A stretch of DNA of 64,000 nucleotides from an uncultured Spirochaetaceae bacterium (GTDB taxonomy: Bacteria > Spirochaetota > Spirochaetia > Sphaerochaetales > Sphaerochaetaceae). This document shows positions 1-64,000 of the stretch, piece by piece (position 1 is the stretch's first letter; every line of letters begins with the position of its first letter). Where the stretch lies: positions 62,001-126,000 of the forward strand of contig CALXKJ010000006.1 in NCBI GenBank assembly GCA_944388955.1, given 5' to 3'. Both the position numbers and the translations under genes were made by a program. A model generated the notes under the pieces. That model searched no databases. It saw only the letters and a list, made by a program, of their open reading frames with translations, and had not been told where the DNA came from.

Positions 1-558
1 AGCTGGTCCTACTGTGAATGCCATTATGACAGTGCCGATTGTCAGAGAGCCGGAGGCGATTAGGCCTATTGCTATGGCTATGAAATCCCAGGCCATCCGC
101 AAAGCATAGAAGGGTATTGGGATGTGCTCGCTTGCCATTGCTGGAATCGTGTCAAATGGAGCTAGACCGAGGCCAGCATTCATATAGAGCGCTGCGGATA
201 CAAGGAATAGGACAAGAGCAATTGCGAATGTAATAGTCCTGTATGGCTGGGCAGTGAATATTTCAGATGAAAGGTATTTTCCCTCGAGGAATGTACAGAA
301 ATCTGATGTGTAGCCAATAAGCGTCATATTTGCGATTGTCCCGATGCCAATCATTTTCCGTCCCCAGATAATCTCGGGAATGAATAAGATTGCATTGATT
401 GTCAGCATGACTGAGCCCAGTGACATATTTAAGCGGGATGCGACAGAGGCGTTCATGAAGGATGATGTATCCGTTCCATATCCGACGCCAAGGAGGAATG
501 AGAGGAATATTCCCATTCCTATGACACCTGTAAACATCAGCATGATTTTCCTTCGCAT
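1..558 (-). CDS. YczE/YitT-like integral membrane protein, partial (C-terminus off the left edge)
   Basis: The frame stays open from an ATG at 558 to the window edge (186 codons). The product is very hydrophobic, with about five predicted membrane segments. Its start resembles YczE/DUF6198 proteins: a first helix rich in Gly (GVIGMGIFLSF), then a GYGTD stretch, and later LGLAPFDTIPA. The family has no settled biochemical role. The start at 558 is chosen because GGAGAA lies 6 nt upstream; in-frame ATGs further up (near 588 and 618) have no ribosome site. It follows lrgB on the same strand after 106 nt, so co-transcription is possible but not shown. Confidence 0.7.
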   Translation of the reverse strand, partial: MRRKIMLMFTGVIGMGIFLSFLLGVGYGTDTSSFMNASVASRLNMSLGSVMLTINAILFIPEIIWGRKMIGIGTIANMTLIGYTSDFCTFLEGKYLSSEIFTAQPYRTITFAIALVLFLVSAALYMNAGLGLAPFDTIPAMASEHIPIPFYALRMAWDFIAIAIGLIASGSLTIGTVIMAFTVGPA

Positions 559-664
559 TGTCTTCTCCAAAAGGATTATAAGCAGAAATGCATGCATTCC
601 GTCTATTGTTGTTATTATCGACGGCATTAACACATGGGGAAAATCCGCAAGCTGACTGCAGTTT

Positions 665-1348
665 TCAGAACAGCAGAAGCGAGAGTATGACAGTGATAAT
701 CCCAGACATCACAAGCGCAATTGATGAGAGTGCGCCCTGAACTTCTCCAAGTTCTATGGCTTTGCTTGTTCCGACTGCATGGCTCGCGCTTCCGAAAGCC
801 ATGCCCGATGCTATCTCATTCCTGATCCTGAATGCTTTGATGAGAACAGGACCGATTATGCTTCCTGTTATTCCTGTTATTATCACGGAGAGGACAGTAA
901 GCGATTCAATACCGCCAAGGTTCTGCGATACAGCAATTGCCATTGGGGTTGTGATGCTCTTCGGAATAAGTGACATCGTTATCTCATCAGAAAGTCCGAA
1001 TAATTTTGAGAGCGTAAGTACGATGAGTATTGATGACAATGAGCCTGCAAGGCTTCCTGCTGTGACAGAAAGAATATGTTTCTTCAGTAAATCCCTCTGC
1101 CTGTAGATTGTTATCGCGAGCACCGCTGTGGCAGGGGATAGAAACATGTTGATGATGTCGCCGCCATTGTCATACCACTCCAATGGAATACCTGTAACAA
1201 GAAGCAGCGGTATGATAATCAGATAAGATATGAGAAGCGGATTGAGAAGCGCCAGCTTTGTCTTTCTGTTTATCCAGCATCCAATGCTGTATGCAGCTAT
1301 GGATAAGGTTATCCCGAAAAATGGTGATGCGAATACTGTTTCCATCAT
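665..1348 (-). CDS. lrgB: LrgB family protein
   Basis: 227 aa, the usual LrgB length. Multiple membrane helices cover nearly the whole protein. Family features seen are the SLIPKSITTPMAIAVS segment near residue 130 and the GSASHAVGTSKA segment near residue 190. LrgB works with LrgA in the inner membrane; the pair is linked to control of murein hydrolase export, pyruvate uptake and programmed lysis in other bacteria. The start overlaps the lrgA stop by 4 nt (ATGA type), so the two are translationally coupled. No extra domains or truncation are visible. Confidence 0.93.
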   Translation of the reverse strand: MMETVFASPFFGITLSIAAYSIGCWINRKTKLALLNPLLISYLIIIPLLLVTGIPLEWYDNGGDIINMFLSPATAVLAITIYRQRDLLKKHILSVTAGSLAGSLSSILIVLTLSKLFGLSDEITMSLIPKSITTPMAIAVSQNLGGIESLTVLSVIITGITGSIIGPVLIKAFRIRNEIASGMAFGSASHAVGTSKAIELGEVQGALSSIALVMSGIITVILSLLLF

Positions 1349-1704
1349 TTCTCTTTTCTCTCCTCAAAGCGCATCACGAGGCTGACTGTCCCCGCTGTGA
1401 TAAGAAAGACGAGAACTGTAGACAGTATTGAGATGAGCAGAAACTGCCACCATATCGATGAAATCGTATCGAAATGCTCTATAACCTTCACTCCAGCTGG
1501 AATGAAGAAGAAAGCCATGTTCGAAAGCAGGAAGTCACTTTTCTCCTTTATGTGGTCAATCCTGAGTATTCCCGAAAATAGAGCGGCAAGCAGCAACAGC
1601 ATTGCGGCTATAGCTGAAGGAAACGGAAAAGGGAGCAATGCACTGACGATTTCTCCCATCAGACATAGAAAGAATATGATTGCAATCTGATAAAGTATCT
1701 TCAT
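1345..1704 (-). CDS. lrgA: CidA/LrgA family holin-like protein
   Basis: 119 aa with four predicted membrane helices and a short charged C-terminal tail (FEERKEK), as in CidA/LrgA proteins. The family motif LPFPFPSAIAAMLLLL is near residue 25, and FFFIPAGVKVIEHFD lies mid-protein. It forms an operon with lrgB directly downstream. No clear ribosome site precedes the ATG (upstream bases on the coding strand are GACCGGGCCAAC). The first gene of the next operon lies 193 nt away on the other strand, so promoters of both units must share that gap. Confidence 0.93.
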   Translation of the reverse strand: MKILYQIAIIFFLCLMGEIVSALLPFPFPSAIAAMLLLLAALFSGILRIDHIKEKSDFLLSNMAFFFIPAGVKVIEHFDTISSIWWQFLLISILSTVLVFLITAGTVSLVMRFEERKEK

Positions 1705-1789
1705 GTTGGCCCGGTCAGGAAATTTATCACAGAAGCTGCTTTTTCTGCTACATATCTTTTTCCATTAATCGGTAAAAAATAATCTGTAA

Positions 1790-1865
1790 TAGGTAGCCCC
1801 TGTCGGAAAATGCTGATACTATCGGGGTGGGATATATCTGGAGGCTAAGGGGAAACCCGTAGACA
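1790..1865 (+). promoter_or_regulatory. possible structured 5' leader of the amino-acid ABC operon
   Basis: Between the likely promoter region and the ABC ATPase start lies a G/C-richer stretch in an otherwise A/T-rich gap. It can form GCCCC (near 1797) with GGGGT (near 1825), CTGTC (near 1801) with GACAG (1862-1866), and a small hairpin GGGG-AAA-CCC (near 1850). These pairings compete or nest, as in a riboswitch or attenuator. I tried to match glycine, lysine, glutamine, SAM, guanidine and T-box consensus sequences and found no match, so this is only a candidate. Confidence 0.25.
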
Positions 1866-1897
1866 GTGAATCACTATTTGTTTTTTAAGGAAGTGCA

Positions 1898-3010
1898 ATG
1901 ATAGAGATCAAGCACCTGAGAAAAGTATTTGATGATGACACAATCCCGCTGAAAGACATTGACGTAACAATTAACGACGGCGATGTGATTTCCATCATCG
2001 GGCCTTCCGGTACAGGCAAATCAACGTTATTGAGATGTATCAACATGCTGACAGAGCCAACATCTGGCAGCATTGTTGTTGATGGACAGGATATAACGGA
2101 AAGAGGCTGTAATCTCAACGAGATCCGCAAGAAGATGGGGATGGTTTTCCAGTCCTTCAATCTCTTCGGACACCTCACGATAATCGAGAACATAATGAAT
2201 CCTCAGATCACGCTTCTCGGACGCAGCAGGCAGGAAGCCTATGACAAGGCAATGTACCTTCTGCAGCAAGTCGGTCTGGCATCGAAAGTCTTCGCTTATC
2301 CTGAAGAGCTTTCGGGTGGCCAGCAGCAGAGAATCGCGATTGCAAGAACGCTTGCAATGGATCCTGATATCATTCTTTTCGATGAGCCGACATCCGCGCT
2401 CGACCCATCGATGATCGGGGAAGTCCAGTCTGTAATCAAGATGCTCGCAAAGAGCGGACGTACGATGATGATTGTCACCCACGAGATGGATTTCGCGAGG
2501 AAAATCTCCAACAGGATTCTCTTCATGTATGATGGCTATATCTATGAAGAAGGAACTCCAAAAGAAATATTCGAGCATCCGAAGCGTGAGATAACAAAGC
2601 GCTTTATCCAGCGTCTTTCATCACTTACATATAAGATTGACTCAATGGATTTCGATCTGGAAGCGATGAATGATGAGCTCAACGCTTATGGCGAGAAGCT
2701 ACTTATCGAGGCAGAGCGTCTGAGTAAGCTTTCTCTCGCTGTTGAGGAAATATGCATAAACAATATCGCGGCAGATTCTGATGTTCCGGATATCCTTGTC
2801 AAGATAGAGTATTCAGAAAAACTCGACATTCTTACGCTTCTTATCTGCTACAAAGGTGAGAAGTTCGATGTCCACTCATCAGGCAGTAAACTCTTCCAGG
2901 ATCTTCTTGCAGAGCACACCACGGAAGTGAAGCAGGATGATATCACATCGGATCCGATGGGATACGAGCATCTCATCTCTATGCGTTTCAGATGGGCGGA
3001 GGAAGAATGA
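1898..3010 (+). CDS. polar amino-acid ABC transporter ATPase with C-terminal GHKL-like extension
   Basis: 370 aa, about 125 longer than a typical GlnQ-type ATPase. Residues 1-240 form the ABC domain: Walker A GPSGTGKST at 35-43, signature LSGGQQQR near 138, Walker B ILFDEPTSALDP near 160, and the switch His in THEMDFA. Residues about 250-370 look like an RsbW-type GHKL ATPase: LAVEEICINN resembles the N box, and LLICYKGEKFD resembles the G1 box with its Asp replaced. This tail is probably degenerate. The next gene overlaps the stop, so ATPase and permease are coupled. The start has AAGGAAG 6 nt upstream. Predicted role: energising amino-acid import at the inner membrane face. Confidence 0.88.
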   Translation: MIEIKHLRKVFDDDTIPLKDIDVTINDGDVISIIGPSGTGKSTLLRCINMLTEPTSGSIVVDGQDITERGCNLNEIRKKMGMVFQSFNLFGHLTIIENIMNPQITLLGRSRQEAYDKAMYLLQQVGLASKVFAYPEELSGGQQQRIAIARTLAMDPDIILFDEPTSALDPSMIGEVQSVIKMLAKSGRTMMIVTHEMDFARKISNRILFMYDGYIYEEGTPKEIFEHPKREITKRFIQRLSSLTYKIDSMDFDLEAMNDELNAYGEKLLIEAERLSKLSLAVEEICINNIAADSDVPDILVKIEYSEKLDILTLLICYKGEKFDVHSSGSKLFQDLLAEHTTEVKQDDITSDPMGYEHLISMRFRWAEEE

Positions 3011-4515
3011 TGAAAAGATTTGCTGCAATGCTGATGGCTGTTTTTATCGCGGCTTCATTTGCCTTCGCTGCAAGTGAATACAAGGAAATCGAGGATCTCG
3101 ATGGAAAGAATATCGGTGTACAGACTGCCGTACTATACGAAGAGCTGATCCAGGATCGTGTACCGAATAGCAAGATACAGTACTACACGATGCCTAATGA
3201 CATGATACTCGCACTGCAATCCGGAAAAGTCGATGCGTATCTTATAGAAGAGGTGAGCTATGGAGTTCAGAAGAAGAACCATCCTGAGCTTACTGTACTC
3301 GACGAGCCCGCGGGGTATATCAACGCGACATGCATAATAGGCAATAATGAGCGCCAGGACAGGCTTCTCTCGGAGCTCAATGCATTTATCGCCGAAAGCA
3401 ATGAAAATGGTCTTCTTGCTGAGCTCTATGATTACTGGATCGCGGATTTCGATCCTGTGAATGATACTTGTGATATAACAGGTTTCACCGGTGAGAATGG
3501 CACAATCGCGGTGGCTGTAGAAGGCGGATATGAGCCTTTTTCTTTCATCAGCAATGGCAATATCTCTGGTTTTGATGTTGATTTCGTATGCCGCTTTGCA
3601 CGTGCATATGGCTATACTCCAGAGTTCTATGAAGTACCTTTTGAGGCGATTGCCCCTGGTGTTGAGAGCGGAAAGTATGATATCGGAATGAATATCGTTG
3701 TCAGCGCTGAGCGCAATGAGACAGGAACGCTTTCCGATGTCTATTATTCGACACCTATCAGACTGGTTATCCTTGGTGAGGATGATTCTGCGCCAGGATT
3801 CTTCGAGCAGCTTAAGCTGAGCTTTGAGAAGACATTCCTCAGGGAATCACGCTGGGTGCTTTTCGTCCAGGGCGCAGGTGTCACTATCCTTATCACAGTA
3901 ATGTCAATCATAGCTGGCACTATACTTGGATTCCTTGTATATATCCTCTGCAGAAAGGGTAGCAAGATAGCTAATAAAGCTACTGATTTCTTCCTGTGGC
4001 TCATCCATGGAATGCCTACGGTTCTGCTGCTTATGATTCTCTATTACATCGTCTTCGGCTCATCATCGCTGAGCGGTATGTGGGTATCCGTTGTCGGATT
4101 CTCTCTGATGTTCGCATGCTCCATGATTGATATGCTTCATGTCGGATGCAACGCAATCGGCAAAGGTCAGATGGAAGCTTCCAGAGCCTTGGGATACTCA
4201 GATGGCCAGAGCTTCTTCAGGATAATACTGCCGCAGGCGGCTCAGCATTTCCTGCCTATTTACCGTAATGATGTCGTGACGCTGATCAAGGAGACATCTG
4301 TTGTCGGCTATATCGCGGTTCTGGATCTGACTAAGATAAGCGATCTTGTCAGAAGCCGTACATATGAGGCGTTCTTCCCGCTTATCGTGACAGCAATCAT
4401 GTACTTCGTGATATCTGCATTGCTGACGAAAATAGTGACTATGGTAGAGCACGCGATAGACCCGAAGAGAAGAAAGAAAGATAAGATTCTCAAGGGCATT
4501 GTGGAAGCCGAATGA
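3007..4515 (+). CDS. amino-acid ABC transporter, fused substrate-binding and permease protein
   Basis: About 502 aa. A signal peptide (MKRFAAMLMAVFIAASFAFA) is followed by two solute-binding type 3 half-regions. The first (about 25-160) starts at DLDGKNIGVQTA and is probably degenerate. The second (about 165-265) contains AVEGGYEPFSF and GFDVDFVCRFA. From about residue 285 there is a HisM/GlnP-type permease with five helices and the EAA loop (EASRALGYSDGQSFFRIILPQA). Such SBP-permease fusions are known in several phyla. The start at 3007 or 3010 has GGAGG upstream; both overlap the ATPase stop. A terminator follows at 4520. Confidence 0.9.
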   Translation: MMKRFAAMLMAVFIAASFAFAASEYKEIEDLDGKNIGVQTAVLYEELIQDRVPNSKIQYYTMPNDMILALQSGKVDAYLIEEVSYGVQKKNHPELTVLDEPAGYINATCIIGNNERQDRLLSELNAFIAESNENGLLAELYDYWIADFDPVNDTCDITGFTGENGTIAVAVEGGYEPFSFISNGNISGFDVDFVCRFARAYGYTPEFYEVPFEAIAPGVESGKYDIGMNIVVSAERNETGTLSDVYYSTPIRLVILGEDDSAPGFFEQLKLSFEKTFLRESRWVLFVQGAGVTILITVMSIIAGTILGFLVYILCRKGSKIANKATDFFLWLIHGMPTVLLLMILYYIVFGSSSLSGMWVSVVGFSLMFACSMIDMLHVGCNAIGKGQMEASRALGYSDGQSFFRIILPQAAQHFLPIYRNDVVTLIKETSVVGYIAVLDLTKISDLVRSRTYEAFFPLIVTAIMYFVISALLTKIVTMVEHAIDPKRRKKDKILKGIVEAE

Positions 4516-4519
4516 TATA

Positions 4520-4545
4520 AGCCGGGCACTGGTCCCGGCTTTTTC
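4520..4545 (+). terminator. rho-independent terminator after the amino-acid ABC operon
   Basis: A 7-bp stem AGCCGGG / CCCGGCT with a 7-nt loop is followed by TTTT. It starts just after the permease stop codon and ends just before the DUF554 stop on the opposite strand. Confidence 0.8.
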
Positions 4546-4546
4546 A

Positions 4547-5242
4547 TCAGCTGTTGAAAATCAATCCTGCGATATAGAAAACGACAGGTACGAATGGGGC
4601 AAGGATGAAATTGCCTATCTTTATCTTCGTGATTTCCATCAGATTAAGGGATATGCCGACGATAAGAAGGGAGCCTATGACAGACATCTGGTTGATGACT
4701 TCCTCGGTAGCTATCTGGGCAATGGTGCCTGAGAATAGAGTGATAAGCGCTTCGTAGATAAGCACTGGAATCGCGGCCAGAGAACAGCCGAAGCCTTTTG
4801 TTGCTGCCATTATGAAGACAACAAGTGCATCGATACAGGATTTTGCGAGAAATGTGCTGTATGTACCTTTAGTGCCGCTCTCGATACCACCCACGATGGC
4901 CATCGCACCGACACACACGAAAAGCGTTGCTGATACAAAGCCATCCGCCACGCTTCCGCTTTCGGATGGAAGCTTTCTCTCGACATACATTCCAAGCTTA
5001 TTGAAGGCGGCATCGAAATCTATGGCTTCGCCTATAATCACACCGATTGCGACTGAAAGAACAAGCATCACGGAATCCATTCCCTTTACGATTCCAGTGA
5101 TGCCTACATAGAGAACACATAGCCCTAGAGCGAGCATCAGCGTCCTCTTCATCTTCTCCGGAAGCCCTTTCCTGAAGAAGGCTCCCATGATTCCTGCTAC
5201 AGCGACGCAGAATGCATTGATGAATACTCCAGTGAAGTTCAT
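4547..5242 (-). CDS. DUF554 family membrane protein (YdfK/YqgA-like)
   Basis: 231 aa, normal for DUF554. Seven or so membrane helices; conserved patterns are the N-terminal NAFCVAVAGIMGAFFRKGLPE, and FVCVGAMAIVGGIESG followed by AKSCIDALV in the middle. The family is an inner-membrane protein of unknown transport function. No Shine-Dalgarno site precedes the ATG; instead TAATAT (5249-5254 on the plus strand, read on the minus strand) sits 6 nt upstream, so the message may be leaderless. The FN3 protein gene lies 41 nt upstream on the same strand. Confidence 0.9.
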   Translation of the reverse strand: MNFTGVFINAFCVAVAGIMGAFFRKGLPEKMKRTLMLALGLCVLYVGITGIVKGMDSVMLVLSVAIGVIIGEAIDFDAAFNKLGMYVERKLPSESGSVADGFVSATLFVCVGAMAIVGGIESGTKGTYSTFLAKSCIDALVVFIMAATKGFGCSLAAIPVLIYEALITLFSGTIAQIATEEVINQMSVIGSLLIVGISLNLMEITKIKIGNFILAPFVPVVFYIAGLIFNS

Positions 5243-5248
5243 GCGGGA

Positions 5249-5276
5249 ATATTACAACTTCTTCTCGCCGCTGTAT
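5249..5276 (-). promoter_or_regulatory. candidate promoter giving a leaderless DUF554 mRNA
   Basis: Read on the minus strand, TATACA is followed 17 nt later by TAATAT, which is 6 nt from the ATG at 5242. A sigma70-type start site would fall on or next to the start codon. Confidence 0.45.
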
Positions 5277-5283
5277 ATTTGTT

Positions 5284-6102
5284 TCAGTCCGAGATTCTAT
5301 TCATTATCAATTCGTCTCCCTCGCCTGGATTAGGGTTCTTGAAGAGTATTGACTCTGCCATTCCCGCTCCGCTTGTGAGGAATGCCATTTTCTTCTCTCC
5401 GTCCTCCATGAAGAAACGATATGATGATACGGAATCAACAGCGAGTCCCAGAGCTCTTGATTGGATATATGCCTTTCCGCTGTCATAGCCGATTGAAACG
5501 CTATCGAGTCTCCATTTTGATGGCTTGAAAATCGAAGTATTAAGGCGGTCTGCGTTGAGCCTGTACGATGTGCCTACTGTGCTGTCATCTTTGTAATCCA
5601 CCCATTCACCGGATGCTGGATCATCGAAATCATAAAGTGGGAAGATCTTCGCTTCTGTCCCATCATCCATAATCATATAAATAAGATGGTACTGTCCGAA
5701 TGATGGATCTGTAGCTGTTTCGATTCTCAGCTTCACACTCTTCATCTTGCCATTGTTGTCATCATCAGTCTGGTTTATCCATTCGTATATTCCATCCCAG
5801 CTGTCTGTCGTGACGGTCATGAAAGATGCGTCAAGCGTGTTGTTTGCCTCATCGCGGGCCGCGATAGAGAAGCTATATTCGGTATTGGAAGGAAGATTGC
5901 CTAGCCTGTATGAGTATGTCCCTTCCGGAAGTCTGACGATGAAATCCTGACCATTGTAGATGTCATAGAAAGATGCGCCCTCGACAGCATTCCACGTGAA
6001 GCAGATAGCTGATGGCTCTGCATAAGCTTTTGCATCAAGAGATGCGAAAGCAAAGGATGCTGCCAGAATGAGAATCAGCAGTAATACTGAAATACGTTTC
6101 AT
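5284..6102 (-). CDS. secreted protein with a fibronectin type III-like domain
   Basis: 272 aa. A Sec signal peptide (MKRISVLLLILILAASFAFA) precedes a type III fibronectin-like module at about 27-103: TWNAVEGASFYDIYNG, then LPSNTEYSFSIAA. The remaining 165 residues have many Asp/Tyr/Ser and no family I recognise; a beta-rich fold is likely. The start at 6102 has GGAGG 6 nt upstream; an ATG 24 nt further up lacks a site. No catalytic residues are apparent, so binding or envelope structure is a guess. The product is probably periplasmic or surface exposed. Confidence 0.7.
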   Translation of the reverse strand: MKRISVLLLILILAASFAFASLDAKAYAEPSAICFTWNAVEGASFYDIYNGQDFIVRLPEGTYSYRLGNLPSNTEYSFSIAARDEANNTLDASFMTVTTDSWDGIYEWINQTDDDNNGKMKSVKLRIETATDPSFGQYHLIYMIMDDGTEAKIFPLYDFDDPASGEWVDYKDDSTVGTSYRLNADRLNTSIFKPSKWRLDSVSIGYDSGKAYIQSRALGLAVDSVSSYRFFMEDGEKKMAFLTSGAGMAESILFKNPNPGEGDELIMNRISD

Positions 6103-6199
6103 ATTTCCTCCGCAACAAGCATGCATGCAAATTCCTTTTTTGTCTATTTGTCATTTTGTGTAAGAATCCGATTCCATTTGTCAGCTTATTGTGCCATTG

Positions 6200-6227
6200 T
6201 TGTACATTTTTGTATCTGCTATATAAG
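6200..6227 (+). promoter_or_regulatory. sigma70-type promoter for the DUF1538/PII operon
   Basis: TTGTAC (6200-6205) and TATAAG (6222-6227) are spaced 16 nt apart in an A/T-rich gap. Transcription would begin near 6234, leaving about 46 nt before the proposed GTG start. Confidence 0.5.
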
Positions 6228-6279
6228 AAATTATCCGTTTTGCATTGCCTTGGTTTTTCTTTTTGGTTACCCTTTGATT

Positions 6280-7803
6280 GTGAATCCTAAGCTTAAAGAA
6301 AAAATAACAGAGTCACTTCAGGCTGTACTACCTATTACGCTGATTGTCATAGCAATCAGTGTGATTCTTGTTCCTATTGACATCGGAGCGATGGCTGTTT
6401 TTCTTATCGGCGCAATGCTCCTCGTCGTAGGGATGGGATTCTTCCAGCTTGGTGCAGAGATGTCCATGACGCCTTTAGGCGAGGGCATTGGAGCAAGCAT
6501 GTCGCATTGCCGGCATGTCATTCTTATTGCGGCTGTTGGTTTCGTGATGGGCACGATAATCACGATGTCTGAGCCAGATCTGCAGGTTCTTGCTGAGCAG
6601 GTGCCAGCTATACCTAACATGACTCTTATAGTCACTGTTGCGGTAGGTGTCGGTATTTTCCTTGCTATAGCGATTCTCAGGATCCTGATGCAGATAAGCC
6701 TTGCTGCAATGCTGGCGTTTTTCTACCCGGTTGCTATCATCGCGTCGTTCTTCGTCCCATCAAGCTTCATTGCTGTCGCTTTTGATTCAGGTGGCGTGAC
6801 AACAGGACCGATGACAGTTCCTTTCATAATGGCTATGGGTGTCGGACTTGCATCTGTCAGAAGTGATAAGAATGCCGCAAGTGATAGCTTTGGTCTTGTT
6901 GCTTTATCGAGTATAGGTCCGATTCTCGCTGTGCTTCTCTTAGGTATCTTCTACACACCATCGGAAGCGGAGTATACGCTTTCGGAGATGAGCCATGTCG
7001 GCACCACAATTGATGCTGCAAGAGAGTTCACATATAACTTTCCCCGGTATTTCAGGGAGGTCTCATTCTCTCTCCTGCCTGTATTCGCTGTTTTCCTTGT
7101 TTTCCAGCTTCTCTCAAGGAGATACAAGAAGGTACAGTTCTTCAGGCTTGTTATCGGATTCATCTATACATATTTCGGTCTTGTGCTCTTCCTTTGCGGA
7201 GCGAATGTCGGATTTGCCTCTGTCGGAGCGGCTCTTGGTGAAGCTATTGCTTCTTCAAGGGTTTCAGAGTGGCTTCTTATACCGCTTGGCATGCTGATTG
7301 GCTATTACCTTGTAAAGGCGGAGCCTGCTATACAGGTTCTCAACAGGCAGGTTGATAGCGTAACCAATGGCGCTGTATCGGCAAAAGCTATGAATACATG
7401 TCTCTCGATAGGCGTTTCCGTTTCAGTAGGGCTTGCGATGCTTCGTGTTATCACAGGGCTGCCTATTTACTGGATTATAATCCCCGGATATGCAATCGCA
7501 ATCATCCTTTCATTTATCGTGCCGAAGATCTTCATCGGTATCGCATTTGACTCAGGTGGAGTTGCCAGCGGTCCGATGACCACAGCTTTCCTACTGCCGT
7601 TGAGCATCGGTGCATGCAATGCGCTTGGCGGAAATATGATGACTGACGCATTCGGAGTCGTCGCGCTTGTATCTCTGACACCTCTTATCGCTATTCAGAT
7701 AATGGGCTTCAATTACAAGATCAAGATGAAGAGCGCCGCTCATAGAGTCGCAGTCGGAGCCTCTGACGGCATCGTTGAATTCAAGGAGGCCTGGTATGCC
7801 TGA
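6280..7803 (+). CDS. DUF1538 domain membrane protein (tandem repeat, putative transporter)
   Basis: About 507 aa with two DUF1538 halves. Each half has the signature AFDSGGV followed by GPMT (near residues 167 and 425) and a D-FG-VAL motif (DSFGLVALSSIGP, DAFGVVALVSLTP), so it is an internally duplicated membrane protein. DUF1538 proteins commonly sit beside PII-like regulators, as here. Substrate is unknown. The start is uncertain: GTG at 6280 (or TTG at 6274) begins the conserved region NPKLKEKITESLQ, but no clear ribosome site is visible; the open frame extends up to 6121. The stop overlaps the next start by 8 nt. Confidence 0.85.
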   Translation: MNPKLKEKITESLQAVLPITLIVIAISVILVPIDIGAMAVFLIGAMLLVVGMGFFQLGAEMSMTPLGEGIGASMSHCRHVILIAAVGFVMGTIITMSEPDLQVLAEQVPAIPNMTLIVTVAVGVGIFLAIAILRILMQISLAAMLAFFYPVAIIASFFVPSSFIAVAFDSGGVTTGPMTVPFIMAMGVGLASVRSDKNAASDSFGLVALSSIGPILAVLLLGIFYTPSEAEYTLSEMSHVGTTIDAAREFTYNFPRYFREVSFSLLPVFAVFLVFQLLSRRYKKVQFFRLVIGFIYTYFGLVLFLCGANVGFASVGAALGEAIASSRVSEWLLIPLGMLIGYYLVKAEPAIQVLNRQVDSVTNGAVSAKAMNTCLSIGVSVSVGLAMLRVITGLPIYWIIIPGYAIAIILSFIVPKIFIGIAFDSGGVASGPMTTAFLLPLSIGACNALGGNMMTDAFGVVALVSLTPLIAIQIMGFNYKIKMKSAAHRVAVGASDGIVEFKEAWYA

Positions 7804-8467
7804 TATGAAGTTCTATCGTATTCTTATTCTCATAGCTGGGCATGATATAGCTGAAAAAGCCGAGACTCTTCTCTCTGAAGAGGGAATTCCTGTTCAGTAC
7901 AGCATGAAAGTTCACGGCACGGCTTCCAGTGAAATCATGAATATGTTCGGTCTCGGTACGCCCGAGAAGGACATGCTTGTTACAGTTGCTCCCCAGAAAG
8001 AGGCATCAGGATTCCTGAGGCTTTTCAGGAAAAAGCTCTATCTGGGTATGCCAAATACAGGGATAGCGTTCACAATTCCTGTTTCAGGTGGCTCAAAGCG
8101 TCTGTTTGAGCTTGTGGATTTAGCAGAAAACAAAGAAGGAGATATAGTGATGGCTGAAGAAGGAAGAGATTCCTCAATGATAATAGCAATAGTGGATCAG
8201 GGAGCGAGCGAAGATGTCATGAAAGCGGCACGCCCTGCGGGTGCTACAGGCGGAACTGTTTTCCATTCAAGGCGCCTTGGTGAGGAGAACGCTGTAAAGC
8301 TGTGGGGTATCTCAGTACAGGAAGAGAGGGAAATCGTGATGATTCTTGCCAGAAACAGCCGCAAGAAAGAGATTATGGATGCCATAAACAGTGCCTGCGG
8401 CATGGCGACAGATTCCCATGGCGTTGTGTTCTCTGTTCCTATTGCTGACATAGAAGGCATCGGCTGA
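7796..8467 (+). CDS. PII-like signalling protein, two tandem domains
   Basis: 223 aa, twice a GlnB. The N-terminal half (about 4-105) and C-terminal half (about 120-220) each read as a ferredoxin-like PII fold; the second contains AGATGGTVFHSRRLG and HGVVFSVPI, matching PII strands. The canonical uridylylated T-loop Tyr is not evident. PII-like proteins next to DUF1538 probably gate the transporter in response to a small ligand (inference from the known pairing). The start at 7796 has AAGGAGG 6 nt upstream and lies inside the DUF1538 gene end. Confidence 0.85.
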   Translation: MPDMKFYRILILIAGHDIAEKAETLLSEEGIPVQYSMKVHGTASSEIMNMFGLGTPEKDMLVTVAPQKEASGFLRLFRKKLYLGMPNTGIAFTIPVSGGSKRLFELVDLAENKEGDIVMAEEGRDSSMIIAIVDQGASEDVMKAARPAGATGGTVFHSRRLGEENAVKLWGISVQEEREIVMILARNSRKKEIMDAINSACGMATDSHGVVFSVPIADIEGIG

Positions 8468-8468
8468 T

Positions 8469-9227
8469 ATGTCACTCTTCCTGCTCTTCTCAATTCCTTT
8501 CCTCGGGACGCTTCTTGGAGCGCTTGCTGTGTATTTCTTCAGAAGCGGAATAGGGGAAAGGAGCGGGAAGGCCATCTCTGGATTTGCTGGTGGTGTTATG
8601 ATAGCAGCTTCGGTCTGGTCTCTTCTGCTTCCAGCAATCGATGAATCCTCATACATGACAGCCGCTGCTGGCTTCATGCTGGGAATTGTCTTTTTGCTTC
8701 TTGTTGATACCGTTGTCCCCCATCTTCATGTCAATGCGGAGGCCGCGGAAGGAAGAGCATCCGGGCTTTCCCGTTCTGCGCTTCTGATGCTGTCTGTGAC
8801 GATTCATAATATTCCTGAGGGAATGGCGGTCGGAGCCGCTGCAGCAGCGGCTTTCGCAGCTGAAGGCGGTATTCCATACGCTTCAGCTCTCGCTCTCTCG
8901 CTCGGTATCGCGCTGCAGAATTTTCCTGAGGGACTCATTGTCTCAATGCCTTTGTATAAAGAAGGAAAGAGCAGGGGACGCGCGTTTCTTGAAGGTACGA
9001 TATCTGGAGCTGTTGAGCCTATTGGAGCTGTTCTTGCTTTTGTCTTTGTATCAGCTCTTTCAGGACTTCTTCCGCTTCTTCTCTCATTCGCAGCCGGCGC
9101 TATGTTCTACGTTGTAGTTGAGGAGCTTATTCCCGAGGCATCTGAAGGTGAGCATTCGAATATAGGGACAATCGGAGCAGCGATAGGCTTCGCTTTGATG
9201 ATGATTCTAGATGGTATATTTGGATGA
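8469..9227 (+). CDS. ZIP family metal transporter
   Basis: 252 aa with about eight membrane helices. The two ZIP metal sites are visible: HNIPEGMAVG near residue 113 and NFPEGL near residue 151, plus EELIPEAS near the C-terminus. A His-bearing loop (DTVVPHLHVNAEA) lies before them. ZIP proteins import zinc, iron or manganese into the cytoplasm. It begins 1 nt after the PII-like stop, and its own stop overlaps the methyltransferase start (ATGA). Specificity cannot be read from sequence. Confidence 0.92.
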   Translation: MSLFLLFSIPFLGTLLGALAVYFFRSGIGERSGKAISGFAGGVMIAASVWSLLLPAIDESSYMTAAAGFMLGIVFLLLVDTVVPHLHVNAEAAEGRASGLSRSALLMLSVTIHNIPEGMAVGAAAAAAFAAEGGIPYASALALSLGIALQNFPEGLIVSMPLYKEGKSRGRAFLEGTISGAVEPIGAVLAFVFVSALSGLLPLLLSFAAGAMFYVVVEELIPEASEGEHSNIGTIGAAIGFALMMILDGIFG

Positions 9228-9946
9228 ATGCATACGATGATAAGCACTTCTTCGAAGAGTACTGCAAGCTGAGAGAAGGTGAGAATTACAATGATATTCT
9301 CGAAACGCCTGCAATGCTTTCACTTCTGGACTTTGTAGAAGGCCTTCGTATCCTTGATATAGGGTGCGGCTTTGGAAAGACTTCAGCTCTGCTTTCGGAT
9401 ATGGGTGCTCAATACGTTCTTGGTATTGATATCTCGGAGAGAATGATTGCGAAAGCCGGGAGTGAGTATAAGAGAAGGCATGTCGAATACAGAGTTCTTC
9501 CAGCTGAGGATATTTCTGAAATCGGAGAAGAATTCGATCTCGTATGGAGTTCCCTCTGCTTTCATTATGTGAAGGATCTTGAGCAGCTCCTTAAGGATAT
9601 TGATTCCATTCTCCGTGATAAAGGTACGCTCATATTCTCAGTCGAGCATCCGCTTTCCACAGCATCCTACGATGGATATTACACAAATGGTCCTGATGGC
9701 TGGACAGGTTACCATCTTTCTGATTACGGGATGGAAGGCGAGCGGCGAAGCACATGGTTTGATACCGAAATAGTGACGTATCACAGGATGATGTCAACAA
9801 TCCTGAATATGCTCGTCAGGAGCGGTTTTGCCGTAGAGCACGTGCTGGAGCCACTTCCTGACGATGCTGCCATTAAGCGTCTGCCGAGAATGATACGTGA
9901 GTACCAGAAACCTTCCTTTGCGGTTTTCAAGGCAATAAAACGCTGA
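9224..9946 (+). CDS. class I SAM-dependent methyltransferase
   Basis: 240 aa. SAM-binding motif I is LDIGCGFGKT near residue 44, an acidic residue ends strand 2 (LGIDISERM), and DLVWSSLCFHYV is the strand-4 region; the fold is the UbiE/type-11 group. The substrate is unknown. Translation is coupled to the ZIP gene by a 4-nt overlap, making it the last gene of the DUF1538 operon. It ends 1 nt before the convergent DUF47 stop, leaving no room for a terminator. Confidence 0.85.
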   Translation: MNAYDDKHFFEEYCKLREGENYNDILETPAMLSLLDFVEGLRILDIGCGFGKTSALLSDMGAQYVLGIDISERMIAKAGSEYKRRHVEYRVLPAEDISEIGEEFDLVWSSLCFHYVKDLEQLLKDIDSILRDKGTLIFSVEHPLSTASYDGYYTNGPDGWTGYHLSDYGMEGERRSTWFDTEIVTYHRMMSTILNMLVRSGFAVEHVLEPLPDDAAIKRLPRMIREYQKPSFAVFKAIKR

Positions 9947-10570
9947 TCAGCTGTTGCTCATGAGAATTCTCTCGCAAACATCCGCAACATGCTCACAGGC
10001 ATCCGCGCACTGCTCAAGGTAATGATAAACGTTTCTCCAGATGATTATCTCGAATGGATTCTCCTCTGTAGTATGCAGTTTCCTCATATTCGAGATGAAG
10101 GCCTTGTCAGCATCTTCCTCTAGTGTGTTTATCTTGATGATTCTTTCCTTGAGGGTCTTTGAGTGCCTGAAATCACGGAAATCCTCCATCATCAGCTTCA
10201 TTTCACTGCAGCACTCCTCGATGATATCAACAACGGCGATCATCTCTGGTCTGATGGAGCGGATGTTATCGCAGTAAAGGCGAAGTACGACATCCTCAAT
10301 CTTGTCTACGACTTCATCAAGACACTGGCTCATCAGCATGATATCATCACGCTCAATCGGTGTGATGAAGGCCTTCATGAGCACATTCACGACCTCGTGC
10401 TTCTTTATATCAGCGGCATGTTCGATATCATGGATAGCGGAAAGTGTTGAATCAAGTCCATCCGGATTATAGTCCGAGATACATTTCCTGAGTATCTCAG
10501 TTGCCTGCACAGCGTACTCTGCGCAGCTGACGAAATTATCGAAATAGAATGAATCCTGCTTCTTTGCCAT
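9947..10570 (-). CDS. DUF47 (PhoU-like) phosphate-transport accessory protein
   Basis: 207 aa, all-helical. Typical DUF47 features include the HDIEHAADIKKHEV segment near residue 50, then FITPIERDDIM, and EEDADKAFISNMRKL, which resembles the metal-binding E/D-rich helices of PhoU. DUF47 proteins pair with PiT transporters and are thought to regulate them. It starts 8 nt after the PiT stop with AGGAGG 4 nt before the ATG; upstream in-frame codons are part of a longer frame without a site. Confidence 0.92.
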   Translation of the reverse strand: MAKKQDSFYFDNFVSCAEYAVQATEILRKCISDYNPDGLDSTLSAIHDIEHAADIKKHEVVNVLMKAFITPIERDDIMLMSQCLDEVVDKIEDVVLRLYCDNIRSIRPEMIAVVDIIEECCSEMKLMMEDFRDFRHSKTLKERIIKINTLEEDADKAFISNMRKLHTTEENPFEIIIWRNVYHYLEQCADACEHVADVCERILMSNS

Positions 10571-10578
10571 ATGTCCTC

Positions 10579-11631
10579 CTAGAAGATTGCAAGGAAAAGC
10601 TTTGTCATGAGAAAGCTTATGATTCCGCAGCCTGGGAATGTGAATACCCATGTGAGCATCATCTCACGGACTACGGAGAAATTGATTGAGCTGAGCCTTT
10701 TCGAAGCTCCTACGCCCATGATAGCGCTTGTTTTCGTGTGGGTTGTCGATACTGGAATTCCGAAAACAGAAGAGAGAAGGAGACACAGAGATGCTGCCAT
10801 ATCGGCGCTGAAGCCTTGATACTTCTCTAGCTTTACCATATCCATGCCGACAGAGCGTATGATTTTCTCTCCGCCAACGCTGGTTCCAAGTCCCATCACC
10901 GCCGAGCATAGAATCATCAGCCATACCGGGATAATCGCGCCTGCTACACTGGTTTCACCATTAGAGAATGCGATACCCAGAAAAAGTACTCCTATGAATT
11001 TCTGTCCATCCTGGGCACCATGCATGAAGCTCATGCACGCCGCTCCTAGAATCTGAGCGTAGCTGAAGAACCGATTCGTTTTCTGCCTGTTCATCCTTCT
11101 GCATATGATTACCACAAGGCGGCATACAGCATATCCGATTGCAAAACCGAGTATGAGCGAAAGGACAAGTCCGTAAATGACTTTGATCCACTCTGAGCCA
11201 TTTACAGCCGCAAGTCCCTTTCCTGAAGCGATGGCTGCACCTGTCAATCCTGCGATAAGACTGTGGCTCTCGCTTGTCGGTATGCCGAAATAAGATGCCG
11301 CTGTGCTATAGACCACGATTGAGAAGAGAGCTGCGGAGAGCGCTAGGAGCGCAGTTGATGTGTCATTTCCGAAATCAACCATGTTGCTGATTGTCGACGC
11401 GACTGAGGCATTTATCTTCGTCATTATCAGAACGCCGAGGAAATTGAATACGGCACTCATAAGGATTGCCGGTCTAGGCCTCATGCAGCGTGTTGTGATA
11501 CATGTAGCGATTGCATTCGGTGCATCAGTCCATCCATTTACGAAAATCACACCCAGCGTAAGCAGTGAAGTAATCAGAAGAGCAGGGGATGAGAATATCT
11601 GCTGAAAAAAGTATTCGAATGTTACATCCAT
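10579..11631 (-). CDS. pit: PiT family inorganic phosphate transporter
   Basis: 350 aa, about ten membrane helices. The duplicated PiT signature is present in both halves: NGWTDAPNAIAT near residue 32, GIPTSESHSLIAGLTGA near 117 and GIPVSTTHTKTSAIMGVG near 293. It imports phosphate by cation symport. It is first in a two-gene unit with the DUF47 partner. The start has AAGGA 6 nt upstream. The upstream gap carries repeats resembling Pho boxes (see the regulatory entry at 11672). Confidence 0.93.
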   Translation of the reverse strand: MDVTFEYFFQQIFSSPALLITSLLTLGVIFVNGWTDAPNAIATCITTRCMRPRPAILMSAVFNFLGVLIMTKINASVASTISNMVDFGNDTSTALLALSAALFSIVVYSTAASYFGIPTSESHSLIAGLTGAAIASGKGLAAVNGSEWIKVIYGLVLSLILGFAIGYAVCRLVVIICRRMNRQKTNRFFSYAQILGAACMSFMHGAQDGQKFIGVLFLGIAFSNGETSVAGAIIPVWLMILCSAVMGLGTSVGGEKIIRSVGMDMVKLEKYQGFSADMAASLCLLLSSVFGIPVSTTHTKTSAIMGVGASKRLSSINFSVVREMMLTWVFTFPGCGIISFLMTKLFLAIF

Positions 11632-11922
11632 CTGAAATCCTTGCCTTAATCGTAAAGGATGTATTAAATGCGTGTAAATATTCCGTTAATGGCAAAAATG
11701 TTAATAAAGTGTTAATGATTTTCACATTGTCTTTCCTGTTTGCATAAAGCACCATTTAGAGAAAAATGCTGTTTGTTGCAGTACTATCTCTTGCTGTCTG
11801 ATGTAAATACAAGAAAAATGATAAAAACTTCTCTTTGCATTAGTGTTAACTTATTGAAAGAATATGCAATTTTTTGTATATAGTATCTAACTTTTTCCTT
11901 GTTACTTACAGGAGGTGGCAGA
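11632..11922. promoter_or_regulatory. 291-nt divergent control region between phosphate and branched-chain amino-acid operons
   Basis: An A/T-rich stretch without a convincing gene. On the side of the phosphate transporter it carries GTGTAA (11672), CGTTAA (11684) and two TGTTAA copies (11699, 11710); the last two are 11 nt apart, as in Bacillus Pho boxes. A further TGTTAA is at 11844. On the right, a good promoter for the livK-like gene is present at 11854-11882. Confidence 0.5.
11854..11882 (+). promoter_or_regulatory. sigma70-type promoter of the liv operon
   Basis: TTGAAA (11854-11859) and TATATA (11877-11882) are separated by 17 nt. Transcription would begin near 11889, giving a leader of about 34 nt that includes AGGAGGT. 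Confidence 0.65.
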
Positions 11923-13116
11923 ATGAGAAAAGCTATTGCATTTGCCCTTGTCGCTTTCGTCTGTATCGCAGGCGCGGTGGCAGGTGGTGCTTCCGAGGAT
12001 GTTTACAAAATCGGATTTATAGGACCTCTTACTGGTGATAACGCCAATTATGGAATCAGATGCTCTAATGCCGCAAAGCTTGCTATAAGTGAAATCAATG
12101 CCGCAGGCGGTATCGATGGCAAGCAGCTTGAGCTTATCGCCGAAGATAGTGAAGGTACTGTCGACAAGGCTCTCGCAAGCTATGAGAAGCTCGCATATAC
12201 AGATGATGTATGCGCAATCATCGGACCTGTTTTCACATCACCGGCTCTTGCTGTTGCTCAGCGCTGTCAGGAAGATGGAATTGTCATGATTTCCCCATCA
12301 GCTACACATAAGGATGTGACTGCACAGCCTGCGACGAATGCAGATGGACTCAATTATGTGTTCAGAACAGTTCCTTCAGATGCTCTTCAGTCAGATGTAG
12401 CTGCTCATTACTTCTATGAGATTCTTGGCTATCGCAATCTCGCATCCCTTTATGCGATGAACGATTACAGCCAGGGTCTTGCTCTTGGTATGAAGGATAC
12501 ATTCGAAAGTCTTGGCGGAAAGGTCGTTGCTGAAGAGACATGCATGGTCGGAGACAAGGACTTCAGAACACAGCTTACTCAGATCAGAGCTGCAAATCCT
12601 GAGGCTATCTACATCCCGAACTATACAGTAGAGGATGCGCAGATTCTCGAGCAGGCAGCACAGCTTGGAATCACAGTACCATTCCTTTCCAGCGATGGAT
12701 TCTCCGATCCTGAGATTTACAACCTTGCTCCAGATTTCACTGATGGTGTCATCTATGTAGGTCCTGCACAGGCTGAGGCTTCAACAATCCTTTCAGACTT
12801 CCAGGTCGCTTACGGCGAGATGTACAACGGGGATGCTCCTGATTCATTCGCGACAAACAGCTATGACGCTACATACATCATCGCTGGCGCTATTGACAGA
12901 GCTGATATCGCTGAAGCTGGTGTCGATGACCAGAGGCTTGCAGTTCGCGATGAAGTCGCTGCTACAAAGGATTTCCAGGGCGCTAACGGTACACTCAACT
13001 TCGCAGCAAACGGTGACCTTGTTGCTAGCCAGGGCGTTTATCATGTTGAAGGCACAACACCTGTCTATGTTGGCTCATTCCAGATTGTAGATGGGCATAT
13101 CGTGCAGGTTGACTGA
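11923..13116 (+). CDS. livK: branched-chain amino-acid ABC transporter, substrate-binding protein
   Basis: 397 aa. A signal peptide (about 1-22, MRKAIAFALVAFVCIAGAVA) precedes a type I periplasmic-binding (Peripla_BP_6) domain: KIGFIGPLTGDNANYG at the N-terminal strand, NAAKLAISEINAAGGIDG, and IIGPVFTSPALAVA. It binds leucine/isoleucine/valine or a related ligand in the periplasm and delivers it to LivHM. A Cys at residue 14 is poorly placed for a lipobox, so soluble secretion is more likely. The start is fixed by AGGAGGT 8 nt upstream. A hairpin follows, so it may be made in excess of the permeases. Confidence 0.92.
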   Translation: MRKAIAFALVAFVCIAGAVAGGASEDVYKIGFIGPLTGDNANYGIRCSNAAKLAISEINAAGGIDGKQLELIAEDSEGTVDKALASYEKLAYTDDVCAIIGPVFTSPALAVAQRCQEDGIVMISPSATHKDVTAQPATNADGLNYVFRTVPSDALQSDVAAHYFYEILGYRNLASLYAMNDYSQGLALGMKDTFESLGGKVVAEETCMVGDKDFRTQLTQIRAANPEAIYIPNYTVEDAQILEQAAQLGITVPFLSSDGFSDPEIYNLAPDFTDGVIYVGPAQAEASTILSDFQVAYGEMYNGDAPDSFATNSYDATYIIAGAIDRADIAEAGVDDQRLAVRDEVAATKDFQGANGTLNFAANGDLVASQGVYHVEGTTPVYVGSFQIVDGHIVQVD

Positions 13117-13138
13117 TTTAAAGGAATAGTAAAGTATA

Positions 13139-13170
13139 CTGTCGGAAAGTATGTCTTTCCGGCAGTTTTA
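13139..13170 (+). terminator. intra-operon hairpin between binding-protein and permease genes
   Basis: CTGTCGGAAAG (13139-13149) pairs with CTTTCCGGCAG (13155-13165) over 11 bp with one G-U, loop TATGT, followed by TTTTA. It looks like a partial terminator or an mRNA-stabilising hairpin. Confidence 0.7.
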
Positions 13171-13190
13171 GCATTTCCAGAGGAGGAAGT

Positions 13191-14114
13191 GTGGATACCT
13201 TAACACTCTACATGCAGTACATCGTGAACGGTCTGACGCTCGGTGCGATCTACTCATTGATTGCTCTTGGCTATACGATGGTGTACGGCATCCTCAAGTT
13301 CATCAATTTCGCCCATGGCGATATCCTCATGGTAGGAGCTTTTGTAGGGCTCCTTGTCTATACGGCTCTTACAGGTGAAGCCGCAGATCCCGGTGTGTGG
13401 ACTATCATCGCATTCTTCATCGCGATGCTGATAAGCATGGGATTCTCGGCACTTCTGGGCGTTCTCATTGAGCGTGTTGCATATAAGCCCCTGAGAAATG
13501 CCAACAGGCTTGCACCACTGCTTTCCGCAATCGGCGTATCATTCATTCTTTCCAATGGCGCCGCATGGATTTTCGGAACGCAGTCTCGCCGTTTCCCATA
13601 TCCATTCGCAAATGATCCGATACGGATTGGCGCAATTGCCATCACTCCGCATCAGATAGTTATAATCGCTGTATCTGTCATTATGATGATCCTTCTCACA
13701 TTCTTCGTTAATAAGACAAGAATGGGTAAGGCAATGCGTGCGGCGTCTCTTGATCAGGCGACGAGCATGCTCATGGGTATAAACGTAAATAGGGTCATCT
13801 CCCTTACATTCGCTATCGGAAGCGCGCTTGCCGCTGTCGGTGGCATACTCGCTTCCTTTGATTTCCGTGTATATCCGTCAATGGGTACAATGACAGGCCT
13901 GAAGGCATTTGTCGCGGCTGTCATCGGCGGTATCGGAAATATCCAGGGTGCTATGCTTGGCGGAGTGCTTCTAGGCATTCTCGAGGCTGTTGGAGCACCG
14001 CTTCTGCACATCCCGAACAGCATGAGGGACACAGTCGCTTTTGCTGTTCTCATCATCGTCCTTCTGGTGAAGCCAGATGGAATACTCGGAAAGAACGAGA
14101 GGGAGAAGGTCTGA
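13191..14114 (+). CDS. livH: branched-chain amino-acid ABC transporter permease LivH
   Basis: 307 aa. Eight or so helices, with the family opening NGLTLGAIYSLIALGYTMVYGILKFINFAHGD split across the first 55 residues and GIGNIQGAMLGGVLLGI near the C-terminus. It forms the membrane channel with LivM. The start is a GTG immediately after AGGAGGAAGT. The next gene starts 1 nt after this stop. Confidence 0.95.
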   Translation: MDTLTLYMQYIVNGLTLGAIYSLIALGYTMVYGILKFINFAHGDILMVGAFVGLLVYTALTGEAADPGVWTIIAFFIAMLISMGFSALLGVLIERVAYKPLRNANRLAPLLSAIGVSFILSNGAAWIFGTQSRRFPYPFANDPIRIGAIAITPHQIVIIAVSVIMMILLTFFVNKTRMGKAMRAASLDQATSMLMGINVNRVISLTFAIGSALAAVGGILASFDFRVYPSMGTMTGLKAFVAAVIGGIGNIQGAMLGGVLLGILEAVGAPLLHIPNSMRDTVAFAVLIIVLLVKPDGILGKNEREKV

Positions 14115-14115
14115 T

Positions 14116-15060
14116 ATGCTCAATTTCTTCCAGCTCATACTCATATACGCGGGAATCTATGCTCTTATGGCGATTGGCCAGAACTGTATCACTGGTTATA
14201 CAGGCATGCTGTCTCTCTGCCATGCAGGATTCTTATGCATCGGAAGCTATGTGACAGCTATAATGTGCAAGACTTTTGGCCTTTCATTCTGGCTCTCGCT
14301 TCCTGTTGCCGCTATTGCTACAGGACTCATCGGACTGCTTATCGGTATCCCTACGCTCCGTCTTAAAGGAGATTACCTGTGTATTGCGACACTTGGACTA
14401 GGTGAGATTATCCGCAACATAGCGACAAACCTCAATCCTGTCGGTTATAACAGCATCCCGCGCGCATCTCTCTTCGGCTATCAGTTTGCGTCAAGAAACA
14501 AGTTCGCATTCATCCTTCTCATCTGGTTCTTCGTGCTTGTCTTCTATATTCTTTTCCAGCAGCTTGCGCATAGCAGGCTTGGCCGTGCGATGATTGCAGT
14601 CAGGGAAGATGAGGTCGCTGCACAGTCAAATGGAATCAATGTCACAAAGTATAAGATCAGCTCATTTGTCCTTGGCGCGGCTGTTGGCGGAATCGCTGGA
14701 TGCTTCCAGACAGCTTACACTCTGACAGTCCAGCCTGCATCATTTACATTCATGGTCTCTGTAATGGTTCTCTGTACAGTTGTCCTCGGTGGTATGGGAA
14801 ACGCGAAAGCTGTAATACTCGGTGCCTTCATCATCCAGTTCATTTCATATTTTCCGCAGCTGACAGGTCTGACGAATGTTATACCAGCACAGGCTAAGCA
14901 GATAATCTATGGACTTCTTCTTGTAGTCATGATGCTCTGCCGTCCGCAGGGAATCCTTGGCCGTGACCGCTACCGCTATGGCGATCCAAGAACGAGAAAG
15001 GAGAAGATCCATGATTTCTTCTCCCGACCGAAGAAGAGCGCTAAAGGAGGAAACGTATGA
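14116..15060 (+). CDS. livM: branched-chain amino-acid ABC transporter permease LivM
   Basis: 314 aa. Helical throughout with the LivM signature GYTGMLSLCHAGFLCIGSY near residue 27 and RSRLGRAMIAVREDE-like cytoplasmic loop (HSRLGRAMIAVREDEVAA) near residue 155. It is the second half of the importer channel. The ATG at 14116 is preceded by GGGAGAAGG; the frame is open further up inside livH but without a site. It overlaps livG by 4 nt. Confidence 0.95.
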   Translation: MLNFFQLILIYAGIYALMAIGQNCITGYTGMLSLCHAGFLCIGSYVTAIMCKTFGLSFWLSLPVAAIATGLIGLLIGIPTLRLKGDYLCIATLGLGEIIRNIATNLNPVGYNSIPRASLFGYQFASRNKFAFILLIWFFVLVFYILFQQLAHSRLGRAMIAVREDEVAAQSNGINVTKYKISSFVLGAAVGGIAGCFQTAYTLTVQPASFTFMVSVMVLCTVVLGGMGNAKAVILGAFIIQFISYFPQLTGLTNVIPAQAKQIIYGLLLVVMMLCRPQGILGRDRYRYGDPRTRKEKIHDFFSRPKKSAKGGNV

Positions 15061-15845
15061 GATTACTTGAGACTGAGCATCTTACGCGTGAGTTCGGTGG
15101 CGTTATCGCTGTAAACGATGTTGATTTCCATGTCGAGAAAGGTCTTGTTACTGGGCTTATAGGTCCGAATGGCGCAGGTAAGACAACGCTCTTCAATCAG
15201 ATTACCGGTATGGATAAACCGACAAGCGGGAAGGTTATTTTCGACGGCAACGACATAACAGGGCTTCCTGCGTGGAAGATAAGCCGCATGGGGATTGCCC
15301 GTACATTCCAGAACATCAGGCTTTATAAGGAGCTGACTGTCGTGGAGAATGTAATGATGGGGCTTCATTTCAAAGTCGGCAAGGATCCATTCCATCATCG
15401 CTTCTCACAGGCTATTAAGAGTTATTTCTTTGCAGCCAGGGAAAACAGGGAAGTCTATCATAAGGCGATGGAGTGGCTTGAGTTCTCTGAGCTTGCCGAG
15501 CATGCACAGGATTTCGCAGGAAGCCTTCCATATGGTAAGCAGAGGGAGCTTGAGATAGCCAGAGCGCTTGCTGCTGAGCCGAAGCTTCTCTTCCTCGATG
15601 AGCCTGCCGCTGGCATGAATCCATCAGAGACAAGCCATCTTATGAGAGTTGTCGATAAAATCCGCAATCTTGGCGTGACTGTTGTGCTTATCGAACACGA
15701 TATGAAGCTTGTTATGAATATCTGTGACAACATCACTGTTCTTAACTTCGGAATGAAGATTGCGGAAGGCACTCCGAATGAGATCAAGCATAACAAAGAC
15801 GTCATAGAGGCGTATCTTGGCCGCGATGAAGAGGAGGATTCCTGA
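15057..15845 (+). CDS. livG: branched-chain amino-acid ABC transporter ATPase LivG
   Basis: 262 aa. Walker A GPNGAGKTT near 36-44, the LivG-specific Q-loop segment GIARTFQNIRLY, signature LPYGKQRELEIARAL (a Y/G variant of LSGGQ that is usual in LivG), Walker B LLFLDEPAAGMNP, and H-loop VVLIEHDM. It powers import together with LivF. Start and livM stop overlap as ATGA; AAAGGAGG is upstream. Confidence 0.95.
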   Translation: MRLLETEHLTREFGGVIAVNDVDFHVEKGLVTGLIGPNGAGKTTLFNQITGMDKPTSGKVIFDGNDITGLPAWKISRMGIARTFQNIRLYKELTVVENVMMGLHFKVGKDPFHHRFSQAIKSYFFAARENREVYHKAMEWLEFSELAEHAQDFAGSLPYGKQRELEIARALAAEPKLLFLDEPAAGMNPSETSHLMRVVDKIRNLGVTVVLIEHDMKLVMNICDNITVLNFGMKIAEGTPNEIKHNKDVIEAYLGRDEEEDS

Positions 15846-15846
15846 A

Positions 15847-16584
15847 ATGGCACAGATTCTGAATATCGATAACATTTCCGTCTCATATGGAAGCATCCGT
15901 GCTCTTTCCGATGTCTCGATGAATGTCAATGAAGGAGATATTGTCTCTCTGATAGGCGCTAATGGTGCAGGGAAATCAACACTGCTCAATGCTATTGTCG
16001 GCCTTGTGCCGCTGAAAGGCGGAAGCATAACTTTCGCGGGTGAGAAAATCTGCCAGGCAAAGCATCACATGCATTCGCTTTCGACAGATCTTATCGCGAG
16101 ACGCGGCATAGCGCTTGTTCCCGAAGGTCGCCATGTCTTTGCTGACATGACAGTTGAGGAGAATCTTGATATGGGTGCTTTCACAGTGCGTGATCAGGCA
16201 CTTATCGAAAAGCGTAAGCAGGAGATGTATGATTTCTTCCCGATTCTCGGAGCAAGACGAAAGCAGAAGACACGCTCTCTCTCCGGTGGTGAACAGCAGA
16301 TGATGGCAATTGCACGTGCGCTCATGTCCGCACCGCGCCTTCTGCTTCTTGATGAGCCGGGACTTGGGCTTGCTCCGCTTATTGTTCAGGATATTTTCAG
16401 CAAGATAAAAATCATCAACGAGGAGAATAAGGTCACAGTTTTCCTTGTTGAGCAGAATGCACGTCTTGCGCTCAAGAGTTCAAGCTATGGCTATGTTCTG
16501 GAGAATGGGAAAATCGTTCTGCAGGATGAGGGCATGGCGCTTCTTGATAACGACATGGTCAAAAAGGCATATCTTGGAGCATGA
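15847..16584 (+). CDS. livF: branched-chain amino-acid ABC transporter ATPase LivF
   Basis: 245 aa. Walker A GANGAGKST near 38-46, RGIALVPEGRHVF (LivF hallmark), signature LSGGEQQMMAIARALM, Walker B LLLLDEPGLGLAP, and FLVEQNA as the H-loop region (Gln-Asn replaces His, as is normal in LivF). Last gene of the five-gene operon. The start at 15847 follows GAGGAGG and lies 1 nt after the livG stop. A strong terminator follows. Confidence 0.95.
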   Translation: MAQILNIDNISVSYGSIRALSDVSMNVNEGDIVSLIGANGAGKSTLLNAIVGLVPLKGGSITFAGEKICQAKHHMHSLSTDLIARRGIALVPEGRHVFADMTVEENLDMGAFTVRDQALIEKRKQEMYDFFPILGARRKQKTRSLSGGEQQMMAIARALMSAPRLLLLDEPGLGLAPLIVQDIFSKIKIINEENKVTVFLVEQNARLALKSSSYGYVLENGKIVLQDEGMALLDNDMVKKAYLGA

Positions 16585-16590
16585 TAGATG

Positions 16591-16617
16591 AGCCGTCCGG
16601 AGATGGACGGCTTTTCT
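16591..16617 (+). terminator. terminator of the liv operon
   Basis: GCCGTCC (16592-16598) pairs with GGACGGC (16605-16611), loop of 6 nt, followed by TTTTCT. Confidence 0.85.
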
Positions 16618-18602
16618 CAATGCATTGCATTCCACAGATCATAGATTCTCAGCTTTGATCTGAATTCAGTCTCATCTATGTCATCTTCCGCGCTGAAGAT
16701 GATTGTCTTTTCCGCTGATGGTCTTATCGAAATCAGATTGTCGGAGAAGATTCCTCTTATACCTGAAGCTACAAGCGCCACGTGAAGTGCCGGCTTTTCT
16801 GAGCGGAGCTTGATATATATCGTCTTTGAATCTGCTTTTGTCAGCTCTGAGGATATCATGGGATTCTCAAGCTGGAGATTCTTCGGTTTGTCGAGGAGGA
16901 TGACACGCTCTCTTACAATCCCTTTTGTTGACATCTTCACATATAGAAAACCTTCATCCTTCTTCAGTCTCTGAAGTGGAAAAGCGGCTGCTTTTATGAA
17001 GCTTCCAGGAGGGGAGTCAAGGACATACTCCCTTGCATCCCTCTTGCTTCCGGAAAAGCTTCTGAGCTTTACCGATAACTCCGCTTTCACATTTCTCGCG
17101 CTTCTGTTTGCAAGATATATCGAAGCGTAGCCATCATCGATGATGATAACAGGCGCGAGCTGTGAGAAGAATGCTCGTGCAGCATACATGGAAAGCTTCC
17201 ATTTCCCTCCATGCTCAATGCATGAGGAGCTTACAGCTGGCCATGAATCGTTGAGAGTCTCTATGAGTATTCCTGTGGCTTTGCCATCTCTTTCAATGAG
17301 CGCTGCTTCCCTTTCAAGGCTCAGCGCCTGCTGAAGCTCAGAAAGGTAAATCAGTTTGTCGATAGAGCTGGGAAAAAGATACTGGGAGGCAATCATGGAG
17401 AGGATGCGCTCTATGCCTTCACCGTGAAAATCCATTGCCGGTGATGTGATGTTCTTCTCCTTGTCATCGATTCTCTCAATGGTCTGCAGCGAAGGATAGG
17501 ACGGGAATCCGATGCTTTTCATCCTTGTCAGTACTGATACCATCTCTTTTGTATCGGGTATGACTGATGGATGGGAAATGAGAGCTGTTTCCGCGTCATT
17601 GCTTTTCCATCCCGTCTGGTAGATGAGGATACCATGCCTGTCCGCGGCTTCATAAAGCTCCGGGGATGGTATCCAGCCATCAATCCTGATGATATTCATA
17701 TTGGCAGCTGCTGCGCTACGCATTAGCCTTTCGATGCGGCTCTGGTCCGTTCTTGTTGGTATCAGATCCTCTTTGATGTAAAGTGCCCCGCGTAGGAATA
17801 GCTTCAGGCCGTTGACGACAAGAGCGTTGTCAGCGCTGATAGTCCTGAATCCGATATCCTTCTCGAAACGCTCTTCTCCGATAGTGATTGTTATAGGGTA
17901 GAGGTGAGACTGCCCATATCCATTGGGATACCAAAGCTGGACATCTCCGGGGTCGCATTCGAGAGTGTATCGTTTGATGTCTTTTCTGAAAGAGATGCTT
18001 TCTGCAGAGTCTCTCCCGTTGATGGAGATAGCGACAGGTACAGCTGTGTCATTGAAGACTGTCGCATCTATATCTATGACCACATTCCATTTTCCGTCTG
18101 TTTTCTCCGGATGCGGAGAGACTGATGAGATGATGAGATCCTTATCTTCCTCAAGATAGATGCCTCCCTTTATTCCCATCGCGTGTATCTTCTCCCCATT
18201 CTGCCCCGGCGTGAAGATGATTGTGATTTCATTCTCAGCGTTTCTGAAGTGCTCTGTGCAATCTATCCGCTGCTCTCTTGCCAGATGGTAGTCGCCAAGA
18301 GGACTATCATTGATGAATACGGAGTAATCCGAGAAGGGAAGGGAGATGACAAGGCAGTATTCTGCTCCTTTTTCTTTTTCCAAAGTCACTTTCTTCGAAA
18401 GTTTCCATCCGGTTCTTCCTATAAAAGAAGACTTAGTGCTCTCAAGTCCTGAGTATGGGTCAGGTATGACAGAGCTTTTATAGAGTGCGTCATGCAGCTC
18501 GCCCGGAATCTGCATATCATAGCTTTCCTTTTCGAGCGGACTGTTCTTCTCATGTATGATAGGGCTTAATGACCAGATTCCATCCAGTGGGATTCTCTTC
18601 AT
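16617..18602 (-). CDS. GH2 beta-mannosidase-like protein lacking catalytic glutamates (probable pseudoenzyme)
   Basis: 661 aa, against roughly 820-860 for active beta-mannosidases. The N-terminal jelly-roll (about 1-165) and Ig-like (170-265) regions look normal, and later ETLNDSWPAVSSSCIEHGGKWKL matches the conserved NDxWP-GRWK segment. The barrel is shortened: after ISHPS (H344) the WxGNNE acid/base segment is absent, and the nucleophile motif SEFG-QSYPS reads MKSIGFPSYPS, with Ser363 where Glu is expected. The frame is intact, so this is not simple decay. It has no signal peptide. Carbohydrate or protein binding is possible; hydrolysis is unlikely. The start has AGGAAA upstream. Confidence 0.82.
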   Translation of the reverse strand: MKRIPLDGIWSLSPIIHEKNSPLEKESYDMQIPGELHDALYKSSVIPDPYSGLESTKSSFIGRTGWKLSKKVTLEKEKGAEYCLVISLPFSDYSVFINDSPLGDYHLAREQRIDCTEHFRNAENEITIIFTPGQNGEKIHAMGIKGGIYLEEDKDLIISSVSPHPEKTDGKWNVVIDIDATVFNDTAVPVAISINGRDSAESISFRKDIKRYTLECDPGDVQLWYPNGYGQSHLYPITITIGEERFEKDIGFRTISADNALVVNGLKLFLRGALYIKEDLIPTRTDQSRIERLMRSAAAANMNIIRIDGWIPSPELYEAADRHGILIYQTGWKSNDAETALISHPSVIPDTKEMVSVLTRMKSIGFPSYPSLQTIERIDDKEKNITSPAMDFHGEGIERILSMIASQYLFPSSIDKLIYLSELQQALSLEREAALIERDGKATGILIETLNDSWPAVSSSCIEHGGKWKLSMYAARAFFSQLAPVIIIDDGYASIYLANRSARNVKAELSVKLRSFSGSKRDAREYVLDSPPGSFIKAAAFPLQRLKKDEGFLYVKMSTKGIVRERVILLDKPKNLQLENPMISSELTKADSKTIYIKLRSEKPALHVALVASGIRGIFSDNLISIRPSAEKTIIFSAEDDIDETEFRSKLRIYDLWNAMH

Positions 18603-18635
18603 TGGCGTTTTCCTTTTTCTTTGAGAATTATAGCA

Positions 18636-19142
18636 TCACTTTCTCTCTATGCATCTGAAAGCTATGGGGATATCACCACCGATAGACAGGAGGCCTGTCA
18701 GGGAGTTGATAAAGAATGTGAGACATGAGAAATCCGCGGAGAATACAGCGGATGGGAAGTATCCCCAGTTCTCGTGCTTTATGTAGAGAATACCTGTTTG
18801 CTGGTCTACGCGGCATGAAGCTGTTCTTCCCGCTGTTTTCAGCGTATTTTCATGGATATCTATCAAAGATTTCCCAGATTCAATGAGACTATCTGCAAGA
18901 GTTGAGTCTATTATGATGTCATTAGACATCGGTGCGCTATTCTTCTGGTATTCTGTCCATTCTCTGATGCTCTCATCCGTAATGGCGTATATCCCATTGT
19001 ATGGAGCTTCATCATCGATGAATTCATAAGTGCCGTCTTCGTGCAGGATGATGGGTCTCCCATTAGACAGCGATGTCTCCATATCCTGGCTGAAAAGACA
19101 AGATGGCAGCAATATCATGAGCAACAGCAGCAAAACCTTCAT
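18636..19142 (-). CDS. secreted protein of unknown function, possible lipoprotein
   Basis: 168 aa. A signal sequence (MKVLLLLLMILLPSC) has Cys15 after L-P-S, an acceptable spirochaetal lipobox; cleavage after FSQ is the alternative. The mature part has HEDGTYEFIDD near residue 35, a short pattern seen in DUF3157-like periplasmic proteins, and no catalytic motif I recognise. It lies 33 nt upstream of the beta-mannosidase-like gene on the same strand, so they may be co-transcribed. The start has GGGAGAG 8 nt upstream. Confidence 0.6.
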   Translation of the reverse strand: MKVLLLLLMILLPSCLFSQDMETSLSNGRPIILHEDGTYEFIDDEAPYNGIYAITDESIREWTEYQKNSAPMSNDIIIDSTLADSLIESGKSLIDIHENTLKTAGRTASCRVDQQTGILYIKHENWGYFPSAVFSADFSCLTFFINSLTGLLSIGGDIPIAFRCIERK

Positions 19143-19310
19143 TTCTTTCTCTCCCGCGATAATTGTAATCCCTAAAGAGGATTAAGTCTTCAATTTTCTG
19201 CTTCTGGCAGGTAAAACGGAAAAAATACGCCATAAAGCACAATTTTTCTTTCCTTGATTCTTTAAATTCCCCGCCACACAGGTTAAAATCTAGCAAATAG
19301 GAGGCTTTGT

Positions 19311-19955
19311 ATGATTATAGCAAGAAGAATGACCAGAAATCCTGTTACCGCTACGCCAGATATGTCAATCGGTGAAGCATCCGATCTGATGAAGCGGGAG
19401 AAGGTTCATCGCCTTCCAGTGCTTGATAAAGACAAGAACCTCGTCGGCGTGATTACTGAAAAGGATATCCTTCATGCATCCCCATCCCCAGCTTCCAGTC
19501 TTTCAATTCATGAGATGGCGTATCTATTGTCAAAGCTGACAGTAAGGAAGCTTATGACAAAGGATCCGGTGACTATTGATGAGAACACTCCTGTAGAGGA
19601 GGCCGCGAGACTCATGAGCGATCAGGATCTTTCATGCCTTCCTGTTGTCAAGGGAACGAAGCTTGTGGGCATTGTCACTAAAAGCGACATGTTCCGTATT
19701 CTCCTGGAGCTCTTCGGGGCTAGGCATTATGGCGTAAGGCTTTCCTTCCTTGTCGATGACAAACCTGGGACTATAGCACGCATAAGCCAGGCGCTCGCGG
19801 ACAAAGGCCTTGATATCATCTCATTCGGCACCTTCGCGGGAACAGATCCCACAAACGCTATATGCACCATAAAAGTGCAAGGCTGCACTTCGGATGAGCT
19901 TGTGGCTATCATCAAGCCATTCGTATCCGAGATTCTCGATATCAGGGAAGTATAA
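19311..19955 (+). CDS. CBS-pair and ACT domain protein (AcuB-like)
   Basis: 214 aa. Two CBS motifs, MTRNPVTATPDMSIGEAS (about 8-60) and MTKDPVTIDENTPVEEAA (about 83-135), each ending in a GVI/GIVT-D strand, are followed by an ACT domain (VDDKPGTIARISQALADKGLDI, about 144-214). CBS pairs bind adenylates and ACT domains bind amino acids, so a ligand-sensing regulator in the cytoplasm is likely. AGGAGG lies 8 nt before the ATG. The Smr gene follows 4 nt after the stop. Confidence 0.9.
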   Translation: MIIARRMTRNPVTATPDMSIGEASDLMKREKVHRLPVLDKDKNLVGVITEKDILHASPSPASSLSIHEMAYLLSKLTVRKLMTKDPVTIDENTPVEEAARLMSDQDLSCLPVVKGTKLVGIVTKSDMFRILLELFGARHYGVRLSFLVDDKPGTIARISQALADKGLDIISFGTFAGTDPTNAICTIKVQGCTSDELVAIIKPFVSEILDIREV

Positions 19956-19959
19956 GCGA

Positions 19960-21291
19960 TTGTCAAAGAAGAAACTCAAAGCTGGCGATATAAAGCGCCG
20001 GCTGACTGATGATGGGGAGATTTCCCCATTTGCATCTATAAAGCTTGTACCTGCTAAAGAGGAGAAGAAAACCGAAAGGAAGAAAGCTCCAGCTAAGATT
20101 GAGCCAAAGAAACCTTCAGAGATAGTTCAAGGCTATAATCCATCTTCATCTTTTGCAGATATTCTGTATGCGTATGAGCATACAGGGAATCCGTATGCCA
20201 TGCCATCGGCGTCACGAAGCTCGGAGATAGCTAAAAAGCATACTGATTTCGGCTCTATCCTCGATAAATGGGAGGGTAGAGGAAAATCAAAAACAGTAAA
20301 GAAGCCTACTGAGACGAAGAAGAGCACATATAAGCCGACGAAATCGTTCGGTGATATCCTCTCATCCTATGAAGGGCGTCCTTCAGTGAAGCCTATGAAT
20401 GAAAAGGATGATGAGATTGTCGAGGATATAACTGACGAGTCGCCTCTTTTCAGGAAGGAGACTGATGACGAGAAGAAGTCAAAGGAGGCTTCCTGGTCGA
20501 TTTTCGGTGGCAGGAACGAGGATTTCGTAAGAAAAGAAGAACCAGAAGTCTCTGAGAAGAGGGAAGCTGAGAAGCCAAAGCGTACGTCGATGCCTTATAA
20601 AGCCACCAGGGATTTCGGTGAGATTCTCTCTTCATTCGAGGACCAGAGAAAGCCTGAGAAAAAGCAGGAAACTACAAGAAAGACAGAATCTCATCCAGTG
20701 AAAGAAGAATCTGTTCTTTCTGACAATCTTTTCCGTAAGGAAAGAGAGGATGAGCGTAGGTCTCCAGATGCTGTGTGGTCAGTTTTTGGCAATAATACAG
20801 CACCGGAAAGAAGGAAGAGTGAGAATGTAGACGCGGAGGAAAAGGAAGAAACTCCATCTCTTTCCGTATATCAGCAGCGAGAGTCTTTCTCATCAATTCT
20901 CTCTCAGTATGAGAAGAGAGCACCTGAAAAGACATTCGATGAAATCATGAAGGAGAAGGAAGAGAAGAAAGAGAAACCTCAGCTGACGATATCAAAACTG
21001 AGGACGATGATGCCTCAGGCAACGCTCGATCTTCATGGATATACGCTTGAAGAGGCTGAAAAAGCCGTGAAAGCATTTCTTGATGAGTGCGTGGAAAACA
21101 AGCTGAGGAAAATCTCGATTATCACGGGTAAGGGACTTCATAGCGAAGACGGAAAAGGTGTTCTCCGTGATGCTGTATCGGCTATGCTGGATTCTTCCGA
21201 TGCCGTGCGGGAAAAAAACAGCGCTCCTCTTTCAGCCGGTGGCTCTGGAGCGCTCTGGATAATACTCAAGGAAACTCAGCGTTCCCTGTAG
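19960..21291 (+). CDS. Smr-domain protein with five copies of an F-x-x-IL-x-x-(Y/W/F)-E motif
   Basis: 443 aa. The C-terminal 90 residues are a Smr (MutS2-type) domain: [15 protein letters not shown] with the LDxHG motif, and [13 protein letters not shown] with the TGxG motif. The long charged N-terminal part is probably disordered and carries five short motifs: [50 protein letters not shown] (near 20140, 20245, 20343, 20610, 20883). A second element occurs twice (near 20445 and 20730): LFRKE, then A-WS-FG. The start is a TTG at 19960 with AGGGAAG 9 nt upstream; other in-frame starts fall inside the CBS gene. Smr domains cut or bind nucleic acids; the repeats may recruit a partner (inference). 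Confidence 0.82.
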
Positions 21292-21494
21292 ACTATTCTT
21301 CCCTTTGTGAGGTCGTACGGTGAGAGCTCGACTTTCACTGTATCGCCAGGGACGATTCTGATGTAATGCTTCCTCATCTTTCCAGAGAGGTGTGCAAGTA
21401 TGACAAGCTTGTTTGTCAGCTCAACACGGAACATCGTATTAGGCAGAGCTTCTTTGACTACACCCTCTACCTCGATTGCTTCTTCCTTTGCCAT
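21276..21494 (-). CDS. infA: translation initiation factor IF-1
   Basis: 72 aa, exact family length. One S1/OB fold with the landmarks [27 protein letters not shown] and [18 protein letters not shown]. It binds the 30S A site during initiation. It converges on the Smr gene and the two 3' ends overlap by 16 nt. AGGAG lies 6 nt before the ATG; its own promoter is at 21524-21552. Confidence 0.98.
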
Positions 21495-21523
21495 TGTATC
21501 TCCTTATATTCAAGACAGGTAGA

Positions 21524-21552
21524 AGTTTAGGTATATATCATAAGGCTGTCAA
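21524..21552 (-). promoter_or_regulatory. infA: sigma70-type promoter of infA
   Basis: On the minus strand TTGACA (21552-21547) and TAAACT (21529-21524) are 17 nt apart. The -35 element lies in an inverted repeat CTGTCAA-7 nt-TTGACAG (21546-21566), whose other arm supplies a TTGACA facing glyA. Confidence 0.65.
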
Positions 21553-21646
21553 TCTCGATTTGACAGGCTTTATCGCTCAAATTTCTTCTCTTCCTATTGC
21601 CGAATGTCCCTGATAGGCGCATCCTCTATGCATACTGGAGGACAAC

Positions 21647-23173
21647 ATGGGCGCGTTTGAAAGATATATAGAGAAGAATGGAAAGATAAACGCCGGAATG
21701 GCAATGTATACATCAGCGCTGGACATGGTGAAGAGCGTTTCACCTGAAATAGCCGGAAGGATCGTTCATGAACTCAGGGACCAGCGTACGCATCTGAAGC
21801 TTATCGCCAGCGAGAACTACTCATCGCTCGCGGTTCAGGCGGCTATGGGGAATCTCCTGACTGACAAGTATTCTGAAGGATTTCCATATCATAGATTCTA
21901 TGCCGGATGCGACAATGTGGATGCTATAGAGACGGAGGCTGTTGAAAGCGCTAAGAGGCTTTTCGTGGCAGAACACGCGTATGTCCAGCCGCATTCAGGC
22001 GCGGATGCCAATCTATGCGCTTACTGGGCAATCCTTTCCGAGAGAGTGGAAATGCCACGTCTTGAGGAGCTTGGCATCAAGAATCCATCAGACATGTCAC
22101 GTGATGACTGGAATGCCATACGTACGCTTCTTCATAACCAGAGACTCCTTGGTCTCGATTATTATTCAGGCGGGCATCTCACGCATGGCTATAGGCAGAA
22201 TATCTCCGCCCAGCTTTTTGATTGCTATTCATATACTGTCAACAAAGAGACAGGTCTCCTTGATTATGATGAAATCGAAAGGATGACAGAGGAGATAAAG
22301 CCCTTGATTCTTCTTGCTGGCTATTCGGCTTATCCTCGCAGAATCGATTTCCATCGCATGGCTGATATCGCTCATCGCAATGGAGCTGTATTCATGGTTG
22401 ACATGGCACACTTTGCAGGTCTTGTCGCAGGAAAGGTCTTCACTGGTGATTACGATCCTGTAAGGTGGGCTGATGTCGTAACCACTACAACCCATAAGAC
22501 TTTAAGAGGACCTCGTGGCGGCATGATACTCTGCAAGGAGGAATTTGCTTCCGCTGTTGATAAAGGCTGTCCTCTTGTGATAGGAGGACCGCTCCCGCAC
22601 GTGATGGCGGCCAAAGCTGTGGCACTGAAGGAAGCGGAAAAGACTGAATTCAGAGAATATGCCGCGAAAATAGTGGAAAATGCGTCATATCTTGCAGAGT
22701 GCTTTATCAAGGATGGGGTTCCTGTCGCTACTGATGGCACTGATAACCATCTCATGCTTCTTGATGTCCGTCCGTTTGGGATAAATGGACGTCAGGCTGA
22801 AAGCCTTCTCAGGGAGTGTGGCATAACGCTTAACCGCAATGCGCTTCCTTTCGATTCCAATGGCCCTTGGTATACTTCAGGATTGAGAATCGGAACGCCA
22901 GCGCTCACAACACTTGGCATGGGCAGAGCGGAGATGGAAGAGGTCGCGGCAATCATAACGCTCGTACTCAAAAATGCTCAGCCTGTAAAGCTGACAAAAG
23001 GCGAGAGAGCAGGGGAGCTTTCAAAGAATAAAGCGAAAGCCCCGAAGGAAATCATGGAAGAAGCACGGAGTAGAGTGCAGAAGCTTCTTGAAGCTTATCC
23101 TCTCTATCCGGAGCTTGACCTTGAATTCCTTGAGAGTGAGTTCGCTGTCGCTGATGAGCATGAAATAAGCTGA
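21647..23173 (+). CDS. glyA: serine hydroxymethyltransferase, long form
   Basis: 508 aa, some 90 longer than the common bacterial enzyme (about 415-430), because of an N-terminal extension and inserts. PLP site TTTTHKTLRGPRGG has the Schiff-base Lys near residue 284; LIASENYSS, HSGADANLCAYWA and the substrate region NALPFDSNGPW are present. It converts serine and THF to glycine and methylene-THF, feeding one-carbon metabolism. Similar long GlyA proteins occur in treponemes. GGAGG is 5 nt upstream. A strong terminator follows, so it is a single-gene unit. Confidence 0.96.
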   Translation: MGAFERYIEKNGKINAGMAMYTSALDMVKSVSPEIAGRIVHELRDQRTHLKLIASENYSSLAVQAAMGNLLTDKYSEGFPYHRFYAGCDNVDAIETEAVESAKRLFVAEHAYVQPHSGADANLCAYWAILSERVEMPRLEELGIKNPSDMSRDDWNAIRTLLHNQRLLGLDYYSGGHLTHGYRQNISAQLFDCYSYTVNKETGLLDYDEIERMTEEIKPLILLAGYSAYPRRIDFHRMADIAHRNGAVFMVDMAHFAGLVAGKVFTGDYDPVRWADVVTTTTHKTLRGPRGGMILCKEEFASAVDKGCPLVIGGPLPHVMAAKAVALKEAEKTEFREYAAKIVENASYLAECFIKDGVPVATDGTDNHLMLLDVRPFGINGRQAESLLRECGITLNRNALPFDSNGPWYTSGLRIGTPALTTLGMGRAEMEEVAAIITLVLKNAQPVKLTKGERAGELSKNKAKAPKEIMEEARSRVQKLLEAYPLYPELDLEFLESEFAVADEHEIS

Positions 23174-23195
23174 ATAAGCGTTGTCCGAATATGCG

Positions 23196-23233
23196 AATGG
23201 GCTTTCCTGTATGAGCAGCAAAGCCCATTTTTT
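23196..23233 (+). terminator. terminator of glyA
   Basis: AATGGGCTTT (23196-23205) pairs with AAAGCCCATT (23220-23229), loop of 14 nt, followed by a run of T. Confidence 0.88.
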
Positions 23234-23303
23234 GTGAGCTTTTCTTATCATTTCTGTTTGATTTTTATTGTAACTGTGTGGTTTCGGCTGTAATCTGGAA
23301 AAC

Positions 23304-24233
23304 GTGAGAGGGAAAGAAAAGAAGATAGCAGTAATAGGCGATGGCGCGATGGGCGTGCTTTTTGGCTCGCTTCTTTCCGAGTATTGTCCTGTCACCATCT
23401 TCTCGAGGAATGAAGAGCGGACTGCTCTCAGAAACGAGATCGGCATCACTGTCAATGAAAAAGCTGGGAAAAGGCATTTCCATCCTTGTTTCACAGTGAA
23501 TAAGGAAGAGATATCTGATTCATCTCTTGTGATTCTTTTCGTTAAATCCTATGCGACAGAGAAGACGATAGAGGAATATCTTCCATTCATAGCCGAAGAT
23601 GCCTTCGTGATGACACTTCAGAATGGAGCTGGACATCTGGAGGAGGCAGAAAGATTCTTTCCATCCGAGAGAATCATCATTGGAGTGACTGAAGAGAATT
23701 CATCGCTTCTGAGTGTCTCTGAGATTAACCGCGGCTCTTCAGGGAAGACTGTCTTCGGGATGCATGGCATGACTCCGCCTTGCTGGATAGCCAGGGTATT
23801 CAATGAAGCAGGGCTTGAGGCAGAGGTTTCTTCTACGATCATGAAGGATATCTGGCGAAAGCTTCTCACGAATTCATCATTGAGTACCGCAACGGCGCTT
23901 CTTATGACGAGCATAGATAGTTTTGGAAAGAGCAGGAGAGCCTTCTCGATAATAGAAGCCCTCCTTGCGGAAGCTATCACCGTCGCAGAAGCCGAAGGAT
24001 ATAGCTTCAGCTATGAGGAAGTCCGGAGCGTCCTTGCCTTAAAGTGCAAGTCAAGCCATAACGCTTATACATCAATCTATATGGATCTTCAGGGCGGAAG
24101 GCGTACGGAAGTGGATTACATAACAGGATATGTCGTCAGCAGGGCGGAATCACATGGCATAGCGGTGCCATACCAGAAAGCTGCTCTTGAGATTATCCAC
24201 GCGAAAGAGGAAATAAGCAGCAGCGGCTGCTGA
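23304..24233 (+). CDS. ketopantoate reductase family (ApbA/PanE-like) oxidoreductase
   Basis: 309 aa. An N-terminal Rossmann motif IAVIGDGAMGVLFG, then LFVKSYATEKT and TLQNGAGHLE (the NG-G pattern of PanE), and a helical C-terminal domain with the SxxxD-like SMYMDLQGGRRTEVDYITGYV segment (as IYMDLQGGRRTEVDYI). PanE reduces 2-dehydropantoate with NADPH, but many paralogues act on other 2-keto acids. Here the neighbours are a cyclase-family gene and a TRAP importer rather than panB/panC, so pantothenate synthesis is not certain. The start is a GTG at 23304 with GGAA nearby. Confidence 0.85.
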   Translation: MRGKEKKIAVIGDGAMGVLFGSLLSEYCPVTIFSRNEERTALRNEIGITVNEKAGKRHFHPCFTVNKEEISDSSLVILFVKSYATEKTIEEYLPFIAEDAFVMTLQNGAGHLEEAERFFPSERIIIGVTEENSSLLSVSEINRGSSGKTVFGMHGMTPPCWIARVFNEAGLEAEVSSTIMKDIWRKLLTNSSLSTATALLMTSIDSFGKSRRAFSIIEALLAEAITVAEAEGYSFSYEEVRSVLALKCKSSHNAYTSIYMDLQGGRRTEVDYITGYVVSRAESHGIAVPYQKAALEIIHAKEEISSSGC

Positions 24234-24243
24234 AGGAGATAAT

Positions 24244-24930
24244 ATGAGTGTATATAAGCTTGGAAACCTGAGGGTTGTTGATCTGACAAAGACTCTGGAT
24301 CCAAAGACAGAGAGCAGAAGGTGTCACCTCTATAGATTCAATACCGGTGGTCCTATCCCGGATTTCCACACGATAATGGATCTTACAAGCCATCTCGGAA
24401 CGCATTGTGAATGTCCGTATCATCATAATGATGACTGGCCTAGCGTCGCGGAGCTTCCGCTCACGAACTTCATGGGCCGTGCAATCTATGTCGAGATAAA
24501 GGAGGCTGAACCCAGAGGATACATAACGCCTGCGATGCTTGATAAATACTGCCTGCCGAAGATGAAGGATGAATCAATCGTCATTATCGATAGCCCATAT
24601 AAGATTCCACCATTCACGGAGAAGACAAACACCGCAGAGGATAAGCGCCTACGTGTCAATGAGGAGACAGCTATCTGGTTCCGTGACCACAAGGCAAAAT
24701 GCATCGGATTCGGCGATGGAGTCTCTATCGAGAGCTCGAATGATGATGTTAAGCCATTCCATGATATTCTGCTCGCGGAGAATATAACATTCCTTGAAGT
24801 GCTTAAGAATCTGGATGAGCTGGAGAGCGATGTGTTCTTCATGTCATATGCACCGCTTCCGATACTCGGTCTCGATTCCTGCCCTGTAAGGGCATATGCT
24901 ATAGAAGGCCTTCCAGGCTTTGATGCGTAA
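24244..24930 (+). CDS. cyclase family protein (kynurenine formamidase-like metal hydrolase)
   Basis: 228 aa, PF04199 type. The motif HLGTHCECPYHH, near residue 50, gives the metal ligands (H-x-G-T-H plus later His), and IIDSPYK and GIDGVSIE-like (GFGDGVSIESS) segments follow. Members hydrolyse cyclic amides, formyl-kynurenine or related compounds; specificity is not readable. It begins 10 nt after the PanE-like stop with AAGGAG upstream, so the two form an operon. TRAP genes follow after a separate promoter region. Confidence 0.85.
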   Translation: MSVYKLGNLRVVDLTKTLDPKTESRRCHLYRFNTGGPIPDFHTIMDLTSHLGTHCECPYHHNDDWPSVAELPLTNFMGRAIYVEIKEAEPRGYITPAMLDKYCLPKMKDESIVIIDSPYKIPPFTEKTNTAEDKRLRVNEETAIWFRDHKAKCIGFGDGVSIESSNDDVKPFHDILLAENITFLEVLKNLDELESDVFFMSYAPLPILGLDSCPVRAYAIEGLPGFDA

Positions 24931-24973
24931 TATGTAGCATCTGGTTTTTGCTGCTTGTAGATTCTACTTGAAT

Positions 24974-25003
24974 TTGATGCTGATATATTAGAAAATCTAT
25001 ACG
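24974..25003 (+). promoter_or_regulatory. candidate promoter of the TRAP operon
   Basis: TTGATG (24974-24979) and TATACG (24998-25003) are spaced 18 nt apart, about 35 nt before the binding-protein start. Confidence 0.4.
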
Positions 25004-25038
25004 AATACGGTTTTGTTTCTAAATAAGGAGGAAACATT

Positions 25039-26055
25039 ATGAAGAAACTTGCAGTCCTTCTGCTTATTGCAGTAGCACTCGTACTTCCGCTTACAGCTGG
25101 TGGCTCGAAAGATAGCTCAAGCACTTCAGCAAAGCAAACAGTTCTTACACTCTCAGAAGTCCATGCAGAGGGTTATCCTACAACTCTCGCAGATTATGAG
25201 TTTGCTCGTCTCGTAGAAGAGAGGACAGAGGGAAGAATCAAGATTGACGTCTATTCAGGCGGCACTCTCTATGGTGAGGAGACTGGCTCTATCGAAGCTC
25301 TCCAGATCGGTGACCTTGCATTCGCTCGTGTTTCTGCTTCTCCTGTTGCTTCTTATGTTCCAGCACTCAACGTTATCCAGCTTCCTTATCTCTACAGGGA
25401 CGGAGATCACATGTGGCAGGTTCTCAATGGACCTATCGGACAGCAGATGCTCGAGGAAATCCAGGCTTCTGGATCTGGTCTCGTAGGTCTCTGCTACTAC
25501 GATGCTGGTGCTAGAAACTTCTACACAAAGACTCCTATCTACTCTGTTGCTGACATGGCTGGTCTTAAGATCAGACTCCAGAACAACGCAATGATGGTTG
25601 AGATGGTTCAGCTTCTTGGTGGTAACGGTGTTACTGGTATCGGACCAAACGATGTTTACTCTGCTATCCAGCAGGGCACAATCGATGGTGCTGAGAACAA
25701 CTGGCCTACATACGAGTCAATGGGCGACTATCAGGTAGCTCCATACTTCGTACTTGACGGACACACAAGAGTTCCTGAGATTCTTCTCGCTTCTGAAGCT
25801 GTTCTCTCAACACTTGACCCAGCTGATGTCGAGATCATCAAGGAATGCGCAAAAGAGACACAGGCTTATGAGATTGAGCAGTGGGCACTCCGCGAAGCAT
25901 CTTCTGAGGAGAAGGTTGTTTCTGAAGGCGTAACTGTAACAGAGCTCACACCGGAAGCACTCGCAGAGTTCCAGACTAGAATGGAGCCTCTCTATGCTGA
26001 GTACGGCGCTGGTTATGAGGATCTCATCGCAGAAATCCAGAATACTGGACTCTGA
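25039..26055 (+). CDS. dctP: TRAP transporter substrate-binding protein (DctP family)
   Basis: 338 aa. Signal peptide MKKLAVLLLIAVALVLPLTAG is followed by Gly-Ser-Lys linker and a DctP domain: SEVHAEGYPTTLADYEFARLVEERTEGRIKI split over residues 36-67, and the conserved Arg-bearing ligand segment GLKIRLQNNAMM near residue 175, then GVTGIGPNDVYSAIQQGTIDGAENN. It captures an organic acid in the periplasm. AAGGAGG is 7 nt upstream. A hairpin separates it from the permeases. The ligand is unknown; the neighbouring PanE-like and cyclase genes suggest a keto or hydroxy acid (inference). Confidence 0.94.
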   Translation: MKKLAVLLLIAVALVLPLTAGGSKDSSSTSAKQTVLTLSEVHAEGYPTTLADYEFARLVEERTEGRIKIDVYSGGTLYGEETGSIEALQIGDLAFARVSASPVASYVPALNVIQLPYLYRDGDHMWQVLNGPIGQQMLEEIQASGSGLVGLCYYDAGARNFYTKTPIYSVADMAGLKIRLQNNAMMVEMVQLLGGNGVTGIGPNDVYSAIQQGTIDGAENNWPTYESMGDYQVAPYFVLDGHTRVPEILLASEAVLSTLDPADVEIIKECAKETQAYEIEQWALREASSEEKVVSEGVTVTELTPEALAEFQTRMEPLYAEYGAGYEDLIAEIQNTGL

Positions 26056-26066
26056 GTCTTGATATA

Positions 26067-26098
26067 ATACGGGGGATTTCTCTTCCCCCGTATTTTTG
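26067..26098 (+). terminator. intra-operon hairpin after dctP
   Basis: ATACGGGGGA (26067-26076) pairs perfectly with TCCCCCGTAT (26084-26093) and is followed by TTTTT. It probably trims read-through so the binding protein exceeds the permeases. Confidence 0.85.
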
Positions 26099-26118
26099 TT
26101 TTTATGGGAGGGCGGACT

Positions 26119-26784
26119 ATGTCCGGATCGTCGAAAACGAAATCCAGAAGCTGGCTTCTGGAGAATAAACTTGCAATTGACAGATCCCAGTATAAGAATG
26201 GCAAAGTGCCTTTTACAGCTTATATTGTTCTTGTCAATCACTGGTGTCATAAAATCATACTGACAATCGCTCAGATTGCAGTAGTCATAATGCTCTGTAC
26301 TGTTTTCATGAATGTTGTGCTTCGTTTCTGCTTCAACTCAGGAATAACATGGGCAGAGGAAATACCACGTCTGCTTGTCACTCTCTTTACATTCCTTGCT
26401 TGTGCAATCGGTGTAAGAGATCATATGCATATATCTGTCACTATGGTATATTCAAGATTCCGCAAAGGTGGAATTGCCAGAAAGCTTATGGATGTCCTTA
26501 CTGACATCTCTACACTTGTCTGTGGCATCTTCCTCTTATACTACGGCATCATGTATATAGTTAAGCTCAGGCCAGGTACACTGCCTATGACTGGCTGGCC
26601 GACATGGCTGCAGTATATTCCTGCACCTATTGGCGGATTCGTGATGGCATTCGATTCACTTCTATTCCTTTTCGGAATCCTTAAACCAGAAGATCTGCTT
26701 TACAGCGAGCCTGAAGTAGATTATCAGGAAATTCTCAAGCAGCAGGCTGCAGAGGCGGCTGCCGCAAAAGGAGGAAAGAACTGA
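26119..26784 (+). CDS. dctQ: TRAP transporter small permease (DctQ family)
   Basis: 221 aa with four membrane helices after a charged N-terminal stretch of about 50 residues. The DctQ pattern NVVLRFCFNSGITWAEEIPRLL is near residue 72, and IGVRDHMHISV follows. It forms the membrane complex with DctM. The start at 26119 has GGGAGG upstream; an ATG at 26104 lies before that site. The stop overlaps the dctM start by 1 nt. Confidence 0.92.
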   Translation: MSGSSKTKSRSWLLENKLAIDRSQYKNGKVPFTAYIVLVNHWCHKIILTIAQIAVVIMLCTVFMNVVLRFCFNSGITWAEEIPRLLVTLFTFLACAIGVRDHMHISVTMVYSRFRKGGIARKLMDVLTDISTLVCGIFLLYYGIMYIVKLRPGTLPMTGWPTWLQYIPAPIGGFVMAFDSLLFLFGILKPEDLLYSEPEVDYQEILKQQAAEAAAAKGGKN

Positions 26785-28175
26785 TGGCTAGTACAACTAT
26801 TGCTATAATCGTGCTCATCGGAGGTTTCTTCCTTCTGATGGCTTTGAAAGTGCCTGTGACATTCGCGATGCTCATCTCAACAATTGCATCAACTGCTTTT
26901 GTTCCTGGTACTAACCCGACTACAATGGTCAGAATGATGATTGATGGTGTAAGCAACTTCACGATGCTTGCAATTCCATTCTTCATCGTAATGGGTGAAA
27001 TCATGGCTGCTGGCCAGATTTCAGATAAGATTGTTGATCTCGCAAACCTCGCTGTCGGTCGTTTCCGCGGTGGACTTGCATATGTTAACTGTCTCGATTC
27101 GATGTTCTTCGGTGGTATCTCCGGCTCAGCCGTTGCTGACGTATCATCCCTTGGATCTGTTGTTATCCCGATGATGGTCAAGCAGGGCTATGACAGGGAG
27201 TTCACAGTCGGACTTACAGTCACAACTGCATGTCAGGGTGTTCTTATCCCACCATCACACAACATGGTTATCTACGCTCTTGCAGCAGGTGGCGGTGTCT
27301 CTATCGGACAGCTCTTCTATGCAGGCTTCGCGCCTGGAATCTGTCTTGGCCTTGGCTTCATGCTCATGTGTCTTATCCTTGGCAAGAAGTATAACTTCCC
27401 GAAGGGTGAGAAGATGTTCAAGGATGACAAAGTCAGATGGATCAAGATTTCACGCACGGAAATCAAGAGCAAGAACAAGAATGAAGAGCCAGTCAAGGGT
27501 GGTCTTACAATTGAATTCGGCAGGTGCATGATGGTTGTCGTCAACGCTATCCTTCCTATGTTCACACTTATAATCATCCTTGTAGGAACAGGTGCTGGTG
27601 TCTTTACAGCTACTGAAAGCTCCGCGGTTGCATGCTTCTACACATTCATTCTTACATACTTCATCTTCCGTGCTGACAAGCTCCGCAACTTCGGCAAGGT
27701 CATCAAGAACTCACTCAAGACGCTTGCTGTTGTTCTTACGCTCATCGCGACTGCTAAGGCTTTCGCTTATATGATGACACGTCTCAGGATTCCTGCAGCG
27801 ATTACAGATGGACTTATGGGGCTTTCAAGCAACCCTTATGTCATCCTTCTTATCATCAACCTCCTGCTTCTTATCCTTGGCTGTTTCATGGATATGGCAC
27901 CACTTATCATGATCATGACACCGATTCTGCTTCCTGTTGTTAAGGAGCTCGGAATGTCTCCGATACACTTCGGTATCGTCATCATCTTCAACCTTGCAAT
28001 CGGTCTTTGCACACCTCCTGTAGGCTCAGCTCTATTTGTTGGATGCGCTGTAGGAAAGACAACACTCGAAAGCACGGCGAAGAAGATGCTTCCTCTCTTT
28101 GCGGTAATGGTTACTATGCTTCTTGTCTTTACTTACGTTCCGTTTATTGCAAAGATTCCACTCTTCGGTTATTGA
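26784..28175 (+). CDS. dctM: TRAP transporter large permease (DctM family)
   Basis: 463 aa, about twelve membrane helices. DctM landmarks: AIPFFIVMGEIM near residue 72, GGISGSAVADVSSLGSVVIP near 113, IPPSHNMVIYA near 155, and LGCFMDMAPLIMIMTPILLPV near 365. It is the sodium-driven translocation subunit. RBS AAAGGAGG is within the end of dctQ. A terminator follows 14 nt after the stop. Confidence 0.95.
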   Translation: MASTTIAIIVLIGGFFLLMALKVPVTFAMLISTIASTAFVPGTNPTTMVRMMIDGVSNFTMLAIPFFIVMGEIMAAGQISDKIVDLANLAVGRFRGGLAYVNCLDSMFFGGISGSAVADVSSLGSVVIPMMVKQGYDREFTVGLTVTTACQGVLIPPSHNMVIYALAAGGGVSIGQLFYAGFAPGICLGLGFMLMCLILGKKYNFPKGEKMFKDDKVRWIKISRTEIKSKNKNEEPVKGGLTIEFGRCMMVVVNAILPMFTLIIILVGTGAGVFTATESSAVACFYTFILTYFIFRADKLRNFGKVIKNSLKTLAVVLTLIATAKAFAYMMTRLRIPAAITDGLMGLSSNPYVILLIINLLLLILGCFMDMAPLIMIMTPILLPVVKELGMSPIHFGIVIIFNLAIGLCTPPVGSALFVGCAVGKTTLESTAKKMLPLFAVMVTMLLVFTYVPFIAKIPLFGY

Positions 28176-28188
28176 TTGGGTATTCTAT

Positions 28189-28217
28189 GAAGTCTGCTTT
28201 CGGGCAGACTTCTTTTT
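28189..28217 (+). terminator. terminator of the TRAP operon
   Basis: GAAGTCTGC (28189-28197) pairs with GCAGACTTC (28204-28212), then TTTTT. The ribosome site AGGTG of trkA begins at its last base. Confidence 0.85.
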
Positions 28218-28226
28218 AGGTGTCTT

Positions 28227-29585
28227 ATGAATGTTCTTATAATAGGTGCAGGACGCAGAGGTCTGAGAATTGCTCAGCACCTTGCCGCGGAAAGCGCCTC
28301 TATTACTTTTCTTGACCGCAGCGCTTCACGATGTCAGATAGCGGAAGCGAAACTCGACTGTCTTTCTGTATGTGGTTCAGGTACAGATATCGAGAAGCTG
28401 AGAGAAGCCGGCGCTGAGTATGCCGACACAGTCATTGCGGTCACTGATTCAGATGAAATCAATATTGTAAGCTGTGGTATTGTCGCATCTGCTTTTCCTG
28501 ATGTCGTTAATACGATAGCTGTAATCAGATCCGCTGGATATCTTGGAGAGCAGGAACTTCCTCACATGATCCTGGGAATCACGCATCTTATCAATCCGGA
28601 CCTTGAGGGAGCGCTACGCATAGTCGATACAGTGAGATATGGGCTCTATCAGGACACGATAATCTTCCCCGATACGGATTTCATTCTCTTTACTGTACCA
28701 GAGGGTGTCGGGCTTATCAAAAGCGGACGGAAGGTTTCGGATTTGAGGAAAGAGATACCTTATGATTTCGTTGTAACAGCAATTTACAGGAAAGCTTCAG
28801 TCATCATTCCTTCAGGTGATACGGAAATAAAACCCGGCGATATCCTTGCTCTCATTACAGATAATGATCAGGCATACGCAGCACTCAGCGGCTCTAAAAA
28901 CAGTATCGTTTATTCAGAGCCTGATGATATAGTGATTCTCGGTGCGACCAGGATCACAAGATTCCTTCTAAACACCTTCACGCCTAGAGAAAGAAAACGT
29001 GTCAGACTGATTGAGAAAGATGAGAAGATGGCTGAAGAGTTCGCTTCTCTTTATCCGGAAATAATGGTATTGAATGCGTCTATTACCGATGAGCTTGTAT
29101 GGGAGAATGAGGATCTTGGCAGGTCCGATCTCTTTCTCAGCCTGACAGATAATGATGAGCTTAATATCGTGTCTTCCGGCTATGCGAAGAAAATCGGGGC
29201 AAAGAAGGCTATAGCCCAGATAAAGTCAAACACCAATTACGTCCAGTTTGCGCTCTCGCTTGATGTCGATGTCGCTCTCTCTATTACGGATGTCACGACC
29301 GATGCCGTGATAAGATTCCTCAGAGGCGATGGAATATCTGCGATGCACACACTGTTCAACGGCGATCTTGAAGTGTATGAGTATATCGTGCAGGAGGATT
29401 TCCGTTTCCTTGGCAAGAAGCTTAAGGAAGTGAAGTTCCACTCTCCGATAGTACTTGCGGGTGCTAAACGGCAGGATGGCAGCTCTTTTATTCCTGATGG
29501 AGAGTATGTGTTCTCGGCCGGTGATAGCCTTATTCTCGCGATCCGTCATGAGAACAGCGGTTATCTCAAGGAGCTTTTCCAGTGA
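28227..29585 (+). CDS. trkA: Trk system potassium uptake regulatory protein TrkA
   Basis: 452 aa, two RCK-N/RCK-C repeats. The first Rossmann motif is VLIIGAGRRGLRIAQHLA with the acidic end-of-strand residue in FLDRS; the second half starts near residue 232 with IVILGATRITRFLL. TrkA is the NAD(H)/ATP-binding cytoplasmic ring that gates TrkH. It overlaps trkH by 4 nt. The start lies only 9 nt beyond the preceding terminator, so expression depends on read-through or on a promoter inside dctM. Confidence 0.94.
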   Translation: MNVLIIGAGRRGLRIAQHLAAESASITFLDRSASRCQIAEAKLDCLSVCGSGTDIEKLREAGAEYADTVIAVTDSDEINIVSCGIVASAFPDVVNTIAVIRSAGYLGEQELPHMILGITHLINPDLEGALRIVDTVRYGLYQDTIIFPDTDFILFTVPEGVGLIKSGRKVSDLRKEIPYDFVVTAIYRKASVIIPSGDTEIKPGDILALITDNDQAYAALSGSKNSIVYSEPDDIVILGATRITRFLLNTFTPRERKRVRLIEKDEKMAEEFASLYPEIMVLNASITDELVWENEDLGRSDLFLSLTDNDELNIVSSGYAKKIGAKKAIAQIKSNTNYVQFALSLDVDVALSITDVTTDAVIRFLRGDGISAMHTLFNGDLEVYEYIVQEDFRFLGKKLKEVKFHSPIVLAGAKRQDGSSFIPDGEYVFSAGDSLILAIRHENSGYLKELFQ

Positions 29586-31033
29586 TCCACACACGCTCCG
29601 TTCTCAGATTGCTTGCTTATATACACATACTTGTCGCAGCTCTGATGTCCATTTCCCTGATAATGGCATTCTATTATGGGGAGAGCGAAGGTGTCAGGGC
29701 ATTCGGCATCACGGAAGTGGCCATGCTGACGTTTTCGCTTCTTCTGATTATAGGTACAAGAGGCGAGAATATCGTCATAAAAGCCAAAGACAGTTATCTT
29801 CTTGTTACTCTTACATGGGTTCTGGCGACTGCCTTCGGCGCTCTTCCTCTTTATCTTTCAGGTACGTTCGAGACGTATCCTCAGTGCTATTTCGAGATAA
29901 TGTCAGGTTTCACAACAACAGGAGCGACTGCGCTTTCCTCAATCGAGGACAAGATGAAATCCATCCTCTTCTGGAGAAACATGACGAACTGGCTCGGAGG
30001 GATGGGAATAGTTGTTCTCTTCGTTGCGCTCCTTCCATTCATGGGTACAAGAGGAACAAGCCTTGTCGGTGCTGAATCGGTAGGTCCTACAAAAGACAAG
30101 CTTACACCGAAAATCCAGCATACTGCATTCGCGCTCTGGGCAATATATGCATTCTTCTCACTTGTCCAGACATTGCTTCTCTGGATCAAGATACCTCTCT
30201 TCGATGCTGTGACTGTAATGTTCGGCACAATGGGGGCGGCAGGATTCGCGCCTCGTAATTCTTCCATCGGAAGCTATCATTCCGCATATGTCGATATCGT
30301 TGTCACGATATTCATGATTATAGCGGGATCGAACTTCGCGCTTTACTTCAAGGTGCTTAAAGGCCGCTGGAGAGATGCGATAAAAGATGCGGAGCTGAGG
30401 CAGTATCTGCTGATTATAACTGTCTTTACGCTGCTTATTACCCTCAATCTCAATGCATCTAATTCCTTCGGCAGCTTCTTTACAGCAATGCGCTATGCGG
30501 CATTCCATGTAGCGTCGATTATCACAACAACAGGATTTGCCACGTTCGACTACAATTTCTGGCCGGCATTCTCGAAAGTCCTGCTTGTGATGCTCTTCTT
30601 TGTCGGAGGCTGTGCGGGCTCTGCTGGCGGTGGCATAAAAGTTATAAGAATTTCGATGCTGCTTTCGCTTGCAAAGAATGCGATAAGGAAAAGACTTCAT
30701 CCTGAAGCAGTTACGCCTCTGATTTACTCTGGGAGCATCGTCAAGCCCGATGTGATTCTCTCTGTAGCGGGTTTTGTCGCAGCTTATATCCTCACGGGAT
30801 TCATAGGTACGCTTCTTTTCTCTCTTTCCGGGTATGGTTTTGAGACATGCTTTACCGCAAGTTTCCTTCTTCTCGGGAACATAGGAATAGGTATGGCTGA
30901 TGTAGGACCGTCAGGGAATTTCTCGATATTCTCCGATGCAATCCTTTCTGTCGGCTCATTCCTGATGCTTGTAGGCAGGCTTGAGCTCTTCACAGTCTAT
31001 GCGCTTTTCACTAGATCGTTCTGGAAGAGATGA
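29582..31033 (+). CDS. trkH: Trk system potassium uptake protein TrkH
   Basis: 483 aa with about ten membrane helices and four P-loop selectivity segments: SGFTTTGATAL near residue 106, GAAGFAPRN near 220, TTGFATFDYNFW near 318, and GNIGIGMADVGPSG near 436. It conducts potassium with TrkA. Start is GTG in a GTGA overlap with trkA. A terminator follows at 31058. Confidence 0.95.
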   Translation: MIHTRSVLRLLAYIHILVAALMSISLIMAFYYGESEGVRAFGITEVAMLTFSLLLIIGTRGENIVIKAKDSYLLVTLTWVLATAFGALPLYLSGTFETYPQCYFEIMSGFTTTGATALSSIEDKMKSILFWRNMTNWLGGMGIVVLFVALLPFMGTRGTSLVGAESVGPTKDKLTPKIQHTAFALWAIYAFFSLVQTLLLWIKIPLFDAVTVMFGTMGAAGFAPRNSSIGSYHSAYVDIVVTIFMIIAGSNFALYFKVLKGRWRDAIKDAELRQYLLIITVFTLLITLNLNASNSFGSFFTAMRYAAFHVASIITTTGFATFDYNFWPAFSKVLLVMLFFVGGCAGSAGGGIKVIRISMLLSLAKNAIRKRLHPEAVTPLIYSGSIVKPDVILSVAGFVAAYILTGFIGTLLFSLSGYGFETCFTASFLLLGNIGIGMADVGPSGNFSIFSDAILSVGSFLMLVGRLELFTVYALFTRSFWKR

Positions 31034-31057
31034 GACTCTATATTGACATTAGAGCAT

Positions 31058-31097
31058 CCGTCTGGTACTGATTTCGTCGTACTGGACGGTTTTCTTT
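31058..31097 (+). terminator. terminator of trkAH
   Basis: CCGTCTGGTAC (31058-31068) pairs with GTACTGGACGG (31079-31089), 11 bp including two G-U pairs, followed by TTTTC. Confidence 0.8.
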
Positions 31098-31118
31098 TCT
31101 GACAATGGGGTGAGATGA

Positions 31119-32468
31119 ATGAGAAATGAAGCACAGCATGCGCTTTTCGCGAAAACCAGGACAAGGAGTCTTTTCTTCAGAGCCGCGATACCTGGAGCTA
31201 TAGGGATGCTTGCATCCGCGATGTATCAGACGCTTGACGGTATCTACGTCGGACACTTTCTCGGGGCAACGGCTTTTGCCTCTGTCAATCTTGCAATGCC
31301 GTTTGTAATCATAAACTTTGCGATTGCGGATCTTATCGGAGTTGGATCTTCCGTTCCGATTTCGATAGCCCTTGGCGAAGGCCGTAAGCATGATGCCGAT
31401 GCGATATTCTCGCTCGCTATAGCTCTTATCATTCTTTCTGGTTTTGCAATGGGGGCTGCGATGTTCGTGCTGGCACCGCTGTTTATGCGCATGATGGGCG
31501 CTGATGGTGATTTCGCTGCAAACGCGGTGATGTACCTGAGAATGTATGCGGTGATGTCTCCTGTCTCTACGATGGTATTCGCGACCGATAATTATCTCCG
31601 CATCTGCGGTAGGATACGGACAAGCATGCTTCTCAACATCTTCCTCTCTGTTTTCTGTGCGGTCGTGGAATTTCTGTTCCTTGGTGTCTTCGGTTTCGGT
31701 ATATGGGCCGCAGCATTCGCGTCCTGTCTTGGCATGGCTTTGATCACGCTTGTATCTCTCATGATGTTCAGGAATGGCAGACTGGCACTGTCTTTCGTTA
31801 AGCCTGTGCTTGATGCCAAGGTAGTGAGGAAGATCTTCGCGTGCGGTCTCCCGAGTTTTCTGAATAACATCGCAGGAAGACTGACATCGATTGTAATGAA
31901 TATCATCCTTGTGCGCATCGGAGGTGAGAGCGCTGTATCTGTCTATGGCGTCCTGATGTATGCTGACGGAATCATCCTGCCTGTGATGTATGGATCGTGT
32001 GATTCATTGCAGCCTGCAGTAGGCTATAATTGGGGAGCAGGATATCCATCAAGGGTCAGAAGCATCGAGAAGCATTGCTTTATGACATCATTCCTTCTTT
32101 GCATGTTTGCCTTCTCTGTTTGTTTCTTCTGCCCTGATTTCATTGTCAATTCTTTCATCTCTGGTGAGATACCGCCGTACGCATCGCTGGCTGTCATTGT
32201 TTTCTCTTTCACGTATATTACACGCTGGCTTTCCTTCTCAACCCAGAGCTTCATGCTTGCTATTGAGAAGTCGTTGTATGCTACTGTGATTTCCATTTCC
32301 ATGGCATTTGTATTTCCAATGCTTCTGATTCTCTCTCTCGGCTGGATGGGGCTCGATGGAATATGGCTGAACTTCCCGCTTACATCACTTCTTGGGGCGA
32401 TTCTGTCAATGATGATCCTTGTTCATGTCAGGAAGGATATATTGCGGAAAGACAATCCAATTGAGTAA
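31119..32468 (+). CDS. MATE family efflux transporter
   Basis: 449 aa, twelve predicted helices in two MatE halves. The opening AIPGAIGMLASAMYQTLDGIYVG and the mid-protein CGLPSFLNNIAGRL match the DinF/NorM-like group. MATE proteins export organic cations or drugs by Na+ or H+ antiport. GGGGTGAG precedes the ATG by 4 nt. It stands alone between the trk terminator and the nucleoside-importer promoter. Substrate is unknown. Confidence 0.9.
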   Translation: MRNEAQHALFAKTRTRSLFFRAAIPGAIGMLASAMYQTLDGIYVGHFLGATAFASVNLAMPFVIINFAIADLIGVGSSVPISIALGEGRKHDADAIFSLAIALIILSGFAMGAAMFVLAPLFMRMMGADGDFAANAVMYLRMYAVMSPVSTMVFATDNYLRICGRIRTSMLLNIFLSVFCAVVEFLFLGVFGFGIWAAAFASCLGMALITLVSLMMFRNGRLALSFVKPVLDAKVVRKIFACGLPSFLNNIAGRLTSIVMNIILVRIGGESAVSVYGVLMYADGIILPVMYGSCDSLQPAVGYNWGAGYPSRVRSIEKHCFMTSFLLCMFAFSVCFFCPDFIVNSFISGEIPPYASLAVIVFSFTYITRWLSFSTQSFMLAIEKSLYATVISISMAFVFPMLLILSLGWMGLDGIWLNFPLTSLLGAILSMMILVHVRKDILRKDNPIE

Positions 32469-32556
32469 AGAATGCTCAATAATGAATAAGCTTACTTTTC
32501 TCTGTTATTATTTGATCGGCTCATGATTTTCTGTCATATTTCCTGCTCAGCTGTGC

Positions 32557-32562
32557 TAGAAT
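32557..32562 (+). promoter_or_regulatory. extended -10 element before the nucleoside-type ABC operon
   Basis: TGCTAGAAT (TGn plus TAGAAT at 32557-32562) lies 18 nt before the TTG start. The same nine bases precede the deaminase gene at 39215 on the other strand. No strong -35 is visible. Confidence 0.45.
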
Positions 32563-32580
32563 AAGCTCAGAGGTAATGCT

Positions 32581-34107
32581 TTGGATACAAAATATGCAAT
32601 TGAAATGAAAGGCATCACAAAGCGCTTCGGGCAGGTCGTTGCCAATGATAGTATCAACCTAACAATAAAGAGAGGTGAGATACTTGCGCTTCTCGGAGAG
32701 AATGGAAGCGGAAAAACCACGCTTATGAATATGCTCTCCGGAATCTATCAGCCTGATGAAGGTGAAATCTACAAAGACGGAAAGCTCATTTATATCCATT
32801 CGCCGCGTGAGGCCTATGAGCATGGTATCGGTATGATACATCAGCATTATAAACTCATAGAAGTCTTCACCGCTGCGCAGAATATATTGCTTGGCCTTGA
32901 TGAGAAGATGGATATAAAAGGCGCAAATCTGAAAGTAAAGGAAATCTGCGAGCGTTATGGTTTTGACATAGAGCCGACAACGAAGGTCTATGATATGTCT
33001 GTTTCCCAGAAGCAGACAGTTGAGATTGTCAAAGTTCTCTATCGCGGTGCTGAGATTCTCATTCTTGATGAGCCTACAGCTGTTCTTACGCCTCAGGAGA
33101 CAGATACGCTTTTCGAAGTCCTTCGGAACATGAAGAAGGATGGAAAAGCCATAGTCATAATAACCCATAAGCTCAATGAGGTTATGGAAGTATCAGATAA
33201 GGTTGCGGTTCTTCGCAAGGGTGAGTATATCGGAACGGTAGAGACGAGAAATACCAATCCTCAAGCTCTCACAGATATGATGGTTGGTCACTCTGTAGCG
33301 CTTAATATAAACAGGCCGCTCTATGAGAATCCTCATAAAAAGCTTGTGGTTGAGAATCTCACATGCGTTGACGAAGAAGGCATAAAGAAACTTGATAACG
33401 TCTCATTCATAGCCAATACAGGTGAAATCCTTGGTGTTGCTGGCATTTCAGGCTCTGGGCAGAAGGAGTTGCTTGAAGCGATAGCCGGCCTCTATCCTGT
33501 TAAGAATGGCAGTATCCGTGTGGTTGATGACAAAGATAACGAGACGGAGCTCGTGGGTAAGACCCCAAGAAAGATCAGAGAGGCTGGTGTCGGGATGGCA
33601 TTCGTGCCAGAGGATCGTCTCGGAATGGGGCTTGTAGGCTCCATGGGCATGACTGGAAATATGCTTCTCCGTTCCTGGAAGAATGGTAAAGGAGCATTCC
33701 TTAAGAAGAAGGAGCCTGAGAATCTGGCGAACAGGGTCATGGAAGAGCTTGAGGTCGTAACTCCCAGTATCGATTTTCCTGTCAGGAGGCTTTCAGGCGG
33801 AAATGTCCAGAAAGTCCTTGTCGGACGAGAGATATCGAATGAGCCGTCAGTTCTAATGACCGCATATGCTGTCCGCGGTCTCGATATAAATACATCATAT
33901 ACAATCTACAACCTCCTTACAGAGCAGAAGATGAAAGGTGCCGCGGTTGTTTACGTAGGAGAGGATCTTGATGTTCTCCTTGAGCTTGCTGATAGGATCC
34001 TCGTGTTATGCGGAGGCCGGGTTTCTGGGATTGTCGATGCTCGTACAACTACCAAGGAAGAGGTCGGACTTATGATGACGCAGATAGGGGAGGATGTTGA
34101 TGAGTGA
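32581..34107 (+). CDS. nucleoside/simple-sugar-type ABC transporter ATPase (two ABC domains)
   Basis: 508 aa, duplicated ABC protein of the RbsA/YufO group. First half: Walker A GENGSGKTT near 39-47, Q-loop MIHQHYKL, signature MSVSQKQTVEIVKVL, Walker B ILILDEPTAVLTP. Second half: GISGSGQKE near 285, FVPEDRLGMGLV, signature RLSGGNVQKVLVGREI, but Walker B reads VLMTAYAVRGLD, unlike the usual AQPTRGLD. With two permeases and a BMP-type binding protein downstream, it probably imports nucleosides. The start is TTG with AGAGGT 6 nt upstream. Confidence 0.92.
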   Translation: MDTKYAIEMKGITKRFGQVVANDSINLTIKRGEILALLGENGSGKTTLMNMLSGIYQPDEGEIYKDGKLIYIHSPREAYEHGIGMIHQHYKLIEVFTAAQNILLGLDEKMDIKGANLKVKEICERYGFDIEPTTKVYDMSVSQKQTVEIVKVLYRGAEILILDEPTAVLTPQETDTLFEVLRNMKKDGKAIVIITHKLNEVMEVSDKVAVLRKGEYIGTVETRNTNPQALTDMMVGHSVALNINRPLYENPHKKLVVENLTCVDEEGIKKLDNVSFIANTGEILGVAGISGSGQKELLEAIAGLYPVKNGSIRVVDDKDNETELVGKTPRKIREAGVGMAFVPEDRLGMGLVGSMGMTGNMLLRSWKNGKGAFLKKKEPENLANRVMEELEVVTPSIDFPVRRLSGGNVQKVLVGREISNEPSVLMTAYAVRGLDINTSYTIYNLLTEQKMKGAAVVYVGEDLDVLLELADRILVLCGGRVSGIVDARTTTKEEVGLMMTQIGEDVDE

Positions 34108-35188
34108 AGTAAGGACTCCTTTGTTCAGGCTTGCAAAACGGGAAGCGATGTCCCGTGAGAAGATATGGGCTATACGCGTAGGCTCTATTATCATAGCACT
34201 TATACTCGGATGCATCCCAATCATGCTTACTGGCAATAATCCGATTTCAGCATATGCTGTCATTGTGCAGGGCTCTGTTTCGCGGCCAATATATATAAGA
34301 CAGACAGTTAAAATCGCTATTCCGCTTCTTGGATGCGCTCTGGCTATAGCGCCATGCTTCAAGATGCGGTTCTGGAATATCGGGGCTGAAGGCCAGATAA
34401 CCATGGGTGCTGTGGCCGCGACATTCTTCGCTCTGAATTTCGCTAAGACGATTCCTTCTCCGCTTCTTTTGGCGATAATGTTCATCACAGCAGCTACCGC
34501 TGGAGGTTTATGGGCTCTCATTCCTGCATTCTTCAAGGCGAAATGGAATACGAATGAGACGCTCTTCACATTGATGATGAATTATATAGCAATCGGCATT
34601 GTCGCATGGCTTCAGGGTGGTCCCTGGGAAGGCCGCAAGGGCTCGCAGCTGATTCCGATGTTCGACGATGCGGCACGCCTTCCTGAAGTCTTCAGAGTCC
34701 ATTGCGGCTGGATAATCGTACTGCTGCTTGTTGTGCTTATGTACTTTTACATGAATAAGACAAAACAGGGCTTCGAAATCGCTGTAATAGGTGACTCAGT
34801 CAACACCGCGCGTTATGCGGGAATGAATGTCGGCTGGATTATCATGCGTACTATGTTCATTTCAGGGGCTATAAGCGGGATTGTCGGCTTCATGATAGTA
34901 TCAGGGGCAAATTACACGCTTTACAAAGGCGTTGCCAATGGTGTTGGCTTCACGTCTATCACCGTCGCATGGCTATCACAGCTCAATTCATTTGCCATGA
35001 TTGCCATATCCGCTATGCTCGCTATTCTTGAGAAGGGCTCCAATACGCTGCAGACAAGGCTTCAGGTACCTGCTTCAATTGCAGATATCATCACGGGAAT
35101 CCTTCTTTTCTCGATGCTTGCCAGTGAATTCTTCATCAACTACAAGCTTATCTTCCGTGGCCGTGACAAAAAGGAGGTGAACGCATGA
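34100..35188 (+). CDS. nucleoside-type ABC transporter permease, subunit 1
   Basis: 362 aa, BPD_transp_2 family, ten or so helices. The family feature FWNIGAEGQITMGAV is near residue 93, and EKGSNTLQTRLQVPASIADIITG near the C-terminus. This matches YufP-like subunits. The start at 34100 follows GGGGAGG and overlaps the ATPase stop by 8 nt; an ATG at 34094 lies within the site itself. It overlaps the next permease by 4 nt. Confidence 0.92.
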   Translation: MSEVRTPLFRLAKREAMSREKIWAIRVGSIIIALILGCIPIMLTGNNPISAYAVIVQGSVSRPIYIRQTVKIAIPLLGCALAIAPCFKMRFWNIGAEGQITMGAVAATFFALNFAKTIPSPLLLAIMFITAATAGGLWALIPAFFKAKWNTNETLFTLMMNYIAIGIVAWLQGGPWEGRKGSQLIPMFDDAARLPEVFRVHCGWIIVLLLVVLMYFYMNKTKQGFEIAVIGDSVNTARYAGMNVGWIIMRTMFISGAISGIVGFMIVSGANYTLYKGVANGVGFTSITVAWLSQLNSFAMIAISAMLAILEKGSNTLQTRLQVPASIADIITGILLFSMLASEFFINYKLIFRGRDKKEVNA

Positions 35189-36168
35189 CAATGATTATCA
35201 CACTGATTGCGGCAGCTGTGACATTCGGCACCGTTCTCATGTATGGCACACTTGGAGAGATTCTCACTGAGAAATCAGGCAACCTTAACCTTGGAGTGGA
35301 AGGTATCATGTATATGGGTGGTGCCTTCGGCCTTTTCGGGGCGTTCTACTATGAGAAAGCCGCGGGAGCGGCAGCAAGCGGTCCGCTTGCGATTATCATT
35401 GCAATCCTCTCCGCACTCATGGCTGGAATGGCCGCTTCCCTCATTTACAGCTTCATTACAGTAACACTGCGCGCAAACCAGAATGTAACAGGTCTTGCGC
35501 TCTCGATATTCGGCACGGGCATAGGTCAGTTCGTTGGTGAATACATGCGTGTAAGGGAAGGTGGTTATGTTGCCCTCAGCAATAACCTCAAGAATGCGTT
35601 CTCAGCAACGATTTTCCCTGATTTCATGGTGAAGATTCCAGTGGTAGGGCAGATTCTCTTCTCTCATACGGTATTCTTCTACCTTGCGGTTGTACTTGCA
35701 ATAATCATGTTCCTGTTCCTTAAGAAGACAAAATATGGAATGTATCTGACAGCTGTAGGTGAGTCACCTGCGGTGTCCGATGCCGCTGGAATTAATATCA
35801 CGCTATATAAGTATCTTGCCACCGTGATAGGAGGAGGAATATCAGCAATCGGTGGAATGGTATACATCATGACGACAGCGGGCTGCGTCTGGAACCATGA
35901 AGGTCTTTCAGGCGTTGGCTGGCTTGCTGTTGCTCTCGTTATCTTCTGTATATGGAGACCTCTGAATGCAATCTGGGGATCTGTGCTTTTCGGTGCGATG
36001 ATGATTATGTATCTTCGTGTCACGATTCCATTCATCCCTACTGAGATTTACAAGATTCTTCCATATATAGTCACTGTCATCGTTCTTATATTCACAAGCA
36101 TGAAGAACAGCCGTGATAAACAGCCGCCTGCATCGCTTGGATTGAATTACTTCAGGGAGGAGCGCTGA
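35185..36168 (+). CDS. nucleoside-type ABC transporter permease, subunit 2
   Basis: 327 aa, BPD_transp_2 family, YufQ-like. Motifs: TLGEILTEKSGNLNLGVEG near residue 27, TLRANQNVTGLALSIFGTG near 93, AVGESPAVSDAAGIN near 190. It forms the channel with subunit 1. ATGA overlap with the upstream gene and AAAGGAGG site. The binding-protein gene follows after 150 nt with its own promoter. Confidence 0.92.
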   Translation: MTMIITLIAAAVTFGTVLMYGTLGEILTEKSGNLNLGVEGIMYMGGAFGLFGAFYYEKAAGAAASGPLAIIIAILSALMAGMAASLIYSFITVTLRANQNVTGLALSIFGTGIGQFVGEYMRVREGGYVALSNNLKNAFSATIFPDFMVKIPVVGQILFSHTVFFYLAVVLAIIMFLFLKKTKYGMYLTAVGESPAVSDAAGINITLYKYLATVIGGGISAIGGMVYIMTTAGCVWNHEGLSGVGWLAVALVIFCIWRPLNAIWGSVLFGAMMIMYLRVTIPFIPTEIYKILPYIVTVIVLIFTSMKNSRDKQPPASLGLNYFREER

Positions 36169-36187
36169 TAGCCGTATTTACCGGTTA

Positions 36188-36246
36188 TGCAACATAGTTG
36201 CAACAAAATTATGCTGCATAAGTATCTGATATGCAGAAAATGCATA
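36188..36246 (+). promoter_or_regulatory. two inverted repeats upstream of the BMP-gene promoter, candidate operators
   Basis: TGCAAC-ATA-GTTGCA (36188-36202) and TATGCA-GAAAA-TGCATA (36230-36246) are perfect dyads in the gap before the binding-protein gene. Both lie upstream of the -35 element. They share TGCA half-sites, so a regulator of the LacI/PurR type is possible. Confidence 0.4.
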
Positions 36247-36263
36247 TATTGTTGCTGATTTCA

Positions 36264-36292
36264 TTGGCGATATTGCAAAAATGTTCTATGAT
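36264..36292 (+). promoter_or_regulatory. promoter of the BMP-family binding-protein gene
   Basis: TTGGCG (36264-36269) and TATGAT (36287-36292) are 17 nt apart. The start of transcription would be near 36299, 20 nt before the ATG. Confidence 0.6.
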
Positions 36293-36318
36293 TGAGGCAT
36301 AATTATTAAGGAGAGCAT

Positions 36319-37548
36319 ATGAAGAGAATCTCATGCGTTCTGTTTGTTCTTTTACTGGTTTGCGGCTTCGCATTCGCTGGCGGAAGCGCTGATAAAGCAG
36401 CTCCTGCTGCTGACACCAATTCCAATACAGTCAAGGTAGGACTTCTCTGTATCGGAGATGAAAATGACCAGGGCTATACCTACAACTTCATCAGGGGCCA
36501 GAAAGAGGCTACAGAGCTTCTGAAAGCTGATGGCATCAATGTTGACTGGGTTATCAAGTACAACATCGGTGAGGATGCGACATGTATTGATGCCAATATC
36601 GAGGCTGCAGAGGAAGGATGCCAGATCATCATCAACAACAGCTTCGGTTTTGAGCCGTTCATGCTTGAAGTCGTTGATGACTATCCGGATATTGAGTTCA
36701 TAAGCTGCACGAACTCCGCATCCGCAGTTGACGGCAGAGAGAACACACACAATGCATTCGCTGACATCTATGAAGGCAGATACATCGCAGGTGTTGTTGC
36801 AGGACTCAAGATGCAGGAGCTTATCGATAACGGTACAATCACACCGGAAGAAGCTGTAATCGGTTATGTTGGCGCATATTCATTCGCTGAGGTTATCTCT
36901 GGTTTCACAGCATACTTCCTCGGTGCAAGATCTGTTTGTCCTTCCGTGACAATGCTTGTCTCATTCGTAGGTTCATGGTCTGATGCTACAGCTGAGTCTG
37001 ACGCAGCTCTCGCTCTTGCTGATATGGGTTGTGTAATGATTTCACAGCATTCTGACAACACGACACCTGCAACAGCAGCTCAGTCACGTGGTATATTCCA
37101 TACAGGTTACAACAATGATATGACAGCTATTGCTCCTGAAGCATCCCTCATCTCCACAAGAATCGACTGGGGTATCTACTTCTATGAAGCAATCAAGGCA
37201 TATGTAAACGGCGAGGAGATTCCTCAGGACTGGTGCAAGGGTATGGCTGATGGCGCTGTTGTAATGACAGAGCTTAATGAGGCTATCGCTGCTCCTGGAA
37301 CAGCTGAGAAGATTGCTGAAGTTGAAGCGGCTATCGCTGATGGCTCACTCGAGGTCTTCGATACAAGCACATTCACAGTCGGTGGAGAGACACTCACTCA
37401 TGCATTCGCTCTTGATACTGATGGTGATTTCACAGCTGACTCGGCAGAAGCTGTATTTGACGGCGCATTCCACGAGTCTGAATTCCAGTCAGCTCCGTAC
37501 TTCACAGTACAGATTGATGGAATCAAGTGGCTTAACGCTGCGTATTGA
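36319..37548 (+). CDS. BMP/PnrA family nucleoside-type substrate-binding protein
   Basis: 409 aa. Signal peptide MKRISCVLFVLLLVCGFAFA, then GGSADKAAPAADTNSNTVK and the BMP domain: GDENDQGYTYNFIRGQKEA near residue 50, IIINNSFGFEPFMLEVVDDYPD near 107, EGRYIAGVVAGL near 152. The family includes Treponema PnrA (TmpC), a purine-nucleoside receptor. A Cys at 15 in the signal might act as a lipobox (LLVC), but the context is weak; Gly21 after AFA is a good type I site. AAGGAGA precedes the ATG by 6 nt. Placement after ATPase and two permeases supports nucleoside uptake. Confidence 0.93.
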   Translation: MKRISCVLFVLLLVCGFAFAGGSADKAAPAADTNSNTVKVGLLCIGDENDQGYTYNFIRGQKEATELLKADGINVDWVIKYNIGEDATCIDANIEAAEEGCQIIINNSFGFEPFMLEVVDDYPDIEFISCTNSASAVDGRENTHNAFADIYEGRYIAGVVAGLKMQELIDNGTITPEEAVIGYVGAYSFAEVISGFTAYFLGARSVCPSVTMLVSFVGSWSDATAESDAALALADMGCVMISQHSDNTTPATAAQSRGIFHTGYNNDMTAIAPEASLISTRIDWGIYFYEAIKAYVNGEEIPQDWCKGMADGAVVMTELNEAIAAPGTAEKIAEVEAAIADGSLEVFDTSTFTVGGETLTHAFALDTDGDFTADSAEAVFDGAFHESEFQSAPYFTVQIDGIKWLNAAY

Positions 37549-37568
37549 TTATTTCAATATGACAAAAG

Positions 37569-37598
37569 ACATCCCCTCGTGCGAGGGGATGTTCCTTT
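37569..37598. terminator. terminator shared by the BMP and cupin genes
   Basis: ACATCCCCTC (37569-37578) pairs with GAGGGGATGT (37583-37592), tetraloop GTGC, with TCCTTT on the right and CTTTTG on the left when read on the minus strand. It lies between convergent genes. Confidence 0.82.
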
Positions 37599-37609
37599 CA
37601 GAGCAGATT

Positions 37610-37933
37610 TCAGATGAAATCTTCACGCTCCGGTGTGAATATATCTATAAGCTCACCTTTCTCAAGACATACAAGTGAGTGCTCAACGTTGCCTGGAATA
37701 TACACTGTGTCACCAGCTGTCATCACAGCTGTATCGCCATCAAGCGTGAACTCAAAGCGGCCTGAGAGAATGAGAGCTATCTGCGTATGCGGATGCTTAT
37801 GTGGCGTACCGATACCACCGGCATCGAAATAGAGATGGCATGCCATCAGATCCTTGTCATGAGCAAGCACTTTCCTTTTTGACTTCTCATCAAGAACGCG
37901 TGCTTCAATATCTTTATCAAAGAAGAATCCCAT
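37610..37933 (-). CDS. small cupin-domain protein
   Basis: 107 aa, a single cupin barrel. Motif 1 residues are in GIGTPHKHPHTQIALILSG (H-x-H then Gln in place of the usual Glu region) and motif 2 in GDTVYIPGNVEHSL. Small cupins bind a metal and may act on, or sense, small molecules; function is unknown. Its ribosome site AGGAGG is made by the last two Arg codons of the deaminase gene, which ends 1 nt upstream of this start, so translation of the two is tightly coupled. Confidence 0.85.
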   Translation of the reverse strand: MGFFFDKDIEARVLDEKSKRKVLAHDKDLMACHLYFDAGGIGTPHKHPHTQIALILSGRFEFTLDGDTAVMTAGDTVYIPGNVEHSLVCLEKGELIDIFTPEREDFI

Positions 37934-37934
37934 A

Positions 37935-39215
37935 TTACCTCCTCAAGATGTCTTCCCATCTTTCTTTTGTCTTCGCGATTGCTTCTTCCTTATCAACTGT
38001 AAGAAGGAGTCCATGCTCCTTTACTTTCTTTCCTTTGCATAAGACGGTATCAATATTCTTCCTGTCTGCTGAAAACACTACAGCGGATAGAGGATCATTC
38101 ACAGGAGCCATATTGATATCTTCTGTGTTGATGAGAACGATATCGGCTTCTTTTCCCACCTCTATTGAGCCTATACGTTTATCAAGGCCAAGAGCTTTCG
38201 CGCCGTTGATAGTAGCCATGCTGAGTATATCGTATGGAGTGACGGCTGACGGAGTCATCATGCTCACAGTCTGCAGCAGTGCCCCTATATTCATCTCCTT
38301 TATCATCGAGAGGTTGTTATTCGAGGATGCGCCGTCTGTTCCCATCGCGACATTTATGCCTTTTCCTCTTATCTTTGCTATCTCTGCAACTCCTGATGCG
38401 AGTTTCATATTCGATGAAGGGTTGTAGACGGCAGAGACATTATGTTTTTTCAGGATTTCCATATCATCATCGGAAAGATAGATGGAATGGGCTGCATAAG
38501 CAGGGACGGAGAACGCGCCAGTTGATTCGATAAGCGCTGCTGGTGACATTCCGTATTGCTTCATGCAATCATCATTCTCTTTCTTTGTCTCAGAAAGGTG
38601 TGTATGGAGGAATGCACCTCTCTCCTTTACCCATTCTGCGGCGATAGAATAACACTCCGGTGTTGCTGTATAAACGGCGTGGACGCCTGCATCAAGCCTG
38701 AACATATCATCATTTCCAATAGCTTCAAGAATACGTGGTGCTGTATTGCTTATTCTCCACTGGGCATCCTTGTCGTCATTCATGAATGTCTGGCTGATGA
38801 TTCCTCTGATTCCAGCTTCCTTAACAGCCTTCACTGTATTCCATGCATTGAAATACATATCAGCAAAGACTGTGCAGCCCGAGTCTATAAGCTCCGCGCA
38901 GCCAAGGCGAGATGACTGATATATATCCTCGTCGACAAGCTTGTCTTCGATAGGGAATATCTCGGATAGCCAGTCCTGGAGATTTTCCGCCGTATCCTTG
39001 TAATTCCTCATGAGAACCATCGAGAGGTGAGTGTGCGCATTCACAAATGATGGAAGAGCTATCATCTCGGAGGCGTCGATTATTTCATCTGCCTCTTCCA
39101 TGATGCTCGGCTCAACTCTGCTTATGATTCCATCTTTGATGAGGATATCTCCTCGGAAGAAGAGATTCCTTTCTGTCATCGGTATTATCGTGGCATTTCT
39201 GATAAGCGTTTTCAT
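37935..39215 (-). CDS. MTA/SAH-type deaminase (amidohydrolase family)
   Basis: 426 aa. Metal ligands: NAHTHLS near residue 58, FLHTHLSETKKE near 205, AAHSIYL (usually AHC) near 240, and GTDGASSNNNLSM near 290. The lineage is 5'-methylthioadenosine / S-adenosylhomocysteine deaminase, giving the inosyl product and ammonia; adenosine may also be a substrate. It lies next to a nucleoside-type importer, which fits nucleoside salvage. No Shine-Dalgarno site: the -10 TAGAAT ends 7 nt before the ATG, so it may be leaderless. An ATG at 39224 overlaps that element. Confidence 0.9.
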   Translation of the reverse strand: MKTLIRNATIIPMTERNLFFRGDILIKDGIISRVEPSIMEEADEIIDASEMIALPSFVNAHTHLSMVLMRNYKDTAENLQDWLSEIFPIEDKLVDEDIYQSSRLGCAELIDSGCTVFADMYFNAWNTVKAVKEAGIRGIISQTFMNDDKDAQWRISNTAPRILEAIGNDDMFRLDAGVHAVYTATPECYSIAAEWVKERGAFLHTHLSETKKENDDCMKQYGMSPAALIESTGAFSVPAYAAHSIYLSDDDMEILKKHNVSAVYNPSSNMKLASGVAEIAKIRGKGINVAMGTDGASSNNNLSMIKEMNIGALLQTVSMMTPSAVTPYDILSMATINGAKALGLDKRIGSIEVGKEADIVLINTEDINMAPVNDPLSAVVFSADRKNIDTVLCKGKKVKEHGLLLTVDKEEAIAKTKERWEDILRR

Positions 39216-39222
39216 ACAGCGC

Positions 39223-39231
39223 ATTCTAGCA
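39223..39231 (-). promoter_or_regulatory. extended -10 promoter giving a leaderless deaminase mRNA
   Basis: On the minus strand TGC-TAGAAT (TAGAAT at 39228-39223) ends 7 nt before the ATG at 39215. The start site would coincide with the initiation codon. Confidence 0.5.
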
Positions 39232-39249
39232 TAAAAGGTGTATGAAAAA

Positions 39250-39273
39250 CAGAAAAGGCGCCGAAGCGCCTTC
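39250..39273 (-). terminator. terminator of the acyl-CoA synthetase gene
   Basis: Read on the minus strand, AAGGCGC-TTCG-GCGCCTT is followed by TTCTG and a T-rich stretch. It starts 4 nt after the stop codon. Confidence 0.8.
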
Positions 39274-39276
39274 CCA

Positions 39277-40989
39277 TTATTTCACAAGACCACGTTTGAT
39301 CTTCTTTGTCGTAGTGACTTCCATAGGTTTGTCAACGAATGTGACCTTCTCGATTTTCTTGTAGCCTGCGAGATTTCTGTTGACCTCTGTCACGATGCCT
39401 TCGATTTCCTTCTGTATCTCTTCCTTCGACTTGCCGGAATCCTTATAGAAATCCTCTGATGGATATATAACAGCTTCAATCGATTCGCATGGAACATCCT
39501 TCTTCACCTGGAAGCCTCTGATGAGAATCTGCTCAATCTGCTGGTAAAGCTGGAACATATCCTCGATTTCCTCTGGGAATACATTCTTGCCACCCTCTGT
39601 GACAATGATGTTCTTCGCTCTTCCCTTGAGATAGAGATAATTCTCGCTGTCGAGATAGCCGAGGTCACCTGTTCTGAGATATCCATTCTCATCAAAGAGC
39701 GCCTTTGTGTTCTCCTCGTCGTCGAGGTAGCCTTTGCAGATATTCGGACCTTTGACTCTGATTTCTCCAACACCATCCGAATCCTTGTCCGCGATGATCA
39801 TATCGACGAAGTTGAGGACTCTACCTACGGAGTCAACTTTGAAATGCTCAGGCGGATTGAGTGTCAGGATAGGGGATGTCTCCGTGAGACCATAGCCTTG
39901 CAGGAAGTTGAGTCCAAGCTGCTGGTACTGCTTGAAGACAGTCGGGGAGAGCGGGCCTGCACCGCAGATGAGAACCTTTGAGTTGTCCAATCCGACTTTT
40001 GAGATGATAAGCTTGTTGAAGAACTTCCTTAAAGGTGCCTTTCCGAATACCTTCTTGCACCATCCGTTGATGACCATGAGAGTTCTCACAAGGCCATAGA
40101 CTATCGGGCCCTTCGCTTTGACCTGCTTGAATATGCCGGCTATGACTTTGTTGTAGAGAAGAGGAATACCCATGAATACAGTAACCTTTCCCATCTTCAT
40201 ATCAGCAATCATCCTCGATACGATGATTCCATGACCGAAGAGACAGTCCGCACCATGCCTGATAGTCTCAAGAAGCACAGCGGTGCAGCAATAGCTGTGA
40301 TGAAGCGGGAGAAGTGCATAGAGCACATCTGTCTCATCGACATGCATACCGTTTGCCGCCTGATAGACATTTGATGTTATGTTCCTATGGGACAGTACCG
40401 CACCTTTTTCATTTCCTGTGGTACCTGATGTGAAGAGGATAGCCGCATCGTCGAATTCGGAGCGCTCGACATGGTTTTCAAGCATCGGGCATTCAACTTC
40501 AGCAATCTTATCGTAATCATCGCTCTTGCCTTTGAGCATTGCCTTTCCGAGAAGCGAGTCATACCATGTGCCGCCAATGCCTTTCATCTTCTCAAGGACA
40601 TCGAAATCACAGATGGCGAATCTTGCTTTTGCATACTCTGAAAGCCTCATGCATCTGTCGACATGCATCTGGTTATCAATTGGTACGACCACACCGCCAG
40701 CGGCGAGGATAGCAAAGTATCCGATTGCCCAGTCCGGACTGTTCTTGCCATTGAGAAGTACCCTGTCACCGGCCTTTATACCTTTTGAGACAAGATAAGA
40801 TGCCCCCTTCATGATTTTCTCATAAGCGGCTTTGTATGACAGATCCTTCCTGTCCGGCTCGAAGACCGTGAAGCATGGACGCTCCGGATAACGGATATAA
40901 GCCATATCGAAAAGCTCTGGAATCGTAGGCCATTCGCCTTTGACGACACCTTTGTCTCTGAATTCTTTTATTTCATCCCACGCGTACAT
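39277..40989 (-). CDS. AMP-dependent acyl-CoA synthetase/ligase
   Basis: 570 aa. ANL superfamily motifs: AILFTSGTTGNEKGAVLSHRN (P-loop, about 183-203), LQGYGLTETSPI (A5, near 345), YLRTGDLGYLD (A7, near 430), and a C-terminal lysine in VTTTKKIKRGLVK. The N-terminal region is the long-chain acyl type. It activates a fatty or other carboxylic acid with ATP and CoA. The start at 40989 is supported by GGAAGG 6 nt upstream; ATGs at 40995 and 41013 lie at or before that site. Confidence 0.9.
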   Translation of the reverse strand: MYAWDEIKEFRDKGVVKGEWPTIPELFDMAYIRYPERPCFTVFEPDRKDLSYKAAYEKIMKGASYLVSKGIKAGDRVLLNGKNSPDWAIGYFAILAAGGVVVPIDNQMHVDRCMRLSEYAKARFAICDFDVLEKMKGIGGTWYDSLLGKAMLKGKSDDYDKIAEVECPMLENHVERSEFDDAAILFTSGTTGNEKGAVLSHRNITSNVYQAANGMHVDETDVLYALLPLHHSYCCTAVLLETIRHGADCLFGHGIIVSRMIADMKMGKVTVFMGIPLLYNKVIAGIFKQVKAKGPIVYGLVRTLMVINGWCKKVFGKAPLRKFFNKLIISKVGLDNSKVLICGAGPLSPTVFKQYQQLGLNFLQGYGLTETSPILTLNPPEHFKVDSVGRVLNFVDMIIADKDSDGVGEIRVKGPNICKGYLDDEENTKALFDENGYLRTGDLGYLDSENYLYLKGRAKNIIVTEGGKNVFPEEIEDMFQLYQQIEQILIRGFQVKKDVPCESIEAVIYPSEDFYKDSGKSKEEIQKEIEGIVTEVNRNLAGYKKIEKVTFVDKPMEVTTTKKIKRGLVK

Positions 40990-41094
40990 ATTCATCCTTC
41001 CGACGGCATGCAATGCTATTCTGCCACAAAATGGCCGCCGTAACGATGTATAGTTATATATTACTATTCATGCTTTGTCATCAGGTGAAAAGAA

Positions 41095-41853
41095 TTATCT
41101 GTCAGAAAATAGCACCTTATCGTTAAGAATATCCTTCAGCTCCGGATACACGGCATCGGCTCTTTCCTCCAGTCCTTCCTTGTCTCCAGAGCCGGTAAGC
41201 ACGGCAACAGCATAGCCAGCCTTGCCATGGTGGGCGAATTCCATATCGACGATAGTGTCGCCGATTACAGCGACTTCATCGCTGTTGAGTGAGAATTCAG
41301 CACAGAACTCCTTGATGGCTTCAGGATTCGGCTTCTTGGCTGTCGGTGAATCCTTTGTCCTCATGAAGGAGATATACTCTGTTATTCCCATCTTCTTCAG
41401 GAAGAGCTCTGTGGAAATGGTGGTGTCAGTGGTTACGATACCGATGATGTAGCCACGGTAATGCATTGCCTTTATCACTTCCTTCACATAAGGAAATTCC
41501 ATGTGTTCAAGTCTTTCTGAAAGCCCGAAATCCTCATGATTGAGCAATCCTTTTACGGATTTCCATACACGCCATGGATTCATTCTGTAATGGAATGTCA
41601 ATGAGAGCACGCGCATTGTTGCACGTAAAAGCTTGTCATGACGGAATATGATACCATCGGGATAGGTTTTCCCGTCCCCATCAACTCCGACAATGCGGCA
41701 GAAGTCCTGGATGCATTCATTCTTCCTCTCATTTGGCATGTTCGCTTTTGCGAGTCCGCGCGAGATAGCGGCGGAGAGGACAGGGCCCCAGACTACACCG
41801 TAATCGAAGAGCGTTCCATCTTTATCAAGGATGATGCCCTTAATTGCTCCCAT
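41095..41853 (-). CDS. HAD superfamily phosphatase (phosphoglycolate phosphatase-like)
   Basis: 252 aa. HAD motifs: LDKDGTLFD near residue 9 (nucleophile and acid/base Asp), GIVTTDT (motif II), a Lys in TAKKPNPEAI (motif III), and VIGDTIVDMEFAH (motif IV). A helical cap lies between motifs I and II. Substrate is unknown. The ATG at 41853 is chosen because conserved sequence begins there; it lacks a ribosome site and has TATTCT 6 nt upstream, so it may be leaderless. An in-frame ATG at 41904 is less likely. Confidence 0.85.
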   Translation of the reverse strand: MGAIKGIILDKDGTLFDYGVVWGPVLSAAISRGLAKANMPNERKNECIQDFCRIVGVDGDGKTYPDGIIFRHDKLLRATMRVLSLTFHYRMNPWRVWKSVKGLLNHEDFGLSERLEHMEFPYVKEVIKAMHYRGYIIGIVTTDTTISTELFLKKMGITEYISFMRTKDSPTAKKPNPEAIKEFCAEFSLNSDEVAVIGDTIVDMEFAHHGKAGYAVAVLTGSGDKEGLEERADAVYPELKDILNDKVLFSDR

Positions 41854-41859
41854 ATTTAC

Positions 41860-41888
41860 AGAATATGCAAAAAGAATGCTTTTGGCTA
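41860..41888 (-). promoter_or_regulatory. candidate promoter giving a leaderless HAD mRNA
   Basis: On the minus strand TAGCCA, then 17 nt, then TATTCT (41865-41860), which ends 6 nt before the ATG at 41853. Confidence 0.4.
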
Positions 41889-41943
41889 CACTTTCAGTAT
41901 GCATGCCTGCTGCAGTGGTGTATTTCCTCTGTTCGGTATGCCT

Positions 41944-41981
41944 GAAAGAGCGCTTTTTATGATATGAATGCGCTCTTTTTG
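41944..41981 (+). terminator. terminator-like hairpin in the ispE leader
   Basis: AAAGAGCGC (41945-41953) pairs with GCGCTCTTT (41970-41978) and is followed by TTGC. No plus-strand gene lies upstream for more than 4 kb, so it is either an attenuator of ispE or chance. Confidence 0.5.
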
Positions 41982-41996
41982 CAGGGAGTATCGCTT

Positions 41997-42800
41997 ATGG
42001 TGCATGTTGAAGCCAATGCAAAAATCAATATAGGGCTTATCGTCGGAGATAAGCGATCAGATGGCTACCATGATTTAGAAACGATAATGGCCCGGATATC
42101 TCTATCTGATTATATCGATATGGAAATACATGAATCGGAAAGCACATCTGTCAAAATCATGGGAAATGATTCTTATCTGGCTGAAGGAATGGATCTTATG
42201 GAAAAAGGCGCTCTCTTCTTCTCTTCTCTTTCCGGACATGATTTCTCTCTTTCGATATGGATTGATAAACACATACCGGCAGGAGCAGGGCTTGGAGGCG
42301 GGTCGTCGGACGCCGCTTCAGTCATAACAGCGCTGAATGCCTATTTCGATAATCCTATAGAGCATGATGAGCTGACAAGGTTTTCAGTTGATGTTGGCTC
42401 CGATGTGCCCTTTTTTGTCTCGGGATTCCGTGGTGCGCTCGTTACTGGAAAAGGGGAGTGCGTGCGGGAATGTGCAGTCCCTCATGGCAGCGCTGTAACG
42501 CTCTTTCTGCCACGTTCCAGAATGGAGACATCCGGAGCCTATAAAGCTCTTGATGCAATAAGAAGGCCACAGCGTCATTTACCACTTCTTGATGGTGTAT
42601 CTCCGACAAGAAGGACGCATCCAAATGATTTTGAGCATCTATACAATGTGAAATTCCCACTTTGTGACCGGAAGGATGATTATCCATATGTTTCCCTCAC
42701 TGGCTCCGGTTCCGCTTGGTATATGCTCTCATCTACGCCCTCAGAGATGGTTGAAAATTTCACCGATTATGATATCCTGTCTCAGTATTTTGTAATATGA
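41997..42800 (+). CDS. ispE: 4-diphosphocytidyl-2-C-methyl-D-erythritol kinase
   Basis: 267 aa. GHMP kinase: [27 protein letters not shown] at the N-terminus (split motif AKIN and GYHDL), ATP motif [15 protein letters not shown] near 93-107, and [10 protein letters not shown] near 135. It phosphorylates CDP-ME in the MEP isoprenoid route. Somewhat short for the family (about 280-300). The start at 41997 has GGGAG 8 nt upstream. Followed at 26 nt by spoVG, the order common in many bacteria. Confidence 0.95.
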
Positions 42801-42826
42801 GGCATAGCCTCGAGGGGTTTGAGGAA

Positions 42827-43078
42827 ATGGAAATTACAGACATCAGAGTAAGAAAGGTCGACGGCAATGAAAAGCTGAAGGCCTATGTTACGGTTGCTTT
42901 CGACAATGAATTCGCTGTTCATAATATCAAGGTTATTGAGTCGCAGAATGGGCTTTTCATTGCAATGCCAAGCCGTGCTTCCGGAGATGGAAGCTATAGG
43001 GATATTGCCCATCCTATCAACACAGTATTCAGAGAGAAGCTTCAGAATGCTATTATTGAGGAGTATGGCAAGGCCTGA
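42827..43078 (+). CDS. spoVG: septation regulator / RNA-binding protein SpoVG
   Basis: 83 aa. Starts [21 protein letters not shown], with [23 protein letters not shown] in the middle, the classic SpoVG signature, and a C-terminal helix. SpoVG binds DNA/RNA and regulates gene expression in Borrelia and Firmicutes. Downstream of ispE as in Bacillus. The start at 42827 is set by the family; a GAGGGG lies 9 nt upstream. Confidence 0.96.
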
Positions 43079-43081
43079 TAT

Positions 43082-43099
43082 TGCCCCATGGGCATTTTT
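43082..43099 (+). terminator. short terminator after spoVG
   Basis: TGCCC-CAT-GGGCA followed by TTTTTC; the stem is only 5 bp. Confidence 0.5.
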
Positions 43100-43119
43100 C
43101 TGTTAGTTTTCCTGTGATT

Positions 43120-43192
43120 TGGGAAGTCGCCAAGTGGTCAAGGCACCGGTTTTTGATACCGGCATTCGGTGGTTCGAGTCCACCCTTCCCAG
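43120..43192 (+). tRNA. tRNA-Gln (UUG)
   Basis: 73 nt. Acceptor stem TGGGAAG / CTTCCCA with discriminator G; D arm GCC...GGC; anticodon stem CCGGT / ACCGG with loop TTTTGAT, anticodon TTG at 43153-43155; T arm GGTGG-TTCGAGT-CCACC. The CCA end is not encoded. Confidence 0.96.
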
Positions 43193-43290
43193 GCTATTGC
43201 ACCCTTTTTATTCATCAGTTATGATTTCTGGCGTGCTTAGGCACTTAATGGTAATCGGCTATGCCCGATGAGAGTATAAGGAGAAAGCAA

Positions 43291-43929
43291 ATGAGCAATG
43301 AGAAGAAAGCGCTTAGCGCAAAGCTCAGAACTGCTGATTTCGGTTCAGCAGGTTCAAGAAGACTCCTGCGTGGAGGAGAGATCCCGGCAGTGGTCTATGG
43401 TAAATCAGAGCCAATGCATGTTGTAGTCAATGCACATGAGTTCATGATGAAGAAGTCAGGCTTCAGCGAGTCTACTCTTATCACACTCAGCGTCGCTGGT
43501 GAGAAAGATCACATGGTATTCGTAAAGTCATATCAGGAAGATCTTCTCCGCGGCTGTGTTCGCCATATTGATTTCTTTGAGGTCACTGCGGGACATACAG
43601 TCCGTACTCACGTCCGCATTGAGCTTGAGGGCACTCCTGTTGGATGCCGCCAGGGTGGTGTTCTTGACCAGGTTATCCACGAAGTTGAGATTGAGTGTCT
43701 TCCAAAGGATCTTCCAGAGGTTATCAAGGCTGATGTATCCGCTCTTGATGTCAATGAGTCACTCCGTGTTGATCAGCTTCAGGTTCCTGCTGGTATCAAG
43801 ATCCACGAGGATCCAGAGGCTACAATCGCTTCTGTCAAGTTCGTCAAGGAAGAAGCTCCTGCGGAGACAGCTGCAGATGAGGCAGCTCCAGAAGCAGCAG
43901 CTGCTGACACAGCAGACGCAGCAAAATAA
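43291..43929 (+). CDS. rplY: 50S ribosomal protein bL25, long CTC form
   Basis: 212 aa. N-terminal bL25 domain (SRRLLRGGEIPAVVYGKSEP) and C-terminal CTC domain (TVRTHVRIELEGTPVGCRQGGVL), followed by an Ala/Glu-rich tail. It binds 5S rRNA. The start at 43291 follows AAGGAG by 8 nt. The stop overlaps the pth start by 1 nt. tRNA-Gln lies 98 nt upstream. Confidence 0.96.
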   Translation: MSNEKKALSAKLRTADFGSAGSRRLLRGGEIPAVVYGKSEPMHVVVNAHEFMMKKSGFSESTLITLSVAGEKDHMVFVKSYQEDLLRGCVRHIDFFEVTAGHTVRTHVRIELEGTPVGCRQGGVLDQVIHEVEIECLPKDLPEVIKADVSALDVNESLRVDQLQVPAGIKIHEDPEATIASVKFVKEEAPAETAADEAAPEAAAADTADAAK

Positions 43930-44465
43930 TGACTGTATTCGGCCTTGGAAATCCTGGGGCGAAGTACGAGCATACCCGGCATAACGCGGGGTTTGAGACA
44001 GTTGAAAGGATAGCAGCGCTCAAGGGCATCAAGCTCCGGAAGCGCTGTTTCCGTCTCTATAGGAAAGCTGTTTCTGACAGTCTCGTTCTTATTCAGCCCC
44101 TTACATACATGAATTCATCCGGCGATATCGCTCCTGAATGCGTCAAGGGTGATGATACTGTTGTTGTCATTGTCGACCAGATGGATCTTCCTCCCGGAAA
44201 GATAAGAATCAGGAAGGGCGGCTCCTCGGCTGGCCACAACGGATTGAAATCCATGATTGCCAATATAGGGTCGGATTTCATACGTGTCTATATCGGCATC
44301 GGACGCCCGGAGCCTGGCGTGAAAGTCCCTGATCATGTCCTTTCGCGTTTCTCTGCTGAGGATAGGGCGGAAGTCGACAAAGCTGAGGATAAAGCGGCAG
44401 AGGCTGTCCTTAGACTTTATTCAGGGGAGAAGCTTGAAAGTGTTGAGCAGTGGGCGAATTCCTGA
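43929..44465 (+). CDS. pth: peptidyl-tRNA hydrolase
   Basis: 178 aa. GLGNPGAKYEHTRHNAGF at residues 5-22 contains the catalytic His; PLTYMNSSG near 57, VDQMDLPPGKIRIRKGGSSAGHNGLKS near 80-105 hold the conserved Asp and His. It frees peptides from peptidyl-tRNA. The rplY-pth pair is widely conserved. The tilS start lies inside the last 26 nt. Confidence 0.96.
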   Translation: MTVFGLGNPGAKYEHTRHNAGFETVERIAALKGIKLRKRCFRLYRKAVSDSLVLIQPLTYMNSSGDIAPECVKGDDTVVVIVDQMDLPPGKIRIRKGGSSAGHNGLKSMIANIGSDFIRVYIGIGRPEPGVKVPDHVLSRFSAEDRAEVDKAEDKAAEAVLRLYSGEKLESVEQWANS

Positions 44466-45723
44466 TGGAATCAGAATCCCGGATGGAAAGCTTCTTCTTG
44501 CTTTCTCCGGTGGCTCTGATTCCCTTTTCCTTCTTTCTATCCTTTCTCTGCTTGCTCCGGAGCGCACTGAAGCTGTTTATGTCAATCATTCTCTCCGTCC
44601 CCGTGAGGAGCTTGATAGGGAAATCGCGCTAAATAAGAAGAACGCTGGGAAACTTGGTATTCCTCTTTCTGTATTTACAATCCCCAAGGGCTCGATTAAT
44701 ACGCTCAGTACGGAAAAAAACTGCGGAATAGAAGCTGCCGCACGGGAATTACGCTATAAGATTCTTCTTGAGAAAGCCCGTAAAGATGGCTTTGACTGGA
44801 TACTCACGGCCCATCATAGGGAAGATCAGGCGGAGACTGTGCTTATGAGGATTCTCTCCGGTTCTCCCTTCACTTCGTATCAGGGGATAGCGAGAGCTGA
44901 CGGCATGCTCTTCAGGCCGCTTCTATCTGTGGCAAAGAAAGATATCATGGCGTATCTGGAAAAGTCGGGACTTGAGTGGTCTGAGGATTCCACGAATAGC
45001 GATACGTCATACATGAGAAATAAGGTGCGGCATTGTATCATGCCGCTTGTCTCTGATGATGAAAGGGAGACTCTCTGCCGTATTGCCTCCAATGTTGCCG
45101 GATTCAGGAGCCGTTTCCCTTCGATTATGCTGAAGAGAAGCTTTTATGTTTCAATTTGCCGCAGTGATTTTCTCTCATCTCTTCCATTCCGGCAGGATGA
45201 GGCATTGTATCATGCTCTTGGGAGCATAGGCTGGAAAGAGCGCGTGTCCAGATCCCTTCTTCTGTCGGTTATAAAGAAAGCGGATGAAGGCAGAGGCTCC
45301 TTGAGGCTTCATAATGCATTCTTCTTTTTCACTGAAACAGAAATCAGGGTGTATCCTCCTCTTGATGATTTCGTCGTTCCTCTCTCATCCGATGGGGCTG
45401 AGTATGAAGGTATAACGCTTTCTGAAGAATCTGAGGATGAAAAGACACTGATGATTGATACTTCAGCTTTTCTTCCACCTGTAATTATGCGTACATCACG
45501 TGAAAGCGACAGGATAGAGCTTAAGGATGGCTCAAAGAGGATTTCTGAGCTGGAGAAGGAATACAGAATCCCATATTCAATCGTGCTCGAGGATAGGAAT
45601 GGCATTGTCGCCGTATTCGCTCGTTTCCTTGGCGGGCACGATAGATTAGCTGAAAGATTTCTTGGCATGAAAAGCAGTTCCAGACCATTTGCATGTACCT
45701 ATTCATCTTTGATGAATAAATGA
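44440..45723 (+). CDS. tilS: tRNA(Ile)-lysidine synthase
   Basis: About 427 aa. PP-loop motif SGGSDS at 23-28, YVNHSLRPREELDRE, and EAAARELRY near 100, ILTAHHREDQAETVLMRI near 120; a TilS C-terminal region follows. It modifies C34 of the tRNA-Ile reading AUA. The start is probably the GTG at 44440 (or TTG at 44443), overlapping pth by 26 nt, with AGGGGAG about 10 nt upstream; longer in-frame starts reach far into pth and lack support. Confidence 0.93.
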   Translation: MLSSGRIPDGIRIPDGKLLLAFSGGSDSLFLLSILSLLAPERTEAVYVNHSLRPREELDREIALNKKNAGKLGIPLSVFTIPKGSINTLSTEKNCGIEAAARELRYKILLEKARKDGFDWILTAHHREDQAETVLMRILSGSPFTSYQGIARADGMLFRPLLSVAKKDIMAYLEKSGLEWSEDSTNSDTSYMRNKVRHCIMPLVSDDERETLCRIASNVAGFRSRFPSIMLKRSFYVSICRSDFLSSLPFRQDEALYHALGSIGWKERVSRSLLLSVIKKADEGRGSLRLHNAFFFFTETEIRVYPPLDDFVVPLSSDGAEYEGITLSEESEDEKTLMIDTSAFLPPVIMRTSRESDRIELKDGSKRISELEKEYRIPYSIVLEDRNGIVAVFARFLGGHDRLAERFLGMKSSSRPFACTYSSLMNK

Positions 45724-45730
45724 AATGTTC

Positions 45731-45760
45731 TTGCCTATTACAGCTGAATGCAGTTAAATT
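45731..45760 (+). promoter_or_regulatory. ftsH: candidate promoter giving a leaderless ftsH mRNA
   Basis: TTGCCT (45731-45736) and TAAATT (45755-45760) are 18 nt apart; the ATG at 45767 begins 6 nt after the -10. No Shine-Dalgarno site is present. Confidence 0.5.
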
Positions 45761-45766
45761 ATCGCT

Positions 45767-47773
45767 ATGGACGAAAAAGACTACAAGGAGAATGAGAACA
45801 AGCCTGTTGATGATGGTGACAAAAACTCATCTCCTGAAGGAAAGCCTTCTGAAGATAAGAAGGACGAGGGAAAAAAGCCCAGGAAAAACATATATGATCA
45901 GTACAGATACTGGGGAAGCGGCAATGAAGGCGGTTCTCCGGGAGGTGGCAAAGGAAGTGCCAGACGGAGCCGTCTTGCGCTTGTTGCCCTTATATTGCTC
46001 ATAATCTCATTCGGATATGTTTTCATGACAGATTCCTCAGCCGTGCAAAGGACTGAGACTTCGTATTCGGATTTTGTTTCATATGCTGAAGCAGGCTCTG
46101 TGAGAAGTGCAACGATTGTCGAGAATCAGGTCGTGAATTACACGCTCGTAAACGGTGCGGAAGGTACATGCCGTATTCCGTATTACGATATGAATCTTGT
46201 CAGCATGCTCAAGGAGAATAATGTTGATGTCTCCGGAGCCGTGCAGCCTACACCTTTCTGGTATATTCTCATTCAGCTTCTGCCGTGGGTGATCTTCATT
46301 GTTATGATTGTCATGATTATGCGTCAGACTGGTGCCGCAGGCGGAAACAGAATGATGAACTCCTTCGGAAAAAGCCATGCGCAGCAGTATGGGAAGAACG
46401 ACAAGAAAGTCTATTTCTCCGATGTTGCGGGGCAGAAGGAAGCCAAGAATGAGCTTCAGGAAGTCGTTGATTTCCTCAAGCATCCTGACCGCTTTGTGAA
46501 AATCGGTGCGCGTATCCCCCGTGGAGTTCTTCTTGTTGGTCCTCCGGGAACAGGAAAGACTCTCCTTGCAAGGGCTGTTGCGGGAGAAGCTGGTGTCACA
46601 TTCCTACATACATCCGGCTCTGATTTCGTTGAGATGTTCGTTGGTATGGGAGCGGCCCGTGTCAGGGATCTCTTTGCAGAAGCCAGGAAGAGCGCTCCTT
46701 GTATCATCTTCATCGATGAGCTTGATGCTGTCGGAAGAGCACGTGGTGCGGGACTAGGCGGCGGACACGATGAAAGAGAGCAGACGCTTAACCAGATGCT
46801 TGTTGAAATGGATGGATTCTCTTCCGATCCAGGGGTTATCGTCATGGCTGCCACAAACAGGCCTGATGTCCTTGATCCAGCCCTGCTGAGACCGGGACGC
46901 TTTGACAGGCAGGTTGTTGTGGCTCTTCCTGATGTGCAGGAACGCCTCGATATCCTTCGCATACACACGAAGAAGGTAAAGCTTGACAGTGGCGTGGAGC
47001 TTGAGCGTATTGCGCGTGCAACTCCCGGTTCCTCAGGCGCAGACCTTGCGAATCTTGTTAATGAGGCAGCGCTTTTCGCGGCTCGTGCTAACAGGACAAC
47101 TGTCAATATGGATGATTTCGAGAAAGCCCGTGACAAGATTCTCCTTGGCGTTGCAAGAGAGTCTGTATATATGACAGAGGACGAGAAGAGAGCGACTGCT
47201 TATCATGAAGCAGGGCACACGCTGCTGCATTATTATCTGAAGTATACAGATCCATTGCACAAAGTGACGATTATCCCGCATGGAAGGGCTCTTGGACTTA
47301 CGATGAGTCTTCCTGAGAAGGATACATATACCAAGAACAAATCGTATCTTGAGGATAGAATCAAGATATGCATGGGTGGTTATGTCGCTGAGGATATTGT
47401 CTATGGCGAGACCACAACAGGTACTTCCAATGATATAAAGCAGGCGACTGAGATGGCTAGGCGCATGGTCACGGAATGGGGTATGTCTGATCTCGGGTTT
47501 ATCTCACTCGCTGACGATGATGAGCCATTGTTCCTCGGTCGTGAGATAGCGCGCCATAAGGATTACTCGGAAGAGACCGCAAGGCGGATAGACGAGGAAG
47601 TTGGAAAGATACTCAATCACTGTATGGATGAGACAAAGAGCATCCTTACAGAGCATCGGGACCAGCTTGACGCTCTTACCGAAGCGCTTGTGGAGAAGGA
47701 AACGCTGGATGACAAGGAAATAAGGGAGATGTTCGGTTTCCCTCCGGTCCAGCATACTACGGAACTTGTATGA
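45767..47773 (+). CDS. ftsH: ATP-dependent zinc metalloprotease FtsH
   Basis: 668 aa. A charged cytosolic N-terminal extension of about 65 residues precedes TM1 (about 69-88); the periplasmic FtsH-ext domain and TM2 (about 164-185) follow. AAA motifs: GPPGTGKT at 258-265, [11 protein letters not shown], and second region of homology [21 protein letters not shown]. Zinc protease HEAGH at 480-484. It degrades membrane and regulatory proteins. The extension is longer than in E. coli. It overlaps lepA by 4 nt and lacks a ribosome site. Confidence 0.97.
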
Positions 47774-49581
47774 TAGATACAGCACATAAACGGAATTTCT
47801 GCATCATCGCTCACATCGATCATGGGAAATCCACATTGGCGGACCGCTTTATAGAGCGAGCCCGCCTTGTCACATCCAGAGGTCCTGCCCAGACGCAGAT
47901 TCTCGATAATATGGACATCGAGAGAGAGCGTGGTATTACTATCAAGAGCCAGGCTGTGACGATACCTTATACAGCGGCGGATGGTGAGGAGTATGAACTC
48001 AATCTTGTTGATACTCCGGGACATGTCGATTTCACATATGAAGTATCAAGAGCGATTTCCTCATGTGAGGGAGCTTTGCTTCTTATCGATGCATCTCAGG
48101 GGGTAGAGGCTCAGACCCTTGCTAACTTATATCTTGCGATGGAGCACAATCTTGAGATTATCCCAGTGATAAACAAGATAGATCTTCCTTCCGCGGATAT
48201 ACCCGCATGTCTGCATCAGATTGACCATGACCTTGGTCTTGATCCTGATTCGGCCTGCTTCGTATCAGCAAAGACGGGAGAGGGCGTCGACACGCTTTAT
48301 GAGGCAATCGTCAATCTGATTCCGCCACCGGATGGAAAGAAGGAGGATCCTCTCAAGGCGCTTATCTTCGATTCCCACTACGATCCGTATCGCGGTGTCA
48401 TTGTCCATTGCAGGCTTTTCTCCGGCTCTATGCATCCTGGGGATATCATCCGCTTCATGCATTCAGGAGCAGAGTATAAGGTTGAGGATACAGGAATCTT
48501 CCAGCTGCAGCTTGTCTCCAAGAATGAGCTTTCCGCTGGTGATGTAGGTTATTTCATAGCTGGAATAAAGACTATCTCCGATATCCGTGTCGGTGATACT
48601 GTCACCCGTGTTGATAACCCTGCAGATGAGCCGATGGCGGGATTCAAGGAAGTGAAGCCTGTTGTCTTCTCATCCATCTATCCTGTAGATAGCAATGACT
48701 ATGAAGAGCTTCAGGACGCAATTGAGCGTCTCAAGCTCAATGATGCCTCTCTTGTTTATGAGAAAGATAGCTCCGCGGCCCTTGGTTTTGGCTTCCGCTG
48801 CGGCTTCCTTGGCATGCTTCATCTTGAAGTCGTGCAGGAGCGTATCGAGAGGGAGTTCGATCTCTCGATTGTCTTCACATCGCCTTCTGTGCGTTATATC
48901 GTGCATCTGAAGAATGGCGAGACTGTAGAGATAGATAACCCTCTGGAGTATCCTGACGTGACAAGAATTGATTACGCGGAGGAGCCATATATCTCTGCGG
49001 ACATCATCACGCCGACACAGTATGTGGGCCCGATTATAACGCTGTGTCTTGAGAAACGCGGTGTGCAGACAGGAATGAATTATCTCGACGAGAAGCGTGT
49101 TGAGCTGATTTACGAGATGCCGCTTGCTGAAGTGCTCTTTGACTTCTATGATCGCCTGAAGTCAATTTCGCGCGGCTATGCTTCATTTGACTATACTGTC
49201 AACGGATATAACAGGACTGAGCTTGTTCGTCTCGATATTCTGGTGAACGGGGAACCTGTAGACGCGCTTTCACAGCTTGTTTTCAAAGGCAATGCGCAAT
49301 CACGCGGACGTGTCGTGTGTGAAAGACTGAAGAAGGAAATTCCGCGTCAGCAGTTCAAAATCGCTATCCAGGCGGCTATAGGTGGACAGATAATCTCCAG
49401 AGAGACGGTCTCTGCATTCCGCAAGGACGTTACGGCCAAGTGTTATGGTGGTGATATATCCAGAAAGCGTAAGCTTCTTGAGAAGCAGAAGGAAGGCAAG
49501 AAGCGCATGAAGATGGTAGGCAATGTCGAGATACCTCAGAGTGCATTTCTGGCGGTTCTCAAGACTGATGAGGATGAGTGA
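47770..49581 (+). CDS. lepA: elongation factor 4
   Basis: 603 aa. GTPase G1 AHIDHGKST at 14-22, RERGITI switch I, DTPGH G3, NKID G4; EF4-type domain II and the C-terminal domain ending with [18 protein letters not shown]. It back-translocates stalled ribosomes. ATGA overlap with ftsH and 3 nt gap to udk indicate one operon. Confidence 0.97.
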
Positions 49582-49584
49582 TCT

Positions 49585-50193
49585 ATGGATGTGAAGCTTA
49601 TCGGGATAACAGGTGGTTCTGGCTCGGGAAAGAGCACTGTTGTAAGACGTATAAAGGATGAGGAGCCTGAGTCGCTCCTTGTCTCGCAGGATAATTATTA
49701 CAAGAGCGCGCCTTTTATCAGCAACGATAACATCACAGCCTATAATTTCGATCGTCCCGATGCGTTCGATATGGATCTGCTTCTGGACAATCTTTCAGAG
49801 CTTAAGAATGGAAGGGCGTGCATGATGCCTCAGTATGATTTCGTCCATCATAGGCGGTGCGATGAATTCGTTAGAGTCGAGCCGAAAAAGCTGATTATCA
49901 TTGATGGCATCATGATTTTTCAGGATCATAGGATAAGGGATATCCTTGACCTTAAGCTTTATGTCGACACTCCTGCTGATATAAGATTCATCCGCCGTCT
50001 GCAGCGTGATATCTCCGAGCGTGGACGCACGGTCGAGAGCGTGATAGAGCAGTACACGAATGTCGTCAGACCAGGCCATTATTCGTTTATAGAGCCTATG
50101 AAGGAGTATGCGGATCTCATAATTCCAGAAGGTGGTTATAACGAGGGTGCGATGAAGGTTCTCTTCTCTTTTGTGCATTCAATCTGTCATTGA
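49585..50193 (+). CDS. udk: uridine kinase
   Basis: 202 aa. Walker A GGSGSGKST at 10-18, SQDNYYKSA near 36, the uridine-binding NFDRPDAFDMDLL near 54, YDFVHHRR near 84, and RRLQRDISERGRT near 135. It phosphorylates uridine/cytidine for salvage. Slightly short but complete. The 3' end overlaps yidD (opposite strand) by 7 nt. The ribosome site is weak. Confidence 0.93.
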   Translation: MDVKLIGITGGSGSGKSTVVRRIKDEEPESLLVSQDNYYKSAPFISNDNITAYNFDRPDAFDMDLLLDNLSELKNGRACMMPQYDFVHHRRCDEFVRVEPKKLIIIDGIMIFQDHRIRDILDLKLYVDTPADIRFIRRLQRDISERGRTVESVIEQYTNVVRPGHYSFIEPMKEYADLIIPEGGYNEGAMKVLFSFVHSICH

Positions 50194-50510
50194 TTCTTAG
50201 GCTTTTTATAGGCTATCCAATCGGATCTGATTCTCGCCCATGACCATTCATCCGGAACAGGGTCAGGTCCTCCTAGAAAACTCCGTCTGCACCTGAGAAG
50301 CCTTGCAGTACCCATTATCGTTCCTTTGATGATTCCATGTTTCTTAACGCTTTCCATCATGTAGACGGAGCATGATGGTGTATATCTGCAGCAAGGCCCC
50401 GTGAATGGGCTTATAAGTCCTTTGTATAGATAGACAGGTATAAGATATAGGTTTCTCGTAAAGTCCTTGAAATTCACAGCACAAAAGATAATCAAACAAA
50501 GAGTTTCCAT
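50187..50510 (-). CDS. yidD: membrane protein insertion efficiency factor YidD
   Basis: 107 aa. Signature GPCCRYTPSCSVYMMESVKKHG near residue 35, and LLRCRRSFLGGPDPVPDEW near 75; an N-terminal amphipathic/hydrophobic stretch. YidD aids membrane insertion near YidC. A longer frame upstream belongs to other sequence (the coiled-coil gene and its terminator). The ATG at 50510 lacks a ribosome site and lies 10 nt after a terminator of the gene before it. Confidence 0.9.
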   Translation of the reverse strand: METLCLIIFCAVNFKDFTRNLYLIPVYLYKGLISPFTGPCCRYTPSCSVYMMESVKKHGIIKGTIMGTARLLRCRRSFLGGPDPVPDEWSWARIRSDWIAYKKPKNQ

Positions 50511-50520
50511 CAACTGAGCA

Positions 50521-50546
50521 GAAAAAAAGGAGGCATTTCTGCCTCC
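50521..50546 (-). terminator. terminator of the infC-rpmI-rplT-coiled-coil operon
   Basis: On the minus strand GGAGGCA-GAAA-TGCCTCC is followed by seven T. Confidence 0.93.
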
Positions 50547-50565
50547 TCCGGATAACAGCGGTGTG

Positions 50566-50916
50566 TTATACTTCCTCGTCCTCGAATGTCTCGATATCCA
50601 TATCCTCTGTATCGAGGCCAGCAGAGAAATCCTCCGCGTCGGCAAGCTCCTGCGAATCGAGAGTACCGAAGTCTTCGATTCCTCCAAGTTCGCCAATGGA
50701 TGTCTCGAGCTCATCAAGAGCGGCTGTAATGGCCTGATCGATAGCAGCCTGGTCAGTGCTGAGCTTGTCGTAGAGCTCCTGAAGCTCCTCATTGTGAGTA
50801 TTCACAAGATTGAACTTCGTTTGCAGTTCCTTGTTCTCACTGCGGAGGCGGTTGATTAACCCAACAGCCTTCTGCACCCTCATCAGCAATAGCTTGCTGC
50901 TTTCAATCGTGGTCAT
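50566..50916 (-). CDS. coiled-coil protein with acidic tail, downstream of rplT
   Basis: 116 aa. Residues about 8-60 have a heptad-like pattern (LLLMRVQKAVGLINRLRSEN, then ELQTKFNLVNTHNEELQELYDKL), similar in style to ZapB/ZapA-like division proteins, and the C-terminal 50 residues are very acidic (Asp/Glu with few Lys). No named family is certain. AAGGAGG lies 5 nt before the ATG, and it starts 9 nt after rplT, so it is made with the ribosomal proteins. A strong terminator follows. Confidence 0.75.
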   Translation of the reverse strand: MTTIESSKLLLMRVQKAVGLINRLRSENKELQTKFNLVNTHNEELQELYDKLSTDQAAIDQAITAALDELETSIGELGGIEDFGTLDSQELADAEDFSAGLDTEDMDIETFEDEEV

Positions 50917-50925
50917 ATAACCTCC

Positions 50926-51282
50926 TTAGGCGAGTACTTTCTTCACCTCTGCCACGAGTGCTGCAAATGCAGCCTTGTCCTCAATCGCCATATTGGAAAG
51001 AGCTTTTCTGTTGAGATCGATTCCAGCGAGCTTCAGACCATGCATGAACTGGGAGTAGTTAAGATCCTGTCCCTGTACAGCTGCGCTGATTCTTGCAATC
51101 CAGAGCTTTCTGAAATCTCTCTTCTTCTCGCGTCTTCCACGATATGCATACTGTCCAGCCTTTGCGACTGCGTCTTTTGCAATGCGGTGGTTAGTGCTTC
51201 TTCTTCCCCAATAGCCTTTTGCCTGATTGAGAATCTTCTTCCTTCTGTCAGAACGTCTTGTTCCATCTACTGCTCTTGGCAT
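50926..51282 (-). CDS. rplT: 50S ribosomal protein bL20
   Basis: 118 aa, exact length. [20 protein letters not shown] opening, [26 protein letters not shown]-like ([16 protein letters not shown]), [22 protein letters not shown]. It binds 23S rRNA and often represses its own operon. Third in the infC-rpmI-rplT order, 11 nt after rpmI. Confidence 0.98.
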
Positions 51283-51293
51283 CTCATCCCTCC

Positions 51294-51494
51294 TTAATTA
51301 GCGTATGGGAGCATTGACTTTGCTCTCTTTGCTTCTACTTTGGAAAGGATGCCTTTCTCGCGAAGGTTCATCTTCCTCTTAGAGCTCTTCTTTGTAAGGA
51401 TATGGCGGAGACCCATCTTCTTGTAAGCCACCTTTCCAGATCCTGTGACCCTGTAGCGTTTAGACGCTGACTTTCTTGTTTTCATCTTAGGCAT
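51294..51494 (-). CDS. rpmI: 50S ribosomal protein bL35
   Basis: 66 aa. [20 protein letters not shown] and [17 protein letters not shown] are diagnostic. Start at 51494 has GAGGG 8 nt upstream; in-frame codons further up (to 51533) are not part of the family. Confidence 0.98.
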
Positions 51495-51568
51495 TTTAAC
51501 AACCCTCTTACACGCGCCGCAGGGAACAAGCACCCCTGAAGCTACGATATATAATCTCCATACGGAGC

Positions 51569-52099
51569 TTATTGCTTTGCTTTTGAAGGTGAGACTGTCA
51601 TACTCATCATCTTACCTTCCATCATAGCACCTTTATCAAGATTATACTGCACGCCAAGTTCAGTTAAAGCATCCAGTATTCTATCCAGAACAAGTTTTCC
51701 AAGCTCAGGGTGGGCAAGTTCGCGTCCGCGGAAACGGATTGAAACCTTGACCTTGTTTCCCTGCTGCAGGAATTCTGCTATGGCTTTGCTCTTTGTCTCC
51801 AGATCGTGCTTCTCAATCTTAGGCTGCATTCTGATCTCTTTGATCTTCACTACAGTCTGATTCTTCTTTGCCTCTCTGGACTTCTTCTCCATCTCATAGC
51901 GATATCTGCCGAAGTCGAGTATCTTGCATACTGGTGGATTAGCGTTAGGAGAGACCTCTACGAGATCCATTCCTGCTTCTTCTGCTAAGCGGCAAGCCTC
52001 GGGTACACTCATTGTCCCCCTCTGGACTCCGTCCTCATCGATTACAAGCACCTGATGTGCTCTTATCTGGCGATTGATTCTAAGCTCCCTAGTAGCCAA
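51569..52099 (-). CDS. infC: translation initiation factor IF-3
   Basis: 176 aa. [55 protein letters not shown] and [13 protein letters not shown] mark IF-3. It polices start-codon choice. The start is TTG at 52099 with AAGGAG 5 nt upstream; a non-AUG infC start is the rule in E. coli too, where it allows self-regulation. On the minus strand TTGAAT and TATAAG (17 nt apart, 52136-52108) form a promoter match that overlaps the ribosome site. Confidence 0.96.
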
Positions 52100-52137
52100 C
52101 TGAACTCCTTATAGTGCAGATATCTGTCCTATTCAAG

Positions 52138-52170
52138 ATAAAGAAATGGGCGTGACAAAGTCACACCCCG
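52138..52170 (-). terminator. terminator of fba
   Basis: On the minus strand GGGTGTGAC-TTT-GTCACGCCC (9 bp with one G-U) is followed by ATTTCTTTA. Confidence 0.75.
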
Positions 52171-52216
52171 TATTTATATCATATCCAGATTCTCTCTGTC
52201 AAAGAGTATATGCTGA

Positions 52217-53215
52217 TCAGTCAAGAGCGTGGCCAGCTGAGCCAAGCACATCGATATTCTTGTGCATATACATCTTCTTGAGTTCCTCACGAGCTGGTCC
52301 GAGATACTTTCTTGGATCGAACTCTGCAGGCTTCTCATCGAAGATCTTCCTGATGATAGCTGTCATTGCAAGTCTTCCATCTGAATCGATGTTGATTTTG
52401 CATACAGCTGATTTAGCGGCCTTCCTGAGCTGCTCTTCAGGGATACCGACGCTGTCAGCAAGCTTTCCGCCATGCTCGTTGATCATCTTCACATACTGCT
52501 GTGGGACTGATGATGAGCCGTGGAGAACGATAGGAAAGCCTGGAAGCTGCTTCTCGATTTCCTCAAGGATGTCGAATCTGAGCGGTGGTGGAATGAGGAT
52601 GCCATCAGCATTTCTTGTGCACTGGTCAGGTGTGAACTTGTATGCGCCATGGCTTGTACCGATGGAGATAGCAAGGGAATCGACACCAGTGCGTGTTGCG
52701 AAGTCAACGACTTCCTCAGGTCTTGTGTAGTGGGAAACTGCAGAAGAGACTTCATCTTCGATACCTGCAAGAACACCAAGTTCGCCTTCTACTGTTACAT
52801 CATGCTCATGTGCGTAATCAACGACTTTCTTTGTAACAGCGATGTTCTCTTCATAAGGAAGGCTGGAGCCATCAATCATGACGGATGAGAAACCATTGTC
52901 GATGCAGTCCTTTGCTGTCTGGAATGAATCGCCATGGTCGAGATGAAGTGTGATTGGGATATCACAGCCAAGCTCGTGTGCATAATCTACAGCACCGCGT
53001 GCCATATTGCGGAGCAGGTTGATGTTTGCATAGTCTCTTGCTCCTTTTGAAACCTGAAGGATGACAGGTGCCTTTGTCTCTACGCATGCAGAGATGATTG
53101 CCTGCATCTGCTCCATATTATTGAAGTTGAATGCTCCGATAGCATAGTGACCCTTCATAGCCTTGCTGAACATGTCTCTTGTGTTGACAAGCCCAAGCTC
53201 TTTGTAGCTGATCAT
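52217..53215 (-). CDS. fba: class II fructose-1,6-bisphosphate aldolase
   Basis: 332 aa. Zinc motif HLDHG at 91-95 (with LHLDHGDS), the strand with EGELGVLAGIEDE, GTSHGAYKF, and VLHGSSSVP, typical of class II aldolases. It cleaves fructose bisphosphate to DHAP and GAP in glycolysis. AAGGAGG lies 7 nt before the ATG at 53215; upstream in-frame codons cover the promoter region. Divergent from the lipoprotein gene at 53390. Confidence 0.96.
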   Translation of the reverse strand: MISYKELGLVNTRDMFSKAMKGHYAIGAFNFNNMEQMQAIISACVETKAPVILQVSKGARDYANINLLRNMARGAVDYAHELGCDIPITLHLDHGDSFQTAKDCIDNGFSSVMIDGSSLPYEENIAVTKKVVDYAHEHDVTVEGELGVLAGIEDEVSSAVSHYTRPEEVVDFATRTGVDSLAISIGTSHGAYKFTPDQCTRNADGILIPPPLRFDILEEIEKQLPGFPIVLHGSSSVPQQYVKMINEHGGKLADSVGIPEEQLRKAAKSAVCKINIDSDGRLAMTAIIRKIFDEKPAEFDPRKYLGPAREELKKMYMHKNIDVLGSAGHALD

Positions 53216-53238
53216 AGATCGCCTCCTTATCTCTGATA

Positions 53239-53268
53239 AGACTATCCCATAGACCATGACACGGTCAA
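53239..53268 (-). promoter_or_regulatory. fba: candidate fba promoter
   Basis: On the minus strand TTGACC (53268-53263) and TAGTCT (53244-53239) are 18 nt apart. The divergent lipoprotein promoter uses the same TAGTCT hexamer. Confidence 0.45.
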
Positions 53269-53325
53269 CAAGAAGTGACAATGACGACGCATGCGGCAAA
53301 GTACGTACAAAGACGAAAATCAATG

Positions 53326-53356
53326 TTGACAATATTAAACCGGGGGGGGGTAGTCT
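53326..53356 (+). promoter_or_regulatory. poly-G promoter, candidate phase-variation switch
   Basis: A perfect TTGACA (53326-53331) is followed by a 19-nt spacer ending in nine G (53342-53350), then TAGTCT (53351-53356). Two fewer G would give the optimal 17-nt spacing. Homopolymeric G tracts between promoter elements are known slipped-strand switches, including upstream of Treponema pallidum tpr genes. It controls a surface lipoprotein. Confidence 0.6.
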
Positions 53357-53389
53357 TGATATGAGAACTTATTTTCTGGAGGTGCGTAA

Positions 53390-54421
53390 ATGAAAAAAGT
53401 TTCGATAATTTTATTATCTCTGATGCTTATCATTGCAATGACAGCTTGCGACCCAAAAATGGAGCAGAAGCCATGTATTCATGTAATCGATGAAGAGAAT
53501 GTTGTTTCTTATTTCGATTCAGCGAGGAAGTACCCAAGTTCTGGTACATGCACCAAGTGCGGTGAATTTGTGATGCTTGACGGTATTTCAGTGTCAACGC
53601 CTGGTGATCTGATGAATATTGGAAATGATATCAATTCCAAGAAAGTGATTGGTACTCATAAGATCAATATCGCAAATGACATTGACATGAGTGGTATGGT
53701 CTGGATGTCTCCTAAGCTTTCCGGGTATGAAGGTGCTAAGACATTTATCATCGACGGTAATGGATATAAGATTTCAAACCTCATTGCCGGTAATGAGAAT
53801 TCTGCAACTGAAGCAGGGTTTATCGGAAGTCTCTGGAGTGATGTAGCTCTGGTAATCAGAAATCTTACGCTTGAGACTCCTAAAATTAAAGCTAACGGTA
53901 CTCCTGGAATAGGGGCGTTTGTTGGCAATATTTCTGCTTCTCCTTTTGTAGAGATCACAAATTGCCATATTGTCGGTGGCGAAATCAATGGGGGACACTG
54001 GGCAGGTGGAATCTATGGTTATGCGGCGGGTTATAATAATGAGAATAATGGTCCTGTGCATACTATTGTAAATATTGATGGTTGTTCGGTTAATGGTGTA
54101 ACTATAACCGGCGATAATGCTTCTGTTGGTGGCATAATGGGACATGCTGGAGGAGATTCAAATACTGAAATCAATGTCTCGAATGCATCTGTTACGGATT
54201 GTTTGATTTCAACGATAAATGTGAAAGGCGAGGACGGTGTTAAAGCTGGAAATATACTAGGAACAAATGGCGTCGGTGATACGACACTTACTAATGTTAC
54301 ATACTCTGGAAACACTGTGACAAATAATGGTGAAAGTAATAACGAAGTTTATGGACGGTTAGTATTTAAGGGAGAGGGCTCTCTAACCATTGATGGAGAC
54401 TCGATTACAGAAGCTGAGTAA
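53390..54421 (+). CDS. surface lipoprotein with GLUG-like beta-helix repeats
   Basis: 343 aa. A lipoprotein signal ends AMTAC (Cys20). The mature N-terminus has C-I-H and GTCTKCG, a Cys/His arrangement seen in surface proteins with short zinc-knuckle-like modules. From about residue 70 the sequence is rich in Gly, Asn and Ile with repeated G-x-x-x-G units (GIGAFVGNI, GGIYGYAAG, GGIMGHAGG), as in GLUG and right-handed beta-helix adhesins. No enzyme motif is seen. Base composition is more A/T rich than its neighbours. GGAGG is 7 nt upstream. The promoter carries nine G (53342-53350). Surface exposure and antigenic role are inference. Confidence 0.72.
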   Translation: MKKVSIILLSLMLIIAMTACDPKMEQKPCIHVIDEENVVSYFDSARKYPSSGTCTKCGEFVMLDGISVSTPGDLMNIGNDINSKKVIGTHKINIANDIDMSGMVWMSPKLSGYEGAKTFIIDGNGYKISNLIAGNENSATEAGFIGSLWSDVALVIRNLTLETPKIKANGTPGIGAFVGNISASPFVEITNCHIVGGEINGGHWAGGIYGYAAGYNNENNGPVHTIVNIDGCSVNGVTITGDNASVGGIMGHAGGDSNTEINVSNASVTDCLISTINVKGEDGVKAGNILGTNGVGDTTLTNVTYSGNTVTNNGESNNEVYGRLVFKGEGSLTIDGDSITEAE

Positions 54422-54448
54422 TTCTGATTAATCAGGACCCAGATGATG

Positions 54449-54484
54449 CAGGCAGGGAGGTTTTTCTCTGCCTGTGTTAATTTA
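54449..54484 (+). terminator. terminator after the lipoprotein gene
   Basis: CAGGCAG (54449-54455) pairs with CTGCCTG (54468-54474), and can extend with G-U and G-C; followed by TGTTAATTT. Confidence 0.55.
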
Positions 54485-54520
54485 GCGGTAAAAAACTTCA
54501 ACATCATGTCTGCTTTCTGG

Positions 54521-54526
54521 TATAAT
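54521..54526 (+). promoter_or_regulatory. consensus -10 before the small HTH gene
   Basis: A perfect TATAAT at 54521-54526; TCAACA lies 17 nt upstream as a weak -35. The leader would be about 80 nt. Confidence 0.5.
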
Positions 54527-54611
54527 AAGTAAACACAATATTGGACAACTTGTACAGAATAGGGATTATTCTTTAAGTTTCGTCTTAGTTTCTACAACAG
54601 GGGTTAGGCTT

Positions 54612-54806
54612 ATGAAAATAGCAAAGGCTAAGCGTCAGGAGTGTCTGAAGTATTTCAAAAAAGGTTATGGCTATAAGAAGACTTCTGCTTTGACAGGTCT
54701 TAACCTTTACACCGTTCGCGATTATCTCAGACGCTACAAGGCTGGTGATATTTCATGGGCTGAAAGAAACGATGAACCGGCTGAGCTTCCTTCTCTGTTT
54801 GATTGA
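54612..54806 (+). CDS. small helix-turn-helix protein, transposase-OrfA-like
   Basis: 64 aa. Almost the whole protein is an HTH: YFKKGYGYKKTSALTGLNLYTVRDYLRRYKAG, in style like the N-terminal helix-turn-helix of IS3 OrfA or Trp-repressor-like proteins. AGGGG and AGG precede the ATG. No transposase, inverted repeats or target duplications are seen nearby, so it is not an active element. It may be a small regulator or a domesticated fragment. The membrane protein gene begins within 33 nt. Confidence 0.6.
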   Translation: MKIAKAKRQECLKYFKKGYGYKKTSALTGLNLYTVRDYLRRYKAGDISWAERNDEPAELPSLFD

Positions 54807-54838
54807 TTCTTGCTGCATTTGAAGGTTATTCTTCTTGT

Positions 54839-55531
54839 ATGCGGAAAAAGATAGTACTGGTTACATTTCTGATTATTATTTCTGCGGCTTTGCTGCTCAG
54901 TGCAATCTATTTCACGCGTCCATCTGTAGCTTTCGTTGAATCCGGGACACTTCCCGATGATTATGATATTCCTGTTCCTCACGGCTCTTTATTCCATTAC
55001 AGAAGGGTATCTTCTCTTGAAAATGCGGATATTGTTATTGTCGCTCCAGATGCTGCTGTACCAGATGGTGTTGAGGCTTATCTCTTTGGGAGAGAGCCGG
55101 AAGAAGATGAGTCTGCCCTTGATACGATAAAAATTGATGAGGGGCAGTTGTGGGGAAGTGCGCTTGATGATTCTTCCATAGCTCTTCTTTATGAAGAATC
55201 CTCCGCTGCTGCATCAGATATCTCCGGATATCTTCATGCATTATCTCCGGAAATAGCGGATGTGGTTTATCAAGGTAGGATTTCATCCGCGAATATCGAT
55301 GAGATAACAGATGAGCTTTCATCTTACGAAACAGTATTCTGCCTGACTCCATCATCTTCGATGAATTTCATAAACAACAGTGGCGAACATTGTCTTGTGA
55401 TGAATATCCTGGATGCCGTTGCGATGGAGACTGTTAAGCCTTATAAAGCAGTCTCTATTGATTGGATATCTACTATAGAGAATCTCCTTTCAGGAAATCC
55501 TCGGGCCGAATACAGAGTCGTCACGCCCTAA
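54839..55531 (+). CDS. membrane-anchored protein of unknown function
   Basis: About 230 aa. An N-terminal anchor (RKKIVLVTFLIIISAALLLSAIYF) precedes an extracytoplasmic region in which hydrophobic strands alternate with Asp/Glu-rich loops (NADIVIVAPDAAVPDG, SSYETVFCLTPSSSMNFINN). The layout resembles a periplasmic-binding fold of the LacI type, but I cannot name a family. The ATG at 54839 has no ribosome site, but TATTCT ends 6 nt upstream; a TTG at 54803 overlaps the HTH gene and is an alternative. The last 42 nt overlap tatD on the other strand. Confidence 0.6.
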   Translation: MRKKIVLVTFLIIISAALLLSAIYFTRPSVAFVESGTLPDDYDIPVPHGSLFHYRRVSSLENADIVIVAPDAAVPDGVEAYLFGREPEEDESALDTIKIDEGQLWGSALDDSSIALLYEESSAAASDISGYLHALSPEIADVVYQGRISSANIDEITDELSSYETVFCLTPSSSMNFINNSGEHCLVMNILDAVAMETVKPYKAVSIDWISTIENLLSGNPRAEYRVVTP

Positions 55532-56272
55532 CATCCTGAAGAGATTATCCCTTACATGCATCTTCAGATTGTCCTTATCCTCATTCCTCAGATCCGCCAG
55601 GAATTCCAGAGTGTATTCTGTAAATGCGGGATTCGATGGCTTTCCACGCATCGGAACAGGCGCCAGATACGGGGAATCCGTTTCGTAGAGAATCCTATCA
55701 ATCGGTACGGCTTTCGCGGCTTCTCTGATCATCTCATTCGATTTGTATGTTACATTGCCTGCAAATGAGATAAAAAGCCCTTTATCGAGAGCGGCTTTCA
55801 TGAGACGTGTATCGGAAGAGAAGCAATGCATTACGCCGCGGCATCTGAATTCTGATGAGCAGAGCGCGTCAAGTATTTCCTTGTCCGCATCCCGAGTGTG
55901 GATGATAATCGGGAGATCCAATTCCGAAGCCAGCTCGACTTGCATCATAAATAGCTTGAGTTGCTCTTCTGGGCTCCCATATTTCCAATGATTGTCAAAA
56001 CCGCATTCCCCGATTGCATCAGCTCCATACGTTTTGTAGTCATTCAGAAGTTTCTCCCTTTCTCTGTCAGGGCTTTCGTAAGTCCTGCTATCTAATACCC
56101 AGGGACCAGAGCCGATTGAGCCAAATACTTTTGTGGAAGAAGGAAGGAACTTCAGACGCTCAGCTGCATCCCCTGAATCTGTTCCGACATCGATTCCTAT
56201 AAGATCCGATGGCAATGACTCAATGCCTTTACGTCTCATTGAAAGTGTATGGAAATGGCTGTCGATAATCAT
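55490..56272 (-). CDS. TatD family metal-dependent DNase
   Basis: 260 aa. Metal ligands IDSHFHT near residue 3, AIGECGFDNHW near 80, HTRDA near 115, MHCFSS near 142, and YETDSPYLAPVP near 195 match TatD. It is a 3'-5' exonuclease-like hydrolase in the cytoplasm. Start at 56272 follows GGAGA and overlaps the acetyltransferase stop by 4 nt, so the two are coupled. The first ligand motif normally reads DxHxH; here DSHFH is intact. Confidence 0.92.
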   Translation of the reverse strand: MIIDSHFHTLSMRRKGIESLPSDLIGIDVGTDSGDAAERLKFLPSSTKVFGSIGSGPWVLDSRTYESPDREREKLLNDYKTYGADAIGECGFDNHWKYGSPEEQLKLFMMQVELASELDLPIIIHTRDADKEILDALCSSEFRCRGVMHCFSSDTRLMKAALDKGLFISFAGNVTYKSNEMIREAAKAVPIDRILYETDSPYLAPVPMRGKPSNPAFTEYTLEFLADLRNEDKDNLKMHVRDNLFRMLGRDDSVFGPRIS

Positions 56273-56757
56273 ATATGTTTCTCCATGTAGACAACAGACC
56301 ATAATCTGCCGAATTTCTCTCCGCAATCGGTAAGCTTGCCTGCTATCGTGTAGCCGCGCTTTTCATGGAATTCAACGCTTCCTTCTCCAGGATACATGAC
56401 AATAGCATAAAGATTATGTACGCCTATTTCCTTGAGCTGTCTTTCAAGTTCATCATATAAAAGTGTGCCATAATGCTGTCTTTCCATGCCATGGCGGAGG
56501 TAGATTGTCACTTCAACGCTTCGTCTGTAAGCTTCACGGCTGCTGAATGCATGTGCGTAAGCATAACCTTCGACTGTTCCATGTTCTTCAATCACAAGAA
56601 AAGGGTATGATGTGGATATCTCGGTTATTCTCTGTTTCATCTCATTCTCGTCAGGAGCTGTATATTCGAATGAGATTGCAGTCTTTTCGACATAGTAGCG
56701 GTATATATTGCTTAATTCCTCTGCATCTGACGGCAGCACATTGCGTATTTTTGCCAT
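56269..56757 (-). CDS. GNAT family N-acetyltransferase (phosphinothricin-acetyltransferase-like)
   Basis: 162 aa. The PAT-type opening IRNVLPSDAEELSNIYRYYVEKTAISFEYTAP (split around residue 20), then EGYAYAHAFSSREAYRRSVEVTIYL and the acetyl-CoA loop HYGTLLYDELERQL. Substrates of such proteins are small amines or amino-acid analogues. The start at 56757 follows GAGGAG. It is upstream of and coupled to tatD. Confidence 0.88.
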   Translation of the reverse strand: MAKIRNVLPSDAEELSNIYRYYVEKTAISFEYTAPDENEMKQRITEISTSYPFLVIEEHGTVEGYAYAHAFSSREAYRRSVEVTIYLRHGMERQHYGTLLYDELERQLKEIGVHNLYAIVMYPGEGSVEFHEKRGYTIAGKLTDCGEKFGRLWSVVYMEKHI

Positions 56758-56860
56758 AAATCTCCTCAAACCTGCACTTCAGTTCCTGCATGTTAGCACG
56801 ATAAGCTGAAAAATACTGCTTTTCCGTTATTTCGTACTGTTGTTTCTGCCTTATAGGGAG

Positions 56861-56866
56861 TATAAA
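56861..56866 (+). promoter_or_regulatory. -10 element 7 nt before the second MATE gene
   Basis: TATAAA at 56861-56866; the ATG is at 56874. No ribosome site at the proper distance, so the message may be leaderless. The -35 match is poor. Confidence 0.35.
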
Positions 56867-56873
56867 TGCACTT

Positions 56874-58208
56874 ATGGCAACACTGGATATGACAAAAGGG
56901 AATATATGGCGAGAGATAATAAGCTATACGATTCCTCTTGTTCTTGGAAATATCTTCCAGCTCATGTATAACGCTGTCGATTCCATGATTGCTGGCAGGT
57001 TCATCGGTCCTGAGGCTCTTGCCGCAGCTGGAATGGCAGGGCCAGTGATGAATATCCTGATTCTTGGGATTTCCGGGATCTGCATCGGGGCAGGCGTTCT
57101 CATGAGCTCTTTCTTCGGTAGCCACGATGAGGAAAAACTCAGAAAAGAGCTTTCGACACTTCTTGTTTCAGGAACACTTTTTTCCCTTGCAGTGACAGTA
57201 TTAGGCTTTATATTCGCATCTCCTCTTCTTTGTGTTCTCAATGTTCCCGGTGAAGTCCATGATATGACACTTGTCTACCTGCGCATTATCTTCATAGGTG
57301 CGCCTTTCACGTATTTTTATAATGCCCTCTCTCAGGCGCTGAAGAGTGTGGGGGATTCGAAGACACCGCTGAAATTCCTTGTGGTTTCATCCGTGCTTAA
57401 TTGTTTATTGGATCTCTTTTTCATAGGTTATCTTGGATTTGGTATTGCATGTTCCGCGATAACAACAGTCGTTGCTCAGGTGCTTTCGGCGCTGTGCTGT
57501 TTTGTATACATATGGAGAAAAGTACCTGTGCTGAGCCTTGCGCCGCATGACCTTGGGGTTGATAAGGCGCTCCTTAAGTCTACTCTATCATATGGGACAG
57601 TGACTGCGCTGCAGCAATCAGTACAGCCGATTGGCAAGCTCCTGATACAGAGCTCCGTCAATACGCTCGGCGTCAGTGTCATTGCCGCATATAACGCTGT
57701 TACGAAAATCGATGATTTTGCATTCACGCCAGAGCAGAATATAGGGCATGCAATAACTACATTCACTGCACAGAATATGGGTGCTGGGAATAAAGTGCGT
57801 GTCAGGGAAGGTTTCAGGAAAGGGCTGGCTCTTGAAGCGCTGTACTTCCTGATAATCGCTTCTCTTGTGCTTCTTTTCCGTAAGCCCATCATGAAGCTAT
57901 TTGTGACAGGAGAAGGCTCTGGGAATGTTATTGCTGAAGGAGTGCTTTATCTTTCTACAATGGCGTTCTTCTATATTCTTCCTGCCATGACAAATGGTAT
58001 TCAGGGATTTTTCCGAGGTGTAGGGAGGATGAAGACCACTCTGCTATGTACGACAATACAAGCATCATTCAGGGTGATTTTCACATTCATTCTTGTTCCG
58101 CATTATGGTATTCATGCTATAGCTTATGCTTGCGCAATAGGCTGGATTCTCATGCTTCTATATGAAGTTCCATGCTACTTCAGATACAGAAAAGAATCTT
58201 TGAGATAG
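56874..58208 (+). CDS. MATE family efflux transporter (second copy)
   Basis: 444 aa, twelve helices in two MatE halves. The opening TIPLVLGNIFQLMYNAVDSMIAGRFIGPEALAA (split) and the TIQGFF-like NGIQGFFRGVGRMKTTL segment near residue 375 match the YdhE/DinF branch. It differs clearly from the other MATE gene at 31119, so it is not a recent duplicate. No ribosome site is evident; see the -10 entry at 56861. Substrate is unknown. Confidence 0.9.
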   Translation: MATLDMTKGNIWREIISYTIPLVLGNIFQLMYNAVDSMIAGRFIGPEALAAAGMAGPVMNILILGISGICIGAGVLMSSFFGSHDEEKLRKELSTLLVSGTLFSLAVTVLGFIFASPLLCVLNVPGEVHDMTLVYLRIIFIGAPFTYFYNALSQALKSVGDSKTPLKFLVVSSVLNCLLDLFFIGYLGFGIACSAITTVVAQVLSALCCFVYIWRKVPVLSLAPHDLGVDKALLKSTLSYGTVTALQQSVQPIGKLLIQSSVNTLGVSVIAAYNAVTKIDDFAFTPEQNIGHAITTFTAQNMGAGNKVRVREGFRKGLALEALYFLIIASLVLLFRKPIMKLFVTGEGSGNVIAEGVLYLSTMAFFYILPAMTNGIQGFFRGVGRMKTTLLCTTIQASFRVIFTFILVPHYGIHAIAYACAIGWILMLLYEVPCYFRYRKESLR

Positions 58209-58381
58209 CGAACTCGAATTATGGCTTGTTTCACCACCGATTAAGTTGACTAAAATTGCCAGAGGTCAGCCTCTGGCTCTATGGCGGGGAACTCGTCCCT
58301 GTTCGGCTTGGTGACCGACCTGACTATAATCTTAGTATGAAACATGCTTTTAGAAAAGCTCTTTTTTTCGTCTAAGAATAA
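58209..58381. other. 172-nt gap beside tRNA-Leu, G/C-richer, with one hairpin
   Basis: Only one 31-codon reading frame (minus strand, starting near 58346) is present. A hairpin GCCAGAGG-TCAG-CCTCTGGC lies at 58258-58277, and read on the minus strand it is followed by AATTTTAG, so it may end transcription from tRNA-Leu. The GC-rich part (58256-58330) is unlike its flanks. Confidence 0.4.
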
Positions 58382-58464
58382 TCCCCAGAGCGAGACTCGA
58401 ACTCGCACGGTATTGCTACCAAAGGATTTTAAGTCCCTTGTGTCTACCATTCCACCATCTGGGG
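58382..58464 (-). tRNA. tRNA-Leu (UAA)
   Basis: 83 nt, class II with a long variable arm. Acceptor CCCCAGA / TCTGGGG with discriminator A; anticodon stem AGGGA / TCCTT, loop CTTAAAA, anticodon TAA at complement 58431-58429; T-arm CGAG-TTCGAGTCTCG. CCA is not encoded. Confidence 0.95.
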
Positions 58465-58493
58465 ATGGAAATATATTATCCTATTCCATTATT

Positions 58494-59780
58494 TCAGGAA
58501 AGATACTCGAGCATGCCTTCAGAGGCCCTTATACCGGAAGCCCATGCACCTGTGATACCACGGCTTGTTCCAGCTCCATCACCTGCGAAGAAGACGGATG
58601 ATGTGACCTGAAAATGCTTATCCTTGTATTCAGGCTTGTTCGCATATAGCTTGATCTCCGGGTAATACATGATAGTAGAAGGATGGAGAATGCCCGGGAT
58701 TATCGTGTCGAGCTTCTTCATTCCAGACCAGATATATCTGAGAATCTTCGATGGCATTGCCAGTGAAATGTCGGAAGGACAACAGTCTTTGAGGGATGGC
58801 TGGAAGTCGTAAAGGTCGTCATTGAATGTCGCGATCTTTGATCTTTTGCCCATTCTGAAATCACCTACACGCTGCATAAGCGGTCTTCCACCGCCCATGA
58901 GGGCTGCCATGACCCCGAGGTGCTCAGCGAACTCCTGCCCAGAGGCGAGAGGCTCTGTGAAACGCACAGTCTTGAGAATCGCGAAGTTCACAAGTCCGTT
59001 ATTCCTGGCCGCGTCCGGTGCGTATGCATGTCCGTTTACTGAGTACCATATGTCGCCACGCTCTGTTACGTACTTCTCCTTTACGACATGAGCGTTGCCG
59101 CTATTGGTACAGAATGTACGTACTTTCTCCGGGAAGTAGAACTTAGGGTCGTAGTAATCTTTCACGATAGGATAGTGCTCGATTCTTGTCTCGACACGTA
59201 TACCGACATCGAGAATGTTGTCCATATATTTTACGCCAAGCTGCTGCATCACATCCTGAAGAAAATGGAATCCGTGCCGACCTGGAGCGATAAGAATCGT
59301 TTTGTATCCGATTTCCCTGAGGTCTGTCGTGATGAACTTCTGCTCGTTATTTATGGAAAGCATCTCCTCCTTGAGGGAGATGTCGACACCGTTATCGCGG
59401 AGACGCTGCAACAGCTCCTGTATAAGCCTTAAACCACCATCAGTACCAAGATGTGTCTGCTGAATCTCGAGAAGCGAGCAGCCGAGCTTCTCCGCGCGGG
59501 ATTTGTATATTTCAATATTTGACTTGGGGAGAATATCGGGCTTCAGGAATTCCATGACTTCGGCAAGATATCTATCCGCTTCTTCTTTCGTCCAGTATTC
59601 GAAAGGAAATCCGATTGGATATGTGAAATTCATCTTGCAGTCGTTTCTCATTCCACCTGTAGAGACAGGTGCTTTATCAATCATGAGAATTGAGGCATCT
59701 TTCTTCTTTTCCAGTAAGGAAAAAGCCGCGCCCATTCCAGCAGGTCCGGTTCCAACGATGATTACATCATATTTTTCCAT
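58494..59780 (-). CDS. FAD-dependent dehydrogenase (COG2509-like)
   Basis: 428 aa. FAD motif DVIIVGTGPAGMGAAFSLLEK at residues 5-25, the middle IGYKTILIAPGRHGFHFLQ, and the C-terminal FAD motif SVFFAGDGAGTSRGITGAWASG near 395. The family (uncharacterised FAD-dependent dehydrogenases) is widespread in anaerobes; the electron donor and acceptor are unknown. It contains a cysteine pair (DCCPSD) near residue 330. GGGAG lies 8 nt before the ATG at 59780. tRNA-Leu follows within 30 nt on the same strand. Confidence 0.88.
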   Translation of the reverse strand: MEKYDVIIVGTGPAGMGAAFSLLEKKKDASILMIDKAPVSTGGMRNDCKMNFTYPIGFPFEYWTKEEADRYLAEVMEFLKPDILPKSNIEIYKSRAEKLGCSLLEIQQTHLGTDGGLRLIQELLQRLRDNGVDISLKEEMLSINNEQKFITTDLREIGYKTILIAPGRHGFHFLQDVMQQLGVKYMDNILDVGIRVETRIEHYPIVKDYYDPKFYFPEKVRTFCTNSGNAHVVKEKYVTERGDIWYSVNGHAYAPDAARNNGLVNFAILKTVRFTEPLASGQEFAEHLGVMAALMGGGRPLMQRVGDFRMGKRSKIATFNDDLYDFQPSLKDCCPSDISLAMPSKILRYIWSGMKKLDTIIPGILHPSTIMYYPEIKLYANKPEYKDKHFQVTSSVFFAGDGAGTSRGITGAWASGIRASEGMLEYLS

Positions 59781-59831
59781 CTGTTTCGCTCCCATATGAT
59801 TATGAAGGATGCTATAATATTTGAAAAGTGG

Positions 59832-59861
59832 TTGAGGAATATTTTCTTCTGATAATATAAT
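59832..59861 (+). promoter_or_regulatory. promoter of the HTH-Fic-like / D-aminoacylase unit
   Basis: TTGAGG (59832-59837) and a perfect TATAAT (59856-59861), spacing 18 nt; the ATG is at 59900. Confidence 0.65.
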
Positions 59862-59899
59862 TTGTTGATTTTATTCCAATTACGGAGTAGATTTTTGGT

Positions 59900-60796
59900 A
59901 TGAAGTATATTGATATCAAGGAAGCTGCGGCGAAGTGGGGCATTTCGGATAGACGTATCAGATTGCTATGCTCTCAAGGAAGGATAGATGGAGCAATTAA
60001 GCTCGGCTGGTCATGGACGATTCCTTCTGACACTCCAAAACCCAGAGATGGGCGAGTCTTGAGACGATTCCGTACAATCGATATTAGGCCCGGCAATGTC
60101 GATATCGAGGCATTGAAGCAGCTCATGGAAAGACATCCGGTAACAGCAGATCTCTTTGATTCGTCAGCTTTCAGGAATATCATACGCAAGAGCGTTGAGA
60201 CGCTTCTCGAAGCTGATGGCGCTGAAATCGATGACAGGGATGTCCGCGCGATTCTTTCAGGCCGGGTTGTACCTTCTGTACCGCTTGAGCTTCATCTAGT
60301 GATACTCAATTTCCGCTCTGTCATCTTCTCTGAAGTCAGGAATGACGAGCGATGGTGTGAGAAGGATATAAGGGAGATGCATGTGCGTCTTATGCAGGGC
60401 ATCGACGATGAGACTGCATATGAGTATAGGAAAGGCTTTGCTGTCTATCCTCCGCGGGAAGGCGAGAATCCCTCTGTTCCTGTGCAGATGGAGACTTCTT
60501 TGATGCAGTATGAGAATTCGTGGAGATTCATGCATCCGCTTATTTCGGCTGTTCTGCTGTATTCTGCCATGATAAGGGTTGTTCCATTTGAAGAGTATCA
60601 ATCGCTTTTTGCGTATCTTGTCCTTGCTGGCGAGCTTCTCAGAAATGGAATTCTTCCGCCTGTTTTCGAGAAATCCGATAAGGAAGAAGCGAAAGCGGCT
60701 TTCCTTCTTGCTGTCGGCAGAGGGAATTATGAGGATTTCACGCATTTCATAGAGCGCAAAATCCACGATTCTTATAAGGCGTTTGAAAATGTATGA
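59900..60796 (+). CDS. HTH protein with degenerate Fic-like domain
   Basis: 298 aa. Residues 1-45 are a MerR/excisionase-type HTH (YIDIKEAAAKWGISDRRIRLLCSQGRI, then GWSWTIP). Residues about 95-290 read as a Fic fold (YRKGFAVYPPREG, MHPLISAVLLYSAMIR), but the catalytic loop HPFxxGNGR is V-P-F-E-E-Y-Q-S-L: Val228 replaces the His and Tyr-Gln-Ser-Leu replaces GNGR. AMPylation is unlikely. Its stop overlaps the D-aminoacylase start by 8 nt, so it may regulate or partner that enzyme. GGAG lies 11 nt upstream. Confidence 0.72.
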   Translation: MKYIDIKEAAAKWGISDRRIRLLCSQGRIDGAIKLGWSWTIPSDTPKPRDGRVLRRFRTIDIRPGNVDIEALKQLMERHPVTADLFDSSAFRNIIRKSVETLLEADGAEIDDRDVRAILSGRVVPSVPLELHLVILNFRSVIFSEVRNDERWCEKDIREMHVRLMQGIDDETAYEYRKGFAVYPPREGENPSVPVQMETSLMQYENSWRFMHPLISAVLLYSAMIRVVPFEEYQSLFAYLVLAGELLRNGILPPVFEKSDKEEAKAAFLLAVGRGNYEDFTHFIERKIHDSYKAFENV

Positions 60797-62333
60797 CTAC
60801 TTGATCCGTGACGTTCTTGTCTATGATGGAAGCGGTGAGAAACCTTATAAATCAAATGTCGCCATTTTCGGTGACAGGATTGCATTCATAGGCAATGAGA
60901 AAATGCTAAGGGCGAAGGATGTGATTGATGGCAAAGGCATGATTCTCACCCCGGGTTTCATCGATATCCATACGCATACTGACCTTCTGCTTCTCAGAGA
61001 CCCTGATATGAAGCCCCGTATTTCCCAGGGAATAACTACGGATCTTTCCGGAAACTGCGGTATCGGGGTATTCCCTAATTCCGGGAAAGCGCTTGAAACA
61101 GCAGTCGGCGATGTCCTTGGAGAGTGGAATGACTGGGCATGGCGTGACTACAGCTCATATAAGGCCTATGCGCTTAAGGATGGGATTGCAATCAATGAGG
61201 CGTTCCTCGTTTCGCATACGGCTATCAGGCTTGCAGTTATGGGGGAGAATGCTGGACGTGCTGCGACTGAGGATGAGATTGATAGGATGTGCACCATTCT
61301 CGATTCTCTCCTTTCCGGAGGCTGCTGGGGCTTTTCGACAGGACTGTATTATGCACCATGTCTTTTTGCTGAGCATGAAGAGCTGAAGAGGTTATTGGAG
61401 ATTGTAAAGCGGCATAACAGGCTTTTTGCGGTACATCATCGATGCGAAGGCAACGATATAATCCAATCGCTTCAGGAAGTCCTGGATCTGGCAAAGGAGA
61501 CCGGAGTCAGGCTTGAGATTTCCCATCTGAAGGCTATTGGGATTGAAAATCAGTCGAAGGTGCCTGTTATCCTCTCTATGATAGAGAATGCGCGCAATGA
61601 TGGGGTTGATGTCAGATTCGACCAGTATCCTTATACATATGGCTCTACAAGCCTCTTTTCGCTTCTGCCGCCTCATATCCTCTCTCTGTCCCGGTTTGAG
61701 CAGAGGCTTGCGCTTTCTCTTGAGAATGAGCGTGATGAGCTGAAGAATGAGATTCTCCATCCCGACGGCTGGGATAGTATCTATGAGATGGCTGGCCCTG
61801 ATAACATCAGAGCGCTGTATCTCGAGAGTCATATGGAGTATTCAGGGAAAACACTTTCTGAGATAGCTGAATCGAGGAATGCTGACCCACTTGATGCTCT
61901 TTTTGATATTCTTTCCGAGGAGACAGGGCTTGCGGTTATGACGGACATCACAGAAAGCGAAGAGAATCTTATCCGCATCATGAAGCATCCTCTCGCTTCA
62001 TTCGGCAGTGATTCCCTTTACTCTTCACCGATTCCGCATCCGAGATCCCTCCATGGTGCTGTTGAGTATCTTTCTACATATGTCATCGGCAAGGGAGTGC
62101 TTTCATTGGAAGATGGAATAAGGCGCATGACAGGTGAGAATGCAACGCGTATCGGACTTGAAAGAAGAGGATTCATACGCGAAGGCTACTATGCGGATCT
62201 CCTTCTTGTATCACCGGAAAAGCTGAAAGTGAACGACAGCGGCAATGACGGCATCGAGATGGTCATGGTCAATGGTGAGATAGTGAAAGAAGGGGAGAAA
62301 CTCACAGGCAGAAGGCCTGGACGCATTCTCTAA
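60789..62333 (+). CDS. N-acyl-D-amino-acid deacylase (D-aminoacylase family amidohydrolase)
   Basis: 514 aa. Metal-site motif DIHTHTD near residue 60, TTDLSGNCGIGVFPNS (GNCG hallmark) near 85, EISHLKAIG near 240, and GSDS...PHPR near 400. Members release D-amino acids from N-acyl derivatives or act on dihydropyrimidine-like compounds. The ATG at 60789 is chosen (AAGG 9 nt upstream); a TTG at 60783 is possible. It overlaps the HTH gene end and, at its 3' end, the convergent ABC ATPase gene by 4 nt. A neighbouring amino-acid importer suggests amino-acid scavenging. Confidence 0.85.
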   Translation: MYDYLIRDVLVYDGSGEKPYKSNVAIFGDRIAFIGNEKMLRAKDVIDGKGMILTPGFIDIHTHTDLLLLRDPDMKPRISQGITTDLSGNCGIGVFPNSGKALETAVGDVLGEWNDWAWRDYSSYKAYALKDGIAINEAFLVSHTAIRLAVMGENAGRAATEDEIDRMCTILDSLLSGGCWGFSTGLYYAPCLFAEHEELKRLLEIVKRHNRLFAVHHRCEGNDIIQSLQEVLDLAKETGVRLEISHLKAIGIENQSKVPVILSMIENARNDGVDVRFDQYPYTYGSTSLFSLLPPHILSLSRFEQRLALSLENERDELKNEILHPDGWDSIYEMAGPDNIRALYLESHMEYSGKTLSEIAESRNADPLDALFDILSEETGLAVMTDITESEENLIRIMKHPLASFGSDSLYSSPIPHPRSLHGAVEYLSTYVIGKGVLSLEDGIRRMTGENATRIGLERRGFIREGYYADLLLVSPEKLKVNDSGNDGIEMVMVNGEIVKEGEKLTGRRPGRIL

Positions 62334-63094
62334 GCTTCGTCAAATGAGGCTATGAAATCGCGGGTGCGCTGCATCTGCGGATTGAGGAAAAGCTCATCTG
62401 GCTTTCCTTCCTCGACGATTACGCCACCATCCATGAATATCGCATAATCGGAGATAGCTCGTGCGAAGTTCATCTCATGAGTGACAACAGCCATCGTCAT
62501 TCTTTCTTCCGCAAGCGATCTGATGACCTTCAGGATTTCCCTTGTAAGCTCAGGGTCAAGTGCGGATGTGGGCTCGTCGAAAAAGAGGATTGCCGGGTCT
62601 AGCGCGAGCGCGCGTGCTATCGAGACACGCTGCTGCTGTCCTCCAGAAAGCTGATAAGGATAGGATTTCGCTTTGTCTTCAAGCCCCATCTTCTTCAGAA
62701 GCTCCATCGCCTTATACTCAGCTTCGTCCTTACCCCGCCTGAGAACAGCCCTCTGCGCTTCTGTTATATTCCTGAGAACTGTGAAATGCGGAAAGAGGTT
62801 GAATGACTGGAACACGAGTCCCGTCATCAGTCCAATCTCCCTTTCCTCCTTTATCCCGGGATAGACGCTTTTGCCGTCATAGCTCCTGAAAAGCGTTCTG
62901 CCTCCAATCTCAAGAGTCCCGTCATCAGCTTTCTCAAGCTGTGTTATGATTCTCAGTGTTGTGGATTTTCCTGACCCGGATGGCCCTATTATCGAAAGTA
63001 CATTGCCTTTCTCGATAGTGAATGAGATGTCGCGGAGAATCGCATTCTCCCCGAAATTCTTCTTCAGTCCTTTCAGCCTCAGCATTGTTTCCAT
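62330..63094 (-). CDS. polar amino-acid ABC transporter ATPase
   Basis: 254 aa, standard GlnQ length without the tail seen in the other copy (at 1898). Walker A GPSGSGKST near 36, FQSFNLFPHFTVL Q-loop, signature LSGGQQQRVSIARAL, Walker B ILFFDEPTSALDPE, H-loop VVTHEMNFA. It energises the permease encoded just upstream. The start at 63094 has AGGTGAT upstream and follows the permease stop after 4 nt; an in-frame ATG further up lies inside that gene. Confidence 0.94.
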   Translation of the reverse strand: METMLRLKGLKKNFGENAILRDISFTIEKGNVLSIIGPSGSGKSTTLRIITQLEKADDGTLEIGGRTLFRSYDGKSVYPGIKEEREIGLMTGLVFQSFNLFPHFTVLRNITEAQRAVLRRGKDEAEYKAMELLKKMGLEDKAKSYPYQLSGGQQQRVSIARALALDPAILFFDEPTSALDPELTREILKVIRSLAEERMTMAVVTHEMNFARAISDYAIFMDGGVIVEEGKPDELFLNPQMQRTRDFIASFDEA

Positions 63095-63098
63095 ACGA

Positions 63099-63734
63099 TC
63101 ACCTGTAGTATCCGAGTTTCTTTTCAGCAAGCGTGAAAAGTCTTGAGACGATGTAATTCATGATGAAATAGAATACACCCGCGACAAAGATAGGGACGGT
63201 TGAGAATTCTCTTGATGAGGCGGTTTGAGCCACACGGAAAAGCTCCGCGACTCCGATTGTCTGGGCCAGGGCTGTATCCTTTACAAGCGTTATTACCTCG
63301 TTGCCAAGAGCTGGCAGTATTCTCTTTATTACCTGTGGCAGGATTATGACGAAGAATGTATAGGCTTTGGAGAAACCGAGGACCTTTGCAGCCTCGTGCT
63401 GTCCTCGGTCTATTGATTGCAGGCCTGAGCGGTATATCTCAGCGAAATAAGCGCTATAGTTCACGACGAATGCAACTATGCACGCCGTGAACCTGTCATA
63501 TGACACCCCGAAGAGATAGAATGGGGCGAAATAGAAGAATATAAGCTGTAGAATAAGCGGGGTACCGCGCATAATCTGGATATAGAAATCGGTGAGCCAT
63601 CTTATAGGCTTGATTCTCGTCATTTTCCCTTTCGCGACAACAAATCCCAGTGGAAGTGAGAAGAGAAGCGTTAGGAAGAAGACCTTGAGAGAAACGATTG
63701 TCCCCTCCAGCATCTGCAATATCAGTCCCTGCAT
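63099..63734 (-). CDS. polar amino-acid ABC transporter permease
   Basis: 211 aa, HisM/GlnP family with five helices. The conserved cytoplasmic EAA loop reads DRGQHEAAKVLGFSKAYTFFVIILPQVIKR (split near residue 105); YIQIMRGTPLILQLIFFY precedes it. The AGGAT site overlaps the end of the upstream binding-protein gene by a few bases. The permease most likely works with that binding protein. Confidence 0.94.
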   Translation of the reverse strand: MQGLILQMLEGTIVSLKVFFLTLLFSLPLGFVVAKGKMTRIKPIRWLTDFYIQIMRGTPLILQLIFFYFAPFYLFGVSYDRFTACIVAFVVNYSAYFAEIYRSGLQSIDRGQHEAAKVLGFSKAYTFFVIILPQVIKRILPALGNEVITLVKDTALAQTIGVAELFRVAQTASSREFSTVPIFVAGVFYFIMNYIVSRLFTLAEKKLGYYR

Positions 63735-63740
63735 ATCCTA

Positions 63741-64000
63741 TTATTTTCCTACAACTGTGATATCCGTACCGAACCAGTCGGAAGAGATAGCGGCAAGCGT
63801 ACCATCAGCAGCCATAGCCTCAAGCTCGCTGTTGACCTTGTCTCTCAGCGCGACGTCGTTCTTTCTGAATCCGATAGCATACTCTTCTTCGGTGAGAGTT
63901 TCGTCAAGAACCCTGAAGTCCTTGCCTGATGTCTGGATAGAGTAGTTTGCAACTACAAGATCCATGACAACACCATCGACTCCGCCCGCCTCAAGATCCA
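63741..64000 (-). CDS. amino-acid ABC transporter substrate-binding protein, C-terminal part
   Basis: Only the last 86 codons are in the window. The segment ends with DLEAGGVDGVVMDLVVANYS, EEYAIGFRKNDVALRDKVNSELEAMAADGTL and SSDWFGTDITVVGK, the typical end of a solute-binding protein family 3 (GlnH/HisJ). Spacing of 6 nt to the permease places it first in a binding protein - permease - ATPase operon. Confidence 0.92.
   Translation of the reverse strand, partial: DLEAGGVDGVVMDLVVANYSIQTSGKDFRVLDETLTEEEYAIGFRKNDVALRDKVNSELEAMAADGTLAAISSDWFGTDITVVGK

Follow-up and report, generated by a model that had tools for sequence, protein, structure and literature searches.

We propose that a run of nine G between the -35 and -10 hexamers of a lipoprotein gene is probably a slippage switch and is one member of a genus-wide set of lipoprotein promoters with a spacing set point of 19 nt, a reading drawn from the comparison of sequences. 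The run lies in the window, by which we mean the whole stretch of 64,000 nt from an uncultured Spirochaetaceae bacterium that was analyzed. The promoter reads TTGACA-ATATTAAACC-GGGGGGGGG-TAGTCT (53326-53356) and is followed by 33 nt and an ATG at 53390 (Table 1). This layout of TTGACA, 10 nt, G9 and TAGTCT with a 19-nt spacer had been described in the initial annotation of the window and is found there exactly.

In mechanistic terms, a sigma-70-type promoter set of the form TTGACA, about 10 nt ending in WAC[C/T], a run of approximately nine G, and TAGnnT would drive surface lipoprotein genes that are dispersed over the genome. Slipped-strand mispairing would let the tract gain or lose G residues, and each such change would shift the distance between -35 and -10 around the 19-nt set point and alter the transcription of each lipoprotein independently. 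As a consequence of independent switching every cell could display its own combination of surface lipoproteins.

Table 1. Features of the window (positions 1 to 64,000) and loci of the insertion sequences found beside G tracts.
Feature	Position or locus	Strand	Basis
-35 hexamer TTGACA	53326..53331	+	Sequence; position matched in 270 sites, 37 genomes
5' part of the spacer, ATATTAAACC, with the conserved WAC[C/T] as its last bases before the G run	53332..53341	+	Sequence
G9 tract, putative slippage element; total spacer 19 nt	53342..53350	+	Sequence
-10 hexamer TAGTCT, TAGnnT class, abutting the 3' end of the tract	53351..53356	+	Sequence
Shine-Dalgarno sequence GGAGG, within the 33-nt stretch from -10 to ATG	53378..53382	+	Sequence; about 30 nt and a Shine-Dalgarno sequence are typical of the set
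Signal peptide of the lipoprotein, MKKVSIILLSLMLIIAMTAC; the cysteine of the lipobox is encoded at 53447-53449	53390..53449	+	Open reading frame; signal-peptide kind common to the set
Surface-type lipoprotein, 343 aa, beta-helix/GLUG-like family	53390..54421	+	Open reading frame, homologues, Pfam of the family
Promoter-like pair of fba, TTGACC-18 nt-TAGTCT	53239..53268	-	Sequence
Divergently oriented neighbour fba, gene for a class II fructose-bisphosphate aldolase, outside the switch	52217..53218	-	Pfam F_bP_aldolase, E 1e-96
IS3-family copies	L343-L351 (G012); L352, L358 (G014); L353 (G029); L354 (G023); L355, L359 (G008); L356, L360 (G003); L357 (G019)		
Second element, ends directly before WAC-G9 (own genome)	C3:67, C6:81, C29 end (L025, L030, L041)		
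Second element, other ends (own genome)	C7, C14, C20 (L310-L312)		

In the window, which has a GC content of 46.5%, runs of four G occur 75 times and runs of five G 7 times, while runs of six to eight are absent and a single run of nine is present; the tract is therefore well clear of chance. That a run of nine would be improbable had been claimed before and holds, the other runs of the window reaching five G at most. Dinucleotide shuffles, which retain the GG counts contributed by the G9 tract itself, yielded two or more overlapping G8 matches in 13 out of 100 cases. The window likewise contains no second comparable run, as had been stated, and the genome as a whole possesses 22 runs of eight or more G.

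Within this genome (2.1 Mb, 33 contigs) exactly nine G are found in 16 of the runs and exactly eight in one. Eleven of the 22 runs are located between a TTGAC -35 and a TAnnnT -10 with a spacer of 17-21 nt, at loci scattered over many contigs; a twelfth formal match has a 27-nt spacer, and its run lies inside a restriction-enzyme gene. Extending the search to the genus, the pattern TTGAC-N-G6+-TAnnnT, in which the tract has to abut the -10, was matched at 270 sites in 37 out of 48 species, compared to 2 matches for the reversed-pattern control, and 256 of the 270 sites have G7 or more. All genomes are draft assemblies, one per species and most if not all of them metagenome-assembled, in which homopolymer counts can err by one; the members of the genus among the matches listed in the collection scan were deposited as MAGs under the names "uncultured Spirochaetaceae" or "uncultured Spirochaetales". 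The simpler pattern TTGACN{9,13}G8 is present in most species of the genus, and in 24 other families of the class it gave scattered hits at most, at one or two places each, with controls near zero.

In the consensus for the genus TTGACA is followed by a stretch, mostly of 9-10 nt, whose last bases are AAC or TAC and then C or T; G9 and TAGnnT come next. Spacers with a 10-nt 5' part, a class that was defined post hoc on data already seen, carry AC at positions 8-9 in 61 of 61 cases from 12 genomes, and the third position of the -10 is G in 71 of 119 sites. Even a pattern that is blind to the tract (TTGACA-N6-WAC-N10-TAnnnT) matches mostly G-tract promoters. A second promoter class has a 5' part of 7 nt and a spacer of 16, e.g. 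TTGACAAACTACT-G9.

Outside the genus, the matches listed in a scan across bacteria were scattered in Clostridia, Bacilli, Verrucomicrobia, a termite-gut alphaproteobacterium and others, and many of them precede exported proteins. Multiple TTGACA-N-G8-10-TAGnnT promoters, some of them before exported proteins, were observed in unrelated and partly gut-derived MAGs, namely Alphaproteobacteria Emb289P3bin18 (L194, L200, L260), Verrucomicrobiaceae SIG74 (L226, L250, L258) and Clostridia Lapin-024 bin7 (L197, L247, L261). Judging from these patterns the poly-G promoter layout seems to have arisen repeatedly across bacteria.

The genes behind the tracts share a common character. A lipobox, called by a simple regular expression, is present in the downstream gene of 76 out of 83 pure-tract promoters with a readable open reading frame, typically with a Shine-Dalgarno sequence and at a distance of roughly 30 nt from the -10. 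The signal peptides are alike across the set (MKKILIALLA.MMLFAFTAC) and the mature parts diverge. Several lipoprotein genes per genome possess a tract promoter of their own, as in multi-gene variable lipoprotein systems; among the targets in the genome of the window are an LRR protein of the BspA type and a beta-helix/pectate-lyase-like adhesin. The window lipoprotein has homologues in five other species with 40-49% identity, and a second copy in one species with 45%. G runs of 8-10 precede five of the six homologue copies examined; the sixth has GGGAGGGGGG beside the end of an insertion sequence (IS) instead. The GLUG-like character that the initial annotation assigned to this protein has to be regarded as weak: the protein itself has no Pfam match at E <= 0.1, and Glug is found in four of six members of the family (best E 0.005). 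Pectate_lyase_5 is matched in 3 of 6 members (best E 4e-5), and a single-sequence fold of the window protein is of low confidence (pLDDT 50).

The likeness between the genes is concentrated at their beginning. The median identity is approximately 0.76 for promoter and UTR and 0.7-0.8 for the signal peptide, and it drops to a baseline of about 0.6 after the lipobox; in one gene pair promoter and UTR are identical except for the tract. Conserved promoter and signal regions are thus combined with divergent mature proteins, as known from Vlp-type families. Genes of one genome with unrelated upstream DNA and unrelated mature proteins often have a near-identical stretch in common, which starts shortly before the -35 and runs up to the lipobox cysteine. 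Such a cassette is shared by the pairs L039/L188, L133/L140, L099/L102 and L157/L160, with mostly unrelated mature parts; the exception is L157/L160, where the likeness continues past the lipobox. In L039/L188 the identity starts 4 nt before TTGACA and stops, one base aside, at the cysteine codon, and the tracts differ by one inserted A. We infer that the cassette was spread by gene conversion or duplication.

The length of the tract varies among the relatives between G7 and G12 with a mode of 9. Where two copies in the same genome agree fully in -35, spacer flank and -10, the number of G differs in 24 out of 42 pairs, these pairs being not independent of one another. In genome G019 two copies can be aligned over 184 bp without a mismatch, one of them having one G more than the other, and around one lipoprotein promoter present in both G004 and G019 approximately 260 bp are identical except for 8 versus 9 G. 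Length differences between otherwise identical copies are thus found among paralogues as well as among species. As the compared copies come from different places or species and are not reads of one clone, they speak for instability over evolutionary time; we infer that slippage may also occur within a clone and that tract length may affect transcription. The recurrence of the promoter throughout the genus, the lipoprotein targets and the length differences between copies strongly support a phase-variation candidate, and phase variation by slippage at these promoters is well supported by comparison but unproven. The surface-lipoprotein switch suggested in the initial annotation is supported on these grounds, with the correction that it would not be a single switch but one of a genome-wide set.

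The position of the set point can be approached from the distribution of the spacers. The total spacer has its mode at 19 nt (112 of 256 sites) and ranges mostly from 16 to 22. G10 or longer is far commoner where the 5' part has 9 nt than where it has 10 nt (Fisher p 1e-4; p 2e-5 when the outlier genome G025 is left out); since the longer tract goes with the shorter 5' part, the total length of the spacer is under selection. Tracts with an internal A or T are expected not to slip, and in a hand-selected set of 19 such interrupted tracts, compared post hoc on data already seen, the spacer is 19 in 15 cases versus 102 out of 199 pure tracts (one-sided p 0.017). The lipoprotein genes downstream of the interrupted tracts are mostly open. 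By these sequence counts 19 nt is the spacer length that is preserved, and it is probably an active one; it would represent a high state, with other lengths weaker. Both the mode and the interrupted tracts at 19 tend to argue against 17 nt as the ON state, and the earlier remark that the loss of two G would lead to 17 nt is unsupported if read as a step to the ON state, as the genus keeps 19.

In a small sample from six genomes of the genus, ordinary TTGACA/TATAAT promoters prefer spacers of approximately 16-18 nt, so that 19 could equally be a weak state at most loci. A G-tract can take an A-like helix with a shorter rise. Speculatively, such a helix could make 19 nt behave as a shorter spacer.

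The strongest alternative is a fixed promoter element without a switch. Here the structure of the G-tract or a dedicated binding protein would make the 19-nt spacer work, the lipoproteins would be co-regulated, and the length drift would be mostly neutral. This is in agreement with the invariant AC directly before the tract in the main class and with the preference for a total of 19 although ordinary spacings are near 16-18. It is also in agreement with the persistence of interrupted yet G-rich tracts at 19: about 20 point-interrupted tracts persist, which indicates that the purity of the tract is not essential for its function. The fixed offsets between IS elements and tracts, described below, suggest in addition that the tract is recognisable by something. 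A fixed element, however, would not need perfect homopolymers, and pure tracts outnumber interrupted ones by roughly 10:1. Furthermore, all studied promoter-spacer G tracts of this kind that came up in the literature are length-sensitive (PMC7864442, PMC3639595).

The fixed element also leaves unexplained the tracts that lie in coding frames of the same genome. A type ISP restriction-modification enzyme with at least 915 open codons contains an in-frame C9 (L021:2053-2061, contig position C1:38252), which makes this enzyme a candidate for a phase-variable restriction system. An exported Wzi-like protein of 598 aa likewise contains a G10 in its frame (L036:2002-2011, contig C20), and a similar exported open reading frame with G9 is broken by an IS at the tract (L025:67-75, contig C3). 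Restriction enzymes and exported Wzi-like proteins are kinds of genes that are typically phase-variable, and they would fit a contingency-locus genome. We therefore regard the fixed element as unlikely compared to the slippage switch.

A second alternative arises from mobile DNA. In genome G012 nine out of nine copies of one IS have a G9 or G10 tract whose start lies at a distance of 53-56 nt from the landmark TGTCCACTAA, corresponding to about 29-34 nt from the IS end, and four of these nine tracts are not TTGACA promoters. Over seven genomes 18 of 21 copies of an IS3-family element lie upstream of G9-G12 tracts at this offset, be they promoter or non-promoter tracts; of the three exceptions one is beside an interrupted G-rich run and two are without a tract. 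The assignment to the IS3 family is based on a helix-turn-helix in OrfA (HTH_Tnp_1, weak, E 0.008) and on HTH_21 (4.5e-9) plus rve (2.4e-11) in the IS3-like OrfB, both from L353. A second element has the end TGTCTACCTTCAGGGGGTTAGTTCA, and all three of its right ends in the genome of the window are located directly before WAC-G9, with 3-bp target duplications where both flanks could be matched. A canonical G9 lipoprotein promoter is split in two by the C6/C7 insertion of this element. IS remnants in G014 and G034 likewise abut G runs. A literature search for IS elements targeting poly-G found none, and a search on IS3 target specificity and homopolymers returned nothing evidently relevant.

According to this alternative the G runs would have no regulatory role; they would result from biased slippage or be retained because mobile elements land on them. 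The inclusion of non-promoter tracts among the IS3-family sites is in line with such a relic. The tracts nevertheless concentrate between the -35 and -10 of lipoprotein genes with a conserved total length, and most tract promoters are without an IS, so that the elements make use of the tracts and are not their origin; we consider this explanation very improbable. Chance or an assembly artefact has next to no probability in our view, as even in draft assemblies with error-prone homopolymers some ten loci per genome are alike in many separately assembled species with the reversed-pattern control near zero, and chance as a general explanation is refuted by the genome and genus counts against these controls.

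Returning to the slippage switch, the authors lean towards a dual use of the module. It would act as the slippage switch of a combinatorial, dispersed set of lipoproteins, with the cassette spreading between unrelated genes, and would at the same time be the target of at least two kinds of IS, which would integrate on the upstream side of the G tracts with fixed offsets of approximately 31 and 4 nt. The neighbouring fba gene stands apart: it is near the tract as had been claimed, with its start 124 nt off and on the opposite strand, and a role of the G9 tract in its expression is rejected in view of its separate promoter-like pair, so that the tract is not needed for fba.

A homopolymer between -35 and -10, as found here, is known from other bacteria. 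In Treponema pallidum the OmpW homologue TP0126 has a poly-G at this position whose length sets transcription (PMC7864442), and the promoters described here resemble those of TP0126, tprL and tprE/G/J as spirochaete surface-protein promoters with poly-G in the -35/-10 spacer. T. pallidum differs in that few genes of one pathogen are concerned, with an optimum of 17 nt, whereas the present genus of uncultured gut bacteria has about ten lipoprotein promoters per genome, which have their set point at 19 nt and share a promoter/signal-peptide cassette. In Mycoplasma mycoides the promoter-spacer repeat of the variable surface protein Vmm has a length that tracks the ON/OFF state (PMC10502178), which is similar in having a repeat in the spacer and different in being a dinucleotide repeat of a single gene. 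The porA promoter of Neisseria meningitidis possesses 9-11 G between -35 and -10 with graded expression, and surface PorA compared to 11G is two-fold lower with 10G and 13-fold lower with 9G (PMC3639595). The likeness lies in the poly-G between -35 and -10; porA is, however, a single gene for an outer-membrane porin and not a set of lipoproteins. The vlp genes of Mycoplasma hyorhinis form one cluster and have poly-A as tract, whereas here the tract is poly-G and the loci are on many contigs. In this surface lipoprotein family each gene has a homopolymer tract in its promoter and switches independently (PMC10502178), which is comparable to the many lipoprotein genes with their own homopolymer promoter in the present genus. 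A literature search on homopolymer phase variation in gut spirochaetes gave nothing evidently relevant.

The kind of mechanism is thus known, and what is new is its scale, the host, the spacing set point, the sharing of the cassette and the targeting by IS elements. If the slippage switch is true, poly-G promoter switching would extend from a small number of genes in a few pathogens to the genome-scale lipoprotein repertoire of gut spirochaetes that are represented by draft assemblies only. The hundreds of natural spacer variants in the genus, including those locked by point interruptions, provide a testable case of a G-rich spacer setting promoter strength. An IS aimed at poly-G would, if true, represent an unusual choice of target, coupling mobile DNA with contingency loci.
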